DNA of 64,000 nt from positions 3,286,001 through 3,350,000 of the forward strand of contig NZ_JAFBBV010000001.1 in the NCBI RefSeq assembly GCF_016907365.1, read 5' to 3'. Positions 1 through 64,000 of this stretch are shown here, one piece after another. The stretch's first letter is position 1, and each line of letters opens with the position of its first letter. Source of the DNA: Oerskovia paurometabola (GTDB taxonomy: Bacteria; Actinomycetota; Actinomycetes; Actinomycetales; Cellulomonadaceae). The position numbers were made by a program, and so were the translations under genes. The notes beneath the pieces are model-generated. The model had not been told where the DNA came from and searched no databases. It saw only the letters and a program-made list of their open reading frames with translations.

Positions 1-903
1 GTCACCGGGGTACGCCTCGCGGCCCGGCGGGCGGCGGAGCAGCAGCGACACGGCACGGTAGGCCTCGGCCTGCTTCGACAGGTCGTCGAAGACGATCAGG
101 ACGTGCTTGCCGCCGTACATCCAGTGCTGGCCGATGGCCGAACCGGTGTAGGGGGCGAGGTACTTGAAGCCTGCCGGGTCGGACGCGGGAGCCGCGACGA
201 TCGTCGTGTACTCCAGGGCGCCGGCCTCTTCCAGCGCGCCGCGGACGGCGGCGATGGTCGAGCCCTTCTGGCCGATCGCGACGTAGATGCAGCGGACCTG
301 CTTGGTCGGGTCGCCGGTCTCCCAGTTCGCCTTCTGGTTGATGATCGTGTCGGTCGCGATCGCCGTCTTGCCGGTCTGGCGGTCACCGATGATCAGCTGG
401 CGCTGACCACGGCCCACGGGGATCATCGAGTCGATCGCCTTGAGGCCGGTCTGCAGCGGCTCGTGGACCGACTTGCGGTCCATGACGCCGGGGGCCTGCA
501 GCTCGAGGGCACGACGGCCCTCGGTCTCGATCTCGCCGAGGCCGTCGATCGGCTGACCCAGCGGGTCGACGACGCGACCCAGGTAGCCGTCACCGACGGG
601 GACCGAGAGGACCTCGCCCGTACGGCGGACCTCCTGGCCCTCCTCGATACCGGTGAACTCACCCAGGACGACGACACCGATCTGGCGAACGTCCAAGTTC
701 AGGGCAAGGCCGAGGGTGCCGTCCTCGAAGCGCAGCAGCTCGTTGGCCATTGCGCCCGGAAGGCCTTCCACCTGGGCGATGCCGTCAGCGGCGAGGGTGA
801 CGCGACCGACTTCCTCGGTCACCGCGCCCCCGGGCTCGTAGGACTTCACGAAGCTGTCCAGCGCGGCCCGAATCTCGTCGGGCCGGATCGTCAGCTCAGC
901 CAT
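1..903 (-). CDS. atpA: ATP synthase F1 subunit alpha (3' end beyond window)
   Basis: Alpha subunit of the F1 head of the proton-translocating ATP synthase; it forms the alpha3beta3 hexamer with AtpD on the cytoplasmic face of the membrane. The 301 codons present begin with [11 protein letters not shown] and include the N-terminal beta barrel and the start of the nucleotide-binding domain, with the Walker A motif GDRQTGKT near residue 173 and the conserved [15 protein letters not shown] stretch before it. The reading frame is still open at base 1, so roughly the last 240 residues lie outside the window. It is the last visible gene of the atpBEFHA operon and sits 134 bp after atpH, the second-largest gap in that operon after the 187 bp between atpI and atpB. 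Confidence 0.97.
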
Positions 904-965
904 TGCTCTTCTCCTGTCGTGGCCACCCCGCGGTGTGCGGGAGCGGTCGAACGTTCTTGTCAGTT

Positions 966-1047
966 CGCCGGCTCGGGAGCCGGCGGGGTGTCGACGACAC
1001 CGGGGACCGCGAGGACCTCAGTGTTCGGGCGAACAGGTCAGCTGACC
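966..1047 (-). promoter_or_regulatory. Row of four small hairpins between atpH and atpA
   Basis: Read on either strand there are four consecutive dyads: a 9-bp stem at 966-985 (CGCCGGCTC and its complement), GGTGT/ACACC at 987-1001, GTTCG/CGAAC at 1023-1034, and the perfect 12-bp palindrome GGTCAGCTGACC at 1036-1047, which contains the atpH stop codon. Most junctions upstream in this operon overlap by 4 bp. A structured intercistronic stretch could stabilise or process the mRNA ahead of atpA; this role is inference. Confidence 0.45.
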
Positions 1048-1852
1048 AGTCGTCTGCGTGCGTCGACCAGGCGCGAGAGGACCGTCGAGTCGACGACGTC
1101 CGCTCCGACCTGGACGCGCAAGCCGCCGAGGACCTCGGGGTCCACGGTGACGTTGAGCTGGACTGCCCGGCCGTACGCGCGCTCGAGGAGCGCGGACAGA
1201 CGGTCCTGCTGTGCCTGGCTGAGCACCGTGCCCGACGTCACCGAGGCGACGAGGCGGCGGCGACGCCGTGCGGCGACGTCCCCGAGCCACACGAGGGTGG
1301 CGACGAAACGACGACCACGAGGTGCCACGGTCGCCCGCTCCGCGAGGAACTGGGTGACCGGGTCGACCTTGCCCGCGAGCAGCGCGTCGACGAACGCCTT
1401 GCGACGAGCGGGGTCGGTCGAGGTCTCCGTCAGCACGCGGCGAGCCTCACGCTCTCCGACGAGAGACCGCGTGATGCGGAACAGCTCGTCCTCGACGCGC
1501 ACGAGCGCGCCGCGGGCCTCGGCCGAGGCCAGGACCGCGTCGACGCCGAGGTGCTCGACGGCGTCGGCGATGTCGCCGTCGTGCGCCCAGCGGTCCCGGG
1601 CGAGCCCGGAGACCAGGTCGACGACACGACCGTCGAAGCCCTCGCGCAGCAGGTCGGCCGCGAGGGCCGCCTTGTCCTCGCCGGACCGCGACGGGTCCGC
1701 GAGAGCACGGCGCAGGGGCACGGAGCCGTCGAGCGCCGCTGCCACCGTGAGGAGCTGCTCGCCCAGGGCGAAAGCTCCTTCACCGGCCGCACGCAGCACC
1801 GGCTCGAAGCGCTCCTGTGCCTGCTCGAGAGAGGCTCCGCTCGTCCCGCGCA

Positions 1853-1853
<1 letters not shown>
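1038..1853 (-). CDS. atpH: ATP synthase F1 subunit delta
   Basis: Delta (OSCP-type) subunit that joins the F1 head to the peripheral stalk. At 271 residues it is longer than the roughly 180-residue proteobacterial form, a length typical of actinobacterial delta subunits; mycobacteria go further and fuse a b-type segment to delta. The C-terminal part carries the conserved stretch around VTVDPEVLGGLRVQVGADVV. The ATG start overlaps the atpF stop as ATGA, so translation is probably coupled, in keeping with one copy of delta per two b subunits. No membrane segment is visible. Confidence 0.96.
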
Positions 1854-2739
<886 letters not shown>

Positions 2740-2789
2740 TCAGGGTCGGTTCCGGGACCGAGGGCCCGGGACCAGGTACGTGGTGCGGG

Positions 2790-3680
2790 TCAGTGCTCTT
2801 CCTCGATCGACATGTTGATGTAGACCGTGGCGAGGAGCGCGAAGATGTACGCCTGCAGGCCCGCGACGAACACCTCGAAGAGGGTGATCGCGATGCCGCC
2901 TGCGAGAGTCAGCGCGCTGATCGCCTTGAGGGCCGGCGCTGCCTCGAGGAGCAGGAAGTTCGTGGCGGCGAAGCACAGGACCAGCATGATGTGGCCCGCG
3001 ACCATGTTCGCCGTGAGTCGGATGACCAGCGAGGCCGGGCGGATGATCAGGAGCTGGAGCAGCTCGATCGGCGCCAGGATGAAGTAGATCGGGAACGGCA
3101 CTCCCGGGGGGAACAGGTTCGCCCGGATGTAGCCCCAGAGGCCGTGCTGCCGGATGCCCGCGGCCCAGTAGGCCACGAAGACCCACAGCGCCAGGAGGAT
3201 CGCCACACCGGCGACCGAGGTGCCCGCGAGGTTGAGCCCCGGCACCACGCCGGTCAGGTTGAAGGCGAGGATCGTCACGAAGATCGTCGTGATCATGGGC
3301 ACGTAGCGGCGAGCCCGCTCGGTCCCCATGATCTCCTCGACGATGTTCACCCGAGCGAAGTCGAGGACCATCTCGACGCCGTTCTGGAACCGGCCGGGGA
3401 CGAGCTTGGCTCGCCGCGCCGCGATCACGAAGATCGTCAGGATCACGATCGTGGCGATCACTCGGATGAGCTGCAGCCGGTTGAACTCGAACGGGGTGCC
3501 GGCGAAGAAGATGGCGTCGGGGAAGAACTCACCGATCGTCGGCGCGTGAAAGCCGCCTTCGCCTTCTGCTGCGGCAACGAAGGGAGAGGGGGTCGCGAGC
3601 GTGAACAGGGTGGACTCCCGGTGGTCGTCGGTCGCCGAGGCCGTGCGCTCGATGGGCACGCCGTCGGACCAGGCCTTCAT
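2790..3680 (-). CDS. atpB: ATP synthase F0 subunit a
   Basis: Integral membrane stator subunit that forms the proton half-channels against the c ring. The 296-residue protein has five to six hydrophobic helices, and the essential arginine lies in the conserved helix SLVIRLTANMVAGH (about residues 215-228). The start shown gives an extended N-terminal region (about 60 residues before the first helix) resembling other actinobacterial a subunits. It is the first structural gene after the atpI-like gene, separated by 187 bp that holds only a 14-bp palindrome (TGGCGGGCCCGCCA, 3843-3856). Confidence 0.96.
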   Translation of the reverse strand: MKAWSDGVPIERTASATDDHRESTLFTLATPSPFVAAAEGEGGFHAPTIGEFFPDAIFFAGTPFEFNRLQLIRVIATIVILTIFVIAARRAKLVPGRFQNGVEMVLDFARVNIVEEIMGTERARRYVPMITTIFVTILAFNLTGVVPGLNLAGTSVAGVAILLALWVFVAYWAAGIRQHGLWGYIRANLFPPGVPFPIYFILAPIELLQLLIIRPASLVIRLTANMVAGHIMLVLCFAATNFLLLEAAPALKAISALTLAGGIAITLFEVFVAGLQAYIFALLATVYINMSIEEEH

Positions 3681-3867
3681 GGATTCGCCGATAGCCTAAC
3701 GCATGTTCAGACCTTCACAGGTCACGGGTCCGCGCCGACGGCGAGGTCGAGGGATATGATGCCCCGGCTCGCCGTCGGGCCACCGTGCACCGGCGCGCAC
3801 GTGGGCGCCGCGACCGCCGGACCGCCGGCTGCGGTGCGCCCTTGGCGGGCCCGCCAGGACGCGGGGG

Positions 3868-4383
3868 TCAGGCCTTCGGCGTGACGTACGGGATGCGGCC
3901 GCGGTCGACCGCCCGGTAGTCGAGGAGCGCCGAGCCGATGACCCCGACGAGCAGGACCACGGCGAAGACGATCCGGTCGTAGAACTCGTAGTTGCGCAGC
4001 ACGGCCAGCACGATCCCGAGCAGGACGATCTTGACGAGCCAGCTCCCCAGCACGACAGCCGCCGTGGTGGTCGGCGTCGAGCGCGCGGTGCGCGCCATCG
4101 CGACGATCGTCGTGCCGGAGAACACGAGGGCGATCCCGACGCCCATGAGGGCGCCCCAGACCCCCGCGGTGCCTGCCAGGAGCGCCCCCAGCCCCACACC
4201 CAGGACCAGGAGTCCGCCGAGCAGCAGCAGGGTGTCGCGCAGCGCGGTCCGGAACACTGCACTGACCGCGTCCCCGACGGCGTCCGCCGAGACCGGGGAG
4301 CTGTCCGCCGTGGGCGGCACCGACGCGCTGGAGACCGGCTCGCGCGTCGGCTCGTCGGGAGTCTGCGGTGCGGGGGTCGTCAT
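3868..4383 (-). CDS. AtpI-like four-helix membrane protein
   Basis: A 171-residue protein with a disordered Pro/Thr/Ser-rich N-terminus (about 55 residues) followed by four predicted membrane helices. This size and topology, and its place directly upstream of atpB, match the ATP synthase protein I position (Rv1303 in Mycobacterium). AtpI homologues elsewhere assist c-ring assembly or magnesium supply; that function is carried over by position, not shown by motifs. The ATG overlaps the wecA stop (ATGA), which fixes the start even though the frame stays open far upstream inside wecA. Confidence 0.75.
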   Translation of the reverse strand: MTTPAPQTPDEPTREPVSSASVPPTADSSPVSADAVGDAVSAVFRTALRDTLLLLGGLLVLGVGLGALLAGTAGVWGALMGVGIALVFSGTTIVAMARTARSTPTTTAAVVLGSWLVKIVLLGIVLAVLRNYEFYDRIVFAVVLLVGVIGSALLDYRAVDRGRIPYVTPKA

Positions 4384-5639
4384 CAGGAGTGTCCTTCGGG
4401 GTGGGCGCGGTGCGCATCGGTGGGTGCTTCGGGGGTGGTCGGCGCCGGGGCGGGGACGACCTGCGAGGCCCCGCTCGCCGCCGCGACGCGTCGGGGCGGC
4501 AGCGCGGACGGGATGCCCTCGGGCGCGGTGACGGCGTCGTCGTCGAGGAACCTGCTGCGGGTGCGCAGCGGGCCGAGCGTGAGGATCGCCGCCACGACGA
4601 CGGCCACGACGAGCCCGATCGCGACGTTCTCCGCGGGCCATCGCACGAGCGCGACCGCGCCGAACGCGAAGACCGCGGTCCACACGTACATGATGATCAC
4701 GGCGCGGCGGTGCGAGTGGCCGAGCGTCAGGAGCCGGTGGTGCAGGTGGAGCCGGTCCGGGTGGAAGGGCGACTTGCCCGTACCGACCCTGCGAACCACC
4801 GCGAGGACCATGTCGAGCAGCGGGAGCAGGATCACCGCGAGCGGCAGCAGGATGGGGATGAGCTCGCGCTGGCGGCTCGGGTCCGAGGCCATGCCGGTGT
4901 CGATGCTCCCGGTGACCACGATCACCGCGGAGCCGAGCACGAGACCGAGCACCATCGAGCCCGAGTCGCCCATGAAGATCCGGGCGGGGTGGAAGTTGTG
5001 CGGCAGGAACCCCAGACAGATGCCGACGAGGGCCGCCATGATCATGGTCGCCAGGCTCGAGTAGTCCGTAGGGCTCGCCACGGTCGTCAGGCTGTACGTG
5101 TAGACGAAGTAGGCGCCGCCGCCGATCGCGATGAGGCCCGCGGCGAGCCCGTCGAGGCCGTCGACGAAGTTCACGGCGTTCATCGCGACCACGATGACGA
5201 GCACGGTGACGATGAGCGAGAGACGCGACGAGCCGATCACGAGCCCGTTGATGGGGAAGGTCACGAGCTGCACGCCCTGCCAGGCGACGAACAGGGCCGC
5301 GAGGACCTGACCGGCGAGCTTCGTCATCCAGTCGAGGTCCCAGATGTCGTCCGCGACGCCCAGGAAGCAGACGATGAGCGCGCCCCCGACGATCGCCCAC
5401 GCCCGGTCGTCGATCTGGAAGACCCCGTCGAGGAAGGGCATCTGCGACGCGAACGTCACCGCCACGACCAGGCCCGCGGTCATCGCGAGCCCGCCCAGGC
5501 GGGCCGTGGGGATGGTGTGCACGTCACGGTCACGGACCGCGGTGATCGCTCCGGTCCTCGCCGCCACCCAGTACGCGAGCGGGGTGAGGAGGTAGGTGAC
5601 CGCCGCTGCGATCAGCAGGACGAGCAGATAGACCCTCAC
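4383..5639 (-). CDS. wecA: Polyprenyl-phosphate GlcNAc-1-phosphate transferase (WecA/TagO family)
   Basis: Membrane enzyme that transfers GlcNAc-1-phosphate from UDP-GlcNAc to polyprenyl phosphate, the first lipid-linked step of arabinogalactan, teichoic-acid or other wall-glycan synthesis. The 418-residue protein has about ten membrane helices and the family signatures in order: the Mg-binding DD pair (97-98), NAVNFVDGLDG (154-164), MGDSGS (223-228) and HLHHRL (298-303). The C-terminal tail of about 70 residues is variable. It starts with GTG overlapping the tsaC stop. Which glycan it serves here cannot be read from the sequence; MraY itself is unlikely because no mur genes are nearby. Confidence 0.93.
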   Translation of the reverse strand: MRVYLLVLLIAAAVTYLLTPLAYWVAARTGAITAVRDRDVHTIPTARLGGLAMTAGLVVAVTFASQMPFLDGVFQIDDRAWAIVGGALIVCFLGVADDIWDLDWMTKLAGQVLAALFVAWQGVQLVTFPINGLVIGSSRLSLIVTVLVIVVAMNAVNFVDGLDGLAAGLIAIGGGAYFVYTYSLTTVASPTDYSSLATMIMAALVGICLGFLPHNFHPARIFMGDSGSMVLGLVLGSAVIVVTGSIDTGMASDPSRQRELIPILLPLAVILLPLLDMVLAVVRRVGTGKSPFHPDRLHLHHRLLTLGHSHRRAVIIMYVWTAVFAFGAVALVRWPAENVAIGLVVAVVVAAILTLGPLRTRSRFLDDDAVTAPEGIPSALPPRRVAAASGASQVVPAPAPTTPEAPTDAHRAHPEGHS

Positions 5640-6391
5640 CCGTCGTTCGCCTCCGGGCCGCTCGTCGTCACGGTCTCCTCGGACGGCACGGTCTCCTCGG
5701 ACGGCACGGTCTCCTCGGACGGGTCGTCCACGTTCTCGGCCGGCTCCTCCCCGATCCCCAGGACCGGCGCGACCTCACGCAGGCGCTCGAGCGAGACGGC
5801 GCCCTCGCGTACGACCCGCAGGTGCGGCCCGGTCGCGTCGACGATGGTCGAGGCCACTCCCCCGGGCGCGGTGCCGCCGTCCAGGTACACCGCGACCGAC
5901 TCCCTGAGCTGTACCTGGGCGTCGGCGACCTCGAGCGCGGCGGGCAGACCGGTGGAGTTGGCGCTCGAGACCGCGAGCGGTCCCGTGCGGCGCAGCAGGG
6001 CGAGCGCGGCCGGGTGGTCGGGCATGCGCAGCGCGACGGTCCCGTGCGTCTCGCCGAGGTCCCACGCGAGCGAGGGCTGGGCGGTCAGGATGATGGTGAA
6101 CCCGCCGGGCCAGAACGCCTCGACGAGCGCGCGCGCGTCGTCGGGCACGTCGGTCGCGAGCCCGTCGAGGGTCCGCAGGTCGGGGACCAGGACGGGCGGC
6201 GGCATCTGCCGACCGCGTCCCTTCGCGGCCAGGAGGGCTGTGACGGCCTCGGCGTCGAACGCGTCGGCCCCGATCCCGTAGACCGTGTCGGTCGGCAGGA
6301 CCACGAGGCCGCCTCGCGAGACGGCGTTCACCGCCTCGTCGATCGACGGTCCCCAGGTGTTCGGGTCGGTGACGGGGTGCACAGAGCTCAC
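5636..6391 (-). CDS. tsaC: L-threonylcarbamoyladenylate synthase (Sua5/YrdC)
   Basis: Makes threonylcarbamoyl-AMP from threonine, bicarbonate and ATP, the donor for t6A at position 37 of tRNAs reading ANN codons. The YrdC core is clear from GGLVVLPTDTVYGIG, the KGRGRQMPPPVLV segment (normally KxR...KP), the SSANSTGLPA motif and the closing VREGAVS. A GTG start at 6391 fits the N-terminus of the family; the open frame continues upstream inside prmC. The C-terminus has an acidic tail of three PSEETV-type repeats that is not part of the fold. It sits between prmC and wecA as in Mycobacterium (Rv1301). Confidence 0.93.
   Translation of the reverse strand: MSSVHPVTDPNTWGPSIDEAVNAVSRGGLVVLPTDTVYGIGADAFDAEAVTALLAAKGRGRQMPPPVLVPDLRTLDGLATDVPDDARALVEAFWPGGFTIILTAQPSLAWDLGETHGTVALRMPDHPAALALLRRTGPLAVSSANSTGLPAALEVADAQVQLRESVAVYLDGGTAPGGVASTIVDATGPHLRVVREGAVSLERLREVAPVLGIGEEPAENVDDPSEETVPSEETVPSEETVTTSGPEANDG
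5669..5722. repeat. Three perfect 18-bp tandem copies in the tsaC tail
   Basis: The unit CACGGTCTCCTCGGACGG occurs three times without a mismatch. It is in frame and encodes a repeated PSEETV block near the TsaC C-terminus. Perfect identity at the DNA level points to recent slippage expansion, so copy number may vary between strains. Confidence 0.85.
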
Positions 6392-6396
6392 GCTTC

Positions 6397-7422
6397 TCAG
6401 TCTTCCATGTCCGAAGGGTCCCCTGGTGCGGGGTCTGGCTCGCTCGTCGCCCGCGAGCGCCGGGCCACGACCATACGCGGTCGGCCCGTGAGGTCCTCGA
6501 CGGTCCGGACGTCCTCGAAACCGCCGACCGCGGCCACCATGTCGCGCGCGGGCCGCGCCTGGACCTCTGCGTGCTCCATGACGTAGAGGCCGCCGGGGGC
6601 CAGGAGCCGGGCCGCGGCGCGGGTCACGCCGCGCGGCACCTCGAGGCCGTCTTCGCCGAGCCCGTAGAGCGCGACCTGCGGGTCGTGCAGCGCGACCTCG
6701 GGGTCGCGCGGGACCGCGTCGGGCGGCACGTAGGGCGGGTTCGAGACGACGACGTCGCACGTCCCGTCGAGCTCGGCGAGCGCGGTCCGCGCGTCCCCCC
6801 GGACCAGGTGCACGACGGCGCCGCTCGCCTCGTGCGTCCGGGCGACGTTGCGCTCGGCCCACGCGTGCGCGTCGCGGTCCAGCTCGACCGCGTGCACACG
6901 GGCACCCGGGACCTCGGTCGCGACGGCCAGGGCGATCGCGCCCGACCCCGTGCACAGGTCGACGACGAGGGGCGCCTGCGAGCCCCGGGCGACGACACCG
7001 AGCGACTCGTCGATCGCGACCTGCGCGACCTGCTCGGTCTCGGGACGCGGCACGAACACCCCTGGCCCCACGACCAGGTCCAGGTGCCTGAAGGGGGCCG
7101 TCCCCGTGAGGTGCTGGAGCGGCACGCGACGGGCACGGGCGTCGAGCAGCCCGGCGAGGCCGTCGAGCACGTCCTCGGTGGTGGGCGTCCCGTCGGGCAG
7201 CAGGGAAGACACGGGACGTCCCAGGACGGCCGCCGAGACGACCCGCTCGCGCGGCACGCCCGCGGCGTGCGCGAGCAGCAGCTCGGCGTCGACGCGGGGC
7301 GTGTCGATCCCGGCCCGTGCGAGGCGGGCCGCCGCCTCGCGCACGAGGCGAGAGACGTCGTCGGGCAGGGACGACGTGGGGTCCTGCCCCGGCCGCACCG
7401 CCGGGACCTGCGGCGACGTCAC
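6397..7422 (-). CDS. prmC: Peptide chain release factor N5-glutamine methyltransferase
   Basis: SAM-dependent methylase that modifies the glutamine of the GGQ motif in release factors. An N-terminal helical domain that binds the release factor (about 20-110) is followed by the methyltransferase domain, with the SAM motif DLCTGSGA (155-162) and the diagnostic NPPY (228-231) that binds the target glutamine. At 341 residues it is a little longer than the E. coli enzyme (277). Its GTG start overlaps the prfA stop, so enzyme and substrate are coupled in translation. The five-base gap to tsaC suggests continued co-transcription. Confidence 0.95.
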
Positions 7423-8519
7423 GACGCCGCGGCGGCGAGGCGCGCCGCCTCGTCGGCGTCGATCGCCGAGCGGATGACCGGCTCGAGGTCACCGTCGAGG
7501 ACCTGGTCCAGGTTGTACGCCTTGTAGCCCGTGCGGTGGTCCGCGATCCGGTTCTCCGGGTAGTTGTACGTCCGGATGCGCTCGGAACGGTCCACGGTGC
7601 GCACCTGCGAGCGGCGCAGGTCGTTCGCGGCCGCCGCCTCCTCCTCCTGGCGCGCGGCCAGGAGCCGGGCGCGCAGCACGCGCATGGCCTGCTCGCGGTT
7701 CTGGAGCTGGGACTTCTCGTTCTGCATCGAGACCGTGATCCCCGTGGGCAGGTGCGTGATGCGCACCGCCGAGTCCGTCGTGTTGACCGACTGGCCGCCC
7801 GGGCCCGAGGACCGGTAGACGTCGATGCGCAGGTCGTTCTGGTCGATCTCGATCTCTCCCGCGTCCTCGACCTCGGGGAACACGAGCACGCCCGCGGCCG
7901 AGGTGTGGATACGGCCCTGCGACTCGGTCACGGGCACGCGCTGGACACGGTGCACGCCGCCCTCGTACTTGAGGTTGGCCCATACCCCGTCAGCAGGGTC
8001 CGAGGGGCCGGATCGAGCCTTCACCGCGACCTGGACGTCCTTGTAGCCGCCGAGGTCCGAGTCCGTGGCCTCGATGACCTCGGTCTTCCAGCCGCGGCGC
8101 TCGGCGTAGCGCAGGTACATGCGCAGCAGGTCGCCCGCGAACAGCGCGGACTCCTCGCCGCCCTCGCCCGCCTTGATCTCGAGGATCACGTCGCGCCCGT
8201 CGTCGGGGTCGCGCGGCACGAGGACCCGGCGCAGCTTCTCGGTCGCGGCCGCGGCCGCCTCCTGGAGCGCGGGGAGCTCGGCGGCGAATTCTGCGGTGTC
8301 CTCCCCTGAGCCCTCGATGAGCTCTGTCGCGGCCTCGACGTCGTCGGTCGCGTCGCGCCACGCGCGATAGGCCGCGACGACCTGGCCCAGCTCGGCGTAG
8401 CGGCGCCCGAGCGTGCGCGCCCGGCCGGCGTCCGCGTGGACCGCGGGGTCGGCGAGCAGCGTCTCGATCTCGGCGTGCTCGGCGAGCAGGTGTTCGACGG
8501 CGGCGAAGGACTCGGTCAC
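7419..8519 (-). CDS. prfA: Peptide chain release factor 1
   Basis: Class I release factor that reads UAA and UAG. The 366-residue protein carries the anticodon-like tripeptide PVT in RVPVTES (196-198), which marks RF1 rather than RF2 (SPF), and the peptidyl-tRNA hydrolysis motif GGQ in [10 protein letters not shown] (241-243). The N-terminal coiled-coil domain and the basic C-terminal region are complete. It starts with GTG. It lies 156 bp after rpmE, a gap that contains a long inverted repeat, so it may have some independent expression. Confidence 0.97.
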
Positions 8520-8599
8520 GAGGGTGTCCTGACGAGAGGGGTGGTTAGGGCTGTGTGGTCGGGCGCTCGGTCCGGCGCGCTCGCGCCGGGAAAGACGAC

Positions 8600-8666
8600 A
8601 GCGCCGGTGGAACGGGCACGCCGCCTGCCCCTGGAGAGGTTGACGGACGCCCGGACCACCGGCGCT
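8600..8666 (-). terminator. Possible rpmE-distal hairpin
   Basis: Perfect 11-bp arms (AGCGCCGGTGG at 8600-8610 and its complement at 8656-8666) flank a 45-base loop in the gap between the rpmE stop and the prfA start. No T-run follows on the minus strand, so it may only attenuate or stabilise the rpmE message. Low confidence as a true terminator. Confidence 0.35.
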
Positions 8667-8675
8667 GGAGAGTCG

Positions 8676-8894
8676 CTACTTGTCGGCGGCCTTCTTGCCG
8701 TAACGAGCCTCGAAGCGGGCCACGCGGCCACCGGTGTCGAGGATCTTCTGCTTGCCCGTGTAGAACGGGTGGCAGGCCGAGCAGACGTCGGACGAGATGC
8801 GTCCGGACTTCTCGGTGCTGCGCGTGACGAACGTGGAACCGCAGGTGCAGGTCACCTCGGTCAGGACGTACTCGGGGTGGATCTCAGCCTTCAC
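8676..8894 (-). CDS. rpmE: 50S ribosomal protein L31, zinc-binding type
   Basis: Large-subunit protein bL31, 72 residues. Four cysteines (16, 18, 38, 41, in CTC and CSAC contexts) make this the zinc-containing C+ form; actinobacteria often keep a zinc-free paralogue under Zur control elsewhere. The start is the GTG at 8894, preceded by a strong GAGGAG ribosome site 6-8 bases upstream; an in-frame start 24 codons earlier gives a Pro/Ser-rich extension unlike L31 and is rejected. It sits between rho and prfA as in Mycobacterium (Rv1298). Confidence 0.97.
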
Positions 8895-9004
8895 AGGACT
8901 CTCCTCAGTGGGTTGCCCCCGGGTCGCCTGCGGACAGCAGCCGTGAACCGGGGACGGGGAAACCAACAGGACATTGTGCCAGACGCGTCCGGCACACGGA
9001 AAAT

Positions 9005-9039
9005 CCGTGGGCCGCTCTCTCGGGGCGAGCGGCCCACGG
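9005..9039 (-). terminator. Intrinsic terminator of rho
   Basis: A perfect 13-bp GC-rich stem with a 9-base loop lies 6 bases after the rho stop codon. On the minus strand it is followed by ATTTTCC, a short U-tract, so it has the full form of an intrinsic terminator. It separates rho from rpmE. Confidence 0.75.
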
Positions 9040-9044
9040 GCGCA

Positions 9045-11102
9045 TCAGACGGCGCGGCCGACCTCTTCGTCGTTGTTGATGCCACCAGGTGTGGTCTTCT
9101 GCACCTGGAGCAGGAACTCGACGTTGGACTTCGTCTCCTTGAGCTTGCCGAGCAGCAGCTCGATGGCCTGCTGCTGGTCGAGCGCACCCATCACACGGCG
9201 CAGCTTGTAGACGATGCGGAGCTCGTCCTGCGGCATGAGGATCTCCTCGCGGCGCGTACCGGACGCGTTGACGTCCACGGCCGGGAAGATGCGCTTGTCC
9301 GCGAGCGAGCGGGAGAGCCGGAGCTCCATGTTCCCGGTGCCCTTGAACTCCTCGAAGATGACCTCGTCCATCTTGGACCCGGTCTCGACGAGCGCCGAGG
9401 CGAGGATCGTGAGCGACCCGCCGTTCTCGATGTTGCGCGCCGCGCCGAAGAAGCGCTTGGGCGGGTAGAGCGCCGAGGCGTCGACACCACCGGACAGGAT
9501 GCGCCCGGAGGCGGGGGCCGCCAGGTTGTAGGCGCGCGACAGACGCGTGAGCGAGTCGAGCAGCACCACGACGTCCTGCCCCAGCTCCACGAGGCGCTTG
9601 GCGCGCTCGATCGCGAGCTCGGCGACGATCGTGTGGTCGGAGGCCGGACGGTCGAACGTCGAGGCGATGACCTCGCCCTTGACGGTGCGCTCCATGTCCG
9701 TGACCTCTTCGGGTCGCTCGTCCACGAGCACGACCATGAGGTGGACCTCAGGGTTGTTCGTCGTGATCGCGTTGGCGATCTGCTGCATGATGATCGTCTT
9801 GCCCGCCTTGGGCGGAGCCACGATCAGACCACGCTGGCCCTTGCCGATGGGGGCGACGATGTCGATCACGCGCGGCGTGAGACGACCGACCTCGCCCGTC
9901 TCCAGCCGCAGACGCTCCTGCGGGTAGAGCGGCGTCAGCTTGTTGAACTCGGCACGGTTGCGAGCGGCCTCGGGAGACATGCCGTTGACCGAGTCGAGCC
10001 GGACCAGCGCGTTGAACTTCTGGTTGCGCGGCCCGGTCTGCTGGAACGACTCGCCGTCGCGGGGCTGTCGCACCGCACCGACGATCGCGTCACCGCGACG
10101 CAGGCCCGACTTCTTGACCTGGCCGAGAGAGACGTAGACGTCGTTCGGACCGGGCAGGTAGCCGCTCGTCCGCACGAACGCGTACTGGTCGAGCACGTCC
10201 AGGATGCCGGCCACGGGCAGCAGCACGTCGTCCTCGGTCACCTCGATGTCGTCGAGGCCCGACACGTCGATGTTCCCGCCACGGGTGCGGCCGCGCTTGC
10301 GGTCGCGGTCGCGGTTGCGGTCACGCCCGCGGCGGCGGCGTCCGCCGCGCTCGTCGTACTCGTCGCTCTGACGGTTGCCCTGGCCCTGCTGGTCGCGCTG
10401 ACCGCCCTGCTGGCCGCCCTGGCTCTGCTGACGCTGGCCGCCCTGGCGCTCCTGCTGGCCGTTCTGGCGCTCGCCCTGTCCCTGCTCACGCTGCTGGTCG
10501 CGCTGGCGCTCCTGGCGACCGTTGGCACCGGCCTCCGGGGCCGACTCGCGAGCGGTCTCGCCCTCGCCGCCGCGCGGGGCACCGGCGCCCCGTCCGGCGC
10601 GACGCGAACCACGCTCGGGGGCGGCGCCCGTCACCAGGCCCACGGCAGCGGCCGCGCGTGCGGCGCGCTCGTCCGGGGTCTCTCCCCCGGCGGCACGGTC
10701 GGCGTCGGTGCGGGCTGCCCGGGTGCCCTGCTCCAGGAGCGGCGCGACGATGTCGGCAGCCTGGTCGGCCCGCGCAGAACGCTGGCCGCGCTCGCGACGG
10801 GGCCGCTCGGCGCGCTCGACGTTCTCGGTCGCCGCGCGGACGGGGACCTCGACGGCCGGCTGCACGACGACCTTCTCGGTCTGGGTGTCCTTCTCCGGCG
10901 CGCGACGCGCGGCGGCGGACGCTCCGGCGGTGCGCTCGGGAGCGCTCTTCTCGCCGGAGGTGGAACGGATGACGTCGACAAGATCGCTCTTGCGCATCTT
11001 GGACGTGCCCTTCACACCGAGCTGCGAGGCGAGTGCCTGCAGCTCGGGGAGGCGCAGCGTCGAGAGCGCGCCTGCACGGGCGGTGTCGGTGGTGTCTGTC
11101 AC
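9045..11102 (-). CDS. rho: Transcription termination factor Rho
   Basis: Hexameric RNA helicase that ends transcription. The 685 residues comprise an N-terminal Rho_N helix bundle (about 10-50), a long acidic then Gln/Gly/Arg-rich insert (about 60-280), the cold-shock-like RNA-binding domain with [18 protein letters not shown], and the RecA-type ATPase with the P-loop APPKAGKT (about 428-436). E. coli Rho has 419 residues; the extra length is the insert, a known feature of high-GC actinobacterial Rho that allows termination at structured RNA. A long 5' leader and a strong -10 element lie upstream. An intrinsic terminator follows the stop. Confidence 0.97.
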
Positions 11103-11428
11103 GAAGGACCCTTCCCCTCGTTTGCGCCCACTTGCTCTGTGCGAGGGGTGGGCCGCGGGTGATCGACGCTCGGCACGTGACGGCCGGAACGCAGTGGAAC
11201 CACGCGTCAGTGGTACGACGACGTCAGCTGACGTGGGCTGGATTGCCTTCTCGCGGGGTATGAGTCGCAGTCAGTGGATGCTCTGCCGATGCCCGGGGAC
11301 TCGGCGGAGAATCGTCGAGGAATCACCGAGGCATCATCACGAACCTGCGAAGGCTCAATGGATTATACCATCCGTAGCCCCCCGGAAGACCAGTCCCCCC
11401 AAGGGCTGCACCAGCGATCGCCGGACGG
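11103..11428 (-). promoter_or_regulatory. rho leader and promoter (326-bp gap)
   Basis: The gap between the rho start and the thrB stop contains no credible gene. On the minus strand it has a perfect TATAAT at 11367-11362, unusual in DNA this GC-rich, with only a weak match (GTCTTC) 17 bases upstream as a -35. Transcription from here would give a leader of about 250 bases before rho. Rho genes are often autoregulated by attenuation in long leaders, which would fit; no hairpin in the leader stands out by eye. Confidence 0.55.
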
Positions 11429-12406
11429 TCAGTGCGACTGTCGGGAGGACGGGTCGGCCAGACCCGCCGACCCCAGGACACGCTCGGACCGCACCCCTGC
11501 CAGGTCGATGCCCGGACGGTAGGCACGCCACTGGTCCGACCCGTGCAGCAGGTCGCGCAGCACCGCGTCCGCCCGGTCACGGTCCGAGGCGTCCCCCAGC
11601 AGCAGGACGGTGGGCCCGGCTCCCGAGATCGTCGCGGCCAGGCCGTCGGCCCGCAGCGCGCGCACGAGCTCCCACGACGCGGACATGACGCCCGCGCGAT
11701 ACTCCTGGTGGAGCCGGTCCTCGGTCGCGTCGAACAGGTGGTGCGGCGAACGGGTGAGCGCCTCGACGAGCAGGGCCGCGCGCCCTGCGTTGAGCGCGGC
11801 GTCGGCGTGCGGCACGGTCTCCGGCAGGACACCGCGAGCACGGCTCGTGGCGAGCCGGATCGTGGGGACCAGGACGGTCGCCTCGATGTCCGGGTGGACG
11901 TCGAGGCGCACCGCGTGCGCCCCCTCGTCCCCCTCGACCGTGCTCGTCCACGCGATCGTCGCTCCCCCGTAGATCGCGGGCGCGGCGTTGTCCGGATGCC
12001 CCTCGAACTCGGTCGCGAGCTGCAGGACCGTCGCGTCGTCGAGGGCCGCGGGGTCCGCGACCAGGGCGCGCGCGGCGACGATCCCGGCCACGACCGCAGC
12101 GGCCGAGGATCCGAGGCCCCGACCGTGCGGGATCGCGTTCGTGGCCGTCAGGTGCAGCCCCGTCTGCGGTGCGCCGACCAGGTCGAGGGCGGCACGCAGC
12201 GCGCGCACGACCAGGTGCCGCTCGTCACCGGGGACCTCGCCCGCCCCCTCCCCCTCGACGTCGACGACCACGTCGCCGTTGCCGAGCGCACGCACCTCGA
12301 GAACGTCGTAGCGCGCGAGGGCCAGCCCCATGGCGTCGAAGCCAGGGCCGAGGTTCGCGCTCGTCGCGGGCACGCGCACGCGCACATGGTCGGCTCCGAG
12401 CTGCAT
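11429..12406 (-). CDS. thrB: Homoserine kinase
   Basis: GHMP-family kinase that phosphorylates homoserine with ATP, the step before threonine synthase. Motif 1, PATSANLGPGFD (14-25), and the ATP-binding glycine/serine loop IPHGRGLGSSAAA (about 92-104) are both complete, as is the C-terminal SGAGPTVLLLG motif. Length 325 is normal. The start ATG follows AGAGG by about nine bases. It is 139 bp after thrC, a gap with no clear terminator, and precedes the rho promoter region. Confidence 0.96.
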   Translation of the reverse strand: MQLGADHVRVRVPATSANLGPGFDAMGLALARYDVLEVRALGNGDVVVDVEGEGAGEVPGDERHLVVRALRAALDLVGAPQTGLHLTATNAIPHGRGLGSSAAAVVAGIVAARALVADPAALDDATVLQLATEFEGHPDNAAPAIYGGATIAWTSTVEGDEGAHAVRLDVHPDIEATVLVPTIRLATSRARGVLPETVPHADAALNAGRAALLVEALTRSPHHLFDATEDRLHQEYRAGVMSASWELVRALRADGLAATISGAGPTVLLLGDASDRDRADAVLRDLLHGSDQWRAYRPGIDLAGVRSERVLGSAGLADPSSRQSH

Positions 12407-12545
12407 CTCGCGGGACCTCTCTTCGGGGAGCTACGGGGGCTGGGGCAGACCCACGGGGAGCCTGCGGCGGATCTACGGCGGCGGGACGGGCGGCGCGCCC
12501 GCCCCCTCCAACGTCCGGAGGAGAGGGAGGACGGACGACGCCGCG

Positions 12546-13649
12546 TCAGCCGAGCTGGAGCGCGTCGGCGATCGAGACGACGTCGGCGCTCACCCGGATC
12601 GGCGTCACGTCGGCGCCGTCCAGGGTCTTGAGCGCCCACTGCGGGTCCTTGAGGCCGTGGCCCGTGACCGTGACGACGATGCGCGCACCTGCGGGCACCA
12701 GACCACGCTCGGCGCGCGAGAGGATGCCCGCGACACCGGCCGCCGAGCCCGGCTCGACGAACACGCCGGCCTCGGCCGACAGGATGCGGTGCGCCGCGAG
12801 GATCTGCTCGTCGGTCACGGCCTCGATGACGCCACCCGACTCGTCGCGCGCGGCCTCGGCCTGCGCCCACGACGCGGGGTTGCCGATCCGGATCGCGGTC
12901 GCGATCGTCTCGGGGTGCGTGATGGGGTGGCCCGCGACGATCGGGGCCGAACCGGCGGCCTGGAAGCCCCACATGATCGGGGTCCTCGTGGAGACCGCGG
13001 GCAGGTGCGCCCCCGGGGAGCCGGGGTCGCCGAGGCCGGCGTACTCGCGGAAGCCCTTCCAGTACGCCGTGATGTTGCCCGCGTTGCCGACGGGCAGGGC
13101 GTGGATGTCCGGGGCGTCGCCCAGCGCGTCGACGATCTCGAACGCACCGGTCTTCTGCCCCTCGATGCGGTCCGGGTTGACCGAGTTCACGAGCTCGACC
13201 GGGTAGGCCTCGGCGAGCTTGCGCGCCGCGACCAGGCAGTCGTCGAAGTTGCCGTCGACCTGGAGCAGCTTGGCGCCGTGCGCGATCGCCTGGCTCAGCT
13301 TGCCCATCGCGATCTTGCCGTCCGGGACCAGGACGGCGCAGACCATGCCGGCCTTGGTCGCGTACGCGGCGGCCGAGGCCGACGTGTTGCCCGTCGAGGC
13401 GCACACCACGGCCTGCGCCCCCCGGCCCGCGGCCGACGAGATCGCCGCGGTCATACCGCGGTCCTTGAAGGACGCGGTCGGGTTCATGCCCTCGACCTTG
13501 AGGAAGACCTGCGCCCCGGTGCGGGCCGAGAGCGCGGGCGCCTCGACGAGGGGCGTGCCGCCCTCGCCGAGCGTCACGATGCGCTCCTGCACGTGGGCGG
13601 GCAGGCGGTCGGCGTACTCGGCGATGATGCCTCGCCACTGGTGGGCCAT
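12546..13649 (-). CDS. thrC: Threonine synthase
   Basis: PLP-dependent lyase that converts O-phosphohomoserine to threonine. The 367-residue protein has the lysine that binds PLP at position 62 in [11 protein letters not shown] and the phosphate-binding glycine loop [16 protein letters not shown]. The size corresponds to the short actinobacterial/class II form. The ATG start at 13649 overlaps the hom stop (ATGA), which decides the start within a frame that stays open into hom. Hom, ThrC and ThrB together take aspartate semialdehyde to threonine. Confidence 0.96.
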
Positions 13650-15013
13650 CAGGCTCCCTCGACTCTCAGGACGGACGTGATCTCTCGGACGGGTTCGAGC
13701 ACCGCGATCGCGTCGACCGTCGCGGCGAGCGCGGCCTCCGCTGCGGCGTGGGTCGTGATGACGAGGTGCGCGACGCCGGTCGACCCGTCGTCGGCGCCGT
13801 GCGTGTCGTCGGCCCCGGGCGCGGCGGCTTCCGAGGGCTGGCGCACGGCCTCGATCGAGACGCCCTTCGACGCCAGGACCTGGGCGACCTGGGCCAGGAC
13901 GCCGGGGCGGTCGTCGACCGCGAGGCGCACCTGGTAGCGCGTGACCGCGGTGCTGGCAGGCAGGATCGGCAAGGCCGCGTAGGTGGACTCCTCGGGGCCC
14001 TTGCCGCCGAGCACGCGGTGGCGGGCGGCGGACACGACGTCGCCGAGCACGGCGGACGCGGTCGGTGCGCCGCCGGCGCCGCGGCCGTAGAACATGAGCT
14101 CGCCCGCCGCGTCGGCCTCGACGAAGACCGCGTTGAAGGCCCCGCGCACACCGGCCAGCGGGTGCGCGAGCGGCACGAGAGCGGGGTGCACACGCACCGA
14201 GACCCCGTGCGATCCGTCGTCGCCCGTCACGGACTCCGCGATCGCGAGCAGCTTGATGACGTGACCGGTCTGCGCGGCCCACGCGACGTCGTCGGCGGTG
14301 ATCCTCGTGATGCCCTCGCGTGCGACGTCCTCGAGCGAGACGCGTGTGTGGAACGCGAGGCTCGCGAGGATCGCGGCCTTGGCCGCGGCGTCGAAGCCCT
14401 CGACGTCGGCCGTGGGATCGGCCTCGGCGTAGCCCAGGTCCTGGGCCTGGCGCACGGCGTCGTCGAACGACATGCCCGTGCTCGCCATCTGGTCCAGCAC
14501 GTAGTTCGTGGTGCCGTTGACGATGCCCAGGATCCGGCGCACGCTGTCGCCCGCGAGCGACTCGCGGACCGGGCGCACGATCGGGATCGCGCCCGCGACC
14601 GCGGCCTCGAAGTAGATGTCCACGCCCGCGGTGTCCGCGGCCTTGTAGAGCGTGGGGCCGTCCTCCGCGAGGAGCGCCTTGTTCGCGGTCACGACGGCGG
14701 CGCCCGCCTCGATCGCGCGCAGCAGCAGCGCGCGGGCCGGCTCGATGCCGCCCATGACCTCGATGACGATGTCGGCGCGCGACACGAGCGCCTCGGCGTC
14801 CTCCGTCAGGAGCGAGCGGTCGACCGACTCGGCGAGCGGCCGCGGGGCCGACGCGTCCCGCACGGCGATCCCCACGAGCTCGAGCGGCGCCCCGACGCGC
14901 GAGGCGAGGTCCGCACTCTGCTGCGTCAGCAGCCGGGCCACCTCGGACCCGACGACGCCGCACCCGAGCAGCGCGACGCGCAGCGGACCTTGCTCCTGCT
15001 GGCTGGCTCCCAC
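13649..15013 (-). CDS. hom: Homoserine dehydrogenase with ACT domain
   Basis: NAD(P)-dependent reduction of aspartate semialdehyde to homoserine, the branch point to threonine and methionine. The N-terminal Rossmann domain begins with [15 protein letters not shown] (about 16-30); the catalytic region contains [14 protein letters not shown]; a C-terminal ACT domain (about 365-450) with [15 protein letters not shown] allows feedback inhibition, normally by threonine. The GTG start is preceded by a strong GGAGGAGGAG site. It lies 279 bp after lysA, and that gap contains a hairpin and a hexanucleotide repeat. Confidence 0.96.
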
Positions 15014-15180
15014 GAAGCTCCTCCTCCATCACCCGGCCCGCACGGTCAGCGGTGCCGTCGTTCTCGGGTCCCTGCCGGACGCGGTCGCGTCGGAGGCTTC
15101 CCCTGACCCTGGCGGACCGCGGCACCCCGTGCCCCGCATCCCGACCAGTCGGTCCGAGCATGTCGATCCTCGCCCGGTCG

Positions 15181-15213
15181 CCCGGATCCTGGGCGCTCGT
15201 CTCAGGATACGGG
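15181..15213 (-). promoter_or_regulatory. Hairpin in the lysA-hom gap
   Basis: Arms of 11 bases (CCCGGATCCTG and CAGGATACGGG) pair at 10 of 11 positions around an 11-base loop. There is no T-run after it on the minus strand, so it is not a classical terminator; it may pause or protect the message between lysA and hom. The role is inference. Confidence 0.35.
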
Positions 15214-15255
15214 TGGGCCGGTGCCGGGCCACGAGGCGCCGCGCCGCACCGGCCC

Positions 15256-15285
15256 GGCCCCGGCCCCGGCCCCGGCCCCGGCCCC
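15256..15285. repeat. Five tandem GGCCCC hexamers
   Basis: Five perfect GGCCCC units, flanked by partial copies (15251-15255 and 15286-15288), end only four bases from the lysA stop codon. On the sense (minus) strand the run reads GGGGCC, giving five consecutive tracts of four G separated by CC, a pattern able to form a G-quadruplex in RNA or DNA. Confidence 0.85.
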
Positions 15286-15292
15286 GGCGATG

Positions 15293-16726
15293 TCAGCCCA
15301 GGTCGAGCGCGAGCAGGTCGTCCTCCGTCTCACGACGGACCAGGACCCTGGTCTCGCCGTCGGCCACGGCCACGACCGGGGGTCGGGGCACGTGGTTGTA
15401 GTTCGAGGCCATCGAGCGCCCGTAGGCGCCCGTCGCCGCGACGGCCAGCAGGTCGCCCGCCCGCACGTCGCCCGGCAGCAGCACGTCGTGGACCACGATG
15501 TCGCCGCTCTCGCAGTGCTTGCCGACCACCCGCGCGAGCACGGGCTCGGCGTCCGACAACCGGTTCGCGAGCTCGGCGTGGTAGTCCGCGCCGTACAGCG
15601 CCGGGCGGATGTTGTCGCTCATGCCGCCGTCGATCGAGACGTACGTGCGCACGATCGTGCTCTCCGCCTCGCCGCCCGGCCCGCTGACCCGCACGGGCTT
15701 GACCGTGCCGACCGTGTAGAGCGTCAGGCCCGCGGGCCCGACGATCGCGCGGCCCGGCTCGATCGAGAAGCGCGGCAGGGGCGTCCCGAGGTCCGCCGAC
15801 GAGGCGGCCACCGACGCCGCGACGTCCTTCGCGATGCGGTCCGGGTCGAGCGCGACCTCGCCCGGCAGGTACGCGATGCCGTACCCGCCGCCCAGGTCCA
15901 CCTCGGGCACGAGGAAGCCCGTGCGCCGCGCCAGGGCGGCCCGCAGCTCGAGGACCTTGCGCGCCGCGACCTCGAACCCCGACGGGTCGAGGATCTGCGA
16001 ACCGATGTGCGAGTGGATGCCCAGCAGCTCGAGCTCGGGGTGCGAGAGCACCGTGAGGAGCGCGACCATGGCGGGGCTGTCCTCACCCTCCGTGGGCGTC
16101 GCGAGCGACAGACCGAACTTCTGGTCCTCGTGCGCGGTCGAGATGTACTCGTGCCCGCCCGCGTGCACACCCGTGGTCACACGGATCATGACCGGGGCCG
16201 GAGCCCCACCGCGTGCCCGGGCCGCCGCGGCCACGCGCTCGACCTCGACGAGCGAGTCCACGATGACCCGGCCCACGCCCGCCTCGAGCGCGCGCGCGAT
16301 CTCCCGGTCCGACTTGTTGTTGCCGTGCAGGCCGATGTGCTCGCCGGGGACGCCCGCGCGCAGCGCGACCGCGAGCTCGCCGCCCGTCGCGGTGTCGATC
16401 CGCAGGCCCTCGTCGTGGAGCCAGCGCGCGACCGCGACCGACAGGAACGCCTTGCCCGCGTAGTAGACGTCGACGCCCGCACCGACCTCGGCGAACGCCG
16501 CCTCGAACGCACGACGGTAGGACCGCGCACGCTCGCGCAGGTCGGCCTCGTCCAGGACGTAGGCCGGCGTGCCCTGGGCGTCCGCGAGCTCGCGCACGTC
16601 GACGCCGCCGACCGTCACCGCGCCGTCAGGCCCACGGCGCACGCCGCTCGACCACGGCTCGCCCGGCACGAAGGTGCCGGTCGGCGAGAAGGCGGGCGGC
16701 GTCGTCGGGCCTGCCGACGCGCTCAC
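15293..16726 (-). CDS. lysA: Diaminopimelate decarboxylase
   Basis: PLP-dependent decarboxylation of meso-diaminopimelate to lysine; its substrate also feeds peptidoglycan. Fold-III decarboxylase features are present: the PLP lysine at about residue 92 in YYAGKAFLS, the glycine loop DLGGGYGI, the EPGRAIVG phosphate loop and the CESGD substrate motif. The GTG start at 16726 overlaps the argS stop as GTGA and removes a spurious N-terminal extension from the open frame. Length 477 is normal for actinobacteria. Arg/Lys/Thr genes follow each other here as in Rv1292-Rv1296. Confidence 0.96.
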
Positions 16727-18417
16727 ATGCGCTCCGGCGCGGACACACCCAGCAGACCGAGGCCGTTGGCGAGCACCTGACGCGTGGCGTCGTTGAGCCA
16801 CAGGCGCGTGCGGTGCACGTCCGTGACCTCCTCGTCGCCCAGCGGCGTCACGCGGCACTCGTGGTACCAGGAGTGGTAGTCGCCCGCGAGCGCCTCGAGG
16901 TAGCGCGCGACGCGGTGCGGCTCGCGCAGCTCGGCCGCCTGGCCCACGACGCGGGGGAACTCGGTGAGCGCACCGAGCAGGATCGACTCGGTCTCGTGCG
17001 TCAGGAGCGACGGGTCGAACGCCTCGCTCCCGTCCTCACGGAACCGCGAGACACCGTGCGCCTCCGCGTTACGCGCGACGTTCGCCGTGCGGGCGTGCGC
17101 GTACTGCACGTAGAAGACCGGGTTCTCGTTGGTCGCCCTGGACAGCAGGTCGAGGTCCAGGTCGATGCTCGAGTCGGTCGAGGAACGCGCGAGCGAGTAG
17201 CGCGCGGCGTCCACGCCCACGGCGTCGACCAGGTCCTCGAGCGTCACGACCGTCCCGGCGCGCTTGGACATGCGGACCGGCTGGCCGTCCTTGACGAGGT
17301 TGACCATCTGCCCGATGAGGATCTGCAGGTTCTTGCCCGGCTCGTCGCCGAACGCCGCGCACACGGCCATCATGCGGCTCACGTACCCGTGGTGGTCCGC
17401 GCCGAGCATGATGATGACGTCGTCGAACCCGCGCTCGCGCTTGTCGAGGTAGTACGCGATGTCGCCCGCGATGTACGCGGCCTCGCCGTCCGACTTGATG
17501 ATGACGCGGTCCTTGTCGTCACCGAAGTCGGTCGTGCGCAGCCACGTCGCGCCGTCGGCCTCGAACACGTGGCCGCCCTCGCGCAGGCGCTGGACCGCGC
17601 GCTCGACCGCGCCGGACTCGTGCAGCGAGTCCTCGTGGAAGTAGACGTCGAAGTCGACGCCGAAGTCGTGCAGCGCGGCGCGGATCTCGTCGAACATGCG
17701 CTCGACGCCGCGCGCCCGGAAGACCTCCTGGGCCTCGTCGTCGGGCAGCGTGCGCGGGTCCGGGTCGCCCGCGGCGACCGCGTCGGCGATGACGGCCTCC
17801 GCGATGTCCGAGATGTACTGGCCGCCGTAGCCGTCCTCGGGGGCGTCCTGGCCCTTGGCGCGTGCGAGCAGCGAGCGCGCGAAGCGGTCGATCTGCGCGC
17901 CGTGGTCGTTGAAGTAGTACTCGCGCTCGACCACGGCCCCCGAGGCCTGGAGCACACGGGCCAGCGAGTCGCCGACCGCGGCCCAGCGCACCCCACCGAT
18001 GTGGATGGGGCCCGTGGGGTTCGCCGAGACGAACTCGAGGTTGATGCGCGTGCCGGCCTCGGAGTCGTTGTTCCCGTAGGTCGCGCCCTGCGTGATGATC
18101 GTGCGCGCGAGCTCGCCCGCGGCCGCCGCGTCGAGGGTGATGTTCAGGAAGCCCGGCCCGGCGATGTCCACCGACTTGACGCCCGGGTGCGCGGCCAGGC
18201 GCTGCGCGAGGTCCTCGGCCAGGACGCGCGGGGCGACGCCGGCCTTCTTCGCGAGCTGCAGGGCGACGTTCGTGGCCCAGTCGCCGTGCTCGCGCTGGCG
18301 GGGTCGCTCGACGTGGACCGACGTGGGGACCGCGTCGGCGGGCAGGGCGAGGGTGCCGTCGGCGACGGCGGAGGCCAGGGCAGCGCTGAGCGCTTCGGAG
18401 AGCTCGTTCGGGGTCAC
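16723..18417 (-). CDS. argS: Arginyl-tRNA synthetase
   Basis: Class I synthetase that charges tRNA-Arg. The 564-residue protein has the N-terminal Add1 domain, the HIGH-type motif HIGG (139-142) in [12 protein letters not shown], the KMSKS-type loop MSKRAGT (near 383) and the C-terminal DALR anticodon-binding domain. The variant HIGG/MSK forms are usual for actinobacterial ArgRS. Only 22 bp separate it from the upstream MFS gene, so both may share a promoter. A tRNA-Arg gene lies 1.5 kb away on the other strand. Confidence 0.97.
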
Positions 18418-18439
18418 CCGACGATTCTAGCGAGCGACG

Positions 18440-19774
18440 CTAGCGCTTTGCGTCGCCGTCCGTCGGGGGCGCCGAGGGGCGTCCCCGACGAGCACGCGGA
18501 CCCCACGTGTCCTCGATCATGACGGGGCGGCAGCCCGCGACGGCGGCCAGCAGGATCACCACGAGCGTCACGAACAGGAAGACGAACGTGCTGGTCCACG
18601 TGCCGCTGCGGGCGTACAGGATGCCCGCGGTCAGGGGCCCCGCCCCCGCGACGAGGTACCCCACGCCCTGCACGAACCCGGACAGCGCGACGGCCCCGGC
18701 CGACGTGCGGCTGCGCAGGTTGATGAGTGCCAGCCCGAGCGGGAACGTCGAGGCCCCCAGCCCCGCGAGCACGACCCACACCCAGATCGCGGGACCCGCC
18801 TGGCCACCCATCAGCCCGCCGTACCCGACCGCGAGCATCGCGACGAAGACCACCACGAGGGGGTACGGGTTGCGCATCCGGGCCGCGAGCAGCGGTGTGA
18901 CGATCGACATGGGCATGCCGACGAACGCGTACAGCGCGAGGGCGCTCGCCGCGGTCGGCTCGGACATCCCGGCGTCGATCAGGACGTGCGGCAACCACGC
19001 GAACATGACGTACGTGTTGAGCGAGTTGAGGCCGAACATCCCCGCGATGCCCCACGCGAGCGGGCTGCGCCACGCACGCCCCTCGTGGCGGTGCCGCCCG
19101 TCGAGGCCTGCGGTGTGCTCGGGCGAGTGCTCGAGCACCGACGCGAGCTCGGCGCGGGCTCGGGCCGAGCGCGCGATCACCACGGTCCACGGCACGGCCG
19201 CGAGCAGCCCCACGAGCGCCCAGCCGCCCAGGGCGGGCCGCCAGCCCAGCGACGAGGCGATACCCACCACGAGCAGCGGCGGGATCGCGGTGCTCAGCGA
19301 GAGCGTCACGGTGTACGCCGCGGTCACGGCGCCGATCCGGTCGGGGAAGTACCGCTTGACGAGCGGCGGGAGCAGGACGTTGCCCATGCCCATGCCCGCG
19401 AGCGCCACCGCGGTCCACAGCAGGAAGGACGGGGCCGTGCTCGACAGCGACCGCAGGATCTCGCCGACCGAGCTGACGAGCAGCGCGGCGACGAGCGTCG
19501 GTTCGAGCCCGAACCTGCGCGAGAGGACGGGGACGAGCGATCCGAAGACCGCGAACGCGATCACCGGGACGGTCCCCAGGAGTCCCGCGAGCTGGTCGCT
19601 CAGGTCGATGTCGGTCCGGACCACGTCCAGGATCGGGGAGACCGAGGCGACCGCGATCCGCAGGTTGAACGCCGCGAGGACGATCCCGGCAAGGACGACG
19701 AACCGCCCGTGCCACGGGCGGAGGGCGTTGTCGGGGGTGCTGTCGGGGGTCGAGCTCGAGTCCTGGCGATCCAC
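18440..19774 (-). CDS. MFS transporter, CynX/NimT-like
   Basis: Major facilitator protein of about 444 residues with 12 predicted helices in two halves. The N-half has the helix AGIVLAAFNLRIAVASVSPIL, typical of the CynX/NimT cyanate and nitroimidazole transporter group. The substrate is not evident. I chose the GTG at 19774; the frame remains open to 19930, but the extra residues are Arg/Pro-rich with no hydrophobic character. No clear ribosome site supports any one start. It lies directly upstream of argS in the same direction, and its promoter region abuts the divergent tRNA-Arg gene. Confidence 0.85.
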   Translation of the reverse strand: MDRQDSSSTPDSTPDNALRPWHGRFVVLAGIVLAAFNLRIAVASVSPILDVVRTDIDLSDQLAGLLGTVPVIAFAVFGSLVPVLSRRFGLEPTLVAALLVSSVGEILRSLSSTAPSFLLWTAVALAGMGMGNVLLPPLVKRYFPDRIGAVTAAYTVTLSLSTAIPPLLVVGIASSLGWRPALGGWALVGLLAAVPWTVVIARSARARAELASVLEHSPEHTAGLDGRHRHEGRAWRSPLAWGIAGMFGLNSLNTYVMFAWLPHVLIDAGMSEPTAASALALYAFVGMPMSIVTPLLAARMRNPYPLVVVFVAMLAVGYGGLMGGQAGPAIWVWVVLAGLGASTFPLGLALINLRSRTSAGAVALSGFVQGVGYLVAGAGPLTAGILYARSGTWTSTFVFLFVTLVVILLAAVAGCRPVMIEDTWGPRARRGRPSAPPTDGDAKR

Positions 19775-19963
19775 TCCAGGAGGGTACGCATCCGTCTCCC
19801 GAGGCACCCGTCCCGGAGGGCGTTCCGGGCTGGTGAGTCCGGTCACCCCGCTACCGCGCGGGCCGGTCGTCCGGGACGGCTCTCGGCAGGTGGGAGCACG
19901 AACCCGCCGGAGACTGGTAGTCTCGTGCACCGTGCCGGATGCTCGTCAGAGCGAACGCATGTT

Positions 19964-20036
19964 GCCCTCGTAGCTCAGTGGATAGAGCGTCTGCCTCCGG
20001 AGCAGAAGGTCGTAGGTTCGAGTCCTATCGAGGGCA
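19964..20036 (+). tRNA. tRNA-Arg, anticodon CCG
   Basis: A 73-base cloverleaf: 7-bp acceptor stem GCCCTCG/CGAGGGC, D-arm with AGCTCAGTGGATAGAGC, anticodon stem TCTGC/GCAGA around loop CTCCGGA (anticodon CCG, reads CGG), T-arm GTAGG/CCTAT closing TTCGAGT, discriminator A. The 3' CCA is not encoded (the next bases are CCGC), so it must be added by the CCA-adding enzyme. Confidence 0.96.
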
Positions 20037-20045
20037 CCGCAGACC

Positions 20046-20075
20046 AAGCCCCTGGACCCCTCGGTCCAGGGGCTT
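20046..20075 (+). terminator. Terminator after tRNA-Arg
   Basis: A perfect 13-bp stem (AAGCCCCTGGACC and its complement) with a 4-base loop begins 10 bases after the tRNA. Only a short T-containing tail follows. It would end the tRNA transcript and insulate the downstream dehydrogenase gene. Confidence 0.75.
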
Positions 20076-20172
20076 CGTCGTGCCCGCGACCTGTCCGTGT
20101 GGTCGGCGCCTCCCCCGCACCCGTGTAGCGTCCGCACTACTGGGCCACCGTGGTCTCGTTGACGGGACAAGC

Positions 20173-21336
20173 GTGACAACAGCATCGAACGACACCATCC
20201 TCGGCCTCCTCGGGACGTCGCGGAAGCCCGACGAGCGCCGGCTCCCCCTCCACCCCGACCACCTCGAGCGCATCGCCCCCGAGCTCCGGTCGCGGATCGT
20301 CGTCGAGCACGGCTACGGCGACCGCTTCGGGGTGAGCGACGAGCAGATCGCGCCGTGGGTCCGCTCCCTGGGCACCCGCACCGAGGTCATCGCGGCCGCC
20401 GACGTGATCCTGCTGCCCAAGCCCCAGCTCGAGGACCTGCACGACCTGCGCCCCGGCCAGACCCTGTGGGGCTGGCCGCACTGCGTCCAGGACCGCGAGC
20501 TGACCCAGCTCGCGATCGACAAGCGGCTCACGCTCGTGGCCTTCGAGGCCATGCACCACTGGGCGTCCGACGGCGGGTTCGGCCTGCACGTCTTCCACAA
20601 GAACAACGAGATGGCGGGCTACTGCTCGGTGCTGCACGCGCTCGCGCTGTGCGGGTCGACGGGCGACTACGGCAGGCGTCTGACCGCCGTGGTCATCGGC
20701 TTCGGCGCCACGGCGCGCGGGGCGGTCACGGCCCTCAACGCGCACGGGGTCCACGACGTCCGCGTGCTCACCAACCGCCGGGTCGCGGCGGTCGCGGCAC
20801 CGATCCACTCGGCGCAGATCGTGCAGTTCGACCACGACGACGCGCCGTACCTCAGCGAGGTCATCACCGACGAGGGCCGTCTGCCGCTCGCCCCGTTCCT
20901 CGCCGAGAGCGACATCGTCGTCAACTGCACCCTCCAGGACCCCAACGCGCCCCTGCTCTACCTGCGCACCTCCGACCTGGGGGCGTTCCGGCCGGGCAGC
21001 CTGATCGTCGACGTGTCGTGCGACGACGGCATGGCGTTCGACTGGGCGCGATCGACCACGTTCGCCGACCCTCTGGTCACGGTCGGGGAGAACATCAACT
21101 ACTACGCGGTCGACCACAGCCCCTCGTACCTGTGGAACTCGGCGACGTGGGAGATCAGCTCGGCAGTCCTGCCGTTCCTCCCCGCGGTCATGGCCGGCCC
21201 GACGGGCTGGGAGGCGAACGAGACGGTCCGCCGCGCGATCGAGGTGCGCGACGGCGTCGTCCTCAACCCTGCCGTGCTCGAGTTCCAGCACCGCGAGGCC
21301 ACGTACCCGCACCTCCCGCTCCCGGCCCAGCCGTGA
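20173..21336 (+). CDS. N5-(carboxyethyl)ornithine synthase-like dehydrogenase
   Basis: Member of the alanine dehydrogenase/transhydrogenase (AlaDH/PNT) superfamily, 387 residues. The N-terminal domain has the family opening with ERRLPLHPDHL, WGWPHCVQ and GYCSVLHAL; the NAD-binding Rossmann loop is VIGFGATARGAV (about 175-186); the C-terminus has NINYYAVDHSPSYLWN. This pattern resembles lactococcal carboxyethyl-ornithine synthase, which reductively joins pyruvate to ornithine, more than true alanine dehydrogenase. The substrate here is inferred. The start is the GTG at 20173, with no strong ribosome site. A CYTH gene follows after 22 bp, so they probably form a two-gene unit. Confidence 0.75.
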   Translation: MTTASNDTILGLLGTSRKPDERRLPLHPDHLERIAPELRSRIVVEHGYGDRFGVSDEQIAPWVRSLGTRTEVIAAADVILLPKPQLEDLHDLRPGQTLWGWPHCVQDRELTQLAIDKRLTLVAFEAMHHWASDGGFGLHVFHKNNEMAGYCSVLHALALCGSTGDYGRRLTAVVIGFGATARGAVTALNAHGVHDVRVLTNRRVAAVAAPIHSAQIVQFDHDDAPYLSEVITDEGRLPLAPFLAESDIVVNCTLQDPNAPLLYLRTSDLGAFRPGSLIVDVSCDDGMAFDWARSTTFADPLVTVGENINYYAVDHSPSYLWNSATWEISSAVLPFLPAVMAGPTGWEANETVRRAIEVRDGVVLNPAVLEFQHREATYPHLPLPAQP

Positions 21337-21358
21337 GCGACCGCGTACGGTATGTCCT

Positions 21359-21985
21359 ATGACGGACGGTGGTAACGGAGACTTCGAGTTCGAGCGTCGC
21401 TTCCTCGTGAAGGACGTCCCGGTCGACCTGCTCGACGCGCCCGCGCTCATCGTGCAGAGCTACTACCTGGCCGAGGACGGCTACGCGCTGCGGCTGCGCG
21501 CCCAGGCGAGCGCGACGGCCGCCGCGCTCAGCGGCAGCACCTCTCCACTGAGCGTCCTGGACCGGTACGCGTTCGACTTCTGCGCGCTCACGGTCAAGGG
21601 ACCCACGGTCGGGGGCACCCGGTACGAGGCCGAGCGGGAGATCGACGTCAACGTCGGGGTCGAGATGATCCGTCGTGGTGGCGGGCGCATCGTCAAGACC
21701 CGCTACTCGGCATGGCTCGGGGCGGACGGCTGGGTCATCGACGTGTTCGGCGGCGCCAACCACCCGCTCGTCGTCGCGGAGTGCGAACGCTCGGGCCCCG
21801 TCGTGGACCTCCAGATCCCGGCGTTCTGCGTCACCGAGATCACCGACGACCGCCGGTTCTCCAACGACTCGCTCTCGCACACCCCGTACTCGGCGTGGGC
21901 GGGGTCGTTCGCCGCCGAGCTCGCGGTCTCCGGGCCACGGTTCCGGCAGGACTTCGGGCACAACGCCCACCTGCCCGGGGAGTAG
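21359..21985 (+). CDS. CYTH-domain protein
   Basis: A 208-residue protein of the CYTH superfamily (triphosphate-tunnel metalloenzymes such as thiamine triphosphatase and class IV adenylate cyclase). The N-terminal signature appears as FEFERRFLV, an ExExR variant of the ExExK motif. Alternating basic and acidic strands follow, e.g. EAEREIDV and RIVKTRYSAW, as expected for the tunnel. The reaction cannot be assigned. It is 22 bp after the ornithine-synthase-like gene and ends against a convergent terminator. Confidence 0.8.
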   Translation: MTDGGNGDFEFERRFLVKDVPVDLLDAPALIVQSYYLAEDGYALRLRAQASATAAALSGSTSPLSVLDRYAFDFCALTVKGPTVGGTRYEAEREIDVNVGVEMIRRGGGRIVKTRYSAWLGADGWVIDVFGGANHPLVVAECERSGPVVDLQIPAFCVTEITDDRRFSNDSLSHTPYSAWAGSFAAELAVSGPRFRQDFGHNAHLPGE

Positions 21986-21993
21986 CCCGGGCA

Positions 21994-22024
21994 GGGGCGC
22001 GCCCGGCGGGACCGGGCGCGCCCC
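21994..22024. terminator. Convergent bidirectional terminator
   Basis: A perfect 13-bp stem of G/C only, with a 5-base loop, lies between the stop codons of the CYTH gene (+) and the HTH gene (-), nine bases from one and three from the other. It can end transcripts from both sides. Confidence 0.7.
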
Positions 22025-22026
22025 GC

Positions 22027-22686
22027 TCAGGCCCCGTCGCCCACGAGGCGCGGGCCGTCCACGACGTCACGGTCTCCTCCGACGGGGGCGATCCCCAGGC
22101 TGCGCGCGTAGTAGACCCACGGGAACCATGTCCCGATCCGCTCCCACCCGTCGGCCTCGAGCCCGAACCGGCTCGCCCCCAGGACGTACACGCGCGCGTG
22201 CTCCCACTGCGTCGTGGTGCGCACGAGCCGGTGGAAGCCCGCTCCGAACCCCGTCGAGCGCCACCCCTCGCGCCCGTAGGCCTCGAGCGCCGCCATCTCG
22301 GTCACGGCCGTGACGGGCGCCAGGATCCGGGTGTCGCCGACCTCCGCGCCCCCGACGAGGTCCTGGATTGTCCCCGGCGCGGCCGCCCCGACGGGTCGCC
22401 CGAAGCGCTGCTGCGCGGCCTGCCGCGAGATCCCCAGGGTCGTGCCGATCGCCTCCCAGCTGTGCCCTGCCGAGCGCGCCGACGACACGGCCGTCGCGAG
22501 GAGCGACTCGGCCGAGGTGCTCGCGCGCGCCGTGAGGGCGACGAGCTCGAGGTGCGCACCGGGGTCCGTCGTGATGCGGTCGCCGATGCCCGGGTCCGCA
22601 GCGGTCACGGCCTCGGCGAGCAGGTCGTCGAGCGTCCGGTCGTCGTCGCGGGGTTCGAGGCTGCCCCAGACGGGTGCCCCGCTCAC
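22027..22686 (-). CDS. Helix-turn-helix protein of unknown function
   Basis: About 219 residues. The central part has a clear HTH, SWEAIGTTLGISRQAAQQRF (about 83-102), of a type seen in many actinobacterial hypothetical proteins. The N-terminal third is acidic; the C-terminal half has aromatic-rich segments (e.g. WERIGTWFPWVYYARSLG) that may form a small ligand or protein-binding domain. The GTG at 22686 is preferred; the frame is open to a TTG at 22779, which would place the first codons inside the upstream dyad. It is divergent from the antiporter gene, and a repeated dyad between them is a natural operator for it. This link is inference. Confidence 0.7.
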   Translation of the reverse strand: MSGAPVWGSLEPRDDDRTLDDLLAEAVTAADPGIGDRITTDPGAHLELVALTARASTSAESLLATAVSSARSAGHSWEAIGTTLGISRQAAQQRFGRPVGAAAPGTIQDLVGGAEVGDTRILAPVTAVTEMAALEAYGREGWRSTGFGAGFHRLVRTTTQWEHARVYVLGASRFGLEADGWERIGTWFPWVYYARSLGIAPVGGDRDVVDGPRLVGDGA

Positions 22687-22774
22687 GGTTCGCGACTCTC
22701 GTCGATGACCGACGCCGGAGCGACGGTCGCGACGGCGGGCTGGTCGGTGAAGGGAGATCTTCGGGTAGCCATGC

Positions 22775-22819
22775 GTCAACCCTGGCTTGACACGGGTGCT
22801 CTGTCAAGAGGTGGTTGAC
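22775..22819. promoter_or_regulatory. Two copies of a GTCAA-N7-TTGAC dyad, nested and symmetric
   Basis: Four half-sites alternate: GTCAA (22775), TTGAC (22787), GTCAA (22803), TTGAC (22815). They form two identical 17-bp dyads GTCAA-N7-TTGAC, 28 bp centre to centre, and also a perfect inner pair CTTGACA-N9-TGTCAAG and outer pair GTCAACC/GGTTGAC, so the whole 45 bp is symmetric in its arms. It lies between the divergent HTH and antiporter genes, where an operator is expected; TTGACA also resembles a -35 element on both strands. Confidence 0.65.
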
Positions 22820-22907
22820 GACCCGGTGCGGTGCGTATCCGGGGGGCAACACGCCGTCGGACGTCCCTCCCGCGCCGTCCCGACCGACCCGACGGAGAAT
22901 GCAGGGC

Positions 22908-24608
22908 ATGGACGAGGCCGTCGTACTCCTGTTCATCACCGGTGCGCTGGCCGTCACGGCCGTCGCCCGGCACTGGGACCTGCCCGCTCCCCTCCTGCTC
23001 GTCACCGTGGGCCTGGGCGTCTCGCTGATCCCCGTCGTCCCGCACATCGAGCTGAGCCCCGAGGTCCTGCTGGGCATCATCCTGCCGCCGCTGCTCTTCT
23101 CGGCCGCCACCGGCAGCTCCTACCAGGACTTCCGCACGTCTCTCCATGCGATCGTGCGCCTCGGGGTCGGGCTCGTGATCGTCACCGCCCTGGCGGTCGC
23201 CTGGGTCGCGACGCTCCTGCTCCCCGACCTGCCGTTCGCCGCGGCGCTCGTGCTGGGCGCCGTCGTCGCTCCACCCGACGCGGTCTCCGCGGCCGCGGTC
23301 GGCCGACGGCTCGGGCTGCCCCGCCGGGTCATGACCCTGCTCGGAGGCGAGAGCCTCATCAACGACGCGACCTCCCTCACGCTGTACAAGGTCGCCCTCG
23401 CCGGCGTCGCGACGGGTGCCTGGGTGTGGACCGAGGGCATCGGGGTCTTCACGCTCGCCGTCGTGGTCGGCGTGGGCGTCGGGCTCGTCATGGGCATCGG
23501 GATGCATGCCGCCCGCCTGCGGCTCGCCGACCCCCTCCTGACGAGCGTCGCCGGGATCATCCTCCCCTTCGCGGCCTACTGGATCGCCGAGGAGCTCAGC
23601 GGGTCGGGGGTGCTGGCCGTGGTCGCCGCAGGCCTCTACCTGGGCCACACGGCCCCGACCGCGGGCTACGAGACACGACTCGTCGAGGAACCGCTGTGGG
23701 ACAGCCTCGACCTGCTGCTCGAGGCCATCACGTTCGCGCTCATCGGGCTCCAGCTCAAGTCCGTCGTCGAGACCGTCGTGGACTCCGACGAAGGGCTCAG
23801 GACGGCGGTCTGGGTGTCGCTCGCAGCCCTCGCCACGACCATGGCGATCAGGCCCGTCTACGTCTTCGCGACCTCCTGGCTCGACCGTGTGCACCTGCCC
23901 GGGTCGAGACGCGCGCGCGGCGACCGGCTCGACTGGCGCGAGTCCCTCGTCGTCTCGTCCGCAGGCATGCGCGGTGTCGTCACGCTCGCCGCCGCGGCCG
24001 CGATCCCCGCGACGCTCGGCGGCGCAGAGTTCCCCGGCCGGGCCACGATCCAGCTCGCGGCCTTCACGGTCGCGATCGGCACGCTCCTCCTGCAGGGCGT
24101 GACGCTGCCCTGGGTCATCCGGGCGCTCGGCGTCGGCGGAGAGGACGAGGCCGCGAGCGACGCCGCCGAGGAGGCACGGGTCCGCCGGCTCATGGCCGAG
24201 GCGCAGGCCGAGGCCATCGCGCACGCCACGAAGGAGTGGGCACCCGTGATCGGGGAGGAGAAGGCCGAGGCCACCCGAGCGGCGATGTCCGCCGCGATCG
24301 TCGGTCGCGCCCAGGCCGCGGCCCGTCTCCTGTCCCCCGAGTCCGAGGCCGAGGAACCGGTCGAGCAGGCCCCCGTCCGGGCGCGCCCCACGGGCGGACG
24401 CGCCTTCCCCGTCGCCCGGCCCGGCGACCGGTCGGAGGACCTTCGGCGGCTCAACGCGCTGCGCGCCGACATGAACAGGGCTCAGCGACAGGTGCTGGTC
24501 GACGAGCGCGACGCGGGACGCCTCAACGAGGCCGTGATGCGCAGGATCCTGCGCGAGCTGGACATCGAGGCCGAGGCGCTGGCCGAGTCCTGGGTCAACC
24601 GGATCTGA
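22908..24608 (+). CDS. Sodium/proton antiporter, CPA1 (NhaP/NHE) family
   Basis: Cation/proton exchanger in the membrane, about 566 residues. Ten to twelve hydrophobic helices occupy residues 1-410; the family signatures PPDAVSAAAV and GESLINDATSLTLYK (ND pair needed for ion binding in CPA1) are intact. A charged cytoplasmic tail of about 150 residues with Ala/Glu-rich helices follows. The start is the second of two close ATG codons (22899 and 22908); GGAG is ten bases before the second. It faces the HTH gene across the repeated dyad, so repression by that protein is possible. The ion (Na+, K+ or Li+) cannot be read. Confidence 0.9.
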   Translation: MDEAVVLLFITGALAVTAVARHWDLPAPLLLVTVGLGVSLIPVVPHIELSPEVLLGIILPPLLFSAATGSSYQDFRTSLHAIVRLGVGLVIVTALAVAWVATLLLPDLPFAAALVLGAVVAPPDAVSAAAVGRRLGLPRRVMTLLGGESLINDATSLTLYKVALAGVATGAWVWTEGIGVFTLAVVVGVGVGLVMGIGMHAARLRLADPLLTSVAGIILPFAAYWIAEELSGSGVLAVVAAGLYLGHTAPTAGYETRLVEEPLWDSLDLLLEAITFALIGLQLKSVVETVVDSDEGLRTAVWVSLAALATTMAIRPVYVFATSWLDRVHLPGSRRARGDRLDWRESLVVSSAGMRGVVTLAAAAAIPATLGGAEFPGRATIQLAAFTVAIGTLLLQGVTLPWVIRALGVGGEDEAASDAAEEARVRRLMAEAQAEAIAHATKEWAPVIGEEKAEATRAAMSAAIVGRAQAAARLLSPESEAEEPVEQAPVRARPTGGRAFPVARPGDRSEDLRRLNALRADMNRAQRQVLVDERDAGRLNEAVMRRILRELDIEAEALAESWVNRI

Positions 24609-24622
24609 CGGGACCCGTCAGA
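24604..24622. terminator. Palindrome shared by two convergent stop codons
   Basis: A 19-bp palindrome, TCTGACGGG and its complement around a single A, contains the stop of the antiporter gene (24606-24608) and the stop of the M15 peptidase gene (24618-24620). It could act as a compact bidirectional terminator, though the hairpin is short and lacks a T-run. Confidence 0.4.
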
Positions 24623-25409
24623 GAAGGCCACCGTGCTCGACGACACCCTCGGTGAACTCGAAGTGCCACGGTTCGTAGGCGCCGCCACCGCCACGCTTGG
24701 CCCACGACGGGTTGGCCCAGCCGTACAGACCGCCGTTCTTGTTGATCCACGAGTAGACCTCGCGGTTCCCCGTCTCGCTCGAGCACAGGTCGATCGCGAG
24801 GCCCCAGCCGTGGAACGAGGTCCCCGGCTTGGCGGCGAACGCCCCGCGCGACCCCTTGAGGGAGACCTGCGAGGCGATCGTCCGGTAGCTCGAGACCAGG
24901 CACATGTCACGGCCGAACGTCGACCGGAAGGCCTCGTTCATGGCCGACAGCGCCACCGCCGCGTCCGGACGCAACGACTCGCCCGGCTGCCACAGGTCGC
25001 ACAGCTCGTGGCCCGTGAGCTTGCCGTTGGCGCTCGTGACCTTGACCGTCGGGTCGCAGTCGGGCAGCGGGGCACGTTCGACCGAACGGCTCGCGGCCTG
25101 GGTCCGGCCGTCGATCTTCGGAGCCGACGCGACGTACTCCGACGTGGCCTCGGCCGCGGTCGGGTTGTTCACGAGGTCAAGCGCGCTCGGGCCGGTCGGC
25201 CTGCCGTCCGGCCCGAAGGGGGCCGCCGGGCCGTCCTGCGCACCGGCCGAGAGCGGCATGGCGATGGTAGCGACCGCGAGCGTCCCGAGGACCGCCATGC
25301 GAGGGGCCCAGCGCTGATGAGAGGGGATCTCCGCCCGACGACGTCCCCTGTGCCCGGTCTCCGCCTCGCGCCGAGCGCGCCGGGAGTCGGAGGACTGGGA
25401 CGTCGACAT
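24618..25409 (-). CDS. Anchored or secreted M15 D,D-carboxypeptidase (VanY-like)
   Basis: Zinc peptidase acting on D-Ala-D-Ala-type bonds of peptidoglycan, outside the cell. About 263 residues: a charged cytoplasmic start, a signal/anchor helix (about 43-60, MAVLGTLAVATIAMPL) ending in SAGAQD, a linker, and a C-terminal M15 domain with the SxHxxGxAxD motif as SFHGWGLAID and the second zinc site EPWHFE. Two cysteine pairs in the domain (around DLW and MCLVSSYR) suggest disulfides. A GTG three codons upstream (25418) with GGAGG before it is an alternative start. It converges on the antiporter with shared stop-codon palindrome. Confidence 0.88.
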   Translation of the reverse strand: MSTSQSSDSRRARREAETGHRGRRRAEIPSHQRWAPRMAVLGTLAVATIAMPLSAGAQDGPAAPFGPDGRPTGPSALDLVNNPTAAEATSEYVASAPKIDGRTQAASRSVERAPLPDCDPTVKVTSANGKLTGHELCDLWQPGESLRPDAAVALSAMNEAFRSTFGRDMCLVSSYRTIASQVSLKGSRGAFAAKPGTSFHGWGLAIDLCSSETGNREVYSWINKNGGLYGWANPSWAKRGGGGAYEPWHFEFTEGVVEHGGLL

Positions 25410-25620
25410 CGACTCCACCGGACCTCCGCTCGAAGAACCACCCGGACACCTCACGGTGGCCAGGGCGGCACTGACGACATGAACGCCGCACCTCGCAGAA
25501 GGGATGAGCCTCCTGTACCGGAGGAACCGTGCGAGACGAAGCATCGGACACGATATCCGTGGGCGCGTGGGAAGCCAAGTCCCCTGCTCAACGAGCTGCG
25601 GGCGGCCCGAGGCGACCCGC

Positions 25621-26742
25621 TCAGTGCACGCGCCGCTGCATCGCGTCCCGCACCTCGCCGACGAGCTCCTCCAGGATGTCCTCGAGGAAGACGACGCCCA
25701 GAGCGCCCGGACCGCGGTCCGGTGCGGCGCCGTCGGGCAGCGCGGTCACGACGACCGAGCCGTCCGAGACGCCGCCCTCGCGCTCCGAGGTCCCCTCGTC
25801 CACGCGCGCCAGGTGCGCGCCCGAGCGCTGCATGGCGCGCAGGGTGTCCTCGATCTCGTCGCCCGGCTCGGCCGTCGCGAGCGCGCGCACCCGCCACGAC
25901 GGCACCGGCCGGAAGCGGTCCTCACCGCTCGCGTACAGCACGTCCTTGAGGTGCAGGTACCCCACGAGCTCGCCGTGCACGTCGGCCACCGGGAAACGGC
26001 TGAACCCCGTCTTGGCGACCAGGCGCTCGATCTCGTCGGGCGTGCACCCCTCGACCACCGTCACGAGACGGTCGACCGGCACCATGACCTCGGCCGCCGT
26101 GCGCTCCGAGAACTCGATGGCCCCCGAGAGCAGGCCCTGCTCGTCCTGCAGGAGCCCCTCGGCCTGCGAGTGCTCCACGATCGACTGCACCTGCTCGGCC
26201 GTGAAGACCGACGCGACCTCGTCCTTGGGCTCCACCCCGGTCCAGCGCACCACGTGGTTCGCGAGCCAGTTGAGCGAGACGATGATCGGCCTGAGGATGC
26301 GGCCCAGCACGACGAGCGGCGGACCGAACCACATGACGGCCTTCTCCGGTCCCGACACCGCGAGGTTCTTGGGGACCATCTCGCCGAGCACGACGTGCAG
26401 GTAGACCACGATCGCCAGCGCGATCACGAAGGCGATCGGGTGCGTCAGCGACGGGCTCACACCCAGGGCGTGCAAGGGCACCTCGATGAGGTGCGCGACG
26501 GCCGGCTCCGCGACGACACCCAGCCCCACCGAGCACACCGTGACGCCGAGCTGGGCGCACGCGAGCATGAGCGAGACGTGCTCCATGGCCCACAGGACCG
26601 TCTGCGCCCGGCGGTTGCCCTGCGCCGCGAGCGGTTCGATCGCGCTGCGCCGGGCGGAGATGATCGCGAACTCCGCGCCCACGAAGAACGCGTTCGCGGC
26701 CAGGAGGAACAGGCCCAGGAGAAGGGCTGCGGTCGAGCTCAT
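25621..26742 (-). CDS. CNNM/CorC-type membrane protein with CBS pair
   Basis: Hemolysin-C/CorC family (DUF21 plus CBS), 373 residues. Four membrane helices of the CNNM domain, with the signature GEMVPKNLA (about 121-129), are followed by a linker and two CBS domains (about 200-330). The usual C-terminal CorC_HlyC domain is missing, so this is the short form. Homologues take part in magnesium or cobalt efflux and control; the older name hemolysin is misleading. Its start overlaps the stop of a full-length paralogue by 4 bp, suggesting a heteromeric pair. Confidence 0.88.
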   Translation of the reverse strand: MSSTAALLLGLFLLAANAFFVGAEFAIISARRSAIEPLAAQGNRRAQTVLWAMEHVSLMLACAQLGVTVCSVGLGVVAEPAVAHLIEVPLHALGVSPSLTHPIAFVIALAIVVYLHVVLGEMVPKNLAVSGPEKAVMWFGPPLVVLGRILRPIIVSLNWLANHVVRWTGVEPKDEVASVFTAEQVQSIVEHSQAEGLLQDEQGLLSGAIEFSERTAAEVMVPVDRLVTVVEGCTPDEIERLVAKTGFSRFPVADVHGELVGYLHLKDVLYASGEDRFRPVPSWRVRALATAEPGDEIEDTLRAMQRSGAHLARVDEGTSEREGGVSDGSVVVTALPDGAAPDRGPGALGVVFLEDILEELVGEVRDAMQRRVH

Positions 26743-28214
26743 CGCGCACCTCCAGGCGTCCGGGGGGAGCCGCCCGCGCGCGGGGCCGCGCCCGGCGGGG
26801 GTCCGGGCGGCGCGAGCACTCGCACCCGCAGACGCTCGACGCGGCGCCCCTCCATGGCCTCGACCCGCAGCACGACGTCGCCGGCGCGGACCTCGTCACC
26901 GACCTCGGGCACCCGGCCCAGGTCGGCCATGACGAGCCCGCCCAAGGTCTCGTACGCACCGTCCTCGGGGACCTCGAGCGCCGTCGACTCGCGGAGCTCG
27001 TCCGGCCGGATGACCCCCGGCACGATCCACGAGCCGTCGGTCCCGCGGGCCACCCCGGCCCGTCGGGGGTCGTGCTCGTCCGCGACGTCCCCCACGAGCT
27101 CCTCGACCACGTCCTCGAGGGTCACGACCCCCGACGTCCCGCCGTACTCGTCGACGACCACGGCCATCTGCAGGCCGAACCCGCGCAGCTCGACGAGAAG
27201 CGGCCCCAGCGCGACCGTCTCCGGGACGCGCGGGGCGTCGACCATGAGCGCGGCTGCGGGCACCTCGGCGCGACGCTCGTGCGGCACCCCCACGGCACGG
27301 CGCAGGTGGACCAGGCCGAGCACGTCGTCGCGGTCCTCACCGATCACGGGGAAACGGGAGTGCCCCGAGGTACGGGCGAGCGCCACGACGTCCTCCGCCG
27401 TGTCGTCGCGACGCAGGACCACCATGCGCATGCGGTCCGTCATGACGTCGACCGCGCTGAGCTCGTCGAGCTCGATCGAGTTGGTCAGGAGCGTGGCCAC
27501 CGAGGTGTTCAGGGTGCCCTCCTGGGCCGACCGCTTGACGAGGGCCGCGAGCTCGGACGCGGAGCGCGCGCCCGACAGCTCCTCGCGCGGCTCGACGCCC
27601 ATGCGGCGCAGGATCGCGTTCGCCGAACCGTTGAGCACCGAGATGACCGGGCGGAAGAGCTTGGTGAACTGCCGCTGGACCGGGACGACCTGGCGGGCCG
27701 TCGCGTACGGGGTCGACAGCGCGAAGTTCTTGGGGATGAGCTCGCCGAAGAGCATCGAGAAGAGGTTCACGACGACGAGCGCCAGGACCACCGCCAGGAC
27801 CGTGGCCGCGCTCGCGCCGAGGGCCGTGCTCCCGAGGGCGTCGCCGATGAGGTTCTGGAGGGCCGGCTGGGCCGTGTAGCCGAGCAGGATGGTCGTGATG
27901 GTGATGCCGACCTGCGCCGAGGAGAGCTCGGTCGACAGGTGCTTGAGACCGGCCCGGACGCTGCGGTCGCGGCGGCTGCTGCGCGCCTGCGTCCCGGGGA
28001 CGTCCGCCTCGCGCACGCCGTCCGGCGCTGCACCTCGCGCCGTGCCATGCCCGGCGACGTCGGCGTCGTCGTCCTCATCGCTCCCCGGCCTGGCCAGGAC
28101 GGCGGGGTCGAGGGTCACGAGGGAGAACTCGCTCGCCACGAAGACTGCGGTACCTGCGGTCAGGAGCACCCCCAGCGCGACCATCAACCAGTCGCCTACC
28201 ACGGGGTGCTCCAC
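26739..28214 (-). CDS. CNNM/CorC-type membrane protein, full length
   Basis: 491 residues: a CNNM (DUF21) membrane domain with GELIPKNFA, a CBS pair with EDVVALARTSGHSRFPVIG, and a C-terminal CorC_HlyC domain (about 405-470). Inside the membrane domain, after the first helix, there is an acidic then basic insert of about 45 residues (DEDDDAD onward) not usual in the family. It is the first gene of a two-gene operon with the short paralogue. The 209-bp gap upstream is shared with the divergent response regulator. Confidence 0.88.
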   Translation of the reverse strand: MEHPVVGDWLMVALGVLLTAGTAVFVASEFSLVTLDPAVLARPGSDEDDDADVAGHGTARGAAPDGVREADVPGTQARSSRRDRSVRAGLKHLSTELSSAQVGITITTILLGYTAQPALQNLIGDALGSTALGASAATVLAVVLALVVVNLFSMLFGELIPKNFALSTPYATARQVVPVQRQFTKLFRPVISVLNGSANAILRRMGVEPREELSGARSASELAALVKRSAQEGTLNTSVATLLTNSIELDELSAVDVMTDRMRMVVLRRDDTAEDVVALARTSGHSRFPVIGEDRDDVLGLVHLRRAVGVPHERRAEVPAAALMVDAPRVPETVALGPLLVELRGFGLQMAVVVDEYGGTSGVVTLEDVVEELVGDVADEHDPRRAGVARGTDGSWIVPGVIRPDELRESTALEVPEDGAYETLGGLVMADLGRVPEVGDEVRAGDVVLRVEAMEGRRVERLRVRVLAPPGPPPGAAPRAGGSPRTPGGAR

Positions 28215-28423
28215 GGATATCGGGGTGCGCTCTTCATCGTGGAGACGATGTTATCGGGCCAAGGCGCGGCGTCCATCCGGAGCGGGGACGCGGCTCCCGG
28301 CTCCTGGCCAGCACCGGACGAGCACCTGACCAGCACCGAACGCCCACCGGAACACCACGGACACCGGCCGATCTTCCGTCCGTCGTGCGACCATCGTCGC
28401 CCCCTTTGTGCCACGCTGGTGCC

Positions 28424-29185
28424 ATGACAGCCAGCGCATTCCCCACCGGCACCGGCGCGACGAGCGCTGGTGGTCCCGCAGGCACACCCGCGCAGTCCGC
28501 GAACATCCTCGTCGTCGAGGACGAGCCGGCGATCGCCACGGCCATCGCCCAGCGCCTGAGCGCCGAGGGCTGGCGCGTCGAGGTCGCACGCGACGGGCTC
28601 TCGGGCGTCGAGGCCGCGACCCGCCTGCGACCCGACGTGATCGTGCTCGACGTGATGCTGCCGGGCATCGACGGCCTCGAGGTCACGCGCCGCATCCAGG
28701 CCGAGCAGCCCGTCCCCATCCTCATGCTGACGGCGCGCGACGACGAGACGGACATGCTCATCGGGCTCGGGGTCGGCGCCGACGACTACATGACCAAGCC
28801 GTTCTCGATGCGCGAGCTGGTCGCCCGGGTCAAGGCGCTCCTGCGGCGCGTCGACCGCGCGGCCCAGGCGGCGACGTCGACCCCCACGGACCCGCCCATG
28901 GTCGTGGGCGACGTCGTGATCGACCGCGCCCAGCGGCGCGTGCACCGCGCGGGCGAGGAGGTCCACCTGACCCCCACCGAGTTCGAGCTGCTCGTCATGC
29001 TGGCCAGCTCGCCCAAGACCGTCCTCACGCGCGAGCGTCTCCTCGCCGAGGTCTGGGACTGGGCCGACGCGAGCGGGACCCGCACGGTCGACTCCCACAT
29101 CAAGGCGCTGCGCCGCAAGCTCGGACCGGACCTGATCCGCACGGTCCACGGGGTCGGGTACGCGTTCGAGCCCCCGGTCGCGTGA
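28424..29185 (+). CDS. OmpR-family response regulator
   Basis: 253 residues: a receiver domain with the acidic pocket VEDE, phospho-acceptor aspartate at residue 76 in VIVLDVMLPG and the lysine of DDYMTKPF, then an OmpR/PhoB winged helix (about 165-250) with TRTVDSHIKALRRKL. A disordered Gly/Thr/Ala-rich stretch of 25 residues precedes the receiver. The start ATG at 28424 is chosen because the upstream extension lacks ribosome-site support. The stop overlaps the kinase start (GTGA), so regulator and kinase are coupled. Confidence 0.92.
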   Translation: MTASAFPTGTGATSAGGPAGTPAQSANILVVEDEPAIATAIAQRLSAEGWRVEVARDGLSGVEAATRLRPDVIVLDVMLPGIDGLEVTRRIQAEQPVPILMLTARDDETDMLIGLGVGADDYMTKPFSMRELVARVKALLRRVDRAAQAATSTPTDPPMVVGDVVIDRAQRRVHRAGEEVHLTPTEFELLVMLASSPKTVLTRERLLAEVWDWADASGTRTVDSHIKALRRKLGPDLIRTVHGVGYAFEPPVA

Positions 29186-30336
29186 CCTCCGGCCCCCGGA
29201 CCATCCGCCCCCACCTCCCGGACGTCCGGCCCCTCGACTCGTTCCGGTCGCTCAAGATCAAGCTCGGCGTGCTGGTCTTCGCGACCGTCACGCTCGCGGT
29301 CCTCATCACGTGGCTCGGGCAGCAGAACAAGCTCGGCCCGACCCGCACGTTCCCCCTCGCGATCGTGCTCTCGCTCCTGCTCACGCAGATCCTGGCGCGC
29401 GGCATGACCTCGCCCCTGCGCGAGATGACGGCGGCCGCGCAGTCCATGGCCGACGGCGACTACACCCGCCGCGTGCGCGCGACGAGCCGCGACGAGGTCG
29501 GCCAGCTCGCGGTCGCGTTCAACATCATGGCCGAGGACCTGGCGTCCTCGGACCAGATGCGGCGAGAGCTCATCGCGAACGTGTCGCACGAGCTGCGCAC
29601 CCCCATCGCGGCGCTCCAGGCCCAGCTCGAGAACGTCGTCGACGGCGTGAGCGAGGCGAACCCGGCGACCATGGAGATGGCGCTCGCCCAGACCGAGCGC
29701 CTGACCCGCCTCGTGACGTACCTCCTGGACCTGTCCCGGATCGAGGCGGGTGCCGCGGCCCTCAACTTCCAGGACATCCCGCTCGGTGACTTCCTGGAGG
29801 AGAACGCCGACGCCGTCTCGATGGTCGAGGCCGGCAAGCAGCTCCAGTACGTGGTCGACGTGACCCCCGAGGACCTGACGCTGCCCGCGGACCCCGAGCG
29901 GTTGCGCCAGATCATCACCAACCTGCTCCAGAACGCGATCCGGCACTCGCCCCAGAACGGCGAGATCCGCCTCGAGGCCTACCCCGTGGACGACGACGTG
30001 GTGATCGAGGTCATCGACCAGGGACCGGGCATCGCGAAGAAGGACCGCGAGCGGATCTTCGAGCGCTTCGCGCGGGGCAACGCCCCCTCGCAGGGCCACT
30101 CGTCGACCGGGGGGACCGGGATCGGGCTCGCGATCGTCCGCTGGGCGGTCGACCTGCACGGCGGCCGCATCGAGGTCGCGGACTCCCTGCAGGGCGCGAC
30201 CATGCGACTGACCTTCCCGGCCCGTCCTCAGCCCCACACGACGGGGCTGCCGGACGACCTTCCGGAGATCCTGGGACATCCCGGGACACCTCGGCCGACC
30301 GGCCAGGAAGGGCGCTCTGCGGACGACTCAGAGTGA
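29182..30336 (+). CDS. Sensor histidine kinase without extracellular domain
   Basis: 384 residues. Two membrane helices (about 28-46 and 57-73) are joined by only about ten residues, so there is no extracellular sensor. A HAMP domain (about 74-125), the phospho-acceptor histidine 136 in NVSHELRTP and a HATPase domain with N box TNLLQNAIRHS, G1 DQGPGIA and G2 GGTGIGLAIV complete the kinase. This layout is found in intramembrane-sensing kinases that react to envelope stress or to a partner protein. The nearby CNNM genes and kgd are possible but unproven targets. Confidence 0.9.
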   Translation: MTSGPRTIRPHLPDVRPLDSFRSLKIKLGVLVFATVTLAVLITWLGQQNKLGPTRTFPLAIVLSLLLTQILARGMTSPLREMTAAAQSMADGDYTRRVRATSRDEVGQLAVAFNIMAEDLASSDQMRRELIANVSHELRTPIAALQAQLENVVDGVSEANPATMEMALAQTERLTRLVTYLLDLSRIEAGAAALNFQDIPLGDFLEENADAVSMVEAGKQLQYVVDVTPEDLTLPADPERLRQIITNLLQNAIRHSPQNGEIRLEAYPVDDDVVIEVIDQGPGIAKKDRERIFERFARGNAPSQGHSSTGGTGIGLAIVRWAVDLHGGRIEVADSLQGATMRLTFPARPQPHTTGLPDDLPEILGHPGTPRPTGQEGRSADDSE

Positions 30337-30386
30337 GATCTTCGTCACACTCGGTGGCGCCCATACCCGGGGATGGTCTAAACGAC

Positions 30387-30546
30387 CTGACCTTTGGTCA
30401 GCGAACAGGTCGCTGTTGCCCCCCTGTTTGCCTCTGGCAGACGTCCCGTGAAGAACCGGCCGACACCCTGCACATTTCCGCCGACCAGGGCCTCGGCGAG
30501 CGGGTGGGAGGGCCTAGGCTTGACGGGTCCGGTTCCGGACTAGGTA
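30387..30546 (+). promoter_or_regulatory. kgd upstream region with two dyads and weak promoter
   Basis: The 255-bp gap before kgd contains the dyad CTGACCTTTGGTCAG (30387-30401) and the dyad GTCCGGTTCCGGAC (30527-30540). The second sits exactly between TTGACG (30520-30525) and TAGGTA (30541-30546). With a 15-bp spacer this is a suboptimal promoter whose spacer is a palindrome, the layout of a site where a bound protein blocks or realigns polymerase. No other coding feature is seen in the gap. Confidence 0.4.
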
Positions 30547-30591
30547 CCCGATATCCAGTGACGATCAGTGGTGAAAGTGGGCGATCCTCGC

Positions 30592-33500
30592 GTGTCCCCG
30601 AAGGCTGAGTCAGAGTCGATCAGCGCAGCAAGTTCTGTGTTCGGCGCCAACGAATGGCTCGTCGACGAGCTCTACGAGCAATACCTCAAGGACAAGAACG
30701 CGGTCGACCCCGCGTGGTGGGAGTTCTTCGCGGACTACCGTCCCGGGGACAAGGCGAGCGAGGTGAACGGGAGCAGCACGCCTGCCGCCCCCGCCGCCCC
30801 CGTCGCCGGGACCACGACGCAGCCCGTCGCGACCCCGGCCCCCGCGGTCCAGATCCCGGCGAACGCACCGGCAACGCCGCCGGCCCGTACGGCCGCCGTC
30901 CCCGCGACCGACGGCTCGGCCGCCGGCGAGTCGGCGCAGCGCCCCAAGTCCCCCGTGGTCCCCGCCGACCCGACCGTCAACGCCGCGATCGCGGCCGTGA
31001 AGGCCAACCGCCCGGTCGCGACCGCACAGCCGGCGACGGCCCCGTACGCCGCGGTCGCCGCAGCGAAGTCGAAGTCCGACACGCCCGACGCCGCGGACGA
31101 CGTCCAGAAGCTGCGCGGCCCCGCCGCGCGCGTCGTCGTGAACATGGAGGCGAGCCTCGAGGTCCCCACGGCGACCTCCGTGCGCGCCGTGCCGGCCAAG
31201 CTCATGGTCGACAACCGCATCGTGATCAACAACCACCTCGCCCGTGGGCGCGGCGGCAAGATCTCGTTCACGCACCTCATCGGGTACGCGCTCGTCGAGG
31301 CCCTCGGCGAGATGCCGGCCATGAACGCGAGCTACACGCAGCTCGACGGCAAGCCTGCGGTGAACAACCCGGCGCACGTCAACTTCGGTCTCGCGATCGA
31401 CCTCGCCAAGCCGGACGGCACCCGCCAGCTCCTCGTGCCGAGCGTCAAGAAGGCCGAGCAGATGGACTTCGCCCAGTTCTGGGCGGCCTACGAGGACCTG
31501 GTCCGCCGGGCTCGTGGCAACAAGCTCACGGTCGACGACTTCGCCGGCACCACGATCTCGCTCACCAACCCCGGTGGCATCGGCACCGTGCACTCGGTCC
31601 CGCGCCTCATGCAGGGCCAGGGCACGATCATCGGCGTCGGCGCCATGGACTACCCCGCGGAGTTCGCGGGCGCCTCGGTCGAGCAGCTCGCGCGCCTCGG
31701 CGTCTCGAAGGTCCTGACGATCACGTCGACCTACGACCACCGCATCATCCAGGGCGCCCAGTCCGGCGAGTTCCTGCGCATCCTCGGCACCAAGCTGATC
31801 GGTGAGGACGGGTTCTACGACCGCGTCTTCGCTGCGCTGCGCATCCCCTACGAGCCGGTCCGCTGGACCCGCGACAACACGACGGACGCCGAGATCGAGG
31901 CCGCCAAGCCCGCCAAGATCGCCGAGCTCATCCACTCGTTCCGCTCGCGCGGCCACCTCATGGCGGACACCGACCCGCTCGCCTACCGCCAGCGCAAGCA
32001 CCCGGACCTCGACGTCCAGACCCACGACCTCACGCTGTGGGACCTGGACCGCACCTTCCCCACGGGCGGGTTCGGCGGCAAGACCAAGTCGACGCTGCGC
32101 GACATCCTCGGCCTGCTGCGCGACTCGTACTGCCGCTCGATCGGCATCGAGTACATGCACCTCGCGGACCGCGCCCAGCGCCGCTGGCTCCAGGAACGCC
32201 TCGAGTCCGGGTACGCCCGCACCCCGCGCGAGGACCAGCTGCGGATCCTGCGCCGCCTGAACTCCGCAGAGGCCTTCGAGACCTTCCTGCAGACCAAGTT
32301 CGTCGGCCAGAAGCGCTTCTCGCTCGAGGGTGGCGAGTCCGTCATCCCGCTGCTCGACGCGGTGCTGTCCAAGGCGGCCGACGGCGGCCTCGACGAGGTC
32401 TGCATCGGCATGGCGCACCGTGGCCGCCTCAACGTCCTCGCGAACATCGCGGGCAAGAGCTACGCGCAGATCTTCGCGGAGTTCGAGGGCAACCAGGACC
32501 CCAAGAGCGTCCAGGGCTCGGGCGACGTCAAGTACCACCTCGGCACCGAGGGCACGTTCTCGGCCGAGTCGGGTGCGCAGACGCGCGTCTACCTCGCGGC
32601 CAACCCCTCGCACCTCGAGGCGGTCGACCCGGTGCTCGAGGGCATCGTGCGCGCCAAGCAGGACCGCATCGACCTGGGCGGCGACGGGTTCTCCGTCCTG
32701 CCGATCCTCATCCACGGCGACGCGGCCTTCGCGGGCCAGGGCGTGGTCCCCGAGGTCCTGAACCTCGCGCAGCTGCGCGGGTACCGCACGGGCGGAACGA
32801 TCCACGTCATCATCAACAACCAGGTCGGCTTCACCACGGGCCCGTCCTCGTCGCGCTCGACGCTCTACTCGACCGACGTCGCCAAGGGCTACCAGGTCCC
32901 GATCTTCCACGTGAACGGTGACGACCCGGAGGCGTGCGTGCGCGTCGCCGAGCTCGCCTTCGCGTTCCGCGAGCAGTTCGACCGCGACGTGATCATCGAC
33001 ATGATCTGCTACCGCCGCCGCGGGCACAACGAGGGCGACGACCCCTCGATGACGCAGCCGCTCATGTACAACCTGATCGAGGCCAAGCGCTCGGTGCGCA
33101 AGCTCTACACCGAGAACCTCGTCGCACGCGGCGACATCACGCTCGAGGAGGCCGAGCACGTCCTGCAGGACTACCAGGCCCAGCTCGAGCGCGTCTTCAC
33201 CGAGACCAAGGAGGGCGGCTTCACCCCGTCGCCCGCGACCGAGCCCGTCGCGGGCCTGGAGCGTCCTGAGTCCCAGCGTGAGGACGCCGGCACGATGGTC
33301 GGGTGGAAGACCGCGATCGACCAGTCGATCATCGAGCGCGTGGGTCAGGTGCACGTCTCGCCGCCCGAGGGCTTCACGGTCCACCCCAAGCTGGCTCAGC
33401 TCCTCGAGAAGCGCAACCAGATGTCCGCCAACGGCGGCATCGACTGGGGCTACGGCGAGCTGCTCGCCTTCGGCTCGCTGCTCGTGGAGGGCACGCCCGT

Positions 33501-34452
33501 GCGCCTCGCCGGGCAGGACTCGCGTCGCGGCACGTTCGTGCAGCGCCACGCCGTCCTGCACGACCGCGAGACGGGTGCCGAGTGGACCCCGCTGCTGTAC
33601 CTGTCGGCGGACCAGGCGAAGTTCTGGGTCTACGACTCCTCGCTGAGCGAGTACGCGGCCCTCGGCTTCGAGTACGGCTACTCGGTCGAGCGTCCTGACG
33701 CCCTGGTGCTGTGGGAGGCGCAGTTCGGCGACTTCGTCAACGGCGCACAGACCGTCATCGACGAGTTCATCTCCTCGGCCGAGCAGAAGTGGGGCCAGAA
33801 CTCCTCGGTCGTCATGCTGCTGCCGCACGGCTACGAGGGGCAGGGGCCGGACCACTCGTCGGCGCGTATCGAGCGCTTCCTGCAGATGTGCGCCGAGAAC
33901 AACCTCACGGTCGCGCAGCCCTCCACGCCGGCGTCGTACTTCCACCTGCTGCGTCAGCAGGCGTACGCCCGCCCGCGTCGTCCGCTCGTGGTGTTCACGC
34001 CCAAGCAGCTGCTGCGTCTCAAGGCGGCCGCGTCCGGGGTCGAGGACTTCACGACCGGCACGTTCCAGCCGGTGCTCGGGGACCCGACGGCGAACCCCGC
34101 GTCCGTGGACCGCGTCCTGCTCTGCACGGGCCGCGTCTACTACGACCTGGTCGCCGAGCGCGCCAAGCGTGGGGACGACAAGACGGCCATCGTCCGCCTC
34201 GAGCAGCTCTACCCGCTCGACGTGGACGGCATCCGCCGGGAGCTCGCCAAGTACGCGGGCGCCGAGGTCGTGTGGGTCCAGGACGAGCCGGAGAACCAGG
34301 GTGCGTGGTCGTTCGTCCACGTGAACCTGCCCGAGGACCTGCCTCGCGTCCGGGTCGTCTCACGCCCCGCGTCGGCCTCGACCGCTGCCGGTACGGCCAA
34401 GAAGCACCAGGCACAGCAGGCCGTCCTCCTCGAGCAGGCGTTCGCCCGCTGA
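30592..34452 (+). CDS. kgd: Multifunctional 2-oxoglutarate dehydrogenase E1/E2-like enzyme
   Basis: Thiamine-dependent 2-oxoglutarate decarboxylase/dehydrogenase of the actinobacterial fused type (KGD/OdhA, SucA), a TCA-cycle enzyme. 1286 residues: an N-terminal segment with NEWLVDELYEQYL; an Ala/Pro linker; an E2-like acyltransferase domain without lipoyl domain, ending in the catalytic DHRIIQGA (about 382-389); and the E1 domain with AHRGRLNVL, thiamine site GHNEGDDPS and the C-terminal transketolase part. In mycobacteria and corynebacteria GarA/OdhI inhibits it. The GTG at 30592 is used; in-frame GTGs at 30568 and 30571 add only eight residues and cannot be excluded. A strong terminator follows. 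Confidence 0.96.
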   Translation: MSPKAESESISAASSVFGANEWLVDELYEQYLKDKNAVDPAWWEFFADYRPGDKASEVNGSSTPAAPAAPVAGTTTQPVATPAPAVQIPANAPATPPARTAAVPATDGSAAGESAQRPKSPVVPADPTVNAAIAAVKANRPVATAQPATAPYAAVAAAKSKSDTPDAADDVQKLRGPAARVVVNMEASLEVPTATSVRAVPAKLMVDNRIVINNHLARGRGGKISFTHLIGYALVEALGEMPAMNASYTQLDGKPAVNNPAHVNFGLAIDLAKPDGTRQLLVPSVKKAEQMDFAQFWAAYEDLVRRARGNKLTVDDFAGTTISLTNPGGIGTVHSVPRLMQGQGTIIGVGAMDYPAEFAGASVEQLARLGVSKVLTITSTYDHRIIQGAQSGEFLRILGTKLIGEDGFYDRVFAALRIPYEPVRWTRDNTTDAEIEAAKPAKIAELIHSFRSRGHLMADTDPLAYRQRKHPDLDVQTHDLTLWDLDRTFPTGGFGGKTKSTLRDILGLLRDSYCRSIGIEYMHLADRAQRRWLQERLESGYARTPREDQLRILRRLNSAEAFETFLQTKFVGQKRFSLEGGESVIPLLDAVLSKAADGGLDEVCIGMAHRGRLNVLANIAGKSYAQIFAEFEGNQDPKSVQGSGDVKYHLGTEGTFSAESGAQTRVYLAANPSHLEAVDPVLEGIVRAKQDRIDLGGDGFSVLPILIHGDAAFAGQGVVPEVLNLAQLRGYRTGGTIHVIINNQVGFTTGPSSSRSTLYSTDVAKGYQVPIFHVNGDDPEACVRVAELAFAFREQFDRDVIIDMICYRRRGHNEGDDPSMTQPLMYNLIEAKRSVRKLYTENLVARGDITLEEAEHVLQDYQAQLERVFTETKEGGFTPSPATEPVAGLERPESQREDAGTMVGWKTAIDQSIIERVGQVHVSPPEGFTVHPKLAQLLEKRNQMSANGGIDWGYGELLAFGSLLVEGTPVRLAGQDSRRGTFVQRHAVLHDRETGAEWTPLLYLSADQAKFWVYDSSLSEYAALGFEYGYSVERPDALVLWEAQFGDFVNGAQTVIDEFISSAEQKWGQNSSVVMLLPHGYEGQGPDHSSARIERFLQMCAENNLTVAQPSTPASYFHLLRQQAYARPRRPLVVFTPKQLLRLKAAASGVEDFTTGTFQPVLGDPTANPASVDRVLLCTGRVYYDLVAERAKRGDDKTAIVRLEQLYPLDVDGIRRELAKYAGAEVVWVQDEPENQGAWSFVHVNLPEDLPRVRVVSRPASASTAAGTAKKHQAQQAVLLEQAFAR

Positions 34453-34483
34453 GCAGGACCCGCACGCTGAGCCCCTGAGGGCT

Positions 34484-34526
34484 ACGACGAAGGCCGCCTC
34501 CCTAGACGGGAGGCGGCCTTCGTCGT
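34484..34526. terminator. Strong convergent terminator after kgd
   Basis: A perfect 19-bp stem with a 5-base loop (TAGAC) lies 31 bases after the kgd stop and 13 bases before the stop of the convergent aldo/keto reductase gene. It should end both transcripts. Confidence 0.85.
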
Positions 34527-34539
34527 GCGCGCGGGAGGT

Positions 34540-35535
34540 CTACCAGCGGCCGTGGACCTGCTCGCGCAGGTAGCGGTCGTAGATCTCCCGGACGCCCGAC
34601 GCGAAGAGGGGGCCGAGCACCTCCGCGGAGCCGGCCTCGGCGTTGGCGCGGGCCTGGTCGACGTTGCGGGCCCCCGGGATCACGGTCGAGACACCGGGCT
34701 GCTGCCAGATCCAGGCGATCGCGGCCTGGGCCGGGGTCACGTCGGGTCCGAGCACGTCGTGCACGAGCGCGGTGAACTCCCCCGCCGCGGTGAGGCCGGT
34801 CGCGAAGTCGACCCCGGAGAAGGTCTCGCCGACGTCGAACGCGGAGCCGTCGCGGTTGAAGCTCCGGTGGTCGTTCTCGGCGAACGTCGTCTCGCGCGTG
34901 TACTTCCCGGACAGCAGGCCCGACGCCAGCGGGACGCGGGCGATGATCCCCACCCCTGCCTCGGAGGCCGCGGGGAGCACCTCGTCGAGGGGCTTGAGCC
35001 GGAACGCGTTGAGGATGATCTGGACCGTCGCGACGCCGGGGCGCGCGATGGCCGCGAGCGCCTCGTCGACGGTCTCGACGCTCACGCCGTAGGCCGCGAC
35101 GGCCCCCTCGGCCACGAGCGTGTCGAGCGCGTCGTACACCTCGTCGTCGTCGACGACCGACGACGGCGGGCAGTGGAGCTGGACGAGGTCGAGCCGGTCG
35201 GTGCGGAGGTTGCGGCGCGAACGGTCCGTCCACTCGCGGAAGTTCGCGAGCGTGTAGCTCGCGGGCTCCTGCGGGGCTCGTCGGCCCATCTTGGTCGCGA
35301 CCGTGATGCCTGCGCCGGGGTTGTCCGCGAGGTAGGACCCGATGATCTCCTCGCTGCGGCCGTCGCCGTAGACGTCGGCGGTGTCGAAGAACGTCACGCC
35401 CGACTCGGCCGAGGCGTCGAGCACGGCGCGGGCGTCGGCCTCGCTGACCTCACCCCAGTCCGCCCCGAGCTGCCAGGTGCCGAGCCCGACGACCGAGACC
35501 AGTCGTCCGGTGCGTCCGAGCACTCGTCGTTCCAT
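34540..35535 (-). CDS. Aldo/keto reductase
   Basis: NADPH-dependent oxidoreductase of the AKR superfamily, 331 residues in an (alpha/beta)8 barrel. The catalytic tetrad is visible: Asp and Tyr in FFDTADVYGDG (about 51-60), Lys in VATKMG (about 80) and His in VQLHCPP (about 119). The NADP phosphate-binding segment near the end (STVIPGARNVDQARAN) is normal. Family members act on varied aldehydes and ketones; the substrate is unknown. It is divergent from the epimerase gene with about 148 bp between the starts. Confidence 0.93.
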   Translation of the reverse strand: MERRVLGRTGRLVSVVGLGTWQLGADWGEVSEADARAVLDASAESGVTFFDTADVYGDGRSEEIIGSYLADNPGAGITVATKMGRRAPQEPASYTLANFREWTDRSRRNLRTDRLDLVQLHCPPSSVVDDDEVYDALDTLVAEGAVAAYGVSVETVDEALAAIARPGVATVQIILNAFRLKPLDEVLPAASEAGVGIIARVPLASGLLSGKYTRETTFAENDHRSFNRDGSAFDVGETFSGVDFATGLTAAGEFTALVHDVLGPDVTPAQAAIAWIWQQPGVSTVIPGARNVDQARANAEAGSAEVLGPLFASGVREIYDRYLREQVHGRW

Positions 35536-35683
35536 GTGTTCCTCCTCGTCCTGCGGGTGGTGCTCCCGCTCCCGGAAGGACCGGGTACGGTGCGTCGCTG
35601 GGCCGTGCCCCCGAGAGGGTGGCGCAACCGGGTTCTACTGTCCCTGCTCGACGGGCGTTCCGCACCCAGTAACGTGTGTGATC

Positions 35684-36598
35684 GTGAACATCCACCCGCC
35701 CTCCGGTTCCCAGATCCACATCGAGCACGGTGACCACCGTGCCACGCTCACGGAGGTCGGTGCGACCGTCCGGACGTACTCGGTCGCCGGGCGGGACGTC
35801 TTCACCCCTTTCGGCGAGGACGAGATCGCCCCCGCGTCGCACGGGGCCGTGCTGCTGCCCTGGCCCAACCGCCTGCGCGACGGGCAGTACACGTTCGACG
35901 GGATCGAGCACCAGCTCCCGGTCACCGAGGTGCCGCGGAGCACTGCCATCCACGGCCTGGTGTGCTGGGAGCGCTGGGACGTCGTCGAGCAGTCCCCCTC
36001 GGCCGTGACCTTCGAGCTGCACCTCGTCCCCACGCCCGGCTACCCGTTCGCCCTCGTGGCCCGCGTCACGTACGCGCTGAGCGACGCGGGGCTGCGCGTC
36101 ACGGCCCGCACGACGAACGTGGGCACGACCGACGCACCCTACGGCGTCGGGTTCCACCCGTGGCTGTCCCCGGGCGACGCATCGGTCGACGAGTGCACGC
36201 TGCGCCTCGACGCGCGCACGCGCGTCACCACGGACGAACGGCTGCTGCCGACGGGCACCGAGCCCGCGGCGGGCGACTACGACCTGCGTGAGCCCCGCCT
36301 GCTCGCGGGCATCGACCTCGACGACGCGTACGTCGACGTCCTGCGGGACGAGGACGACCTGTCCTGGATGCGCCTGGCCGCTCCCGACGGCCGCACGGCA
36401 GCGGTGTGGATGGACCCCTCGATGGGCACGTGGCAGGTGTGCACCGGCGACCACGTCTCGGCGGCCGGGTACCGGCGCACGGGGGTCGCGGCCGAGCCCA
36501 TGAGCTGCGTCGCGGACGCGTTCCGGACGGGCGAGCGCCTCGTCCGGCTCGCCCCCGGGGCCTCGCACGAGGCCGTGTGGGGTGCGACGCTCCTCTGA
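35684..36598 (+). CDS. Aldose 1-epimerase family protein
   Basis: Interconverts alpha and beta anomers of hexoses (galactose mutarotase fold), 304 residues. The catalytic histidine is probably in GVGFHPWLS and the glutamate in GVAAEPMSC, with the substrate histidine in AIHGLVCWERW. It belongs to the actinobacterial GalM-like branch, not close to E. coli GalM in length (346). The GTG at 35684 follows another GTG two codons earlier; neither has a good ribosome site. The SGNH-like gene follows 88 bases later and may be co-transcribed. Confidence 0.88.
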   Translation: MNIHPPSGSQIHIEHGDHRATLTEVGATVRTYSVAGRDVFTPFGEDEIAPASHGAVLLPWPNRLRDGQYTFDGIEHQLPVTEVPRSTAIHGLVCWERWDVVEQSPSAVTFELHLVPTPGYPFALVARVTYALSDAGLRVTARTTNVGTTDAPYGVGFHPWLSPGDASVDECTLRLDARTRVTTDERLLPTGTEPAAGDYDLREPRLLAGIDLDDAYVDVLRDEDDLSWMRLAAPDGRTAAVWMDPSMGTWQVCTGDHVSAAGYRRTGVAAEPMSCVADAFRTGERLVRLAPGASHEAVWGATLL

Positions 36599-36686
36599 CG
36601 CGATGCCGCCCGACCGGCCGGACATCCCGCACGGGAGCCCGGTCGTGACAGACAATGGTGCGCGAGCGAACGAGGAGCACATCACC

Positions 36687-37292
36687 GTGGGAGAACCTGA
36701 AGTACGGATCTGCGTGGTCGGCGACGAGCTGAGCGCGGGCGTCGGCGACGCCAAGGGCCTCGGCTGGGCCGGGCGCGTGGTCGCGCGCACCCGTTTCCCG
36801 GGGACGGCGATGATCTTTCCTCTCGCGATCCCGGGCGAGACGACGACGGCGATGAGCCAGCGCTGGGACGCCGAGACGACCAGGCGTTTCGACCACGACC
36901 CCGAGGCCGACAACCGGCTCGTCCTCGCCCTGGGCCGTCACGACCTCGACGCGGGCCTGTCGGTCGCGCGGTCGCGCCTGAACCTGGCGAACGTCCTGGA
37001 CGTGGCCGAGCACCGTCGTCTGCCGACGTTCGTCGTCGGCCCGCCGCCGGGCCGTCCCGAGGACAACGACCGGGTCGCCGAGCTCTCGGCGGCCTTCGCG
37101 GACGTGGCCAACCGGCGGCGCGTCCCGTACGTCGACACGTTCACGCCCCTGGTCACGCACGAGCAGTGGCTCGCGGACCTCGCGACGAGCGGCGGCGGGT
37201 ACCCGGGCCAGGCGGGTTACGGCCTCATGGCCTGGCTCGTCCTGCACACGGGCTGGCACGCGTGGCTCGGCCTGCCCGACGACGTCACGTAG
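36687..37292 (+). CDS. SGNH/GDSL-like protein lacking catalytic residues
   Basis: About 201 residues with the SGNH-hydrolase layout but altered blocks. Block I reads VVGDELSAGVGD, with Glu where the nucleophilic serine stands (GDS). Block III reads LGRHDLDAG instead of GxND. Block V reads GGGYPGQAGY with neither the Asp nor the His of DxxHP. Without all three catalytic residues an esterase activity is unlikely; it may bind a ligand or a partner. The start is the GTG at 36687 with AGGAG ten bases upstream; an earlier GTG with GGGAG would add 14 residues. It ends against a long hairpin. Confidence 0.75.
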   Translation: MGEPEVRICVVGDELSAGVGDAKGLGWAGRVVARTRFPGTAMIFPLAIPGETTTAMSQRWDAETTRRFDHDPEADNRLVLALGRHDLDAGLSVARSRLNLANVLDVAEHRRLPTFVVGPPPGRPEDNDRVAELSAAFADVANRRRVPYVDTFTPLVTHEQWLADLATSGGGYPGQAGYGLMAWLVLHTGWHAWLGLPDDVT

Positions 37293-37361
37293 GCCGGGCG
37301 TCCGGCCCGCCGAGGGCGACGCTCCCGCCCGCCGAGGGTGACCGGACCGGGCTGATGCGAC

Positions 37362-37410
37362 GACAGCGGCCTGCGGCCGCCCCGTGCAGGGGCGACCGCA
37401 GGCCGCTGTC
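37362..37410. terminator. Long convergent terminator
   Basis: Arms of 15 bases (GACAGCGGCCTGCGG and its complement) enclose a second perfect 5-bp stem GCCCC/GGGGC with loop GTGCA. It lies between the SGNH-like gene (+) and the DUF4097 gene (-), 30 bases before the latter's stop. Confidence 0.8.
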
Positions 37411-37440
37411 ACGTCTCCGGGCGCAGGCCGCCCGGTGTCG

Positions 37441-38238
37441 TCAGCCCCGCGAGACCGTGAGGTTGCCCGAGACCGTGCTGACCGACACGTAGGCGCCGCT
37501 CGTGCCCTCGGAGTGGTCCACGGACGTGGTGCGGGACTGCGCGCTGGGGACGGGGGCGCCGTCGAGCACGACCTTGCCCGTGACCGCGCGCGCCTTGAGG
37601 TTGACCCCCGCGCCCTCGCTCAGTCGCAGCGTGACGTCGCCCGAGACGGTCTTAGCGGTCACGAGAGGTGTCGTCTCGCGGGCCTCCACGACCACGTCCC
37701 CGGTGACCGTGCTGATCGTGACCCGTCCGAGCGCGCCCTCGGCCTCGACGCGGCCCGAGGCGGTGCCGACCTTGACGTCCCCGTCGTGCGTGGTGACGGC
37801 GACGCGGCCCGCGACGGTCTTGACCGAGAGCGGACCCACGGTGTCGGTCACGGTGACCGCCCCGTCGGCAGTCGTGACCGACACGGGGGCGCGCGTCCCG
37901 CTGACGGTCGCCGCCGCACGCGCGGTCGCGATCTTGACGGGCAGGTGCGCCGGGAGCACGACCCGCAGTGTCGCGGTGTCCTTGTCCTTCAGTCCGCGCA
38001 CCCGGTCCACGACGCCCTCGACGCCGTCGAAGTCGTACGCGATCTTCAGCTCGCCCGCGTGCGTGGTGACCCGCAGGGGCCGGGGGCTCACGTCGGTCAC
38101 GTCGACGGTCGCGCCGGACTCGCGGCTCGGGTCGCTCACGACCTCGACCGCCCCGTTGTTCAGGCCCACGACGAGCGACGCCACGTCGGCGACCTCGATC
38201 TGCTGCGGTGCTGCGATGACCCAGGACTCGGTTCCCAT
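37441..38238 (-). CDS. DUF4097 beta-strand repeat protein (second of pair)
   Basis: 265 residues, almost wholly beta-strand, with repeated T-V-(S/A)-G-x-V patterns such as AKTVSGDVTLR and STVTGDVVV, typical of DUF4097 solenoids. No signal peptide or membrane helix is visible, so it is probably cytoplasmic. The start is fixed by a strong AAGGAG site seven bases before the ATG at 38238. The frame continues upstream through three DTNQH repeats to a GTG that overlaps the padR stop (38361); that longer form would be translationally coupled but lacks its own ribosome site. It is a diverged paralogue of the protein encoded upstream of padR. Confidence 0.82.
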   Translation of the reverse strand: MGTESWVIAAPQQIEVADVASLVVGLNNGAVEVVSDPSRESGATVDVTDVSPRPLRVTTHAGELKIAYDFDGVEGVVDRVRGLKDKDTATLRVVLPAHLPVKIATARAAATVSGTRAPVSVTTADGAVTVTDTVGPLSVKTVAGRVAVTTHDGDVKVGTASGRVEAEGALGRVTISTVTGDVVVEARETTPLVTAKTVSGDVTLRLSEGAGVNLKARAVTGKVVLDGAPVPSAQSRTTSVDHSEGTSGAYVSVSTVSGNLTVSRG

Positions 38239-38265
38239 GTCGTTCTCCTTCGTCGTCTGCGTGTG

Positions 38266-38310
38266 GTGCTGGTTCGTGTCGTGCTGGTTCGTGTCGTGCT
38301 GGTTCGTGTC
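38266..38310. repeat. Three perfect 15-bp tandem copies before DUF4097-B
   Basis: GTGCTGGTTCGTGTC is repeated three times without mismatch. On the minus strand it would encode DTNQH per unit if the longer reading frame is used; otherwise it is leader DNA between padR and the second DUF4097 gene. Confidence 0.85.
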
Positions 38311-38357
38311 GTGCGGGCAGTACCGGTCGGCCGGGCCCTCCGCCGCGGGGCCGCCGG

Positions 38358-38960
38358 TCACGGCAGCGTCCCCCGGACCGCCCGCCGGGCGGAGTCCAGG
38401 ACCGTCCGCAGCGTCTCGAGCGTCAGCTCGGTGACCGCGCTGCTCGCGTCGGCTCGCCGGAGGTCGGCGCGGACGTCGTCGCGGAACCGCTGCACCATGG
38501 CCTCGGCCTCGACACGGCGGGCGTAGGACTCGCCGCGGCGAGGGTCCGGGGTGGCGGCGGGTCGCGGGCGGACACGCGCCTCCTGGGCCGCGGCCGCGAG
38601 CTCGGCGCGCAGCCCCTGCATCGAGCCCTCGATGTCGGCGCGCAGGGCGTGCGCCCGGGTGCGCACGGTCTGGGCGATCCCGTCCTCGAGCGCCGCGACG
38701 TCCGCCCGGCGGGCCGCGACCTCGGCCCTCCCGGCGGGCGTGAGCTCGTACGTGGACTTGCGGGCGCTGTCGCTGCGCCGCACGAGGCCCTCCCCCTCGA
38801 GCCGGGCGAGGCGCGGGTAGATGGTGCCGGCGCTGGGGCGGTAGGTCCCCCCGAAGCGGTCGCTCAGCTCGGTCATGAGCTCGTAGCCGTGCTTGGGCCC
38901 GGACTCGAGCAGCGCGAGGAGGTAGAGCCGGAGCTCTCCGTGGGCGAAGACGGAGGCCAT
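38358..38960 (-). CDS. PadR-family transcriptional regulator
   Basis: 200 residues. The N-terminal winged helix (about 1-85) has the PadR pattern HGYELMTEL, AGTIYPRLARLEGEGLV and SARKSTYELTPAG. The C-terminal part is a long Arg/Ala/Glu-rich helix likely for dimerisation, longer than in small PadR proteins. The ATG overlaps the stop of the upstream DUF4097 gene (ATGA), so its synthesis is coupled to that gene. Two near-identical palindromes upstream of the operon are the expected operator. The inducer is unknown; PadR proteins respond to small molecules or drugs. Confidence 0.9.
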   Translation of the reverse strand: MASVFAHGELRLYLLALLESGPKHGYELMTELSDRFGGTYRPSAGTIYPRLARLEGEGLVRRSDSARKSTYELTPAGRAEVAARRADVAALEDGIAQTVRTRAHALRADIEGSMQGLRAELAAAAQEARVRPRPAATPDPRRGESYARRVEAEAMVQRFRDDVRADLRRADASSAVTELTLETLRTVLDSARRAVRGTLP

Positions 38961-39937
38961 CAGCGGTCCGCCGGTCCGTCCGCGGGCCCGCCGCCGGTCC
39001 ACGTCGCCCGGCTGTCCGCCGTGCCCCACGGGGCGCCGTAGCCCGGGTACGCGTCGGTCGGGGCGTCGTCGTACGACCACGGGTGGGCGCCCGTGCCGGT
39101 GGCCTGACCGGCGGGACCGTCCCACGCGGCGGCGTCCGCGGGCTCGCCGCGCAGCACCGTGACGTTCCCCGAGACCGAGTTGACCTGGAGCTTCTTTCCC
39201 GGGGTCCCGGACGGGCCGGCCTGGCGGTAGGCGCCGCCGGGCGTGCCGCGGTGCTCGACGCCGTCGACCACGAGACGACCGCTCACGCAGCGCAGCGTGT
39301 AGTCGAGGCCGTCGGGCTCGGGGACGCGCACCAGGACGTCGGCCGAGACCGCGTTGACGTTCATCACGTCGGGCGTGGCGCTCGAGTCGAGCGTGACGTT
39401 CCCGGAGACGGTGTTGAGCTTGACGTCGGTCAGCGCCCCGGAGGCCGTGAGGTCGCCCGAGACGGAGTCCATGACGAGGGTGCCCACGTGGTCGCGGACC
39501 GTGACCTCGCCCGAGACCGTGTCGACGCGGACCGCGCCTGTCGTCTGCGTCGTCATGACCGAACCGCCGACCGTGGCGACCGAGACCTTCGCCTGGGTGC
39601 CGGCGACGAGGCCGTCGCCGCGCACGGTCGCGAGCTTGACCCGCACGTGTGCGGGCACGCCGACGTAGACGTCCGCGCGGTCCTTGCCGCGGTAGTTGCG
39701 GAACGAGTCGAGGAAGCCCTGCCAGCCGCCCGTGGGCGAGTACCCGACCGTGAGGCGGTCGCCGTCGAGACGCACCTCGAGCGGGCGCCCCTCGATCGAG
39801 TGGACCTCGACGCGGACGCCGGGCTCGTCGTGCACCACGACGTCGATGCGTCCGTTGAGCAGGTTCGCGTCGAGGCGGGCCACGGGCCCGACGTCGATCG
39901 TCTGCGGACCGGTCACGGTCCAGTTCTCGGTCGCCAT
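38960..39937 (-). CDS. DUF4097 beta-strand repeat protein (first of pair)
   Basis: 325 residues. The N-terminal region (ATENWTVTGPQTIDVG) resembles the paralogue downstream; the middle has regular beta repeats such as VDTVSGEVTVRD and MDSVSGDLTASG; the C-terminal 60 residues are Gly/Pro/Ala/Tyr-rich and disordered. No signal peptide. The start ATG at 39937 follows GAGGAG; the open frame extends to 40153 but crosses the operators. It is the first gene of the unit DUF4097-padR-DUF4097. Confidence 0.84.
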   Translation of the reverse strand: MATENWTVTGPQTIDVGPVARLDANLLNGRIDVVVHDEPGVRVEVHSIEGRPLEVRLDGDRLTVGYSPTGGWQGFLDSFRNYRGKDRADVYVGVPAHVRVKLATVRGDGLVAGTQAKVSVATVGGSVMTTQTTGAVRVDTVSGEVTVRDHVGTLVMDSVSGDLTASGALTDVKLNTVSGNVTLDSSATPDVMNVNAVSADVLVRVPEPDGLDYTLRCVSGRLVVDGVEHRGTPGGAYRQAGPSGTPGKKLQVNSVSGNVTVLRGEPADAAAWDGPAGQATGTGAHPWSYDDAPTDAYPGYGAPWGTADSRATWTGGGPADGPADR

Positions 39938-39979
39938 GTCTCTCCTCGCGTTCCTGCGGTGTCCCACCCGGTCCCATGA

Positions 39980-40019
39980 ACGCGATGTATCGCGTTTCTG
40001 GTCACACGATATATCGCGT
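39980..40019. promoter_or_regulatory. Two PadR-type operators
   Basis: Site 1, ACGCGATGTATCGCGT (39980-39995), is a perfect 7-2-7 dyad. Site 2, ACACGATATATCGCGT (40004-40019), is the same with one arm mismatch. They are 24 bp centre to centre, about two helical turns, and start 43 bp before the DUF4097-A start codon. The ATATAT/ATCG core resembles operators reported for PadR proteins. Binding by the encoded PadR is a strong inference. Confidence 0.7.
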
Positions 40020-40085
40020 CTTGGACCAGGACAAGCCCCAGATGTGGGAACATGGAGCAGACAGAATCCGGCGTGAGGAGCAATC

Positions 40086-40160
40086 ATGAGCAAGCGCGGA
40101 CGCAAGCGTCGCAGCCGCAAGGGCAGCGCAGCGAACCACGGCAAGCGCCCCAACGCCTGA
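40086..40160 (+). CDS. 50S ribosomal protein bL37 (24 residues)
   Basis: A 24-residue, highly basic peptide, MSKRGRKRRSR then KGSAANHGKRPNA, preceded by GAGGAG six bases before its ATG. It matches the tiny actinobacterial ribosomal protein bL37 seen in mycobacterial 50S structures, which is also encoded near sigH/rsrA. The gene is too short for usual ORF cut-offs. It is divergent from the DUF4097 operon and ends before a strong terminator, convergent with rsrA. Confidence 0.88.
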   Translation: MSKRGRKRRSRKGSAANHGKRPNA

Positions 40161-40208
40161 TCACGAGCCCGCCAGGGCCGCGATCACGCGCCCTGCGGGC
40201 GAGTGCGA

Positions 40209-40250
40209 CGAAAGGGCCCGTCCTCACCTCGGTGAGGACGGGCCCTTTCG
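40209..40250. terminator. Convergent terminator between bL37 and rsrA
   Basis: A perfect stem of 19-20 bp closing a CTCG tetraloop, with AAAG/CTTT at its base, lies 48 bases after the bL37 stop. On both strands a few T residues occur in the 3' arm. Likely bidirectional. Confidence 0.8.
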
Positions 40251-40350
40251 ACGTTCTCGGGAGGCGGCCCGCCACGGCCGCAGCCGACGGGACGCCGGCC
40301 CGCGCAGGAGCGGAGAGGTGCCCGACGGCGCCACTCCCCCGGACGGCGCG

Positions 40351-40674
40351 TCAGATGCCCTCGACGACCGTCGTCGTACGCAGTACGGTGAACTGCGCCT
40401 GGATGCGCAGCCGAAGCTCGACGGGAGCCTGCTCGTGGCACGAGCGGCGCACGAGCTGCTTGACCAGCTCCTCGGCGCTCAGCTCGGCCAGGCACGGCGA
40501 GCAGTGCGCGACGTGCGCACGCATGCGCACCTCGTCGTCGGAGGTCATCTCCGAGTCGAGGTACTCGTAGAGGTGCTTGAGCGCGTGCTCGCACTCGGTC
40601 TCACCCTCGGTCGAGTGGGGGATCGGCACGATGACCTCGTCCTGCGCCTCCGTGCCCACGTTCTGCTGACTCAC
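40351..40674 (-). CDS. rsrA: Zinc-binding anti-sigma factor of the SigR type
   Basis: Redox-sensing anti-sigma factor that holds SigR inactive until thiol oxidation. 107 residues with the ZAS motif H54-x3-C58-x2-C61 (HVAHCSPC) and further cysteines at 28 (ECEHAL) and about 79 (RRSCHEQ); disulfide formation with loss of zinc is the release mechanism in Streptomyces RsrA. The GTG start overlaps the sigR stop (GTGA), so the two are made together. The C-terminus is complete. Actinobacteria with this pair normally use mycothiol. Confidence 0.94.
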
Positions 40675-41339
40675 GACTCACCTCCGGGGGTCTTGGCCCC
40701 CACCAGTCCTCGGTCCTTTGCGTAGTCGCTCAGGAGATCACGCAGCTGGTGCCGACCACGGTGGAGCCGCGACATCACGGTCCCGATCGGCGTGCCCATG
40801 ATCTCGGCGATCTCCTTGTACGGGAAGCCCTCGACGTCCGCGTAGTACACGGCCATCCGGCGGTCCTCCGGCAGCTCCTGGAGAGCCTTCTTCACGTCGG
40901 AGTCCGGGAGCCGGTCCAACGCCTCGGCCTCGGCCGAGCGCAACCCCTGCGACGTGTGCGACGCCGCGCGGTGGATCTGCCAGTCCTCGACGTCCTCTGC
41001 CGCGGACTGCAGCGGCTCGCGCTGCTTCTTGCGGTAGTTGTTGATGAACGTGTTGGTGAGGATCCGGTAGAGCCACGCCTTGAGGTTGGTGTCCGGGCGG
41101 TACTGGTGGAACGCCGCGAACGCCTTGGTGAACGTCTCCTGGACCAGGTCCTCCGCGTCGGTCGGGTTGCGCGTCAGGCGCAGCGCCGCCGAGTAGAGCT
41201 GGTCGAGGTACACCAGCGCGTCGCGCTCGAAGCGCGCCGAACGGGCCGCGTCGTCCTCCGTGGAGGGGGCCCGGTGGGTGTCCTCGGCGTCATCGGCGCC
41301 CGAGAGGTCGCCTGCGCTGCTGCTGATCTGGTCCGTCAT
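40671..41339 (-). CDS. sigR: Thiol-stress ECF sigma factor SigR/SigH
   Basis: ECF-family sigma factor of the oxidative-stress type. The short form is 222 residues with region 2 (about 35-105; [19 protein letters not shown] and [14 protein letters not shown]) and region 4 (about 145-200; [24 protein letters not shown]). The ATG at 41339 has AGGAGG but 16 bases away; a TTG two codons earlier fits that site better. The frame is also open for 49 more codons to a GTG at 41486, next to a SigR-type promoter, so a longer isoform is possible. It is co-translated with rsrA and divergent from ferritin. Confidence 0.94.
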
Positions 41340-41486
41340 CGACAACGAGCCTAGTCCTCCTGCCGGTCGGGTGTCCGCCGAGAGCGCAGAAGGTGCGACC
41401 GCGCCGAACGGCACGACCTCGAGGCTCGGTGCGGCGGGGGCGCTGACGGCCGCTTCCGCTTCCAGTACACATGTCACGCTCAGCAC

Positions 41487-41512
41487 AACCGCCGGGTGCC
41501 CCCTGGCATTCC
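41487..41512 (-). promoter_or_regulatory. SigR-dependent promoter upstream of sigR
   Basis: On the minus strand GGGAAT is followed by exactly 18 bases and GTT, the published SigR consensus GGAAT-N18-GTT. It lies directly upstream of the extended sigR frame, so sigR is probably autoregulated. The transcript would begin at or near in-frame GTG codons (41486 and 41477), giving a leaderless or nearly leaderless message for the longer isoform. Confidence 0.8.
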
Positions 41513-41638
41513 CGCAGCCGCCTGATGCCGCGGGTCCCGCGCCTCCGCGGGGCGGGCGGAGGGTCAGGCGAGCCTGTGCTCAGTGAGGGGAGGCAACCAT
41601 CGGGTGTACTCGGGCGCGATCCTCGCTAGCGTGACCGC

Positions 41639-42184
41639 ATGACGACCACGACTCCCGACTCCCGGTTCCGCACCCTCCTGCGCGAGCAGGTCGGCCACGA
41701 GCTCGACGCCCATCAGCAGTACATCGCGATCGCCGTGTGGTTCGACGCGCACGACCTGCCCCAGCTCGCCGCGCACTTCTACCGCCAGTCGGTCGAGGAG
41801 CGCAACCACGCCATGATGATCGTCCAGTACCACCTCGACCGTGACCTGGAGATCTCGATCCCCGGCACGGGCGCGGTGCGCAACGACTTCGACTCGGTGC
41901 TCGAGCCTCTCCAGCTCGCGCTCGACCAGGAGAAGCAGGTCACCGACCAGATCGAGGCCATCTTCCGCGCGGCCCGCGAGGAGGGCGACGCCCTGGGCGA
42001 GCAGTTCCTGCTGTGGTTCCTCAAGGAGCAGGTCGAGGAGGTCGCGTCCGCCACGACGCTCCTGACGGTCGCCCGCCGCGCCGGCGAGAACCTGTTCGAC
42101 CTCGAGAACTACGTGGCCCGCGAGACCATCGGGGACGGCGGAGAGTCCGCGGACGCCCCCGAGGCGGCCGGCGGAGCGCTCTGA
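41639..42184 (+). CDS. Ferritin
   Basis: Iron-storage protein of the non-haem bacterial ferritin type, 181 residues. A four-helix bundle carries ferroxidase residues in EQVGHELDAHQQY, SVEERNHAMMI (E and H of the ExxH pair) and the later helix with FLKEQVEE. No haem-ligand methionine pattern of bacterioferritin is evident. A CAGGCGAGCCTG dyad lies at 41565-41576, but it is a weak match to an IdeR box. It is divergent from sigR, a useful place for an oxidative-stress partner, but the two are not shown to be co-regulated. Confidence 0.93.
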   Translation: MTTTTPDSRFRTLLREQVGHELDAHQQYIAIAVWFDAHDLPQLAAHFYRQSVEERNHAMMIVQYHLDRDLEISIPGTGAVRNDFDSVLEPLQLALDQEKQVTDQIEAIFRAAREEGDALGEQFLLWFLKEQVEEVASATTLLTVARRAGENLFDLENYVARETIGDGGESADAPEAAGGAL

Positions 42185-42384
42185 CCTGACGAGCTCACGG
42201 GCGGAGCCGGGCCGGTCCCGGCTCCGCCCTCGAACACCCCGCTCGCCGGCGCGTGCGACCCCGAGGGTGCACGCCCGGTGGCATGCTGAGCAGCGATGGG
42301 ACAGGCTGGGTCGACCGGGGACGGCACCAGCGTCCCGGTGTCCGCCGCTCTCACCGGCACCCGCTCGACGAAGGAGACCCACCG

Positions 42385-42999
42385 ATGCTGCTGCGTCACG
42401 TCGCGAGGCCCATGCTGGCCTCCTGGTTCATCTACGACGGCGTGCAGGCCGCCCTCAAGCCCGCGGAGCACGTGCGCGCCGCCCGGCGGGGCGTGAGCCT
42501 CGTCGGCCAGCAGCTCGGCGTCGAGGAGCCCCTCAGCGAGAAGCAGGTCTCGGCGCTCGTCCGCGCGCACGGCGCCGCGACCGCCGTGGCCGGGCTGTTC
42601 CTCGCGGTCGGCAAGGCCCCACGGACCGCGGCCCTCACGCTCGCGGCCCTGAGCGTCCCCCTCGCGGTCGTCAACCAGCCCTTCACCCCGAGCGACGTGC
42701 CTCGCGACGTGCGCACCCGCAAGTTCGTGGCCAACCTGGGCGCGATCGGCGCGGCTCTCATCGCCGGGGCCGACTACGAGGGTCGCCCCGGCGTCCGCTG
42801 GCGCGTCGACCGCGCCCGCAAGGACATCGACCTCGCCAAGAACGCCAAGCACCAGGTCGACGCGGCCAAGCACAAGGTCGAGTCCGTGACGGACAAGGCC
42901 ACGCACGCCGTGACGGCGAGCACCCGGAAGGCGGGCAGGACGGCGCGACGCGCCGCGAGCTCGGCGACCGGTGCCGTCAAGGGCGCCGTCTCGCACTGA
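42385..42999 (+). CDS. DoxX-like membrane protein with Lys/Ala-rich tail
   Basis: 204 residues. The first 130 have four hydrophobic segments in the DoxX pattern (e.g. RPMLASWFIYDGVQAALKP). The last 70 are rich in Lys, Ala, Thr and His with a repeating helical pattern (AKNAKHQVDAAKHKVE), probably a cytoplasmic helix that could bind nucleic acid or acidic lipid. AAGGAG stands eight bases before the ATG. The function of actinobacterial DoxX proteins is poorly known; some join SodA/SseA-like oxidative-stress complexes. A hairpin follows. Confidence 0.78.
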   Translation: MLLRHVARPMLASWFIYDGVQAALKPAEHVRAARRGVSLVGQQLGVEEPLSEKQVSALVRAHGAATAVAGLFLAVGKAPRTAALTLAALSVPLAVVNQPFTPSDVPRDVRTRKFVANLGAIGAALIAGADYEGRPGVRWRVDRARKDIDLAKNAKHQVDAAKHKVESVTDKATHAVTASTRKAGRTARRAASSATGAVKGAVSH

Positions 43000-43048
43000 C
43001 GGCACTAACGGCACGGACGGCGCGCCCGGCACGCCCGGCGCGGCCGAC

Positions 43049-43089
43049 GCGTCGCTCACCGCAGCCCGACCACGACAGGTGAGCGACGC
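43049..43089 (+). terminator. Hairpin between doxX-like gene and aroA
   Basis: Perfect 12-bp arms (GCGTCGCTCACC and its complement) with a 17-base loop lie 49 bases after the DoxX stop and 77 before the aroA start. No T-run follows. Confidence 0.55.
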
Positions 43090-43166
43090 CGTCGGGCCGC
43101 GGACGGGCCCGGCCGAGGACCGGACGGAAGGCCCTTCCCGAGTCCCGGTGCCATAACCTGGGGCAT

Positions 43167-44510
43167 GTGACCAGCGACCTTCCTGCCGCCCGCCCCGCCG
43201 AGACGACCCCCGCGCTACCGGCGTGGCCCGCGCCCAGCCGGACGGGCACGACCGCCGGTGCCCCGCTCGACGCGACCGTCGCGGTCCCGGGCTCCAAGTC
43301 GCTCACCAACCGCCTCCTCGTGCTCGCGGCCCTCGCCGACGGGCCCGGCGTGCTGCGCGGCGCGCTCCGCAGCCGCGACACCGACCTCATGGCCGCGGCG
43401 CTGCGCGACCTGGGCGTGGGCATCACCGAGGGCGACGACCCGAGCGAGCTGCACGTGACGCCCGGCGCGCTGCACGGCCCCGCCGAGATCGACTGCGGCC
43501 TCGCCGGCACGGTCATGCGCTTCGTCCCCGCGGTCGCGGCCCTCGCCGACGGCACCGTGCGGTTCGACGGCGACGAGGGTGCACGCGTGCGCCCCATGGG
43601 GCCTGTGCTCGACGCGCTGCGCGACCTGGGTGTGCCGGTCGAGGGCAAGGACACGCTGCCGTTCACCATCACGGGACGCGGCGCGGTGCGCGGCGGGCAC
43701 GTCGACGTCGACGCGTCGGGGTCGAGCCAGTTCGTCTCGGGCCTGCTGCTCGCCGCCGCGCGCTTCGAGGAGGGCGTCACGCTGCGCCACACCGGCCCGA
43801 CGCTGCCGAGCGTGCCCCACATCGACATGACCGTGGAGGTCCTGCGCGAGGTCGGCGTCGAGGTCGACGACTCGCGCCCCACGATCTGGACCGTCTCCCC
43901 CGGGCCGATCGCCGCGCGCGACGTGTACGTCGAGCCCGACCTCTCGAACGCCGGGCCGTTCCTCGCCGCGGCCCTCGTGGTCGGCGGGACCGTGCGCGTC
44001 CCCGGCTGGCCCGCCGTCACGACCCAGCCGGGCGCCATGATGGCCGAGCTCCTCACCGCGATGGGCGGCCGCGCCGAGCTGGCGGACGGGGTCATGGCCG
44101 TGACCGGGACGGGCGAGGTCCGCGGGATCGACGTCGACCTCCACGAGGCGGGCGAGCTCGCCCCGACCATCGCGGCCCTCGCCGCGATCGCCGACTCCCC
44201 CAGCCGCCTGCGCGGCATCGCGCACCTGCGCGGGCACGAGACCGACCGCCTGGCCGCGCTCGCGACCGAGATCACGCGCCTCGGCGGGCAGGCCGAGCAG
44301 ACGCACGACGGGCTCGTCATCACGCCGCGCCCGCTGCGCGGCGCCACGTTCCGCACCTACCACGACCACCGCATGGCGACCTCGGGCGCGCTGATCGGGC
44401 TGCGCGTGCCCGGCGTGCTCGTGGAGGACGTCGAGACGACCGCCAAGACCCTGCCCGGGTTCACCGCCATGTGGGACCGCATGCTGAGCGCCACGGGATC
44501 GGCGAGCTGA
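43167..44510 (+). CDS. aroA: 3-phosphoshikimate 1-carboxyvinyltransferase (EPSP synthase)
   Basis: Shikimate-pathway enzyme that joins PEP to shikimate-3-phosphate. 447 residues in two inverse alpha/beta domains. The PEP/S3P motif [10 protein letters not shown] (about 40-49), the [11 protein letters not shown] loop and the closing motif HDHRMA are present; the LAGTVMRF form (with Gly, not Ala, in the third position) is the ordinary type. A GTG start is used. The stop overlaps the rsgA start by one base (TGATG). aroA-rsgA-hisN after sigR-rsrA is a conserved actinobacterial order. Confidence 0.96.
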
Positions 44511-45685
44511 TGGCGCGGCGCGTCCGCGACGAGTCCGACTTCCACGACCGGGCGAGCAACAAGAACTCCCGCCCGCGGACCAAGCAGCGTCCACAGCACG
44601 AGGACGCCGAGACCGGTCTCGTCACGGGCGTCGACCGCGGGCGCTACACGCTCCTGCTCGACGAGGACCTGCCGACCGAGCGCACCATCCTCGCGATGAA
44701 GGCGCGCGAGCTGACCCGCAACCGCGTGGTGTGCGGCGACCGCGTGGACATCGTGGGCGACACCACGGGCGAGGACGGCACGCTCGCGCGCATCGTCCGT
44801 ATCCAGGAACGCACCTCGACCCTGCGGCGCACGGCCGACGACACCGACCCGTACGAGCGCATCATCGTCGCCAACGCCGACCAGCTCGTGATCGTCACGG
44901 CCCTGGCCCAGCCCGAGCCCCGCACCCGCATGATCGACCGCTGCGTCGTGGCCGCCTACGACGCGGGCATGGACGTCCTGCTGTGCCTCACCAAGGCGGA
45001 CCTCGCCGACGCGGCGCCGCTGCGCGAGCTCTACGAGCCCATCGGGGTCAAGGTCGTCGTCACGCGGCGGGTGCACGATGATGCTCTCGCCGGGGCCGGC
45101 ACCGGCGACGGGGCTGGGCACGGCGAGCACGGCGGGCACGGCGGGCACGGCGGGCACGGCGGGCACGGCGACGAGCCCGGCCACAACGCCTCCGACGCGG
45201 CCGAGGACGCGTGGCGCATCGAGCCGCTCGAGGCCGTGCGCGCCGAGCTCGAGGGCCGCACGTCGGTCCTCGTGGGCCACTCGGGCGTCGGCAAGTCGAC
45301 GCTCGTCAACGCCCTGGTGCCGGACGCGTACCGGGCCACGGGCGTCGTCAACGACGTCACGGGCCGCGGGCGGCACACGTCGACGTCGGCCGTCGCGCTG
45401 CGCCTGCCCGACGCCGACGGCAACCCCGCGGGGTGGGTCATCGACACGCCCGGCGTGCGGTCGTTCGGGCTCGCCCACGTCGACGTCGAGAACCTCCTCA
45501 AGGCGTTCGACGATCTCGACGTGGTCGCCGAGGACTGCCCGCGCGGCTGCACGCACCTCGACGGGGCACCCGACTGCGCGCTCGACGACTGGCTCGAGGC
45601 GTCCCCCGAGGACGAGAAGGCGGCGCGTACCGCGCGTGTCGAGTCGTTCCGACGTCTGCTGGCGGCGCGCACCGGTACGGTGTGA
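44510..45685 (+). CDS. rsgA: Ribosome small-subunit GTPase RsgA (YjeQ)
   Basis: Circularly permuted GTPase that checks 30S maturation. 391 residues: a basic start, an OB fold (about 35-110), then the G domain in permuted order G4 (TKADL, 160-164), G1 GHSGVGKS (about 256-263), G3 DTPG (about 313), then a zinc knuckle with CPRGCTHLDGAPDC. Between G4 and G1 there is a His/Gly-rich insert (about 204-222) encoded by a 9-bp tandem repeat, absent from ordinary RsgA. It overlaps aroA by one base and hisN starts three bases after its stop. Confidence 0.94.
   Translation: MARRVRDESDFHDRASNKNSRPRTKQRPQHEDAETGLVTGVDRGRYTLLLDEDLPTERTILAMKARELTRNRVVCGDRVDIVGDTTGEDGTLARIVRIQERTSTLRRTADDTDPYERIIVANADQLVIVTALAQPEPRTRMIDRCVVAAYDAGMDVLLCLTKADLADAAPLRELYEPIGVKVVVTRRVHDDALAGAGTGDGAGHGEHGGHGGHGGHGGHGDEPGHNASDAAEDAWRIEPLEAVRAELEGRTSVLVGHSGVGKSTLVNALVPDAYRATGVVNDVTGRGRHTSTSAVALRLPDADGNPAGWVIDTPGVRSFGLAHVDVENLLKAFDDLDVVAEDCPRGCTHLDGAPDCALDDWLEASPEDEKAARTARVESFRRLLAARTGTV
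45122..45166. repeat. 9-bp tandem repeat coding for (GGH) in RsgA
   Basis: One variant GGCGAGCAC followed by four perfect GGCGGGCAC units, in frame, encode a Gly-Gly-His run with six or more histidines nearby. Unit identity at DNA level indicates recent expansion and possible strain variation. Confidence 0.85.
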
Positions 45686-45688
45686 GCC

Positions 45689-46468
45689 ATGCCGACCTAC
45701 GACGACGACCTGCGCCTGGCTCACGTGATCGCCGACCAGGTCGACTCGCACACCATGTCCCGCTTCAAGGCCCTCGACCTGTCCGTGGAGTCCAAGCCGG
45801 ACAACACCCCGGTCAGCGACGCCGACCGCGCCGCGGAGGAGATCATCCGCAGCCACCTCTCGCGGGCCCGCGGGCGCGACGCGATCGTCGGTGAGGAGTT
45901 CGGCGAGACCGGGCACGGCGCCCGCCGCTGGATCATCGACCCGATCGACGGGACCAAGAACTTCGTGCGCGGGGTCCCGGTGTGGGCCACGCTCATCGCG
46001 CTGGCCGACGGCGACGAGATCGTCGTCGGGCTCGTGTCCGCTCCTGCCCTGGGCCGCCGCTGGTGGGCCGCCAAGGGCACGGGCGCGTGGAGCGGGCGCT
46101 CGCTCGCGGCAGCGAGCAGGCTGCGCGTCTCGCAGGTCGGCAAGCTCGGCGACGCCTCGCTGTCGTACTCGTCGCTGTCCGGGTGGGAGGAGCGCGGCAA
46201 GCTCGACGCGTTCCTCGACCTGACCCGCGAGACCTGGCGGACGCGGGCCTACGGCGACTTCTGGTCCTACATGCTCGTGGCCGAGGGGGCCGTGGACGCG
46301 GCCGCGGAGCCCGAGCTCGAGCTCTACGACATGGCGGCACTGGTCCCCATCGTCACCGAGGCCGGCGGGACGTTCACGTCCCTCGACGGCTCTCCCGGGC
46401 CGTGGGGCGGCAACGCGGTCGCCACGAACGGCCTGCTCCACGACGAGATCCTGGGCCGCCTCTCCTGA
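45689..46468 (+). CDS. hisN: Histidinol-phosphatase, inositol-monophosphatase type
   Basis: Mg-dependent phosphatase of the IMPase fold, 259 residues. Metal site GEE (68-70) and DPIDGTKNF (84-92) are intact, with the C-terminal [15 protein letters not shown] motif. In actinobacteria the orthologue in this position removes phosphate from histidinol phosphate; other IMPase substrates cannot be excluded from sequence alone. It closes the aroA-rsgA-hisN operon, and a long hairpin lies after its stop. Confidence 0.9.
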
Positions 46469-46545
46469 CAGGGCCGGCCGGGCGGCTGCCCCGCTGCCTG
46501 CTCGCCCTGCTGCCCGCTCGCCCGACTCGCCGGGCGCCCGGCGGA

Positions 46546-46600
46546 CGAGAACGGACCTGAGGTCGTCATCCGGTGGATGGCGGCCTCAGGTCCGTTCTCG
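46546..46600. terminator. Long terminator after hisN
   Basis: Perfect 17-bp arms (CGAGAACGGACCTGAGG and its complement) enclose an internal loop and a 5-bp inner stem CATCC/GGATG. It stands between hisN (+) and the convergent gene ending at 46624. Confidence 0.8.
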
Positions 46601-46623
46601 ACACCCTGACGCTGCGCGACAGG

Positions 46624-47148
46624 TTACTTGGCGCGGGGGACGCTCTTGAGCTCCGACCAGTCGTACCAGAGCAGGTCGCGCTCGCTCACGCGGTCGAGCG
46701 CGGCGTCGAGGTCCTCGTCGCGGTCCTCGTCGGCGGCCGCGAAGACCTCGGCGATGTCCCTCGCGGCCTCGGGCTCGTCGACGTGGACGCACACGATGCG
46801 CACCTCGGGGATGGACGCCGTGACGTCGACCGCGCTGGGCGCGAGGTCGTCGGCAGACTCGTCGTCGCCGGGCTGGGTCAGCGCGACCATCTCGTCGGGC
46901 ACCTCGACCGTGACGACGAGACGCTGACGCGGGGCGCCGACGCGACCGGCGATGAGCGCGAGGGAGTCGTCGGCGGCCTCGAGGGCCGCGGCGAACTCCA
47001 GCCCCTCCTCGTCCTCGTCGGGCAGCTCGCGGGAGAGGGCGGACGTGACGGCGTGGGCGGCTCGCGGAGCGAGGGACCAGACGGCCTCGTCGCCGGTCAC
47101 GGTGACGGCGTCGAGCTCGTCGACGGTGGCGGGAACGTAGATGCGCAT
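46624..47148 (-). CDS. Actinobacterial conserved protein (DUF6912-like)
   Basis: 174 residues, acidic, starting MRIYVPATVDELD, a beginning I associate with a conserved actinobacterial family of unknown function (DUF6912). The protein alternates beta strands (VRIVCVHVDEPE) with helices; no catalytic motif, signal peptide or membrane helix is seen. The ATG at 47148 is chosen because the upstream extension is Arg/His-rich without a ribosome site. Four bases separate its start from the stop of the CpaE-like gene, so the two are one operon. Confidence 0.75.
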   Translation of the reverse strand: MRIYVPATVDELDAVTVTGDEAVWSLAPRAAHAVTSALSRELPDEDEEGLEFAAALEAADDSLALIAGRVGAPRQRLVVTVEVPDEMVALTQPGDDESADDLAPSAVDVTASIPEVRIVCVHVDEPEAARDIAEVFAAADEDRDEDLDAALDRVSERDLLWYDWSELKSVPRAK

Positions 47149-47152
47149 GGGA

Positions 47153-48559
47153 TCAGTGTGCCGGTTCCGGGACGCGTTCGCGTGGTCCGCCCGGCGGGGC
47201 CGTGCCCGGAACGGCACCGACGTCCGTCCGGACGCGCTGCGCGAGCTCCGCGACGGCCCGACGGACCAGGGTCTCGGGTGCGTGCTCGGCGAGCGTCCTG
47301 CCCGCGAGCAGCGCCGCGTCGAGGGTCACCCGGTCGTCCGGGACGACGTGCAGGTCCGTGACCCCGCCGTACCGGCCGAGCGCCTCCCTCACCGCAGCAT
47401 CGGGCCGGGGGCCGGCCGCCGAGGACCGGACCCGGTTCGCGACCACGATCCGCAGCGCCCCGCTCGTCGCGCCGCTGTCGGCGAGGTCTCCCAGTCCGCG
47501 GACGAGCCGTTGGATCCCCACCGCGTCCGAGCCGCCGACGACCAGCACGACGTCTGCCGCCGCGAGCGCGCTGAGCGTCGCCCCGTTGCGCTGCGGGGCG
47601 CGCGTGTCGTAGGACAGCAGCTCGTCCTGCTCGAGCCCGAACCCGCAGTCGATCACGGTCCAGTCGGCCAGCGCCCGGGACAGCTCCCAGACGACGTCGA
47701 GCGAGGTCGGCGGGAGCTCGGGCCAGCGCGCGGCGCGCGAGATGCCGGTCAGGACGCGCAGTCGCGGCACGACGAGCGGGGCCAGGCGTGCCAGGCCCGC
47801 GAGCTCGAGGGTGCCCTGCCCCGCGCTGCGGGCCGCCGCCGCGAGCCCTGGTGACTCGTCGAGCAGACCGAGGTGCTGGGCGACGGACCCTGCGTAGGTG
47901 TCTGCGTCGACCAGGAGGACCTCGTCGGTCCGGCTCCCGTCCGTGCCCGACGGCGCGCCTCGCCCTCGGCGTCGACGTCGCCCGCCGCTGTGCGCCCGCC
48001 GGTCGCCCGCACCGGCCAGCTCGGCCGCGAGGTGCACCGCGAGCGTCGTCCGCCCGGGGGCCCCGGTCGGACCCCAGACCGCGACGACCTTGCCCCGCCG
48101 CCGGACCCGGCCGTCGCCCGTCCCGCCCTGCCCACCGGGGACGTCTCCCGGTGGCGGTCCTCCCCCGTCGTCGTGGCGTCCGCGTCCGTGCGCCTCGTCA
48201 CGGACCGTCGCGACGAGGACCGTGCTCGGGGTGTCTTCGTCGAGAACGACGTCGACGCCCACGGCGCGGAGTCGGTCCGCGACCCAGTCCTGGTCCCCTG
48301 CGAGCGCGACGACCCGCACGCCGCACGCGTGCAGGTGCGCGACCGTCTCGCGGTTGATCCCGGGGAGGTCGGCCGAGATGATCGCGGCCGTGCCCGCGCC
48401 GGCCCCGGCTGCGGCGAGGAGCTCCGTGAGGTCCGCGCACCGACGGGCCACGGAGACTCCGGACCCGGGCGCCGTGAGCGCCGTGACGACCGCGGTCTCA
48501 CCGCTGCCGCGCACCGCGCACAGCACGGCGGCGACCGGGAGGGTCGCATCCGCGGTCAT
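47153..48559 (-). CDS. CpaE/MinD-like P-loop protein with altered Walker A
   Basis: 468 residues. The N-terminal half resembles a receiver-like CpaE domain; the C-terminal half is a SIMIBI ATPase with VLLVDADTYAGSVAQHLG (deviant Walker B region) and DWTVIDCGFG. The P-loop near residue 163 reads GPTGAPGRTTLA: arginine stands where MinD/ParA have the second lysine (GKT), and the first signature lysine is also absent. A basic Arg/Gly insert interrupts the domain. It overlaps the SAF gene by 4 bp. Tad secretion genes (tadA, flp) are absent, so this is not a standard pilus operon. Confidence 0.8.
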   Translation of the reverse strand: MTADATLPVAAVLCAVRGSGETAVVTALTAPGSGVSVARRCADLTELLAAAGAGAGTAAIISADLPGINRETVAHLHACGVRVVALAGDQDWVADRLRAVGVDVVLDEDTPSTVLVATVRDEAHGRGRHDDGGGPPPGDVPGGQGGTGDGRVRRRGKVVAVWGPTGAPGRTTLAVHLAAELAGAGDRRAHSGGRRRRRGRGAPSGTDGSRTDEVLLVDADTYAGSVAQHLGLLDESPGLAAAARSAGQGTLELAGLARLAPLVVPRLRVLTGISRAARWPELPPTSLDVVWELSRALADWTVIDCGFGLEQDELLSYDTRAPQRNGATLSALAAADVVLVVGGSDAVGIQRLVRGLGDLADSGATSGALRIVVANRVRSSAAGPRPDAAVREALGRYGGVTDLHVVPDDRVTLDAALLAGRTLAEHAPETLVRRAVAELAQRVRTDVGAVPGTAPPGGPRERVPEPAH

Positions 48560-49245
48560 GCTCCACCCCCGGGGACGGGCACGACCGCGATCTCGCCCTC
48601 GGCCGCGAGCGCGGCCAGGACTCCGGGGAGGTCGTCCGTGGGCACCAGCACGTGGAGCGTGGTCGGCCCTCCCGTCACGAGCGTCCCCGAGGTCTCCGCG
48701 ACCTGAGCGACCACGACCTGCGAGGCGAGCGCGTACGGCTCGCGCGCGCCCTCCCCGACACCCTTCTCGCCCGCGCCGGCCACGCTCCCGTCCTCGACTG
48801 CCGGGATGAACCAGACGTCCACGAGCGTGCCGTCCGTGACCCTGTCCGACAGCGCGGCGGTGACCGGGACCGCCACGGCGCGAACGGCCAGCTCTGCCGC
48901 CCCGCCCACCGCGGTGCGGGCCACGAGCTCACCGTCGCCCACGACCCGCAACGCCACCAGGTCGTCGGGGAGCGCCTGCCCCGCGGGGAAGTACTTCTCG
49001 TCCCCAGCCCCGAGGCGCACCTCGACGGTCCGGAGGCTGCTCGCGTCGACCGGCTCACCCGGCGTGAGCGGTCCGGCTGCGGCGTAGACGGCGACGGTCC
49101 GACCGGCCGAGGACACGGCCCACGAGCCGAGGGCGACCGAGGCGGCGACGAGCACGAGACCGAGGAGGAGGCGAGGGTCCCGCCAACCGGGGCGCCGCAG
49201 CCGGGCGACGGTGGGGGTCGGCAGCGGGTCGAGGGTGCTCGTCAT
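48556..49245 (-). CDS. SAF-domain membrane protein (CpaB-like)
   Basis: 229 residues: a short Pro-rich start, one membrane helix (about 27-47, LLLGLVLVAASVALGSWAV), then an extracytoplasmic SAF domain (about 50-115, AAGPLTPGEPVDASSLRTVEV) as in Flp pilus assembly CpaB, and a second all-beta region. It lacks the secretin-interaction C-terminus of true CpaB. The ATG at 49245 is chosen; no strong ribosome site. It forms an operon with the CpaE-like ATPase and the DUF6912-like gene. Confidence 0.8.
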   Translation of the reverse strand: MTSTLDPLPTPTVARLRRPGWRDPRLLLGLVLVAASVALGSWAVSSAGRTVAVYAAAGPLTPGEPVDASSLRTVEVRLGAGDEKYFPAGQALPDDLVALRVVGDGELVARTAVGGAAELAVRAVAVPVTAALSDRVTDGTLVDVWFIPAVEDGSVAGAGEKGVGEGAREPYALASQVVVAQVAETSGTLVTGGPTTLHVLVPTDDLPGVLAALAAEGEIAVVPVPGGGA

Positions 49246-49377
49246 GAGGGTCCGTTTCGTCGTCGGGCGGATCGGGCGGTCTGGGTCGGGCGCCACGCCC
49301 CGGAGCCGCGGGCACCCCGGGGACTGGGAGCCATCATGCCGAGCGGAGCGTGGGGATGGGGCGAGCAGGGCATCGCC

Positions 49378-49386
49378 TGTGGACAA
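49378..49386. promoter_or_regulatory. Perfect DnaA box 1
   Basis: TGTGGACAA is the exact complement of the actinobacterial DnaA box TTGTCCACA. It lies 36 bp upstream of the small HTH gene, between it and the divergent SAF gene. Confidence 0.55.
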
Positions 49387-49422
49387 CCAGGACCGGTATC
49401 GGTGCCGTGAAAGACTGTGGCC

Positions 49423-49638
49423 ATGTCACAGCGCTTCCTCACCCTCGCGGACGTCACGGAGGAGCTCAACATCTCGGCGGCCCAGGCGTACGCCCTGGTC
49501 CGCAGCGGTGAGCTCCCCGCGATCCAGGTCGGCGGACGAGGCCAGTGGAGGGTCGAGGCCAGCGAGCTCGAGGGCTACATCCAGCGCATGTACGCCCAGA
49601 CGCGTACCCGCATCGACGCGGGCGACTTCGAGTCCTGA
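49423..49638 (+). CDS. Small excisionase-type HTH protein
   Basis: 71 residues made up almost entirely of a MerR/Xis-like winged helix: FLTLADVTEELNISAAQAY as the HTH and QVGGRGQWRVEASELEGYI as the wing and second helix. It has no effector domain, like BldC and phage excisionases, but no integrase or att site is nearby, and this gene is typical of the chromosomal group next to SAF/CpaE genes. ATG at 49423 (a GTG two codons earlier is also open). It is divergent from the SAF gene and could regulate the cluster. Confidence 0.82.
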   Translation: MSQRFLTLADVTEELNISAAQAYALVRSGELPAIQVGGRGQWRVEASELEGYIQRMYAQTRTRIDAGDFES

Positions 49639-49744
49639 CCCCCCGCCGCGTGCCGCTGCCCGCCGTCGGCGCGGCATGCACGTCACGCGACGCGCTCCCC
49701 TGCTCCCCCTGCTCCCCCTGCATCCGGTCCGCCCCTGGTCTCGC

Positions 49745-50275
49745 CTAGGTCTCGCTCACGCACACGAGCGCGACGAACGGGACGACGTGACTCGCCCGGG
49801 CGCCGCCCGAGGTGGCCAAGAGGTCCAGGTGGTCCTTGCCGACCCGCGCGACACGACCGTCGAGCTCGCCGGCGAGCGTCCGCACGTGGACGACGGCACG
49901 GTCTCGCATGAGCGTCCTCAGCAGGGCAGGAAGCCCGCGCCCGGCTCCCGTGCCCGAAGGGCCGCGGACGGCGTGCGTGGCGAGCCCGTCGATCACCGTG
50001 GCCGCGAGCAGGGGTACGACGTGCCGCCGGTTCCCGTCCTCGAGCAGGAACCAGTCGGACGCGACCGCTCTGACCTGTCCGGTCAGCCGCGACCCGTCGG
50101 TGAGCCGCACACCGAGCGGCGGGCCGAGCACGCTCGCGCGGAGTCGGTCCCCGAGCGTGATCGTGGCCTGCTCGGCACGCGTGAGGTCCGCGAGCACGTG
50201 GGCGTCGGCCTGGGCGTCGCCGGCGTCGAGCTGTGCCACGAGGTCGGCGAACAGCAGGTCCCAGCGCACGCCCAC
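49745..50275 (-). CDS. Conserved protein of unknown function in the LysM/SAF cluster
   Basis: About 176 residues, starting VGVRWDLLFADLVAQL. The first third is helical and acidic; the rest is a beta-rich region with repeated patterns (GVRLTDGSRLTGQVRAV and GELDGRVARVGKDHLDLL) that suggest Sm-like or barrel folds binding a small motif. No signal peptide. GTG starts at 50275 and 50269 cannot be separated by ribosome site. It is divergent from the LysM gene, with a perfect DnaA box and an AT-rich repeat between them. Confidence 0.7.
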   Translation of the reverse strand: MGVRWDLLFADLVAQLDAGDAQADAHVLADLTRAEQATITLGDRLRASVLGPPLGVRLTDGSRLTGQVRAVASDWFLLEDGNRRHVVPLLAATVIDGLATHAVRGPSGTGAGRGLPALLRTLMRDRAVVHVRTLAGELDGRVARVGKDHLDLLATSGGARASHVVPFVALVCVSET

Positions 50276-50330
50276 ACCGTAGCGGCAGGCCCGGGGGTTT
50301 CGTCCAGGGGTGTCCGAACTACGAACCTCC

Positions 50331-50386
50331 TGTGGACAACAGAAGTGCGATCTAGTTTGATGTAGCACTATCAAACTGCATCAAAC
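50331..50386. promoter_or_regulatory. DnaA box 2 and GTTTGAT/ATCAAAC repeats
   Basis: TGTGGACAA (50331-50339) is a second perfect DnaA box. Just beyond it GTTTGAT (50355-50361) and two ATCAAAC copies (50370-50376, 50380-50386) form a dyad GTTTGATG-N16-CATCAAAC and a nested one with an 8-base spacer. This is the most AT-rich stretch of the region and lies between divergent genes, so promoters and operator are likely here. Confidence 0.5.
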
Positions 50387-50441
50387 GCGATGATCGCTCC
50401 GAGCACGGACCCGACGTCGTCGTCCATCTCCAGGGGGAAGC

Positions 50442-51563
50442 ATGGCGCACCATCCCGGATCCGGCCGCGCGAGCGCGCGGGTCGTGCCACGACAGGGGCG
50501 ACGGCTGGCCGCTCTGCTCGCCCTCGCGACCGCCGCGGGCCTCGTCGGCGTCCTGCTGGCCCTGCGAGCCCTGTCCGTCGCAGGCGACCTCCCCAGCCCT
50601 CGCTTCGAGACCTATCTGGAGATCCCGCTCGTCGGCGCGGGAAGCCTGCTCGCGGCCTGGGTGTCGCTCAGCTCCGCCCTCGCCGCGTCGTGCGTCCTCG
50701 TGCGAGGCGTGGGCCGCCGGTGGGCAGCAGGAGAACGACTCGTGCTGCTGCATGCCCCGGTCCTCGTCCGCCGGCTCGCCGGCTCCGGAGTCGCGGTGTC
50801 GATCGGAGCCGGGCTCGTCCTGGGGGCAGGGAGCGCCCAGGCTGTGGAGACCGAGCCCGCGGAGCCCGCGACGAGCACCGCCGTCGTCGATCTGGGATGG
50901 CAGAGCACCGCTCCCGCGGCCACCGGCACCGCTGACCCTGCGAGCCACGGTGCCGGACCGTCGGTCGTTCCGCTCGCCCCCGCCGCAGACGAGAAGCCCG
51001 AGGCGCTGCGCTCACCCGACGAGTCTCGGGACGGGGGCACCACCGACGCCGCGACCGAGGCCGCGGCGATCGACCACGCGCCCCCCGTCCCCTCCGTCAC
51101 GGACGGCGCGCCCGAGGCGGCCTCGGTGAGCGAGGCACCGCGCACCCACGACACGGGCGCCTCCGCCCCGACCCCGTCGCCCGCAGGGGCAGAGCCGGGT
51201 GGGCCGAACCCTGGCCATGTCCCGCTCAGTGGCCTGATGGGCGGCACGCAGCGCGCCGCACCCGCCCAGTCCGCCGGGGTCGCTCCGCTGGCCTCGCCCC
51301 CGCCCGGAGGCGCAACCCCGGGCGGCTCCCTGGCCGCCGTCCCGTCGTCCGTCGCGCAGACCGACGCCTCGAGCGTCTCGGTCGTGGTCCTGCGCGGCGA
51401 CACCCTCTGGTCCCTCGCCGAACGAGCCCTCGGACAAGGCGCGACCGACGCCCAGATCACCGTCGAGTGGCAGCGCTGGTACGCGGCGAACCTGGACGTC
51501 ATCGGTCAGGATCCGGACCTCATCCGACCAGGACAGGTGCTGCAGGCCCCTCTCACCGCCTGA
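50442..51563 (+). CDS. Membrane protein with C-terminal LysM domain
   Basis: 373 residues. Three hydrophobic helices in the first 135 residues anchor the protein; a long Ala/Pro/Thr/Glu-rich disordered stretch (about 140-310) follows; the last 55 residues are a LysM domain (VVLRGDTLWSLAERALG ... LIRPGQVLQAP) that binds GlcNAc in peptidoglycan, so the C-terminus is outside. The start ATG follows a G-rich site (GGGGGAAGC). It is followed 107 bp later by the Rv3235-like gene, and both lie beside secA, as in other actinobacteria. Confidence 0.88.
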   Translation: MAHHPGSGRASARVVPRQGRRLAALLALATAAGLVGVLLALRALSVAGDLPSPRFETYLEIPLVGAGSLLAAWVSLSSALAASCVLVRGVGRRWAAGERLVLLHAPVLVRRLAGSGVAVSIGAGLVLGAGSAQAVETEPAEPATSTAVVDLGWQSTAPAATGTADPASHGAGPSVVPLAPAADEKPEALRSPDESRDGGTTDAATEAAAIDHAPPVPSVTDGAPEAASVSEAPRTHDTGASAPTPSPAGAEPGGPNPGHVPLSGLMGGTQRAAPAQSAGVAPLASPPPGGATPGGSLAAVPSSVAQTDASSVSVVVLRGDTLWSLAERALGQGATDAQITVEWQRWYAANLDVIGQDPDLIRPGQVLQAPLTA

Positions 51564-51670
51564 CCTCAGCGCAGGCACGCACGGCCCTCCGCTCCACGCC
51601 AAGAACCCCGTACACCGTCCCACCGGGCGTCTCTCGACGCGCCGGCCCTCGCCGACCCCAGGAGAACGCC

Positions 51671-52198
51671 ATGTCGACCACCACCGTCCGCCAGCACCCC
51701 CGCACGCTCCGTTCCGGTGCGACGCCGCGACTCGCCGGCCCGGCCACCCTGCCTCGCGCGGTACCGCGGACGCCGCGCGTCCTGACCTTCGGCGGCGCTC
51801 CGCAGTTCCCGGTCGCCGAAGACCTCGGCGACAACGGTCGACCCGTGACGTCGACGCCGGACCTCCCGTTGCCGGACCCGACGTCGATCTGCTGCTCGGT
51901 CGTCCGGGCCGCGGTCGAGGTCCTGCGCGGTGAGCGTCCCGTGGCCCAGCTGCAGCGGTGGCTCGCCCCGGACGTGTTCGACGCCCTGGGGCGACGCGCA
52001 CTGCTGATGCAGGGAGCGGCCGGCGTGGACGCCGCCGCGCGGCCCGTCGCGATCCGTCGTGCGCGGCTCGTGCGTCTCGGCGACACGACGGCGGAGGCCA
52101 CGGTCGTCCTGGAGGACATGGACAGAGTGCGAGCGGCGGCCCTCCGACTCGAGGCCCGACGCGGCGTGTGGCGCGTCGTGGTCCTCGAGATCGGCTGA
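51671..52198 (+). CDS. Rv3235-family protein
   Basis: 175 residues with a disordered first half and a conserved C-terminal domain (about 75-175) with AAVEVLRGERPVAQLQRWL and RLVRLGDTTAEATVVLED, which resembles the conserved actinobacterial Rv3235 family encoded near secA. Function unknown; in other genomes the same domain is adjacent to SecA and may interact with its C-terminus. AGGAG six bases before the ATG fixes the start. The gene converges on secA with 31 bp between stops and no strong hairpin. Confidence 0.78.
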   Translation: MSTTTVRQHPRTLRSGATPRLAGPATLPRAVPRTPRVLTFGGAPQFPVAEDLGDNGRPVTSTPDLPLPDPTSICCSVVRAAVEVLRGERPVAQLQRWLAPDVFDALGRRALLMQGAAGVDAAARPVAIRRARLVRLGDTTAEATVVLEDMDRVRAAALRLEARRGVWRVVVLEIG

Positions 52199-52229
52199 CC
52201 GCCGCTCGCGGGTGTCCTCGTGGAGAGGG

Positions 52230-55250
<3,021 letters not shown>

Positions 55251-55436
55251 GCAGTACTCCCGTATCGATCGCGCCCCCGGGCCGGACGGTCCGGGGCGAA
55301 TGCGAGGCGACCACCTGGCGGCAGTCGGCTGGATCACACCACAGACCATCGTAGGCGAGTCCGGCAGGTGGGTGGGCTTCTGTCCGGTACCTGTGGTTTC
55401 GCTCTGCGGCGAAAGTGGCCGTACGCCCCGCGTGGC

Positions 55437-56699
55437 CTACCCGGCCGCCCCGGCGTCGACCCGCCCGACCTCGGCCGCGAGCGCCGGCGCCAGGTCCCCC
55501 GACGGCCCGACGACGACGTCCGCCATCCCGAGCCAGGTCGCCATGAGGCGGAGCTCGGCCGCGAGAGCCGGCGCGGTGTCGGCGTCGGCGTGCTCCTCAC
55601 GGTGCGCCGACAGCACGCGGAGCAGCCCGGCGCGACGGTCCGCCTTGAGGTCGACCTTCGCGGTGATGCGGTCCCCCTGGAGGAACGGCAGCACGTAGTA
55701 GCCGTGGACCCGCTTGGCCGCAGGCACGTAGATCTCGATGCGGTAGTACGTGCCGAAGAGCCGTTCGAGGCGCGTGCGCTCGAAGACGAGAGGGTCGAAG
55801 GGGCTGAGCAGAGCGCGCCCCTGGGCGCGGCGCGGGAGGGCGGCGTCGCGGTGCAGATAGGTGGCCTCGTCCCAGCCGCGGACCTCGACGGGACGGAGCA
55901 CGCCGTCCTCGACGAGCTCGGCCAGCGCGCGGCGCGGGGCCGGTCCCTTGAGCCGGAAGTAGTCCTGGAAGCAGCGCAGCGTCCCGACGCCGTGCGCCCG
56001 TGCCCCGATCTCCAGCAGGCGGCGGACCGCGTCCTCGTCGCTCACGGCCGGTGCGGCGAGGACCGCGGGCGGCAGGACCCGCTCGGTGAGGTCGTAGCAG
56101 CGCTCGAACGCCGCGTTGCGGCGCGCTGCCGTGATCTCGCCCGTGAAGAAGAGGAGCTCGAGGGCCCGCTTGGCGAGCGACCAGTTCCAGCCCCACTCCA
56201 CGGTGCCGCGCGCCTCGCCCATGCCCTGGGCCTCGAGGATCTCGTGGACCTCGCTCGCCGTGACCGGCCCGCGCTCGGCCACGATCTGGCGGACGTGCTC
56301 CACGACGGCCGAGTGCGAGGCCTCGACCCCGCTGATCGTCCCCCAGGCCTCGGTACGGTACGCGCGCTGGCGCCACTCGAGGAGCCGGTAGGTCTCGGGC
56401 GGGACGTAGGACGCGACGTGCGCCCAGTACTCGACGAGCCGTCGCGGTGCGCGACCCGCCGCGCGGTCGAGCAGCGACACGTCGTACGGGCCGAGCCGCG
56501 AGTACAGCGGGACGAGGTGGGCCCGGGCCAGGACGTTGACCGAGTCGATCTGCAGGAGCCCCAACCGGTCCACGGTGCGCTGCACCTGACGCAGCGTGAC
56601 CTGCCGGGGCGCGGCGTCGTCGGGCCGTGGGGCGTGCAGGCCCTGCGCGGCGAGGGCGACCCGGCGGGCCTGGGCGAGCGACATCGACTCGGTCTTCAC
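55437..56699 (-). CDS. Winged-helix DNA glycosylase-like protein (YcaQ/AlkX family)
   Basis: About 420 residues of the HTH_42 (YcaQ) family, whose members unhook interstrand cross-links by base excision. It has the QxD-type region LGLLQIDSVNVLARAHLVPLYSRLG (about 40-65; QID in this position is the glycosylase motif), the conserved KGPAPRRALAELV winged helix and EIYVPAAKRVHGYYVLPFL. The GTG at 56699 has AGGA eight bases upstream and is preferred over the ATG three codons earlier. It is transcribed with the hpf gene upstream and secA downstream, but has separate spacing. Confidence 0.82.
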   Translation of the reverse strand: MKTESMSLAQARRVALAAQGLHAPRPDDAAPRQVTLRQVQRTVDRLGLLQIDSVNVLARAHLVPLYSRLGPYDVSLLDRAAGRAPRRLVEYWAHVASYVPPETYRLLEWRQRAYRTEAWGTISGVEASHSAVVEHVRQIVAERGPVTASEVHEILEAQGMGEARGTVEWGWNWSLAKRALELLFFTGEITAARRNAAFERCYDLTERVLPPAVLAAPAVSDEDAVRRLLEIGARAHGVGTLRCFQDYFRLKGPAPRRALAELVEDGVLRPVEVRGWDEATYLHRDAALPRRAQGRALLSPFDPLVFERTRLERLFGTYYRIEIYVPAAKRVHGYYVLPFLQGDRITAKVDLKADRRAGLLRVLSAHREEHADADTAPALAAELRLMATWLGMADVVVGPSGDLAPALAAEVGRVDAGAAG

Positions 56700-56803
56700 C
56701 CGACCCATCCTGCCGCGCGCCCCTGACACCCGCCCGGACGCGCCGACGGGGCGGCGCCGCCTGGTCGGCGGCGCCACCCCGTCGGGTCGGCTGGGTGCGG
56801 CGG

Positions 56804-57451
56804 TCAGCCCGCGTCGGACGCGGTCTTCAGGCCGCCGGCGCACGAGGTGTCGAGCGCGATGACCCCGTAGCTCCAGCCGCGGCGCCGGTAGGCGACCGAG
56901 GGGCGCGCCGTCTCGACGTCGACGAAGAGGTAGAAGTCGTGGCCCACCATCTCCATCTCGTAGAGGGCGTCGTCGATCGTCATGGGCTCTGCGGAGTGGA
57001 GCTTCTGACGGATGACGACGGGCGAGTCGCCGAGCTGGGTCTCGACCGCGTCTCCCGGAGCCGCCGGGTGCTCCGGCGCGGGCCCGGGGGTCTTGTCCTC
57101 CGGGATGAACGGCCGGACGTCGACGGGCGGTGCGGGGTTGTTGTTGCGGTGGTCCTTGCGACGGTCGCTGACTCGTCGCAGCCTCTCCTGGAGCTTGTTC
57201 ATGGCCAGGTCGAGTGCCCCGAACCGGTCGTCTGCTGCCGCCTCGGCGCGGACGACGGGTCCCTTGGCGCGGACGGTCAGCTCGACCCTCTCACGCACCT
57301 CGGACAGTCGGGGGTTGTTCTCGTGGGTGACCTCGACGTCGATCCGCTGGGCGGTCGGTGCGAGCTGCTCGAACTTCGCGAGCTTTTCTTCCACGTGTCG
57401 GCGGAAGCGGTCAGCCACTTCCGTGTGCCTGCCGACGACAACGATCTCCAT
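56804..57451 (-). CDS. hpf: Long-form ribosome hibernation promoting factor
   Basis: 215 residues: an N-terminal S30AE domain (about 1-110, MEIVVVGRHTEVADRFRRHVEEKL) that blocks the decoding centre, a linker, and a C-terminal dimerisation domain (about 155-210, EMEMVGHDFYLFVDVETARPSVAYRRRGWSYG split here) that joins two 70S ribosomes into 100S particles. This is the long actinobacterial form, one gene doing the work of short HPF plus RMF. GGAGG precedes the ATG. It sits between comF and the YcaQ-like gene. Confidence 0.95.
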   Translation of the reverse strand: MEIVVVGRHTEVADRFRRHVEEKLAKFEQLAPTAQRIDVEVTHENNPRLSEVRERVELTVRAKGPVVRAEAAADDRFGALDLAMNKLQERLRRVSDRRKDHRNNNPAPPVDVRPFIPEDKTPGPAPEHPAAPGDAVETQLGDSPVVIRQKLHSAEPMTIDDALYEMEMVGHDFYLFVDVETARPSVAYRRRGWSYGVIALDTSCAGGLKTASDAG

Positions 57452-57548
57452 GTGAGCCTCCGCAAAGGGTCTCGGACGCTCTCGATGCTTCCAGAGCGTC
57501 CCGTGTGGTCCTGGGTCTGGTTCCCCCGAGGGGGATCCGGAGTACCTA

Positions 57549-58535
57549 TCACCTCCCTGCCCGAGGACCTTGCCTCGGGTCGATCGCTCTGTGGCCGCAC
57601 GGGTCCCCTACCAATCGTTCCCCGTGACGACTGGTCCCCAGGTTAACCCTCCCGGTAGGTAAAGGCAGCATCTGCGGAAGATGAACTTCAGGTGGCGTGT
57701 CACCCCGCCGCGGAGGGGGCGTCGCGGCGAGCACGACCGCACCGAGGACGTCGGCACCGGCGCCTTCCAGCGCCTGCTCGCACGCCGCGAGCGTGGCCCC
57801 CGTGGTGAGCACGTCGTCCACCAGGAGGCAGGTCGCGCCAGGCCGCAGGAGGCCCTGCCGCGCCGTTCCGCGGGTGACGCGGACGCCCTGGAGGCGCGCG
57901 CCACGGCTCCTCGACCCCAGGCCCACCTGGTCCCGTCCCCGCCGCCCGCGCTGCGCCAGGACGGGGGTGGCGACCGCGTCGATCCCCGCGTCCACGAGGC
58001 CCCGGGCGACGGCGCGGGCGAGCCTCCGGACCGGTTCGGCACCCCGCGCGCGGCGCGCCGCGGCGGACGACGGTGCGGGCACGACCAGGACGCGTGACGG
58101 CGCACCTGCCCACGGTCCGCCCACCTGCCCGACGACGTCGCGCACCCAGGGCGCGACGGCCCGTCCCGCGCGGTACGCGGCCGCCTCCAGGTCCCTCGAG
58201 AGGTCGTGTCGCCCCTTGTCCTTCCACGCGACCACGATCCCTCGCAGCGGGCCGGCGTACGGCGCGAGCGCCCACACCGGCAGGGGGGAGGTCCCGTCCA
58301 TGCGGTCGAGCCGCGGGGCGTCGGCCTCCCTGCGCGCCGGGGCCGTCCGCAGCACCCCGGCGCAGGCCGGGCAGAGCGCGACGTCCGGGGTGCCGCAGCC
58401 CGGGCACTCGACCGGGACGAGCAGGCGCGCGAGCGTCCGCGCCCAGCCGCGCACGGCGGCGAGCGGGCCGGTGGGACAGCCGGCTAGCGGGCCGTCGCGG
58501 CGGAGGAGGTCGGGCTGCTGGGGGCGGTCGCGCAC
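57549..58535 (-). CDS. ComF-family phosphoribosyltransferase-like protein
   Basis: 328 residues as opened by the GTG at 58535. A zinc finger CPGCG ... CPAC (about 44-58) precedes the phosphoribosyltransferase domain, whose PRPP motif is LLVDDVLTTGATLAA (about 236-250). ComF takes part in DNA uptake in competent bacteria; here it occurs without other com genes, so the role may differ (the same is true of mycobacterial Rv3242c). A GTG at 58454 gives a start nearer the zinc finger and is a real alternative. The last 45 residues extend past the usual fold. Confidence 0.88.
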   Translation of the reverse strand: MRDRPQQPDLLRRDGPLAGCPTGPLAAVRGWARTLARLLVPVECPGCGTPDVALCPACAGVLRTAPARREADAPRLDRMDGTSPLPVWALAPYAGPLRGIVVAWKDKGRHDLSRDLEAAAYRAGRAVAPWVRDVVGQVGGPWAGAPSRVLVVPAPSSAAARRARGAEPVRRLARAVARGLVDAGIDAVATPVLAQRGRRGRDQVGLGSRSRGARLQGVRVTRGTARQGLLRPGATCLLVDDVLTTGATLAACEQALEGAGADVLGAVVLAATPPPRRGDTPPEVHLPQMLPLPTGRVNLGTSRHGERLVGDPCGHRAIDPRQGPRAGR

Positions 58536-58610
58536 GGCCCGAGGGTGCCAGGTCGCCGCGCACCGCGCGGGGTGCAGGACGCGCCCTGTGGACGGGGAGC
58601 GGCACGCACG

Positions 58611-58650
58611 GCCTGTGCACGGCCGGGCACGGCCGGGCAGGGCCGGGCAG
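58611..58650. repeat. Decamer repeats between lpqB and comF
   Basis: A run of ten-base units, GGCCGGGCAC once and GGCCGGGCAG twice after a related GGCCTGTGCAC-type unit, in phase with the DNA helix. It lies in the 190-bp gap upstream of comF, where no gene or terminator was found. Confidence 0.6.
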
Positions 58651-58725
58651 GGCCCACAGCCTGGCCGGTCCGCACCAGCAGGGCCAGGGGGTCGTCAGAC
58701 CACCGGGCGGCGAGCCGTTCCGGCC

Positions 58726-60456
58726 TCAGCCCGGGAACGTCGGCAGCGCGACGTTCTCGATCCGCTTCTCCCAGACCGCGCCCGACCGGCTGCGCCCGAA
58801 CAGCGTCCCGTCCTGCGTGAGGACCTGGACCGTCCGGTCGCCGTCGCCCGCGCTGATCGCCGTCGCACCTGCGACCGGCGAGAGTCGCGTGGTCTCCCCT
58901 CCGACCAGGACGAGATGGACCGTCGGCGCGGCCTCCGTCTCGTCGGTGCCCAGGACCGCGAGCGTCGTCTCGTCGGCCCACACGACCTGCGAGGCCGAGG
59001 TGATCGGGGCGCCTACGCGGAAGGGTTCCGAGAGCCCCGTCGGGACGTCCTTCTCGTCGCGCACGATGCCGGCGACGTCCACCCGGGTGACCAGGCCGTC
59101 CGAGCTGACCACCGCGATCCGGGCTCCGTCGTGCGCGACCCGGATCGACTGCACGGTGCGTCCGGCCAACCACGGCGCGGCGACCGTGACGGGGTCACCC
59201 GCCTCCGCGAGGTCCCCCCGGACGACCTGCAGCGCGCCCTGCTGCGCCGTGGGCCCCGACCACACCCCACCGAACCGGTCGACGGTCGGGGCCAGGAGGT
59301 CCTCCCCGGTCAGGAGCGGGACCTCGGGCAGGTTCTTCGTCGCGAGCCGCACGAGGCTGCCCGTCCCGTCGCGGACCACGAGCGGACGCGCGTCGCTGCC
59401 CTGCGCCAGGGCGGTCGCCGTGGTCCCGGCGAGCGAGACGGCAGGGGACAACGACACCGCCTCGTCCGCTCCGCTGTCGAGCACCTTGACCTCGCCCTGA
59501 GCTGCGACGACCTCGCTCCCCTCCGTCACGGCCTTGATGGGCACGGCCCCGCCTGTCGGGGTGCTCAGCAGGTCCTCCCCGCGATAGAGGTTGACGGTGA
59601 GCGGCAACGCGTCGAAGAGCGTCGCCTCGAGCTGTGCCTTGAGCAGCGCACGGTCCTCGGGGGGCGCGAGCGAGATGGTGTCCGTCAGCCGGACCTCGGA
59701 GACTCCGCCCTCGCTCGGTACCGCGTCGATGCTCAGGCGCGTCCCCTCGGGGACCACGGGCGCGGTCGCCCCCCGGAGCCACTCGACGGGCCCCACCAGG
59801 ATCTCCGTGACGGCGCTCGTCTGCCACCCCCGGTTGGGGAACCAGCGGTCGTCGGGGACCAGCACCTCGCGGTCGGCCGACGGGAAGTACAGGCGGGTCT
59901 GCCGGAAGGCGGCCTGGAAGCTGCTCTCGGAGAGCAGCAGCCCGTCCTCGGCCGTCTCGATGCGCCACTGCCCGTCGCCCTGACGCACCAGCCCGAAGGA
60001 CACCGGCACGGCACCCGCCACGCCGGGGACGTCCTCGGTGTAGACGCCGCGCTTGTCCAGGGCCCCGACGACGGTGGCGCTGCCCGTGACCGTGACCTGC
60101 CCGGACTTCATGGCCTCCTTGTCGACGGTCAGGTCGAGGTCGCCGTCGAACACCAGGACCTGGGACTCCCAGCTCCAGGCGCCTGCGTCGGTGAGGAACT
60201 CCTGGGCGACGTCGAAGTCGCCCGCCGGGCCGGCCGCCTGCGCGGTCAGGAAGCCCGACACGATCCGCACCGGGTCGTCCCCCGCGACAGGTCCCCGTGC
60301 GCGCAGCCCCGGCGCGTTGTACCCCTGCACCACGTCGCTGCCGCGGATCACCGGGCCCGAGGTGGGGATCGACGCGCAGCCGGACAGCGCCAGGGCCGCC
60401 GCGACCAGACCCGCCCCGAGAGCACCCCGGGTCCTGCCGGGTCGTCGGTCGGTCAT
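58726..60456 (-). CDS. lpqB: Lipoprotein LpqB
   Basis: Extracytoplasmic lipoprotein that acts with the MtrB kinase in actinobacteria. 576 residues: signal peptide with lipobox LSGC and acylated Cys27, an N-terminal LpqB domain, a GerMN domain (about 205-300, with DRWFPNRGWQTSAVTEILVGPVEW split over the motif), and a C-terminal beta-propeller-like region. GAGGAGGAACG stands before the ATG, and the start overlaps the mtrB stop (ATGA). In Mycobacterium LpqB binds MtrB's outer domain and tunes phosphorylation. Confidence 0.95.
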   Translation of the reverse strand: MTDRRPGRTRGALGAGLVAAALALSGCASIPTSGPVIRGSDVVQGYNAPGLRARGPVAGDDPVRIVSGFLTAQAAGPAGDFDVAQEFLTDAGAWSWESQVLVFDGDLDLTVDKEAMKSGQVTVTGSATVVGALDKRGVYTEDVPGVAGAVPVSFGLVRQGDGQWRIETAEDGLLLSESSFQAAFRQTRLYFPSADREVLVPDDRWFPNRGWQTSAVTEILVGPVEWLRGATAPVVPEGTRLSIDAVPSEGGVSEVRLTDTISLAPPEDRALLKAQLEATLFDALPLTVNLYRGEDLLSTPTGGAVPIKAVTEGSEVVAAQGEVKVLDSGADEAVSLSPAVSLAGTTATALAQGSDARPLVVRDGTGSLVRLATKNLPEVPLLTGEDLLAPTVDRFGGVWSGPTAQQGALQVVRGDLAEAGDPVTVAAPWLAGRTVQSIRVAHDGARIAVVSSDGLVTRVDVAGIVRDEKDVPTGLSEPFRVGAPITSASQVVWADETTLAVLGTDETEAAPTVHLVLVGGETTRLSPVAGATAISAGDGDRTVQVLTQDGTLFGRSRSGAVWEKRIENVALPTFPG

Positions 60457-62246
60457 CGTTCCTCCTCGTCGACGGTCGCGCCGGGCCGGTCCGCGACGCC
60501 GTGACGGACGAACGTGAGGTTCTCGTCGGGCAGAACGGGCAGGGCCGAAGGGCTCGTGGTCCCCTCCGTCGGGTCCTCGACCCGCTCGATCTGCCCGGTC
60601 GGCGGGCGGAAGCCACGTCCGCGGGTCGGGTCCTGCGGGACCAACGGCAGGGGCGACGCCTCGAGCCGGATCCCCGCGCGCAGCGGGAGCGTGAGCCGGA
60701 AGGCGGCTCCCTGCCCCGGACGACCCCAGACCTCGAGCCACCCGCCGTGCAGGTGCGCGTCCTCGAGCGAGATCGCGAGGCCGAGCCCTGTCCCGCCGGT
60801 GGTGCGAGCACGTGCCGGGTCGGCCCGCCAGAAGCGGTCGAACACGTGCAGCGCCTCCTCCTGCGTCATGCCCACACCGTGGTCACGGACCACGATCGCG
60901 ACCGCATAGCGGTCGTGGGCGACCGTGATCTCGACGGGCTTCTCCTCGGCGTGCTCGATCGCGTTGACCACGAGGTTGCGCACGATGCGTTCGACGCGGC
61001 GCGGGTCCACGTCCGCGGTGACGGCCCCGTCCGGGAGGTGCACCGACATCCACACGCCCTTGCGCTCCGCGAGCGGAGCGGCGAGCTCGACCGCGGCGTT
61101 GACGACGTCGCGCACGTCGCGCCGCTCGGCGTCGAGCTGGGCGGCCCCCGCGTCGAACCGGCTGATCTCCAGCAGGTCGGCCAGGAGGTCCTCGAACCTG
61201 TCGAGCTGGGTCTGGAGCAGCTCGGCCGACCGCTTGGACGCAGGGTCGAAGTCGTCGCGCGACGCGTGCAGGACCTCCCCCGCCATCCGGATCGTCGTGA
61301 GCGGGGTGCGCAGCTCGTGCGACACGTCCGACACGAAGCGGCGCTGCAGGAGCGAGAGCTCCTCCATCCGACCGATCTGGAGCTGCAGGCTCTCCGCCAT
61401 CTCGTTGAACGAGCGGGCGAGCGTCGCGAGCTCGTCGTGGCCCTTGACGGGAAGCCGCTCGTTCAGGTGCCCGTCCGCGAGACGCTCGGCGACCCCCGCG
61501 GCGTTACGGACGGGCTGGACGGCCTGACGGGTCACGACCCACGTGATGAGCCCCAGGATGCCCACGACGAACACGGCACCGACGACCAGCGTGCGCTGCA
61601 GGAACGAGAGGGTCTCCTGCTCGGGCGCGAGCGTGTAGAGGAAGTACAGCTCGTAGGTGCCGACCGTGGGCACCTGGACCTTCGACCCCACGAGCACCCC
61701 GGGATCGACGGGAGAGCTCGGGTCCGACGGGTCGCGCGGGATCGCGACCGACTGGAGCTCGCGGCCGTCGCTCTCCATGACGGCGTCGCGCAGCTCGTCC
61801 GAGACGAGGCTCGCGAGCTGGTTGTCGGTGCTCACGTCGTTGAGGCGCGACGGTGCTCCCTCGGGCCGCATGAGGAAGATCTTGCGGTCGGGGCTTCCGC
61901 TCGTGCGCAGCGTGTTGTGCACGTCGAGCAGGAGCGTCTGGATCTCGGAGTCCTTGGTCTTGGACACCGAGGCCGTGAACAGGCTCTGCGCCTGCTGGAT
62001 CGAGTTGGCGCTCTCGACGTTGATCTGCTCGAGCCGCTGGTCGAACAGCCCGTCCCGCATCGTGCTCGACAGGTACGCCCCGAGCGCCGCGACCGTGATG
62101 ACCCCGACGACGAGCGCCGTCCCGACCACGCGCAGCTGCATCGACGACCGTGCCCGCCAGGTGAGCCGGCCGACCGCGGCGCGCACCCGTCGTCGGGCAC
62201 GACGGAACGACCGCCCCACCCGAGCGCGCAGCGACGGAGCGCTCAC
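60453..62246 (-). CDS. mtrB: Sensor histidine kinase MtrB
   Basis: Kinase of the MtrAB system that couples cell-wall and division functions. 597 residues: a basic start, membrane helix 1 (about 38-60), a 140-residue extracellular domain, membrane helix 2 (about 202-224), HAMP, the histidine in VSDVSHELRTP and a HATPase domain with RNLVVNAIEHAEE and GGTGLGLAISLEDAHLHGG (split over two motifs). The C-terminal 60 residues are a Pro/Thr-rich tail. The GTG at 62246 overlaps the mtrA stop (GTGA). Confidence 0.96.
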   Translation of the reverse strand: MSAPSLRARVGRSFRRARRRVRAAVGRLTWRARSSMQLRVVGTALVVGVITVAALGAYLSSTMRDGLFDQRLEQINVESANSIQQAQSLFTASVSKTKDSEIQTLLLDVHNTLRTSGSPDRKIFLMRPEGAPSRLNDVSTDNQLASLVSDELRDAVMESDGRELQSVAIPRDPSDPSSPVDPGVLVGSKVQVPTVGTYELYFLYTLAPEQETLSFLQRTLVVGAVFVVGILGLITWVVTRQAVQPVRNAAGVAERLADGHLNERLPVKGHDELATLARSFNEMAESLQLQIGRMEELSLLQRRFVSDVSHELRTPLTTIRMAGEVLHASRDDFDPASKRSAELLQTQLDRFEDLLADLLEISRFDAGAAQLDAERRDVRDVVNAAVELAAPLAERKGVWMSVHLPDGAVTADVDPRRVERIVRNLVVNAIEHAEEKPVEITVAHDRYAVAIVVRDHGVGMTQEEALHVFDRFWRADPARARTTGGTGLGLAISLEDAHLHGGWLEVWGRPGQGAAFRLTLPLRAGIRLEASPLPLVPQDPTRGRGFRPPTGQIERVEDPTEGTTSPSALPVLPDENLTFVRHGVADRPGATVDEEER

Positions 62247-62926
62247 CCGCGCGCCGCGCCCGCCTTGTACCCGACGCCGCGGACGGTCAGGACGATCTCC
62301 GGGTTCTCCGGGTCGTGCTCGACCTTCGAGCGCAGGCGCTGCACGTGGACGTTGACCAGGCGCGTGTCCGCCGCGTGACGGTAGCCCCAGACCTTCTCGA
62401 GGAGGACCTCGCGCGTGAAGACCTGCCACGGCTTGCGGGCGAGCGCGACCAGGAGGTCGAACTCGAGGGGCGTCAGCGCGATGGGGCGGCCGTCGCGCGT
62501 GACCCGGTGCCCGGTCACGTCGATCTCGACGTCGCCGATCGCCAGGTGCTCGGGGGCGGGCTCGTCCGAGCGGCGCAGGCGCGCCCGGATGCGCGCCACG
62601 AGCTCCTTGGGCTTGAACGGCTTGGAGATGTAGTCGTCGGCGCCGGACTCCAGGCCCAGGACGACGTCGACCGTGTCGCTCTTGGCCGTGAGCATGATGA
62701 TGGGCACCCCCGACTCCGCACGGATCAGGCGGCACACCTCGGTGCCGTCCTTGCCCGGCAGCATGAGGTCGAGCAGGACGAGGTCCGGCTGCGTGCTGCG
62801 GAACGTCGCCAGGGCGAGGTCTCCGTCCGCACAGAACACCGGGTCGAACCCCTCGGACCGCAGCACGATGCCGATCATCTCGGCGAGAGCGGTGTCGTCG
62901 TCGACCACAAGCACACGTACCTTCAT
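62243..62926 (-). CDS. mtrA: Response regulator MtrA
   Basis: OmpR-family regulator, 227 residues. Receiver with acidic pair VDDD, phospho-acceptor Asp53 in LVLLDLMLPGKDG and lysine of YISKPFKP (near 102), then a winged helix with HAADTRLVNVHVQRLRSKVE. In Mycobacterium and Streptomyces MtrA controls peptidoglycan hydrolases, cell division and development, and is essential in M. tuberculosis. mtrA-mtrB-lpqB is one operon with start/stop overlaps. The ATG at 62926 is chosen; the open frame extends far upstream through low-complexity codons. Confidence 0.96.
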   Translation of the reverse strand: MKVRVLVVDDDTALAEMIGIVLRSEGFDPVFCADGDLALATFRSTQPDLVLLDLMLPGKDGTEVCRLIRAESGVPIIMLTAKSDTVDVVLGLESGADDYISKPFKPKELVARIRARLRRSDEPAPEHLAIGDVEIDVTGHRVTRDGRPIALTPLEFDLLVALARKPWQVFTREVLLEKVWGYRHAADTRLVNVHVQRLRSKVEHDPENPEIVLTVRGVGYKAGAARG

Positions 62927-63133
62927 GGCCCCATTTTGCCATCGACCGCGGGGTCGTCGGTCCGACCCACCGTACGGCGTCCAGTGTTCACCCGAGCGGC
63001 CCGGCCACCGCGTCCGCCGGTCCCCCGTACTAGGGTGGTCCGCTACCGGGCCGGACACCCTCGCGGCGTCCTGCACGGCCTCACCAGGACGAGCCCACGG
63101 GCCCGACAGAACCGAGCGGGGACAGCAGAGCAG

Positions 63134-64000
63134 ATGACGACGCCCGACGACGCCGGCACGCCAGCACCGGACGACACCCCGCGCTACGGCCAGCGCGCCC
63201 CGCAGCCGCCGGGATCGACGCCGCCCGCCGGCGGGCCGCCCCCTCAGGGCGGTCAGTACGGTCCTCCGGCGCAGCCCGGTCAGCCCGCCCCGACCCAGCC
63301 CGCGTCGAACGCGTGGGGGCAGCCGCAGTACGGCCAGCCCGGCCGGTACGGCCAGCCCTCCGGCCAGCCCGGTCAGTACGGCGCCCCCCAGTACGGCCAG
63401 CACGGCCAGCCCGGTCAGCCCGGTCAGCCCGGTCAGTACGGCGCCCCGCAGTACGGCGGGCCTCAGCAGCCCGGCTACGGTCCGCCGTCGTTCGCGGGCA
63501 AGCCCTACGCGCCCCCCGCGAACAAGCCCGGCATCATCCCGCTGCGCCCGCTGAGCCTCGGCGAGATCTTCGACGGCGCGTTCGGCGCGATCCGCGCCAA
63601 CCCCAAGGTGATGCTCGGGATGAGCGCGACCGTGATCGCGATCGCGACGGTCCTCGGGCTCGGGCTGGGCGTGCTGATCAGCGGGATCTTCTCGCCCCAG
63701 CTCGCCCAGATCGAGGCGGAGCTGAGCGTCGAGATGGGCGCCGACGCCACGGGCCTCACGGAGATGTTCCCCCTGCTCGGCGCCTCGATGGTGTCATCGG
63801 TCGTGCTGGCCCTCGCGATGCCCGTCGTCAACGGCCTGCTCATCACCTCGGTGGGCCAGTCCGTGATCGGTCGCAAGGCGAGCGCGAGCGAGGTCTGGGC
63901 CCAGGCGAAGTCGAAGATCTGGCCCCTGCTGGGCTTCTCGATCCTCTGGTCGATCGCTCTCGGGGCCGTCTGGTTCGTCTACCTGCTCCTCACGGTCCTC
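63134..64000 (+). CDS. Pro/Gln/Tyr-rich membrane protein (GPDPase membrane domain type), partial
   Basis: 289 residues to the window edge; the frame is still open. Residues 1-130 are disordered and rich in Pro, Gly, Gln and Tyr with repeats such as GQYGAPQYG and YGQP. From PLRPLSLGEIFDGAFGAIRANP a multi-helix membrane domain begins, of the kind annotated as glycerophosphoryl diester phosphodiesterase membrane domain (no catalytic part). Such proteins stand next to mtrA in related genomes. Divergent from mtrA, with 207 bp between starts. Function unknown. Confidence 0.75.
   Translation, partial: MTTPDDAGTPAPDDTPRYGQRAPQPPGSTPPAGGPPPQGGQYGPPAQPGQPAPTQPASNAWGQPQYGQPGRYGQPSGQPGQYGAPQYGQHGQPGQPGQPGQYGAPQYGGPQQPGYGPPSFAGKPYAPPANKPGIIPLRPLSLGEIFDGAFGAIRANPKVMLGMSATVIAIATVLGLGLGVLISGIFSPQLAQIEAELSVEMGADATGLTEMFPLLGASMVSSVVLALAMPVVNGLLITSVGQSVIGRKASASEVWAQAKSKIWPLLGFSILWSIALGAVWFVYLLLTVL

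Follow-up and report, generated by a model that had tools for sequence, protein, structure and literature searches.

The window analysed here, a 64-kb stretch of a 4.33 Mb genome, carries on its minus strand the genes of a sigma factor of the SigH/SigR type and of its zinc anti-sigma factor. In its short form the sigma factor gene, sigR, encodes 222 aa from an ATG at 41339 (40671..41339); it reaches 346 bits with the SigH/SigR model TIGR02947, whose curated cut-off is 251.55, and is the only one of the 11 matches in the genome to lie above it. The protein is 99% identical to that of Oerskovia douganii and 98% identical to that of O. enterophila, the closest named relatives. The end of sigR is overlapped by rsrA (40351..40674, minus strand), which scores 80.3 bits with the RsrA model TIGR03988 (cut-off 62.5) and contains the motif HVAHCSPC. 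A long GC-rich hairpin, perfect by eye and possibly a terminator, is found 3′ of rsrA at ~40210-40250. On the other side, a ferritin-like gene (41639-42184, plus strand) is divergent from sigR and has its upstream region in common with the sigR promoter p2 described below; its matches to ferritin and bacterioferritin models are weak and stay below cut-off.

A reading of the letters without database searches (hereafter the sequence-only reading) had placed a mismatch-free GGAAT-N18-GTT motif on the minus strand upstream of sigR, and this was borne out at 41512-41487, where a -35 element GGAAT (41508..41512), an 18-nt spacer (41507-41490) and a -10 element GTT (41487..41489) make up the SigR-type promoter p2. 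It is the window's single exact match. Taken bare, the motif is not rare: at least one match occurred in 15 of 100 shuffles of the window (mean 0.15 per 64 kb), and the 25 exact matches in the whole genome, where the reversed motif has none, compare with ~10 expected when the shuffle mean is scaled up. The motif is weak by itself, and it is the comparison across genomes that makes the case for a promoter strong. Among seven Oerskovia the promoter elements and the ~30 bases that follow them are nearly invariant and the spacer is variable; GGGAATG around the -35 element is kept in all seven, and the stretch from CGGTT, at the -10 element, through the CTGGAAGC that follows is identical in all seven, bar one base in one of them (L030). 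At the level of the sequence motif, a SigR-type promoter upstream of sigR is present, exact and conserved.

Downstream of p2 the sigR frame had been described as open for 46-49 codons from GTG codons that touch the -10 element. The frame is indeed free of stops from both 41486 and 41477 into sigR, and both GTG codons are in frame, but they differ in their distance from GTT. The first (41484..41486, 49 codons 5′ of the ATG at 41339) abuts GTT at 0 nt, and the second (41475..41477, 46 codons before that ATG) stands at an offset of +9. In sigma factors of this kind GTT lies at about -12 to -10, so that the second codon falls where +1 is expected. The first, directly after GTT, should sit upstream of the transcript start and is probably untranscribed, so that it is probably no start; it was dropped as the start of a longer SigR on spacing, and GTG 41477 is left as the usable one. 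The predicted transcript start and the putative leaderless start codon thus share 41475..41477, from which a 46-codon N-terminal extension (41340..41477), of equal length and stop-free in the seven Oerskovia, would lead into sigR. The resulting long form, SigR′, would comprise 268 aa (40671..41477), as deduced from the extension, promoter and sigR features.

We compared the start position and frame across the family in a sample of 68 rows, which represent 65 genomes (three entered twice) of 25 genera, here counted as full rows. The exact p2 motif is present in 67 of the 68 rows and in 64 of the 65 genomes. In 23 of the 24 motif-bearing genera all rows carry an RTG codon (ATG or GTG), in frame with sigR, at +8 to +10 from GTT; in the 24th two of three rows do so. 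Timonella (L133/L212), the one genus without the exact motif, reads GAAAT-N18-GTT-N9-GTG, with one mismatch in the -35 element, and is likewise in frame and open, with an extension that begins VTSAILDRS. Removal of identical upstream DNA leaves 59 non-redundant family loci, some family loci, Timonella included, then being counted under the 'named' group. In 45 of the 59 the RTG stands exactly at +9, and in all 45 it is in the sigR frame and open. The extension is as short as 22 and as long as 102 codons among 58 family loci, with the frame kept up to the inner ATG. The exception is L199 (genus g10), in which the frame shifts after an ATG at +10. The stretches before and after the shift are each similar to the extension of the relative L078, and the shift may be either a sequencing error or a genuine loss of SigR′. 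Over all sets, comprising 239 non-redundant loci of which 230 have the motif, an open in-frame RTG at +8 to +10 occurs in 137, as opposed to only 3 in which an RTG in this position is out of frame or closed; random frames would predict about one third in frame. The loci are related and the counts not independent, for which reason we attach no probability to them. Changes in length that almost always preserve the frame would nevertheless be hard to explain without translation of the extension, and translation in the sigR frame is thus supported by the comparison.

The substitutions among the seven Oerskovia, a weaker test than the frame kept over differing lengths, point in the same direction. 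Over the 147-base stretch from GTG 41486 to the ATG, which is of constant length and contains no stop in any of the seven, the variable codons of the sigR frame divide into 10 synonymous and 11 nonsynonymous (21 in total), as compared to 3 and 18 (of 21) and 2 and 20 (of 22) in the other two frames. Third positions account for 14 of the 27 variable columns, a modest excess (p 0.036). Per site, the synonymous difference in the extension amounts to 0.19 between the genome studied here and L030, 0.21 between it and L031 and 0.29 between L030 and L031, with nonsynonymous differences of 0.07, 0.079 and 0.08, respectively; L026, L028 and L029 differ from it at only 1-2 sites in the extension. In the SigR core the comparison with L031 gives 0.13 synonymous and 0.006 nonsynonymous. 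Set beside the 0.079 of the extension, the latter value shows the sigma factor itself to be under much tighter constraint. Judged from these substitutions, the extension is under genuine but loose coding constraint.

It has to be considered whether p2 could be a plain autoregulatory promoter, giving a message with an untranslated 5′ region from which only the short SigR is made at the inner ATG. The inner ATG is conserved, SigR is 98-100% identical in the seven Oerskovia with an extension that is much less constrained, and GC-rich DNA is often stop-free, so that an open frame alone says little. We nevertheless consider this unlikely: it does not account for an RTG at +9 that keeps to the sigR frame in every one of the 45 loci despite widely differing lengths, nor for the overall count of 137 against 3 or for substitutions that are more often synonymous in the sigR frame than in the others. 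Furthermore, none of the 58 family loci has any of eight kinds of Shine-Dalgarno 5-mers at -16 to -5 of the inner ATG, and without a usable Shine-Dalgarno a long leader would translate poorly.

Less probable still, and in our view very improbable, is that SigR′ is made from a leadered message, i.e., from a promoter further upstream with initiation at GTG 41486 or a later codon. An RTG at offset 0 does occur in 14 of the 59 non-redundant family loci, in frame in all of them, and leadered starts are found elsewhere in the class: a permissive test, which asks for a leadered start with a Shine-Dalgarno-like 5-mer at 15-110 nt from GTT, picks out 68 of the 239 loci (25 show neither mode). Offset 0, however, would be inside the promoter, and the common position is +9, which is also the peak at other SigR-type sites of the family. 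At these, among the matches listed, an ATG located 4-18 nt past GTT is most often at +9 (29 of 94 sites, which are not independent as genes are shared among the genomes). This set was obtained from 62 genomes searched, 26 of the 28 with listed matches being used after two overlapping duplicates had been dropped; G021 and G044 were left out, as their many background matches suggest AT-richer DNA. That the stretch after GTT is instead a separate short upstream open reading frame of 60 codons, beginning at ATG 41472 in another frame, is barely credible, for although this ATG is present in all seven Oerskovia and its frame is stop-free over the 147-base stretch, 20 of its 22 variable codons change the residue and an RTG at +14 is found in just 17 of the 59 family loci.

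SigR′ is therefore most likely read from GTG 41477 on a leaderless mRNA. The suggestion of a SigR-type promoter giving a leaderless or nearly leaderless extended SigR is thus supported on comparative grounds, by the conserved promoter, by the frame and by a start codon located where +1 is expected.

The extension itself appears to contain a second promoter. TAGGCT at 41348..41353 (minus strand), a putative SigA-type -10 element of a downstream promoter p1, forms part of a Leu-Gly-Ser stretch of SigR′ and is followed after 8 nt by the inner ATG. A TANNNT box lies exactly 8 nt before the in-frame inner ATG in all 58 leaderless family loci, as TAGGCT in 54 of them, and the same TANNNT-N8-ATG arrangement recurs in every one of the 54 leaderless loci from the named and order sets. 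It is not universal in a wider set, where 78 of 102 leaderless rows have the box when a restricted hexamer list is applied. In 39 of the 58 family loci it reads CTA GGC TCG (Leu-Gly-Ser) in the sigR frame, and as only 1% of the leucines in the family's SigR core are encoded by CTA or TTA, the box would seem to be kept as DNA. A separate downstream promoter for the short form is therefore predicted from the TANNNT-N8-ATG arrangement of these 58 loci.

The box is not confined to sigR. The genome studied here contains 58 pairs of TAGGCT and ATG separated by 3-15 nt, compared to 23 in a reversed control, and their spacing is N6 in 23, N7 in 23 and N8 in 4, sigR being among the last. The pairing resembles a signature that housekeeping promoters of leaderless messages would leave, and its N6 or N7 spacing in 46 of the 58 pairs points to such messages being common in Oerskovia. 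In Mycobacterium smegmatis an ANNNT within -13 to -6 has been described for most promoters, and messages with up to 5 nt ahead of the start codon count as leaderless in the part of that work available (PMC6448022); the N8 spacing of p1 just fits this range. Given the usual N6 or N7, the N8 at sigR may give a leader of 1-2 nt. A spacing of N6 would bring TAG into the sigR frame and stop the extension, which N8 avoids. An AGGAGG lies 16 nt from the inner ATG in the genome studied here, and L031 and L032 carry TGGGGG in its place. The short SigR, starting at ATG 41339, is thus probably made from a message that is leaderless or has a leader of 1-2 nt.

Taken together, we think it very probable that two nested promoters choose between two isoforms of SigR, the stress promoter p2 giving leaderless SigR′ and the SigA-type promoter p1 giving SigR. 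The conserved promoter, the start position and frame, the loose coding constraint and the conserved p1 box are visible in the DNA itself, and we infer the transcript starts, leaderless translation, stress induction and instability. Upon oxidation of RsrA, free SigR would transcribe its own gene from GGAAT-N18-GTT, giving an mRNA whose 5′ end would be at, or a base or two from, GTG 41477 and whose leaderless translation would produce the 268-aa SigR′, 46-residue N-terminal extension included. In unstressed cells RNA polymerase with SigA would use TAGGCT (41353-41348), placing ATG 41339 at +1 or 1-2 nt from it for synthesis of the 222-aa SigR. With no Shine-Dalgarno suitably placed for the inner ATG, ribosomes on the p2 message would make mostly SigR′, and short SigR would be the sole product of the p1 message. 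If Streptomyces is a guide, SigR′ would probably be a rapidly degraded copy that boosts the response before being cleared.

The predicted layout resembles that of sigRp1/sigRp2 in Streptomyces coelicolor in having a SigR-dependent promoter 5′ of a second promoter, an in-frame extension of similar length and an rsrA that overlaps the end of sigR. In Streptomyces, as far as the available text of the reports goes, sigRp2 gives the longer SigR′, which is a Clp substrate through its extension of 55 (PMC4921905) or 58 residues (PMC5472188) and whose ATG lies between the two promoters, and the short SigR uses GTC as its start codon, served by an extensive ribosome-binding site (PMC5472188). In Oerskovia, by contrast, the predicted transcript start coincides with the first codon of the long form, and an ATG 8 nt past TAGGCT, without a usable Shine-Dalgarno, opens the short form. 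The sequence-only reading had assumed the same layout as in Streptomyces; this applies to the promoter and the in-frame extension, but not to the start, which is leadered in Streptomyces, the +9 codon being absent from the named Streptomyces locus (L151) and from the Streptomyces-like family f37 (11 rows, 10 genomes). Nor is there support here for the Clp half of the Streptomyces loop: a search of ~1.5 kb around four clpP-like genes, all of which score below the TIGR00493 cut-off, found no GGAAN-N17-20-GTT in coding-strand orientation, though weaker sites, or sites at other Clp genes, may exist.

Other known systems share single elements of this arrangement. At sigE of Mycobacterium tuberculosis, with promoters P1, P2 and P3, promoter choice also gives N-terminal isoforms, one of them from a leaderless message, although the sigma factor is a different one, the SigH-dependent oxidative-stress promoter P3 gives shorter isoforms and the leaderless start is that of the main form, according to the accessible portions of two accounts (PMC10027907, PMC4921905). 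Mycobacterial SigH and the sigH-rshA pair of Corynebacterium glutamicum represent the same sigma/anti-sigma pair and promoter consensus; in C. glutamicum, however, sigH has four transcript starts with SigA-type boxes, the SigH-dependent promoter precedes rshA, and no extended SigH is described in the available part of the study (PMC3489674). SigH isoforms of differing stability are cited for S. coelicolor and M. tuberculosis in the excerpt available of a further article (PMC10727445). A leaderless SigR′ or leaderless extended SigH was not found in the literature searched, which was seen in part and lies outside most subscription journals. SigR′ as such is known from Streptomyces; the leaderless variant, the nested starts and the recurrent N-terminal motif treated below appear to be new as far as this literature goes. 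Extensions in other actinomycetes may already be listed in the original Streptomyces papers by Kim and colleagues (2009, 2012).

Outside the order the leaderless arrangement is patchy. At class level 148 genomes were searched and 141 matched, and 81 loci of 80 genomes from 32 families were read, 28 of them being the new ones among the best 30 loci and 53 having been hand-picked to cover families. The motif is present in 73 of these 81 rows; 25, spread over 17 families, are leaderless by our test, and 14 of the 25 have the p1 box. The leaderless layout is absent from the six rows of family f22. In a quick tree of 201 rows, made without a shuffle control and including every second family row with a non-duplicate SigR core, 21 changes between leaderless and leadered states were counted among the 170 labelled rows (31 being unlabelled), which suggests repeated switching between the two modes.

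The N-termini of the extensions show a further similarity. Among 137 leaderless extensions [ED]RP occurs 31 times, 20 of these at residues 6-7, and a five-residue form of the N-terminal motif, which in full is approximately M/V-T-x-x-L-E/D-R-P, is found within the first 12 residues in 16 of 137, against a mean of 0.18 and a maximum of 2 in 500 shuffles. Similar N-termini exist in leadered loci (MTAAVLDRPA, VSATCLERPA and MLVCEERPV), the strict form being present in 4 of 68, and that of Oerskovia, VTCVLEAEA, is only a partial match. The motif is therefore recurrent in a minority and not universal, and its role as a turnover signal is a guess.

On this basis a wider reading can be put forward tentatively, one that we judge a little more apt to fail than to hold as a whole, namely that in a large part of the Actinomycetes whether SigR is durable or short-lived is decided by a pair of leaderless starts, nested in one frame. 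In it, the stress promoter would set +1 on a start codon and the housekeeping -10 element would double as sense codons of the extension; the N-terminal motif, in some leaderless and some leadered versions, would act as a turnover signal; and lineages would have switched repeatedly between leaderless and Shine-Dalgarno starts with the N-terminus retained. Should the two nested promoters of the family be borne out, isoform choice in a central actinobacterial thiol-stress switch would depend only on which sigma factor fires, without regulation at a ribosome-binding site, a short N-terminal stretch would be a candidate turnover signal, and annotation of sigR in the family from the inner ATG would miss the stress form.

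There may be further leaderless SigR targets in the family. Of the 24 other SigR-type sites in the genome studied here, two (L014 and L017) have an ATG at +9 and one (L004) at +10; most have no start codon at +9 and none nearby. By eye, the products at L014, L017 and L004 are CoA-binding-like, quinone-oxidoreductase-like and DsbA/FrnE-like, respectively. Exact sites also precede plausible stress genes, among them genes for a ClpB-like protein (L006), an FMN-dependent monooxygenase and a quinone-oxidoreductase-like protein. When 60-residue prefixes of six putative targets were scanned with the ncbifam models, three matched; none of these matches reached its curated cut-off, which is to be expected of prefixes. 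Two of the exact sites in this genome (L023 and L024) lie 3 kb apart on one strand.
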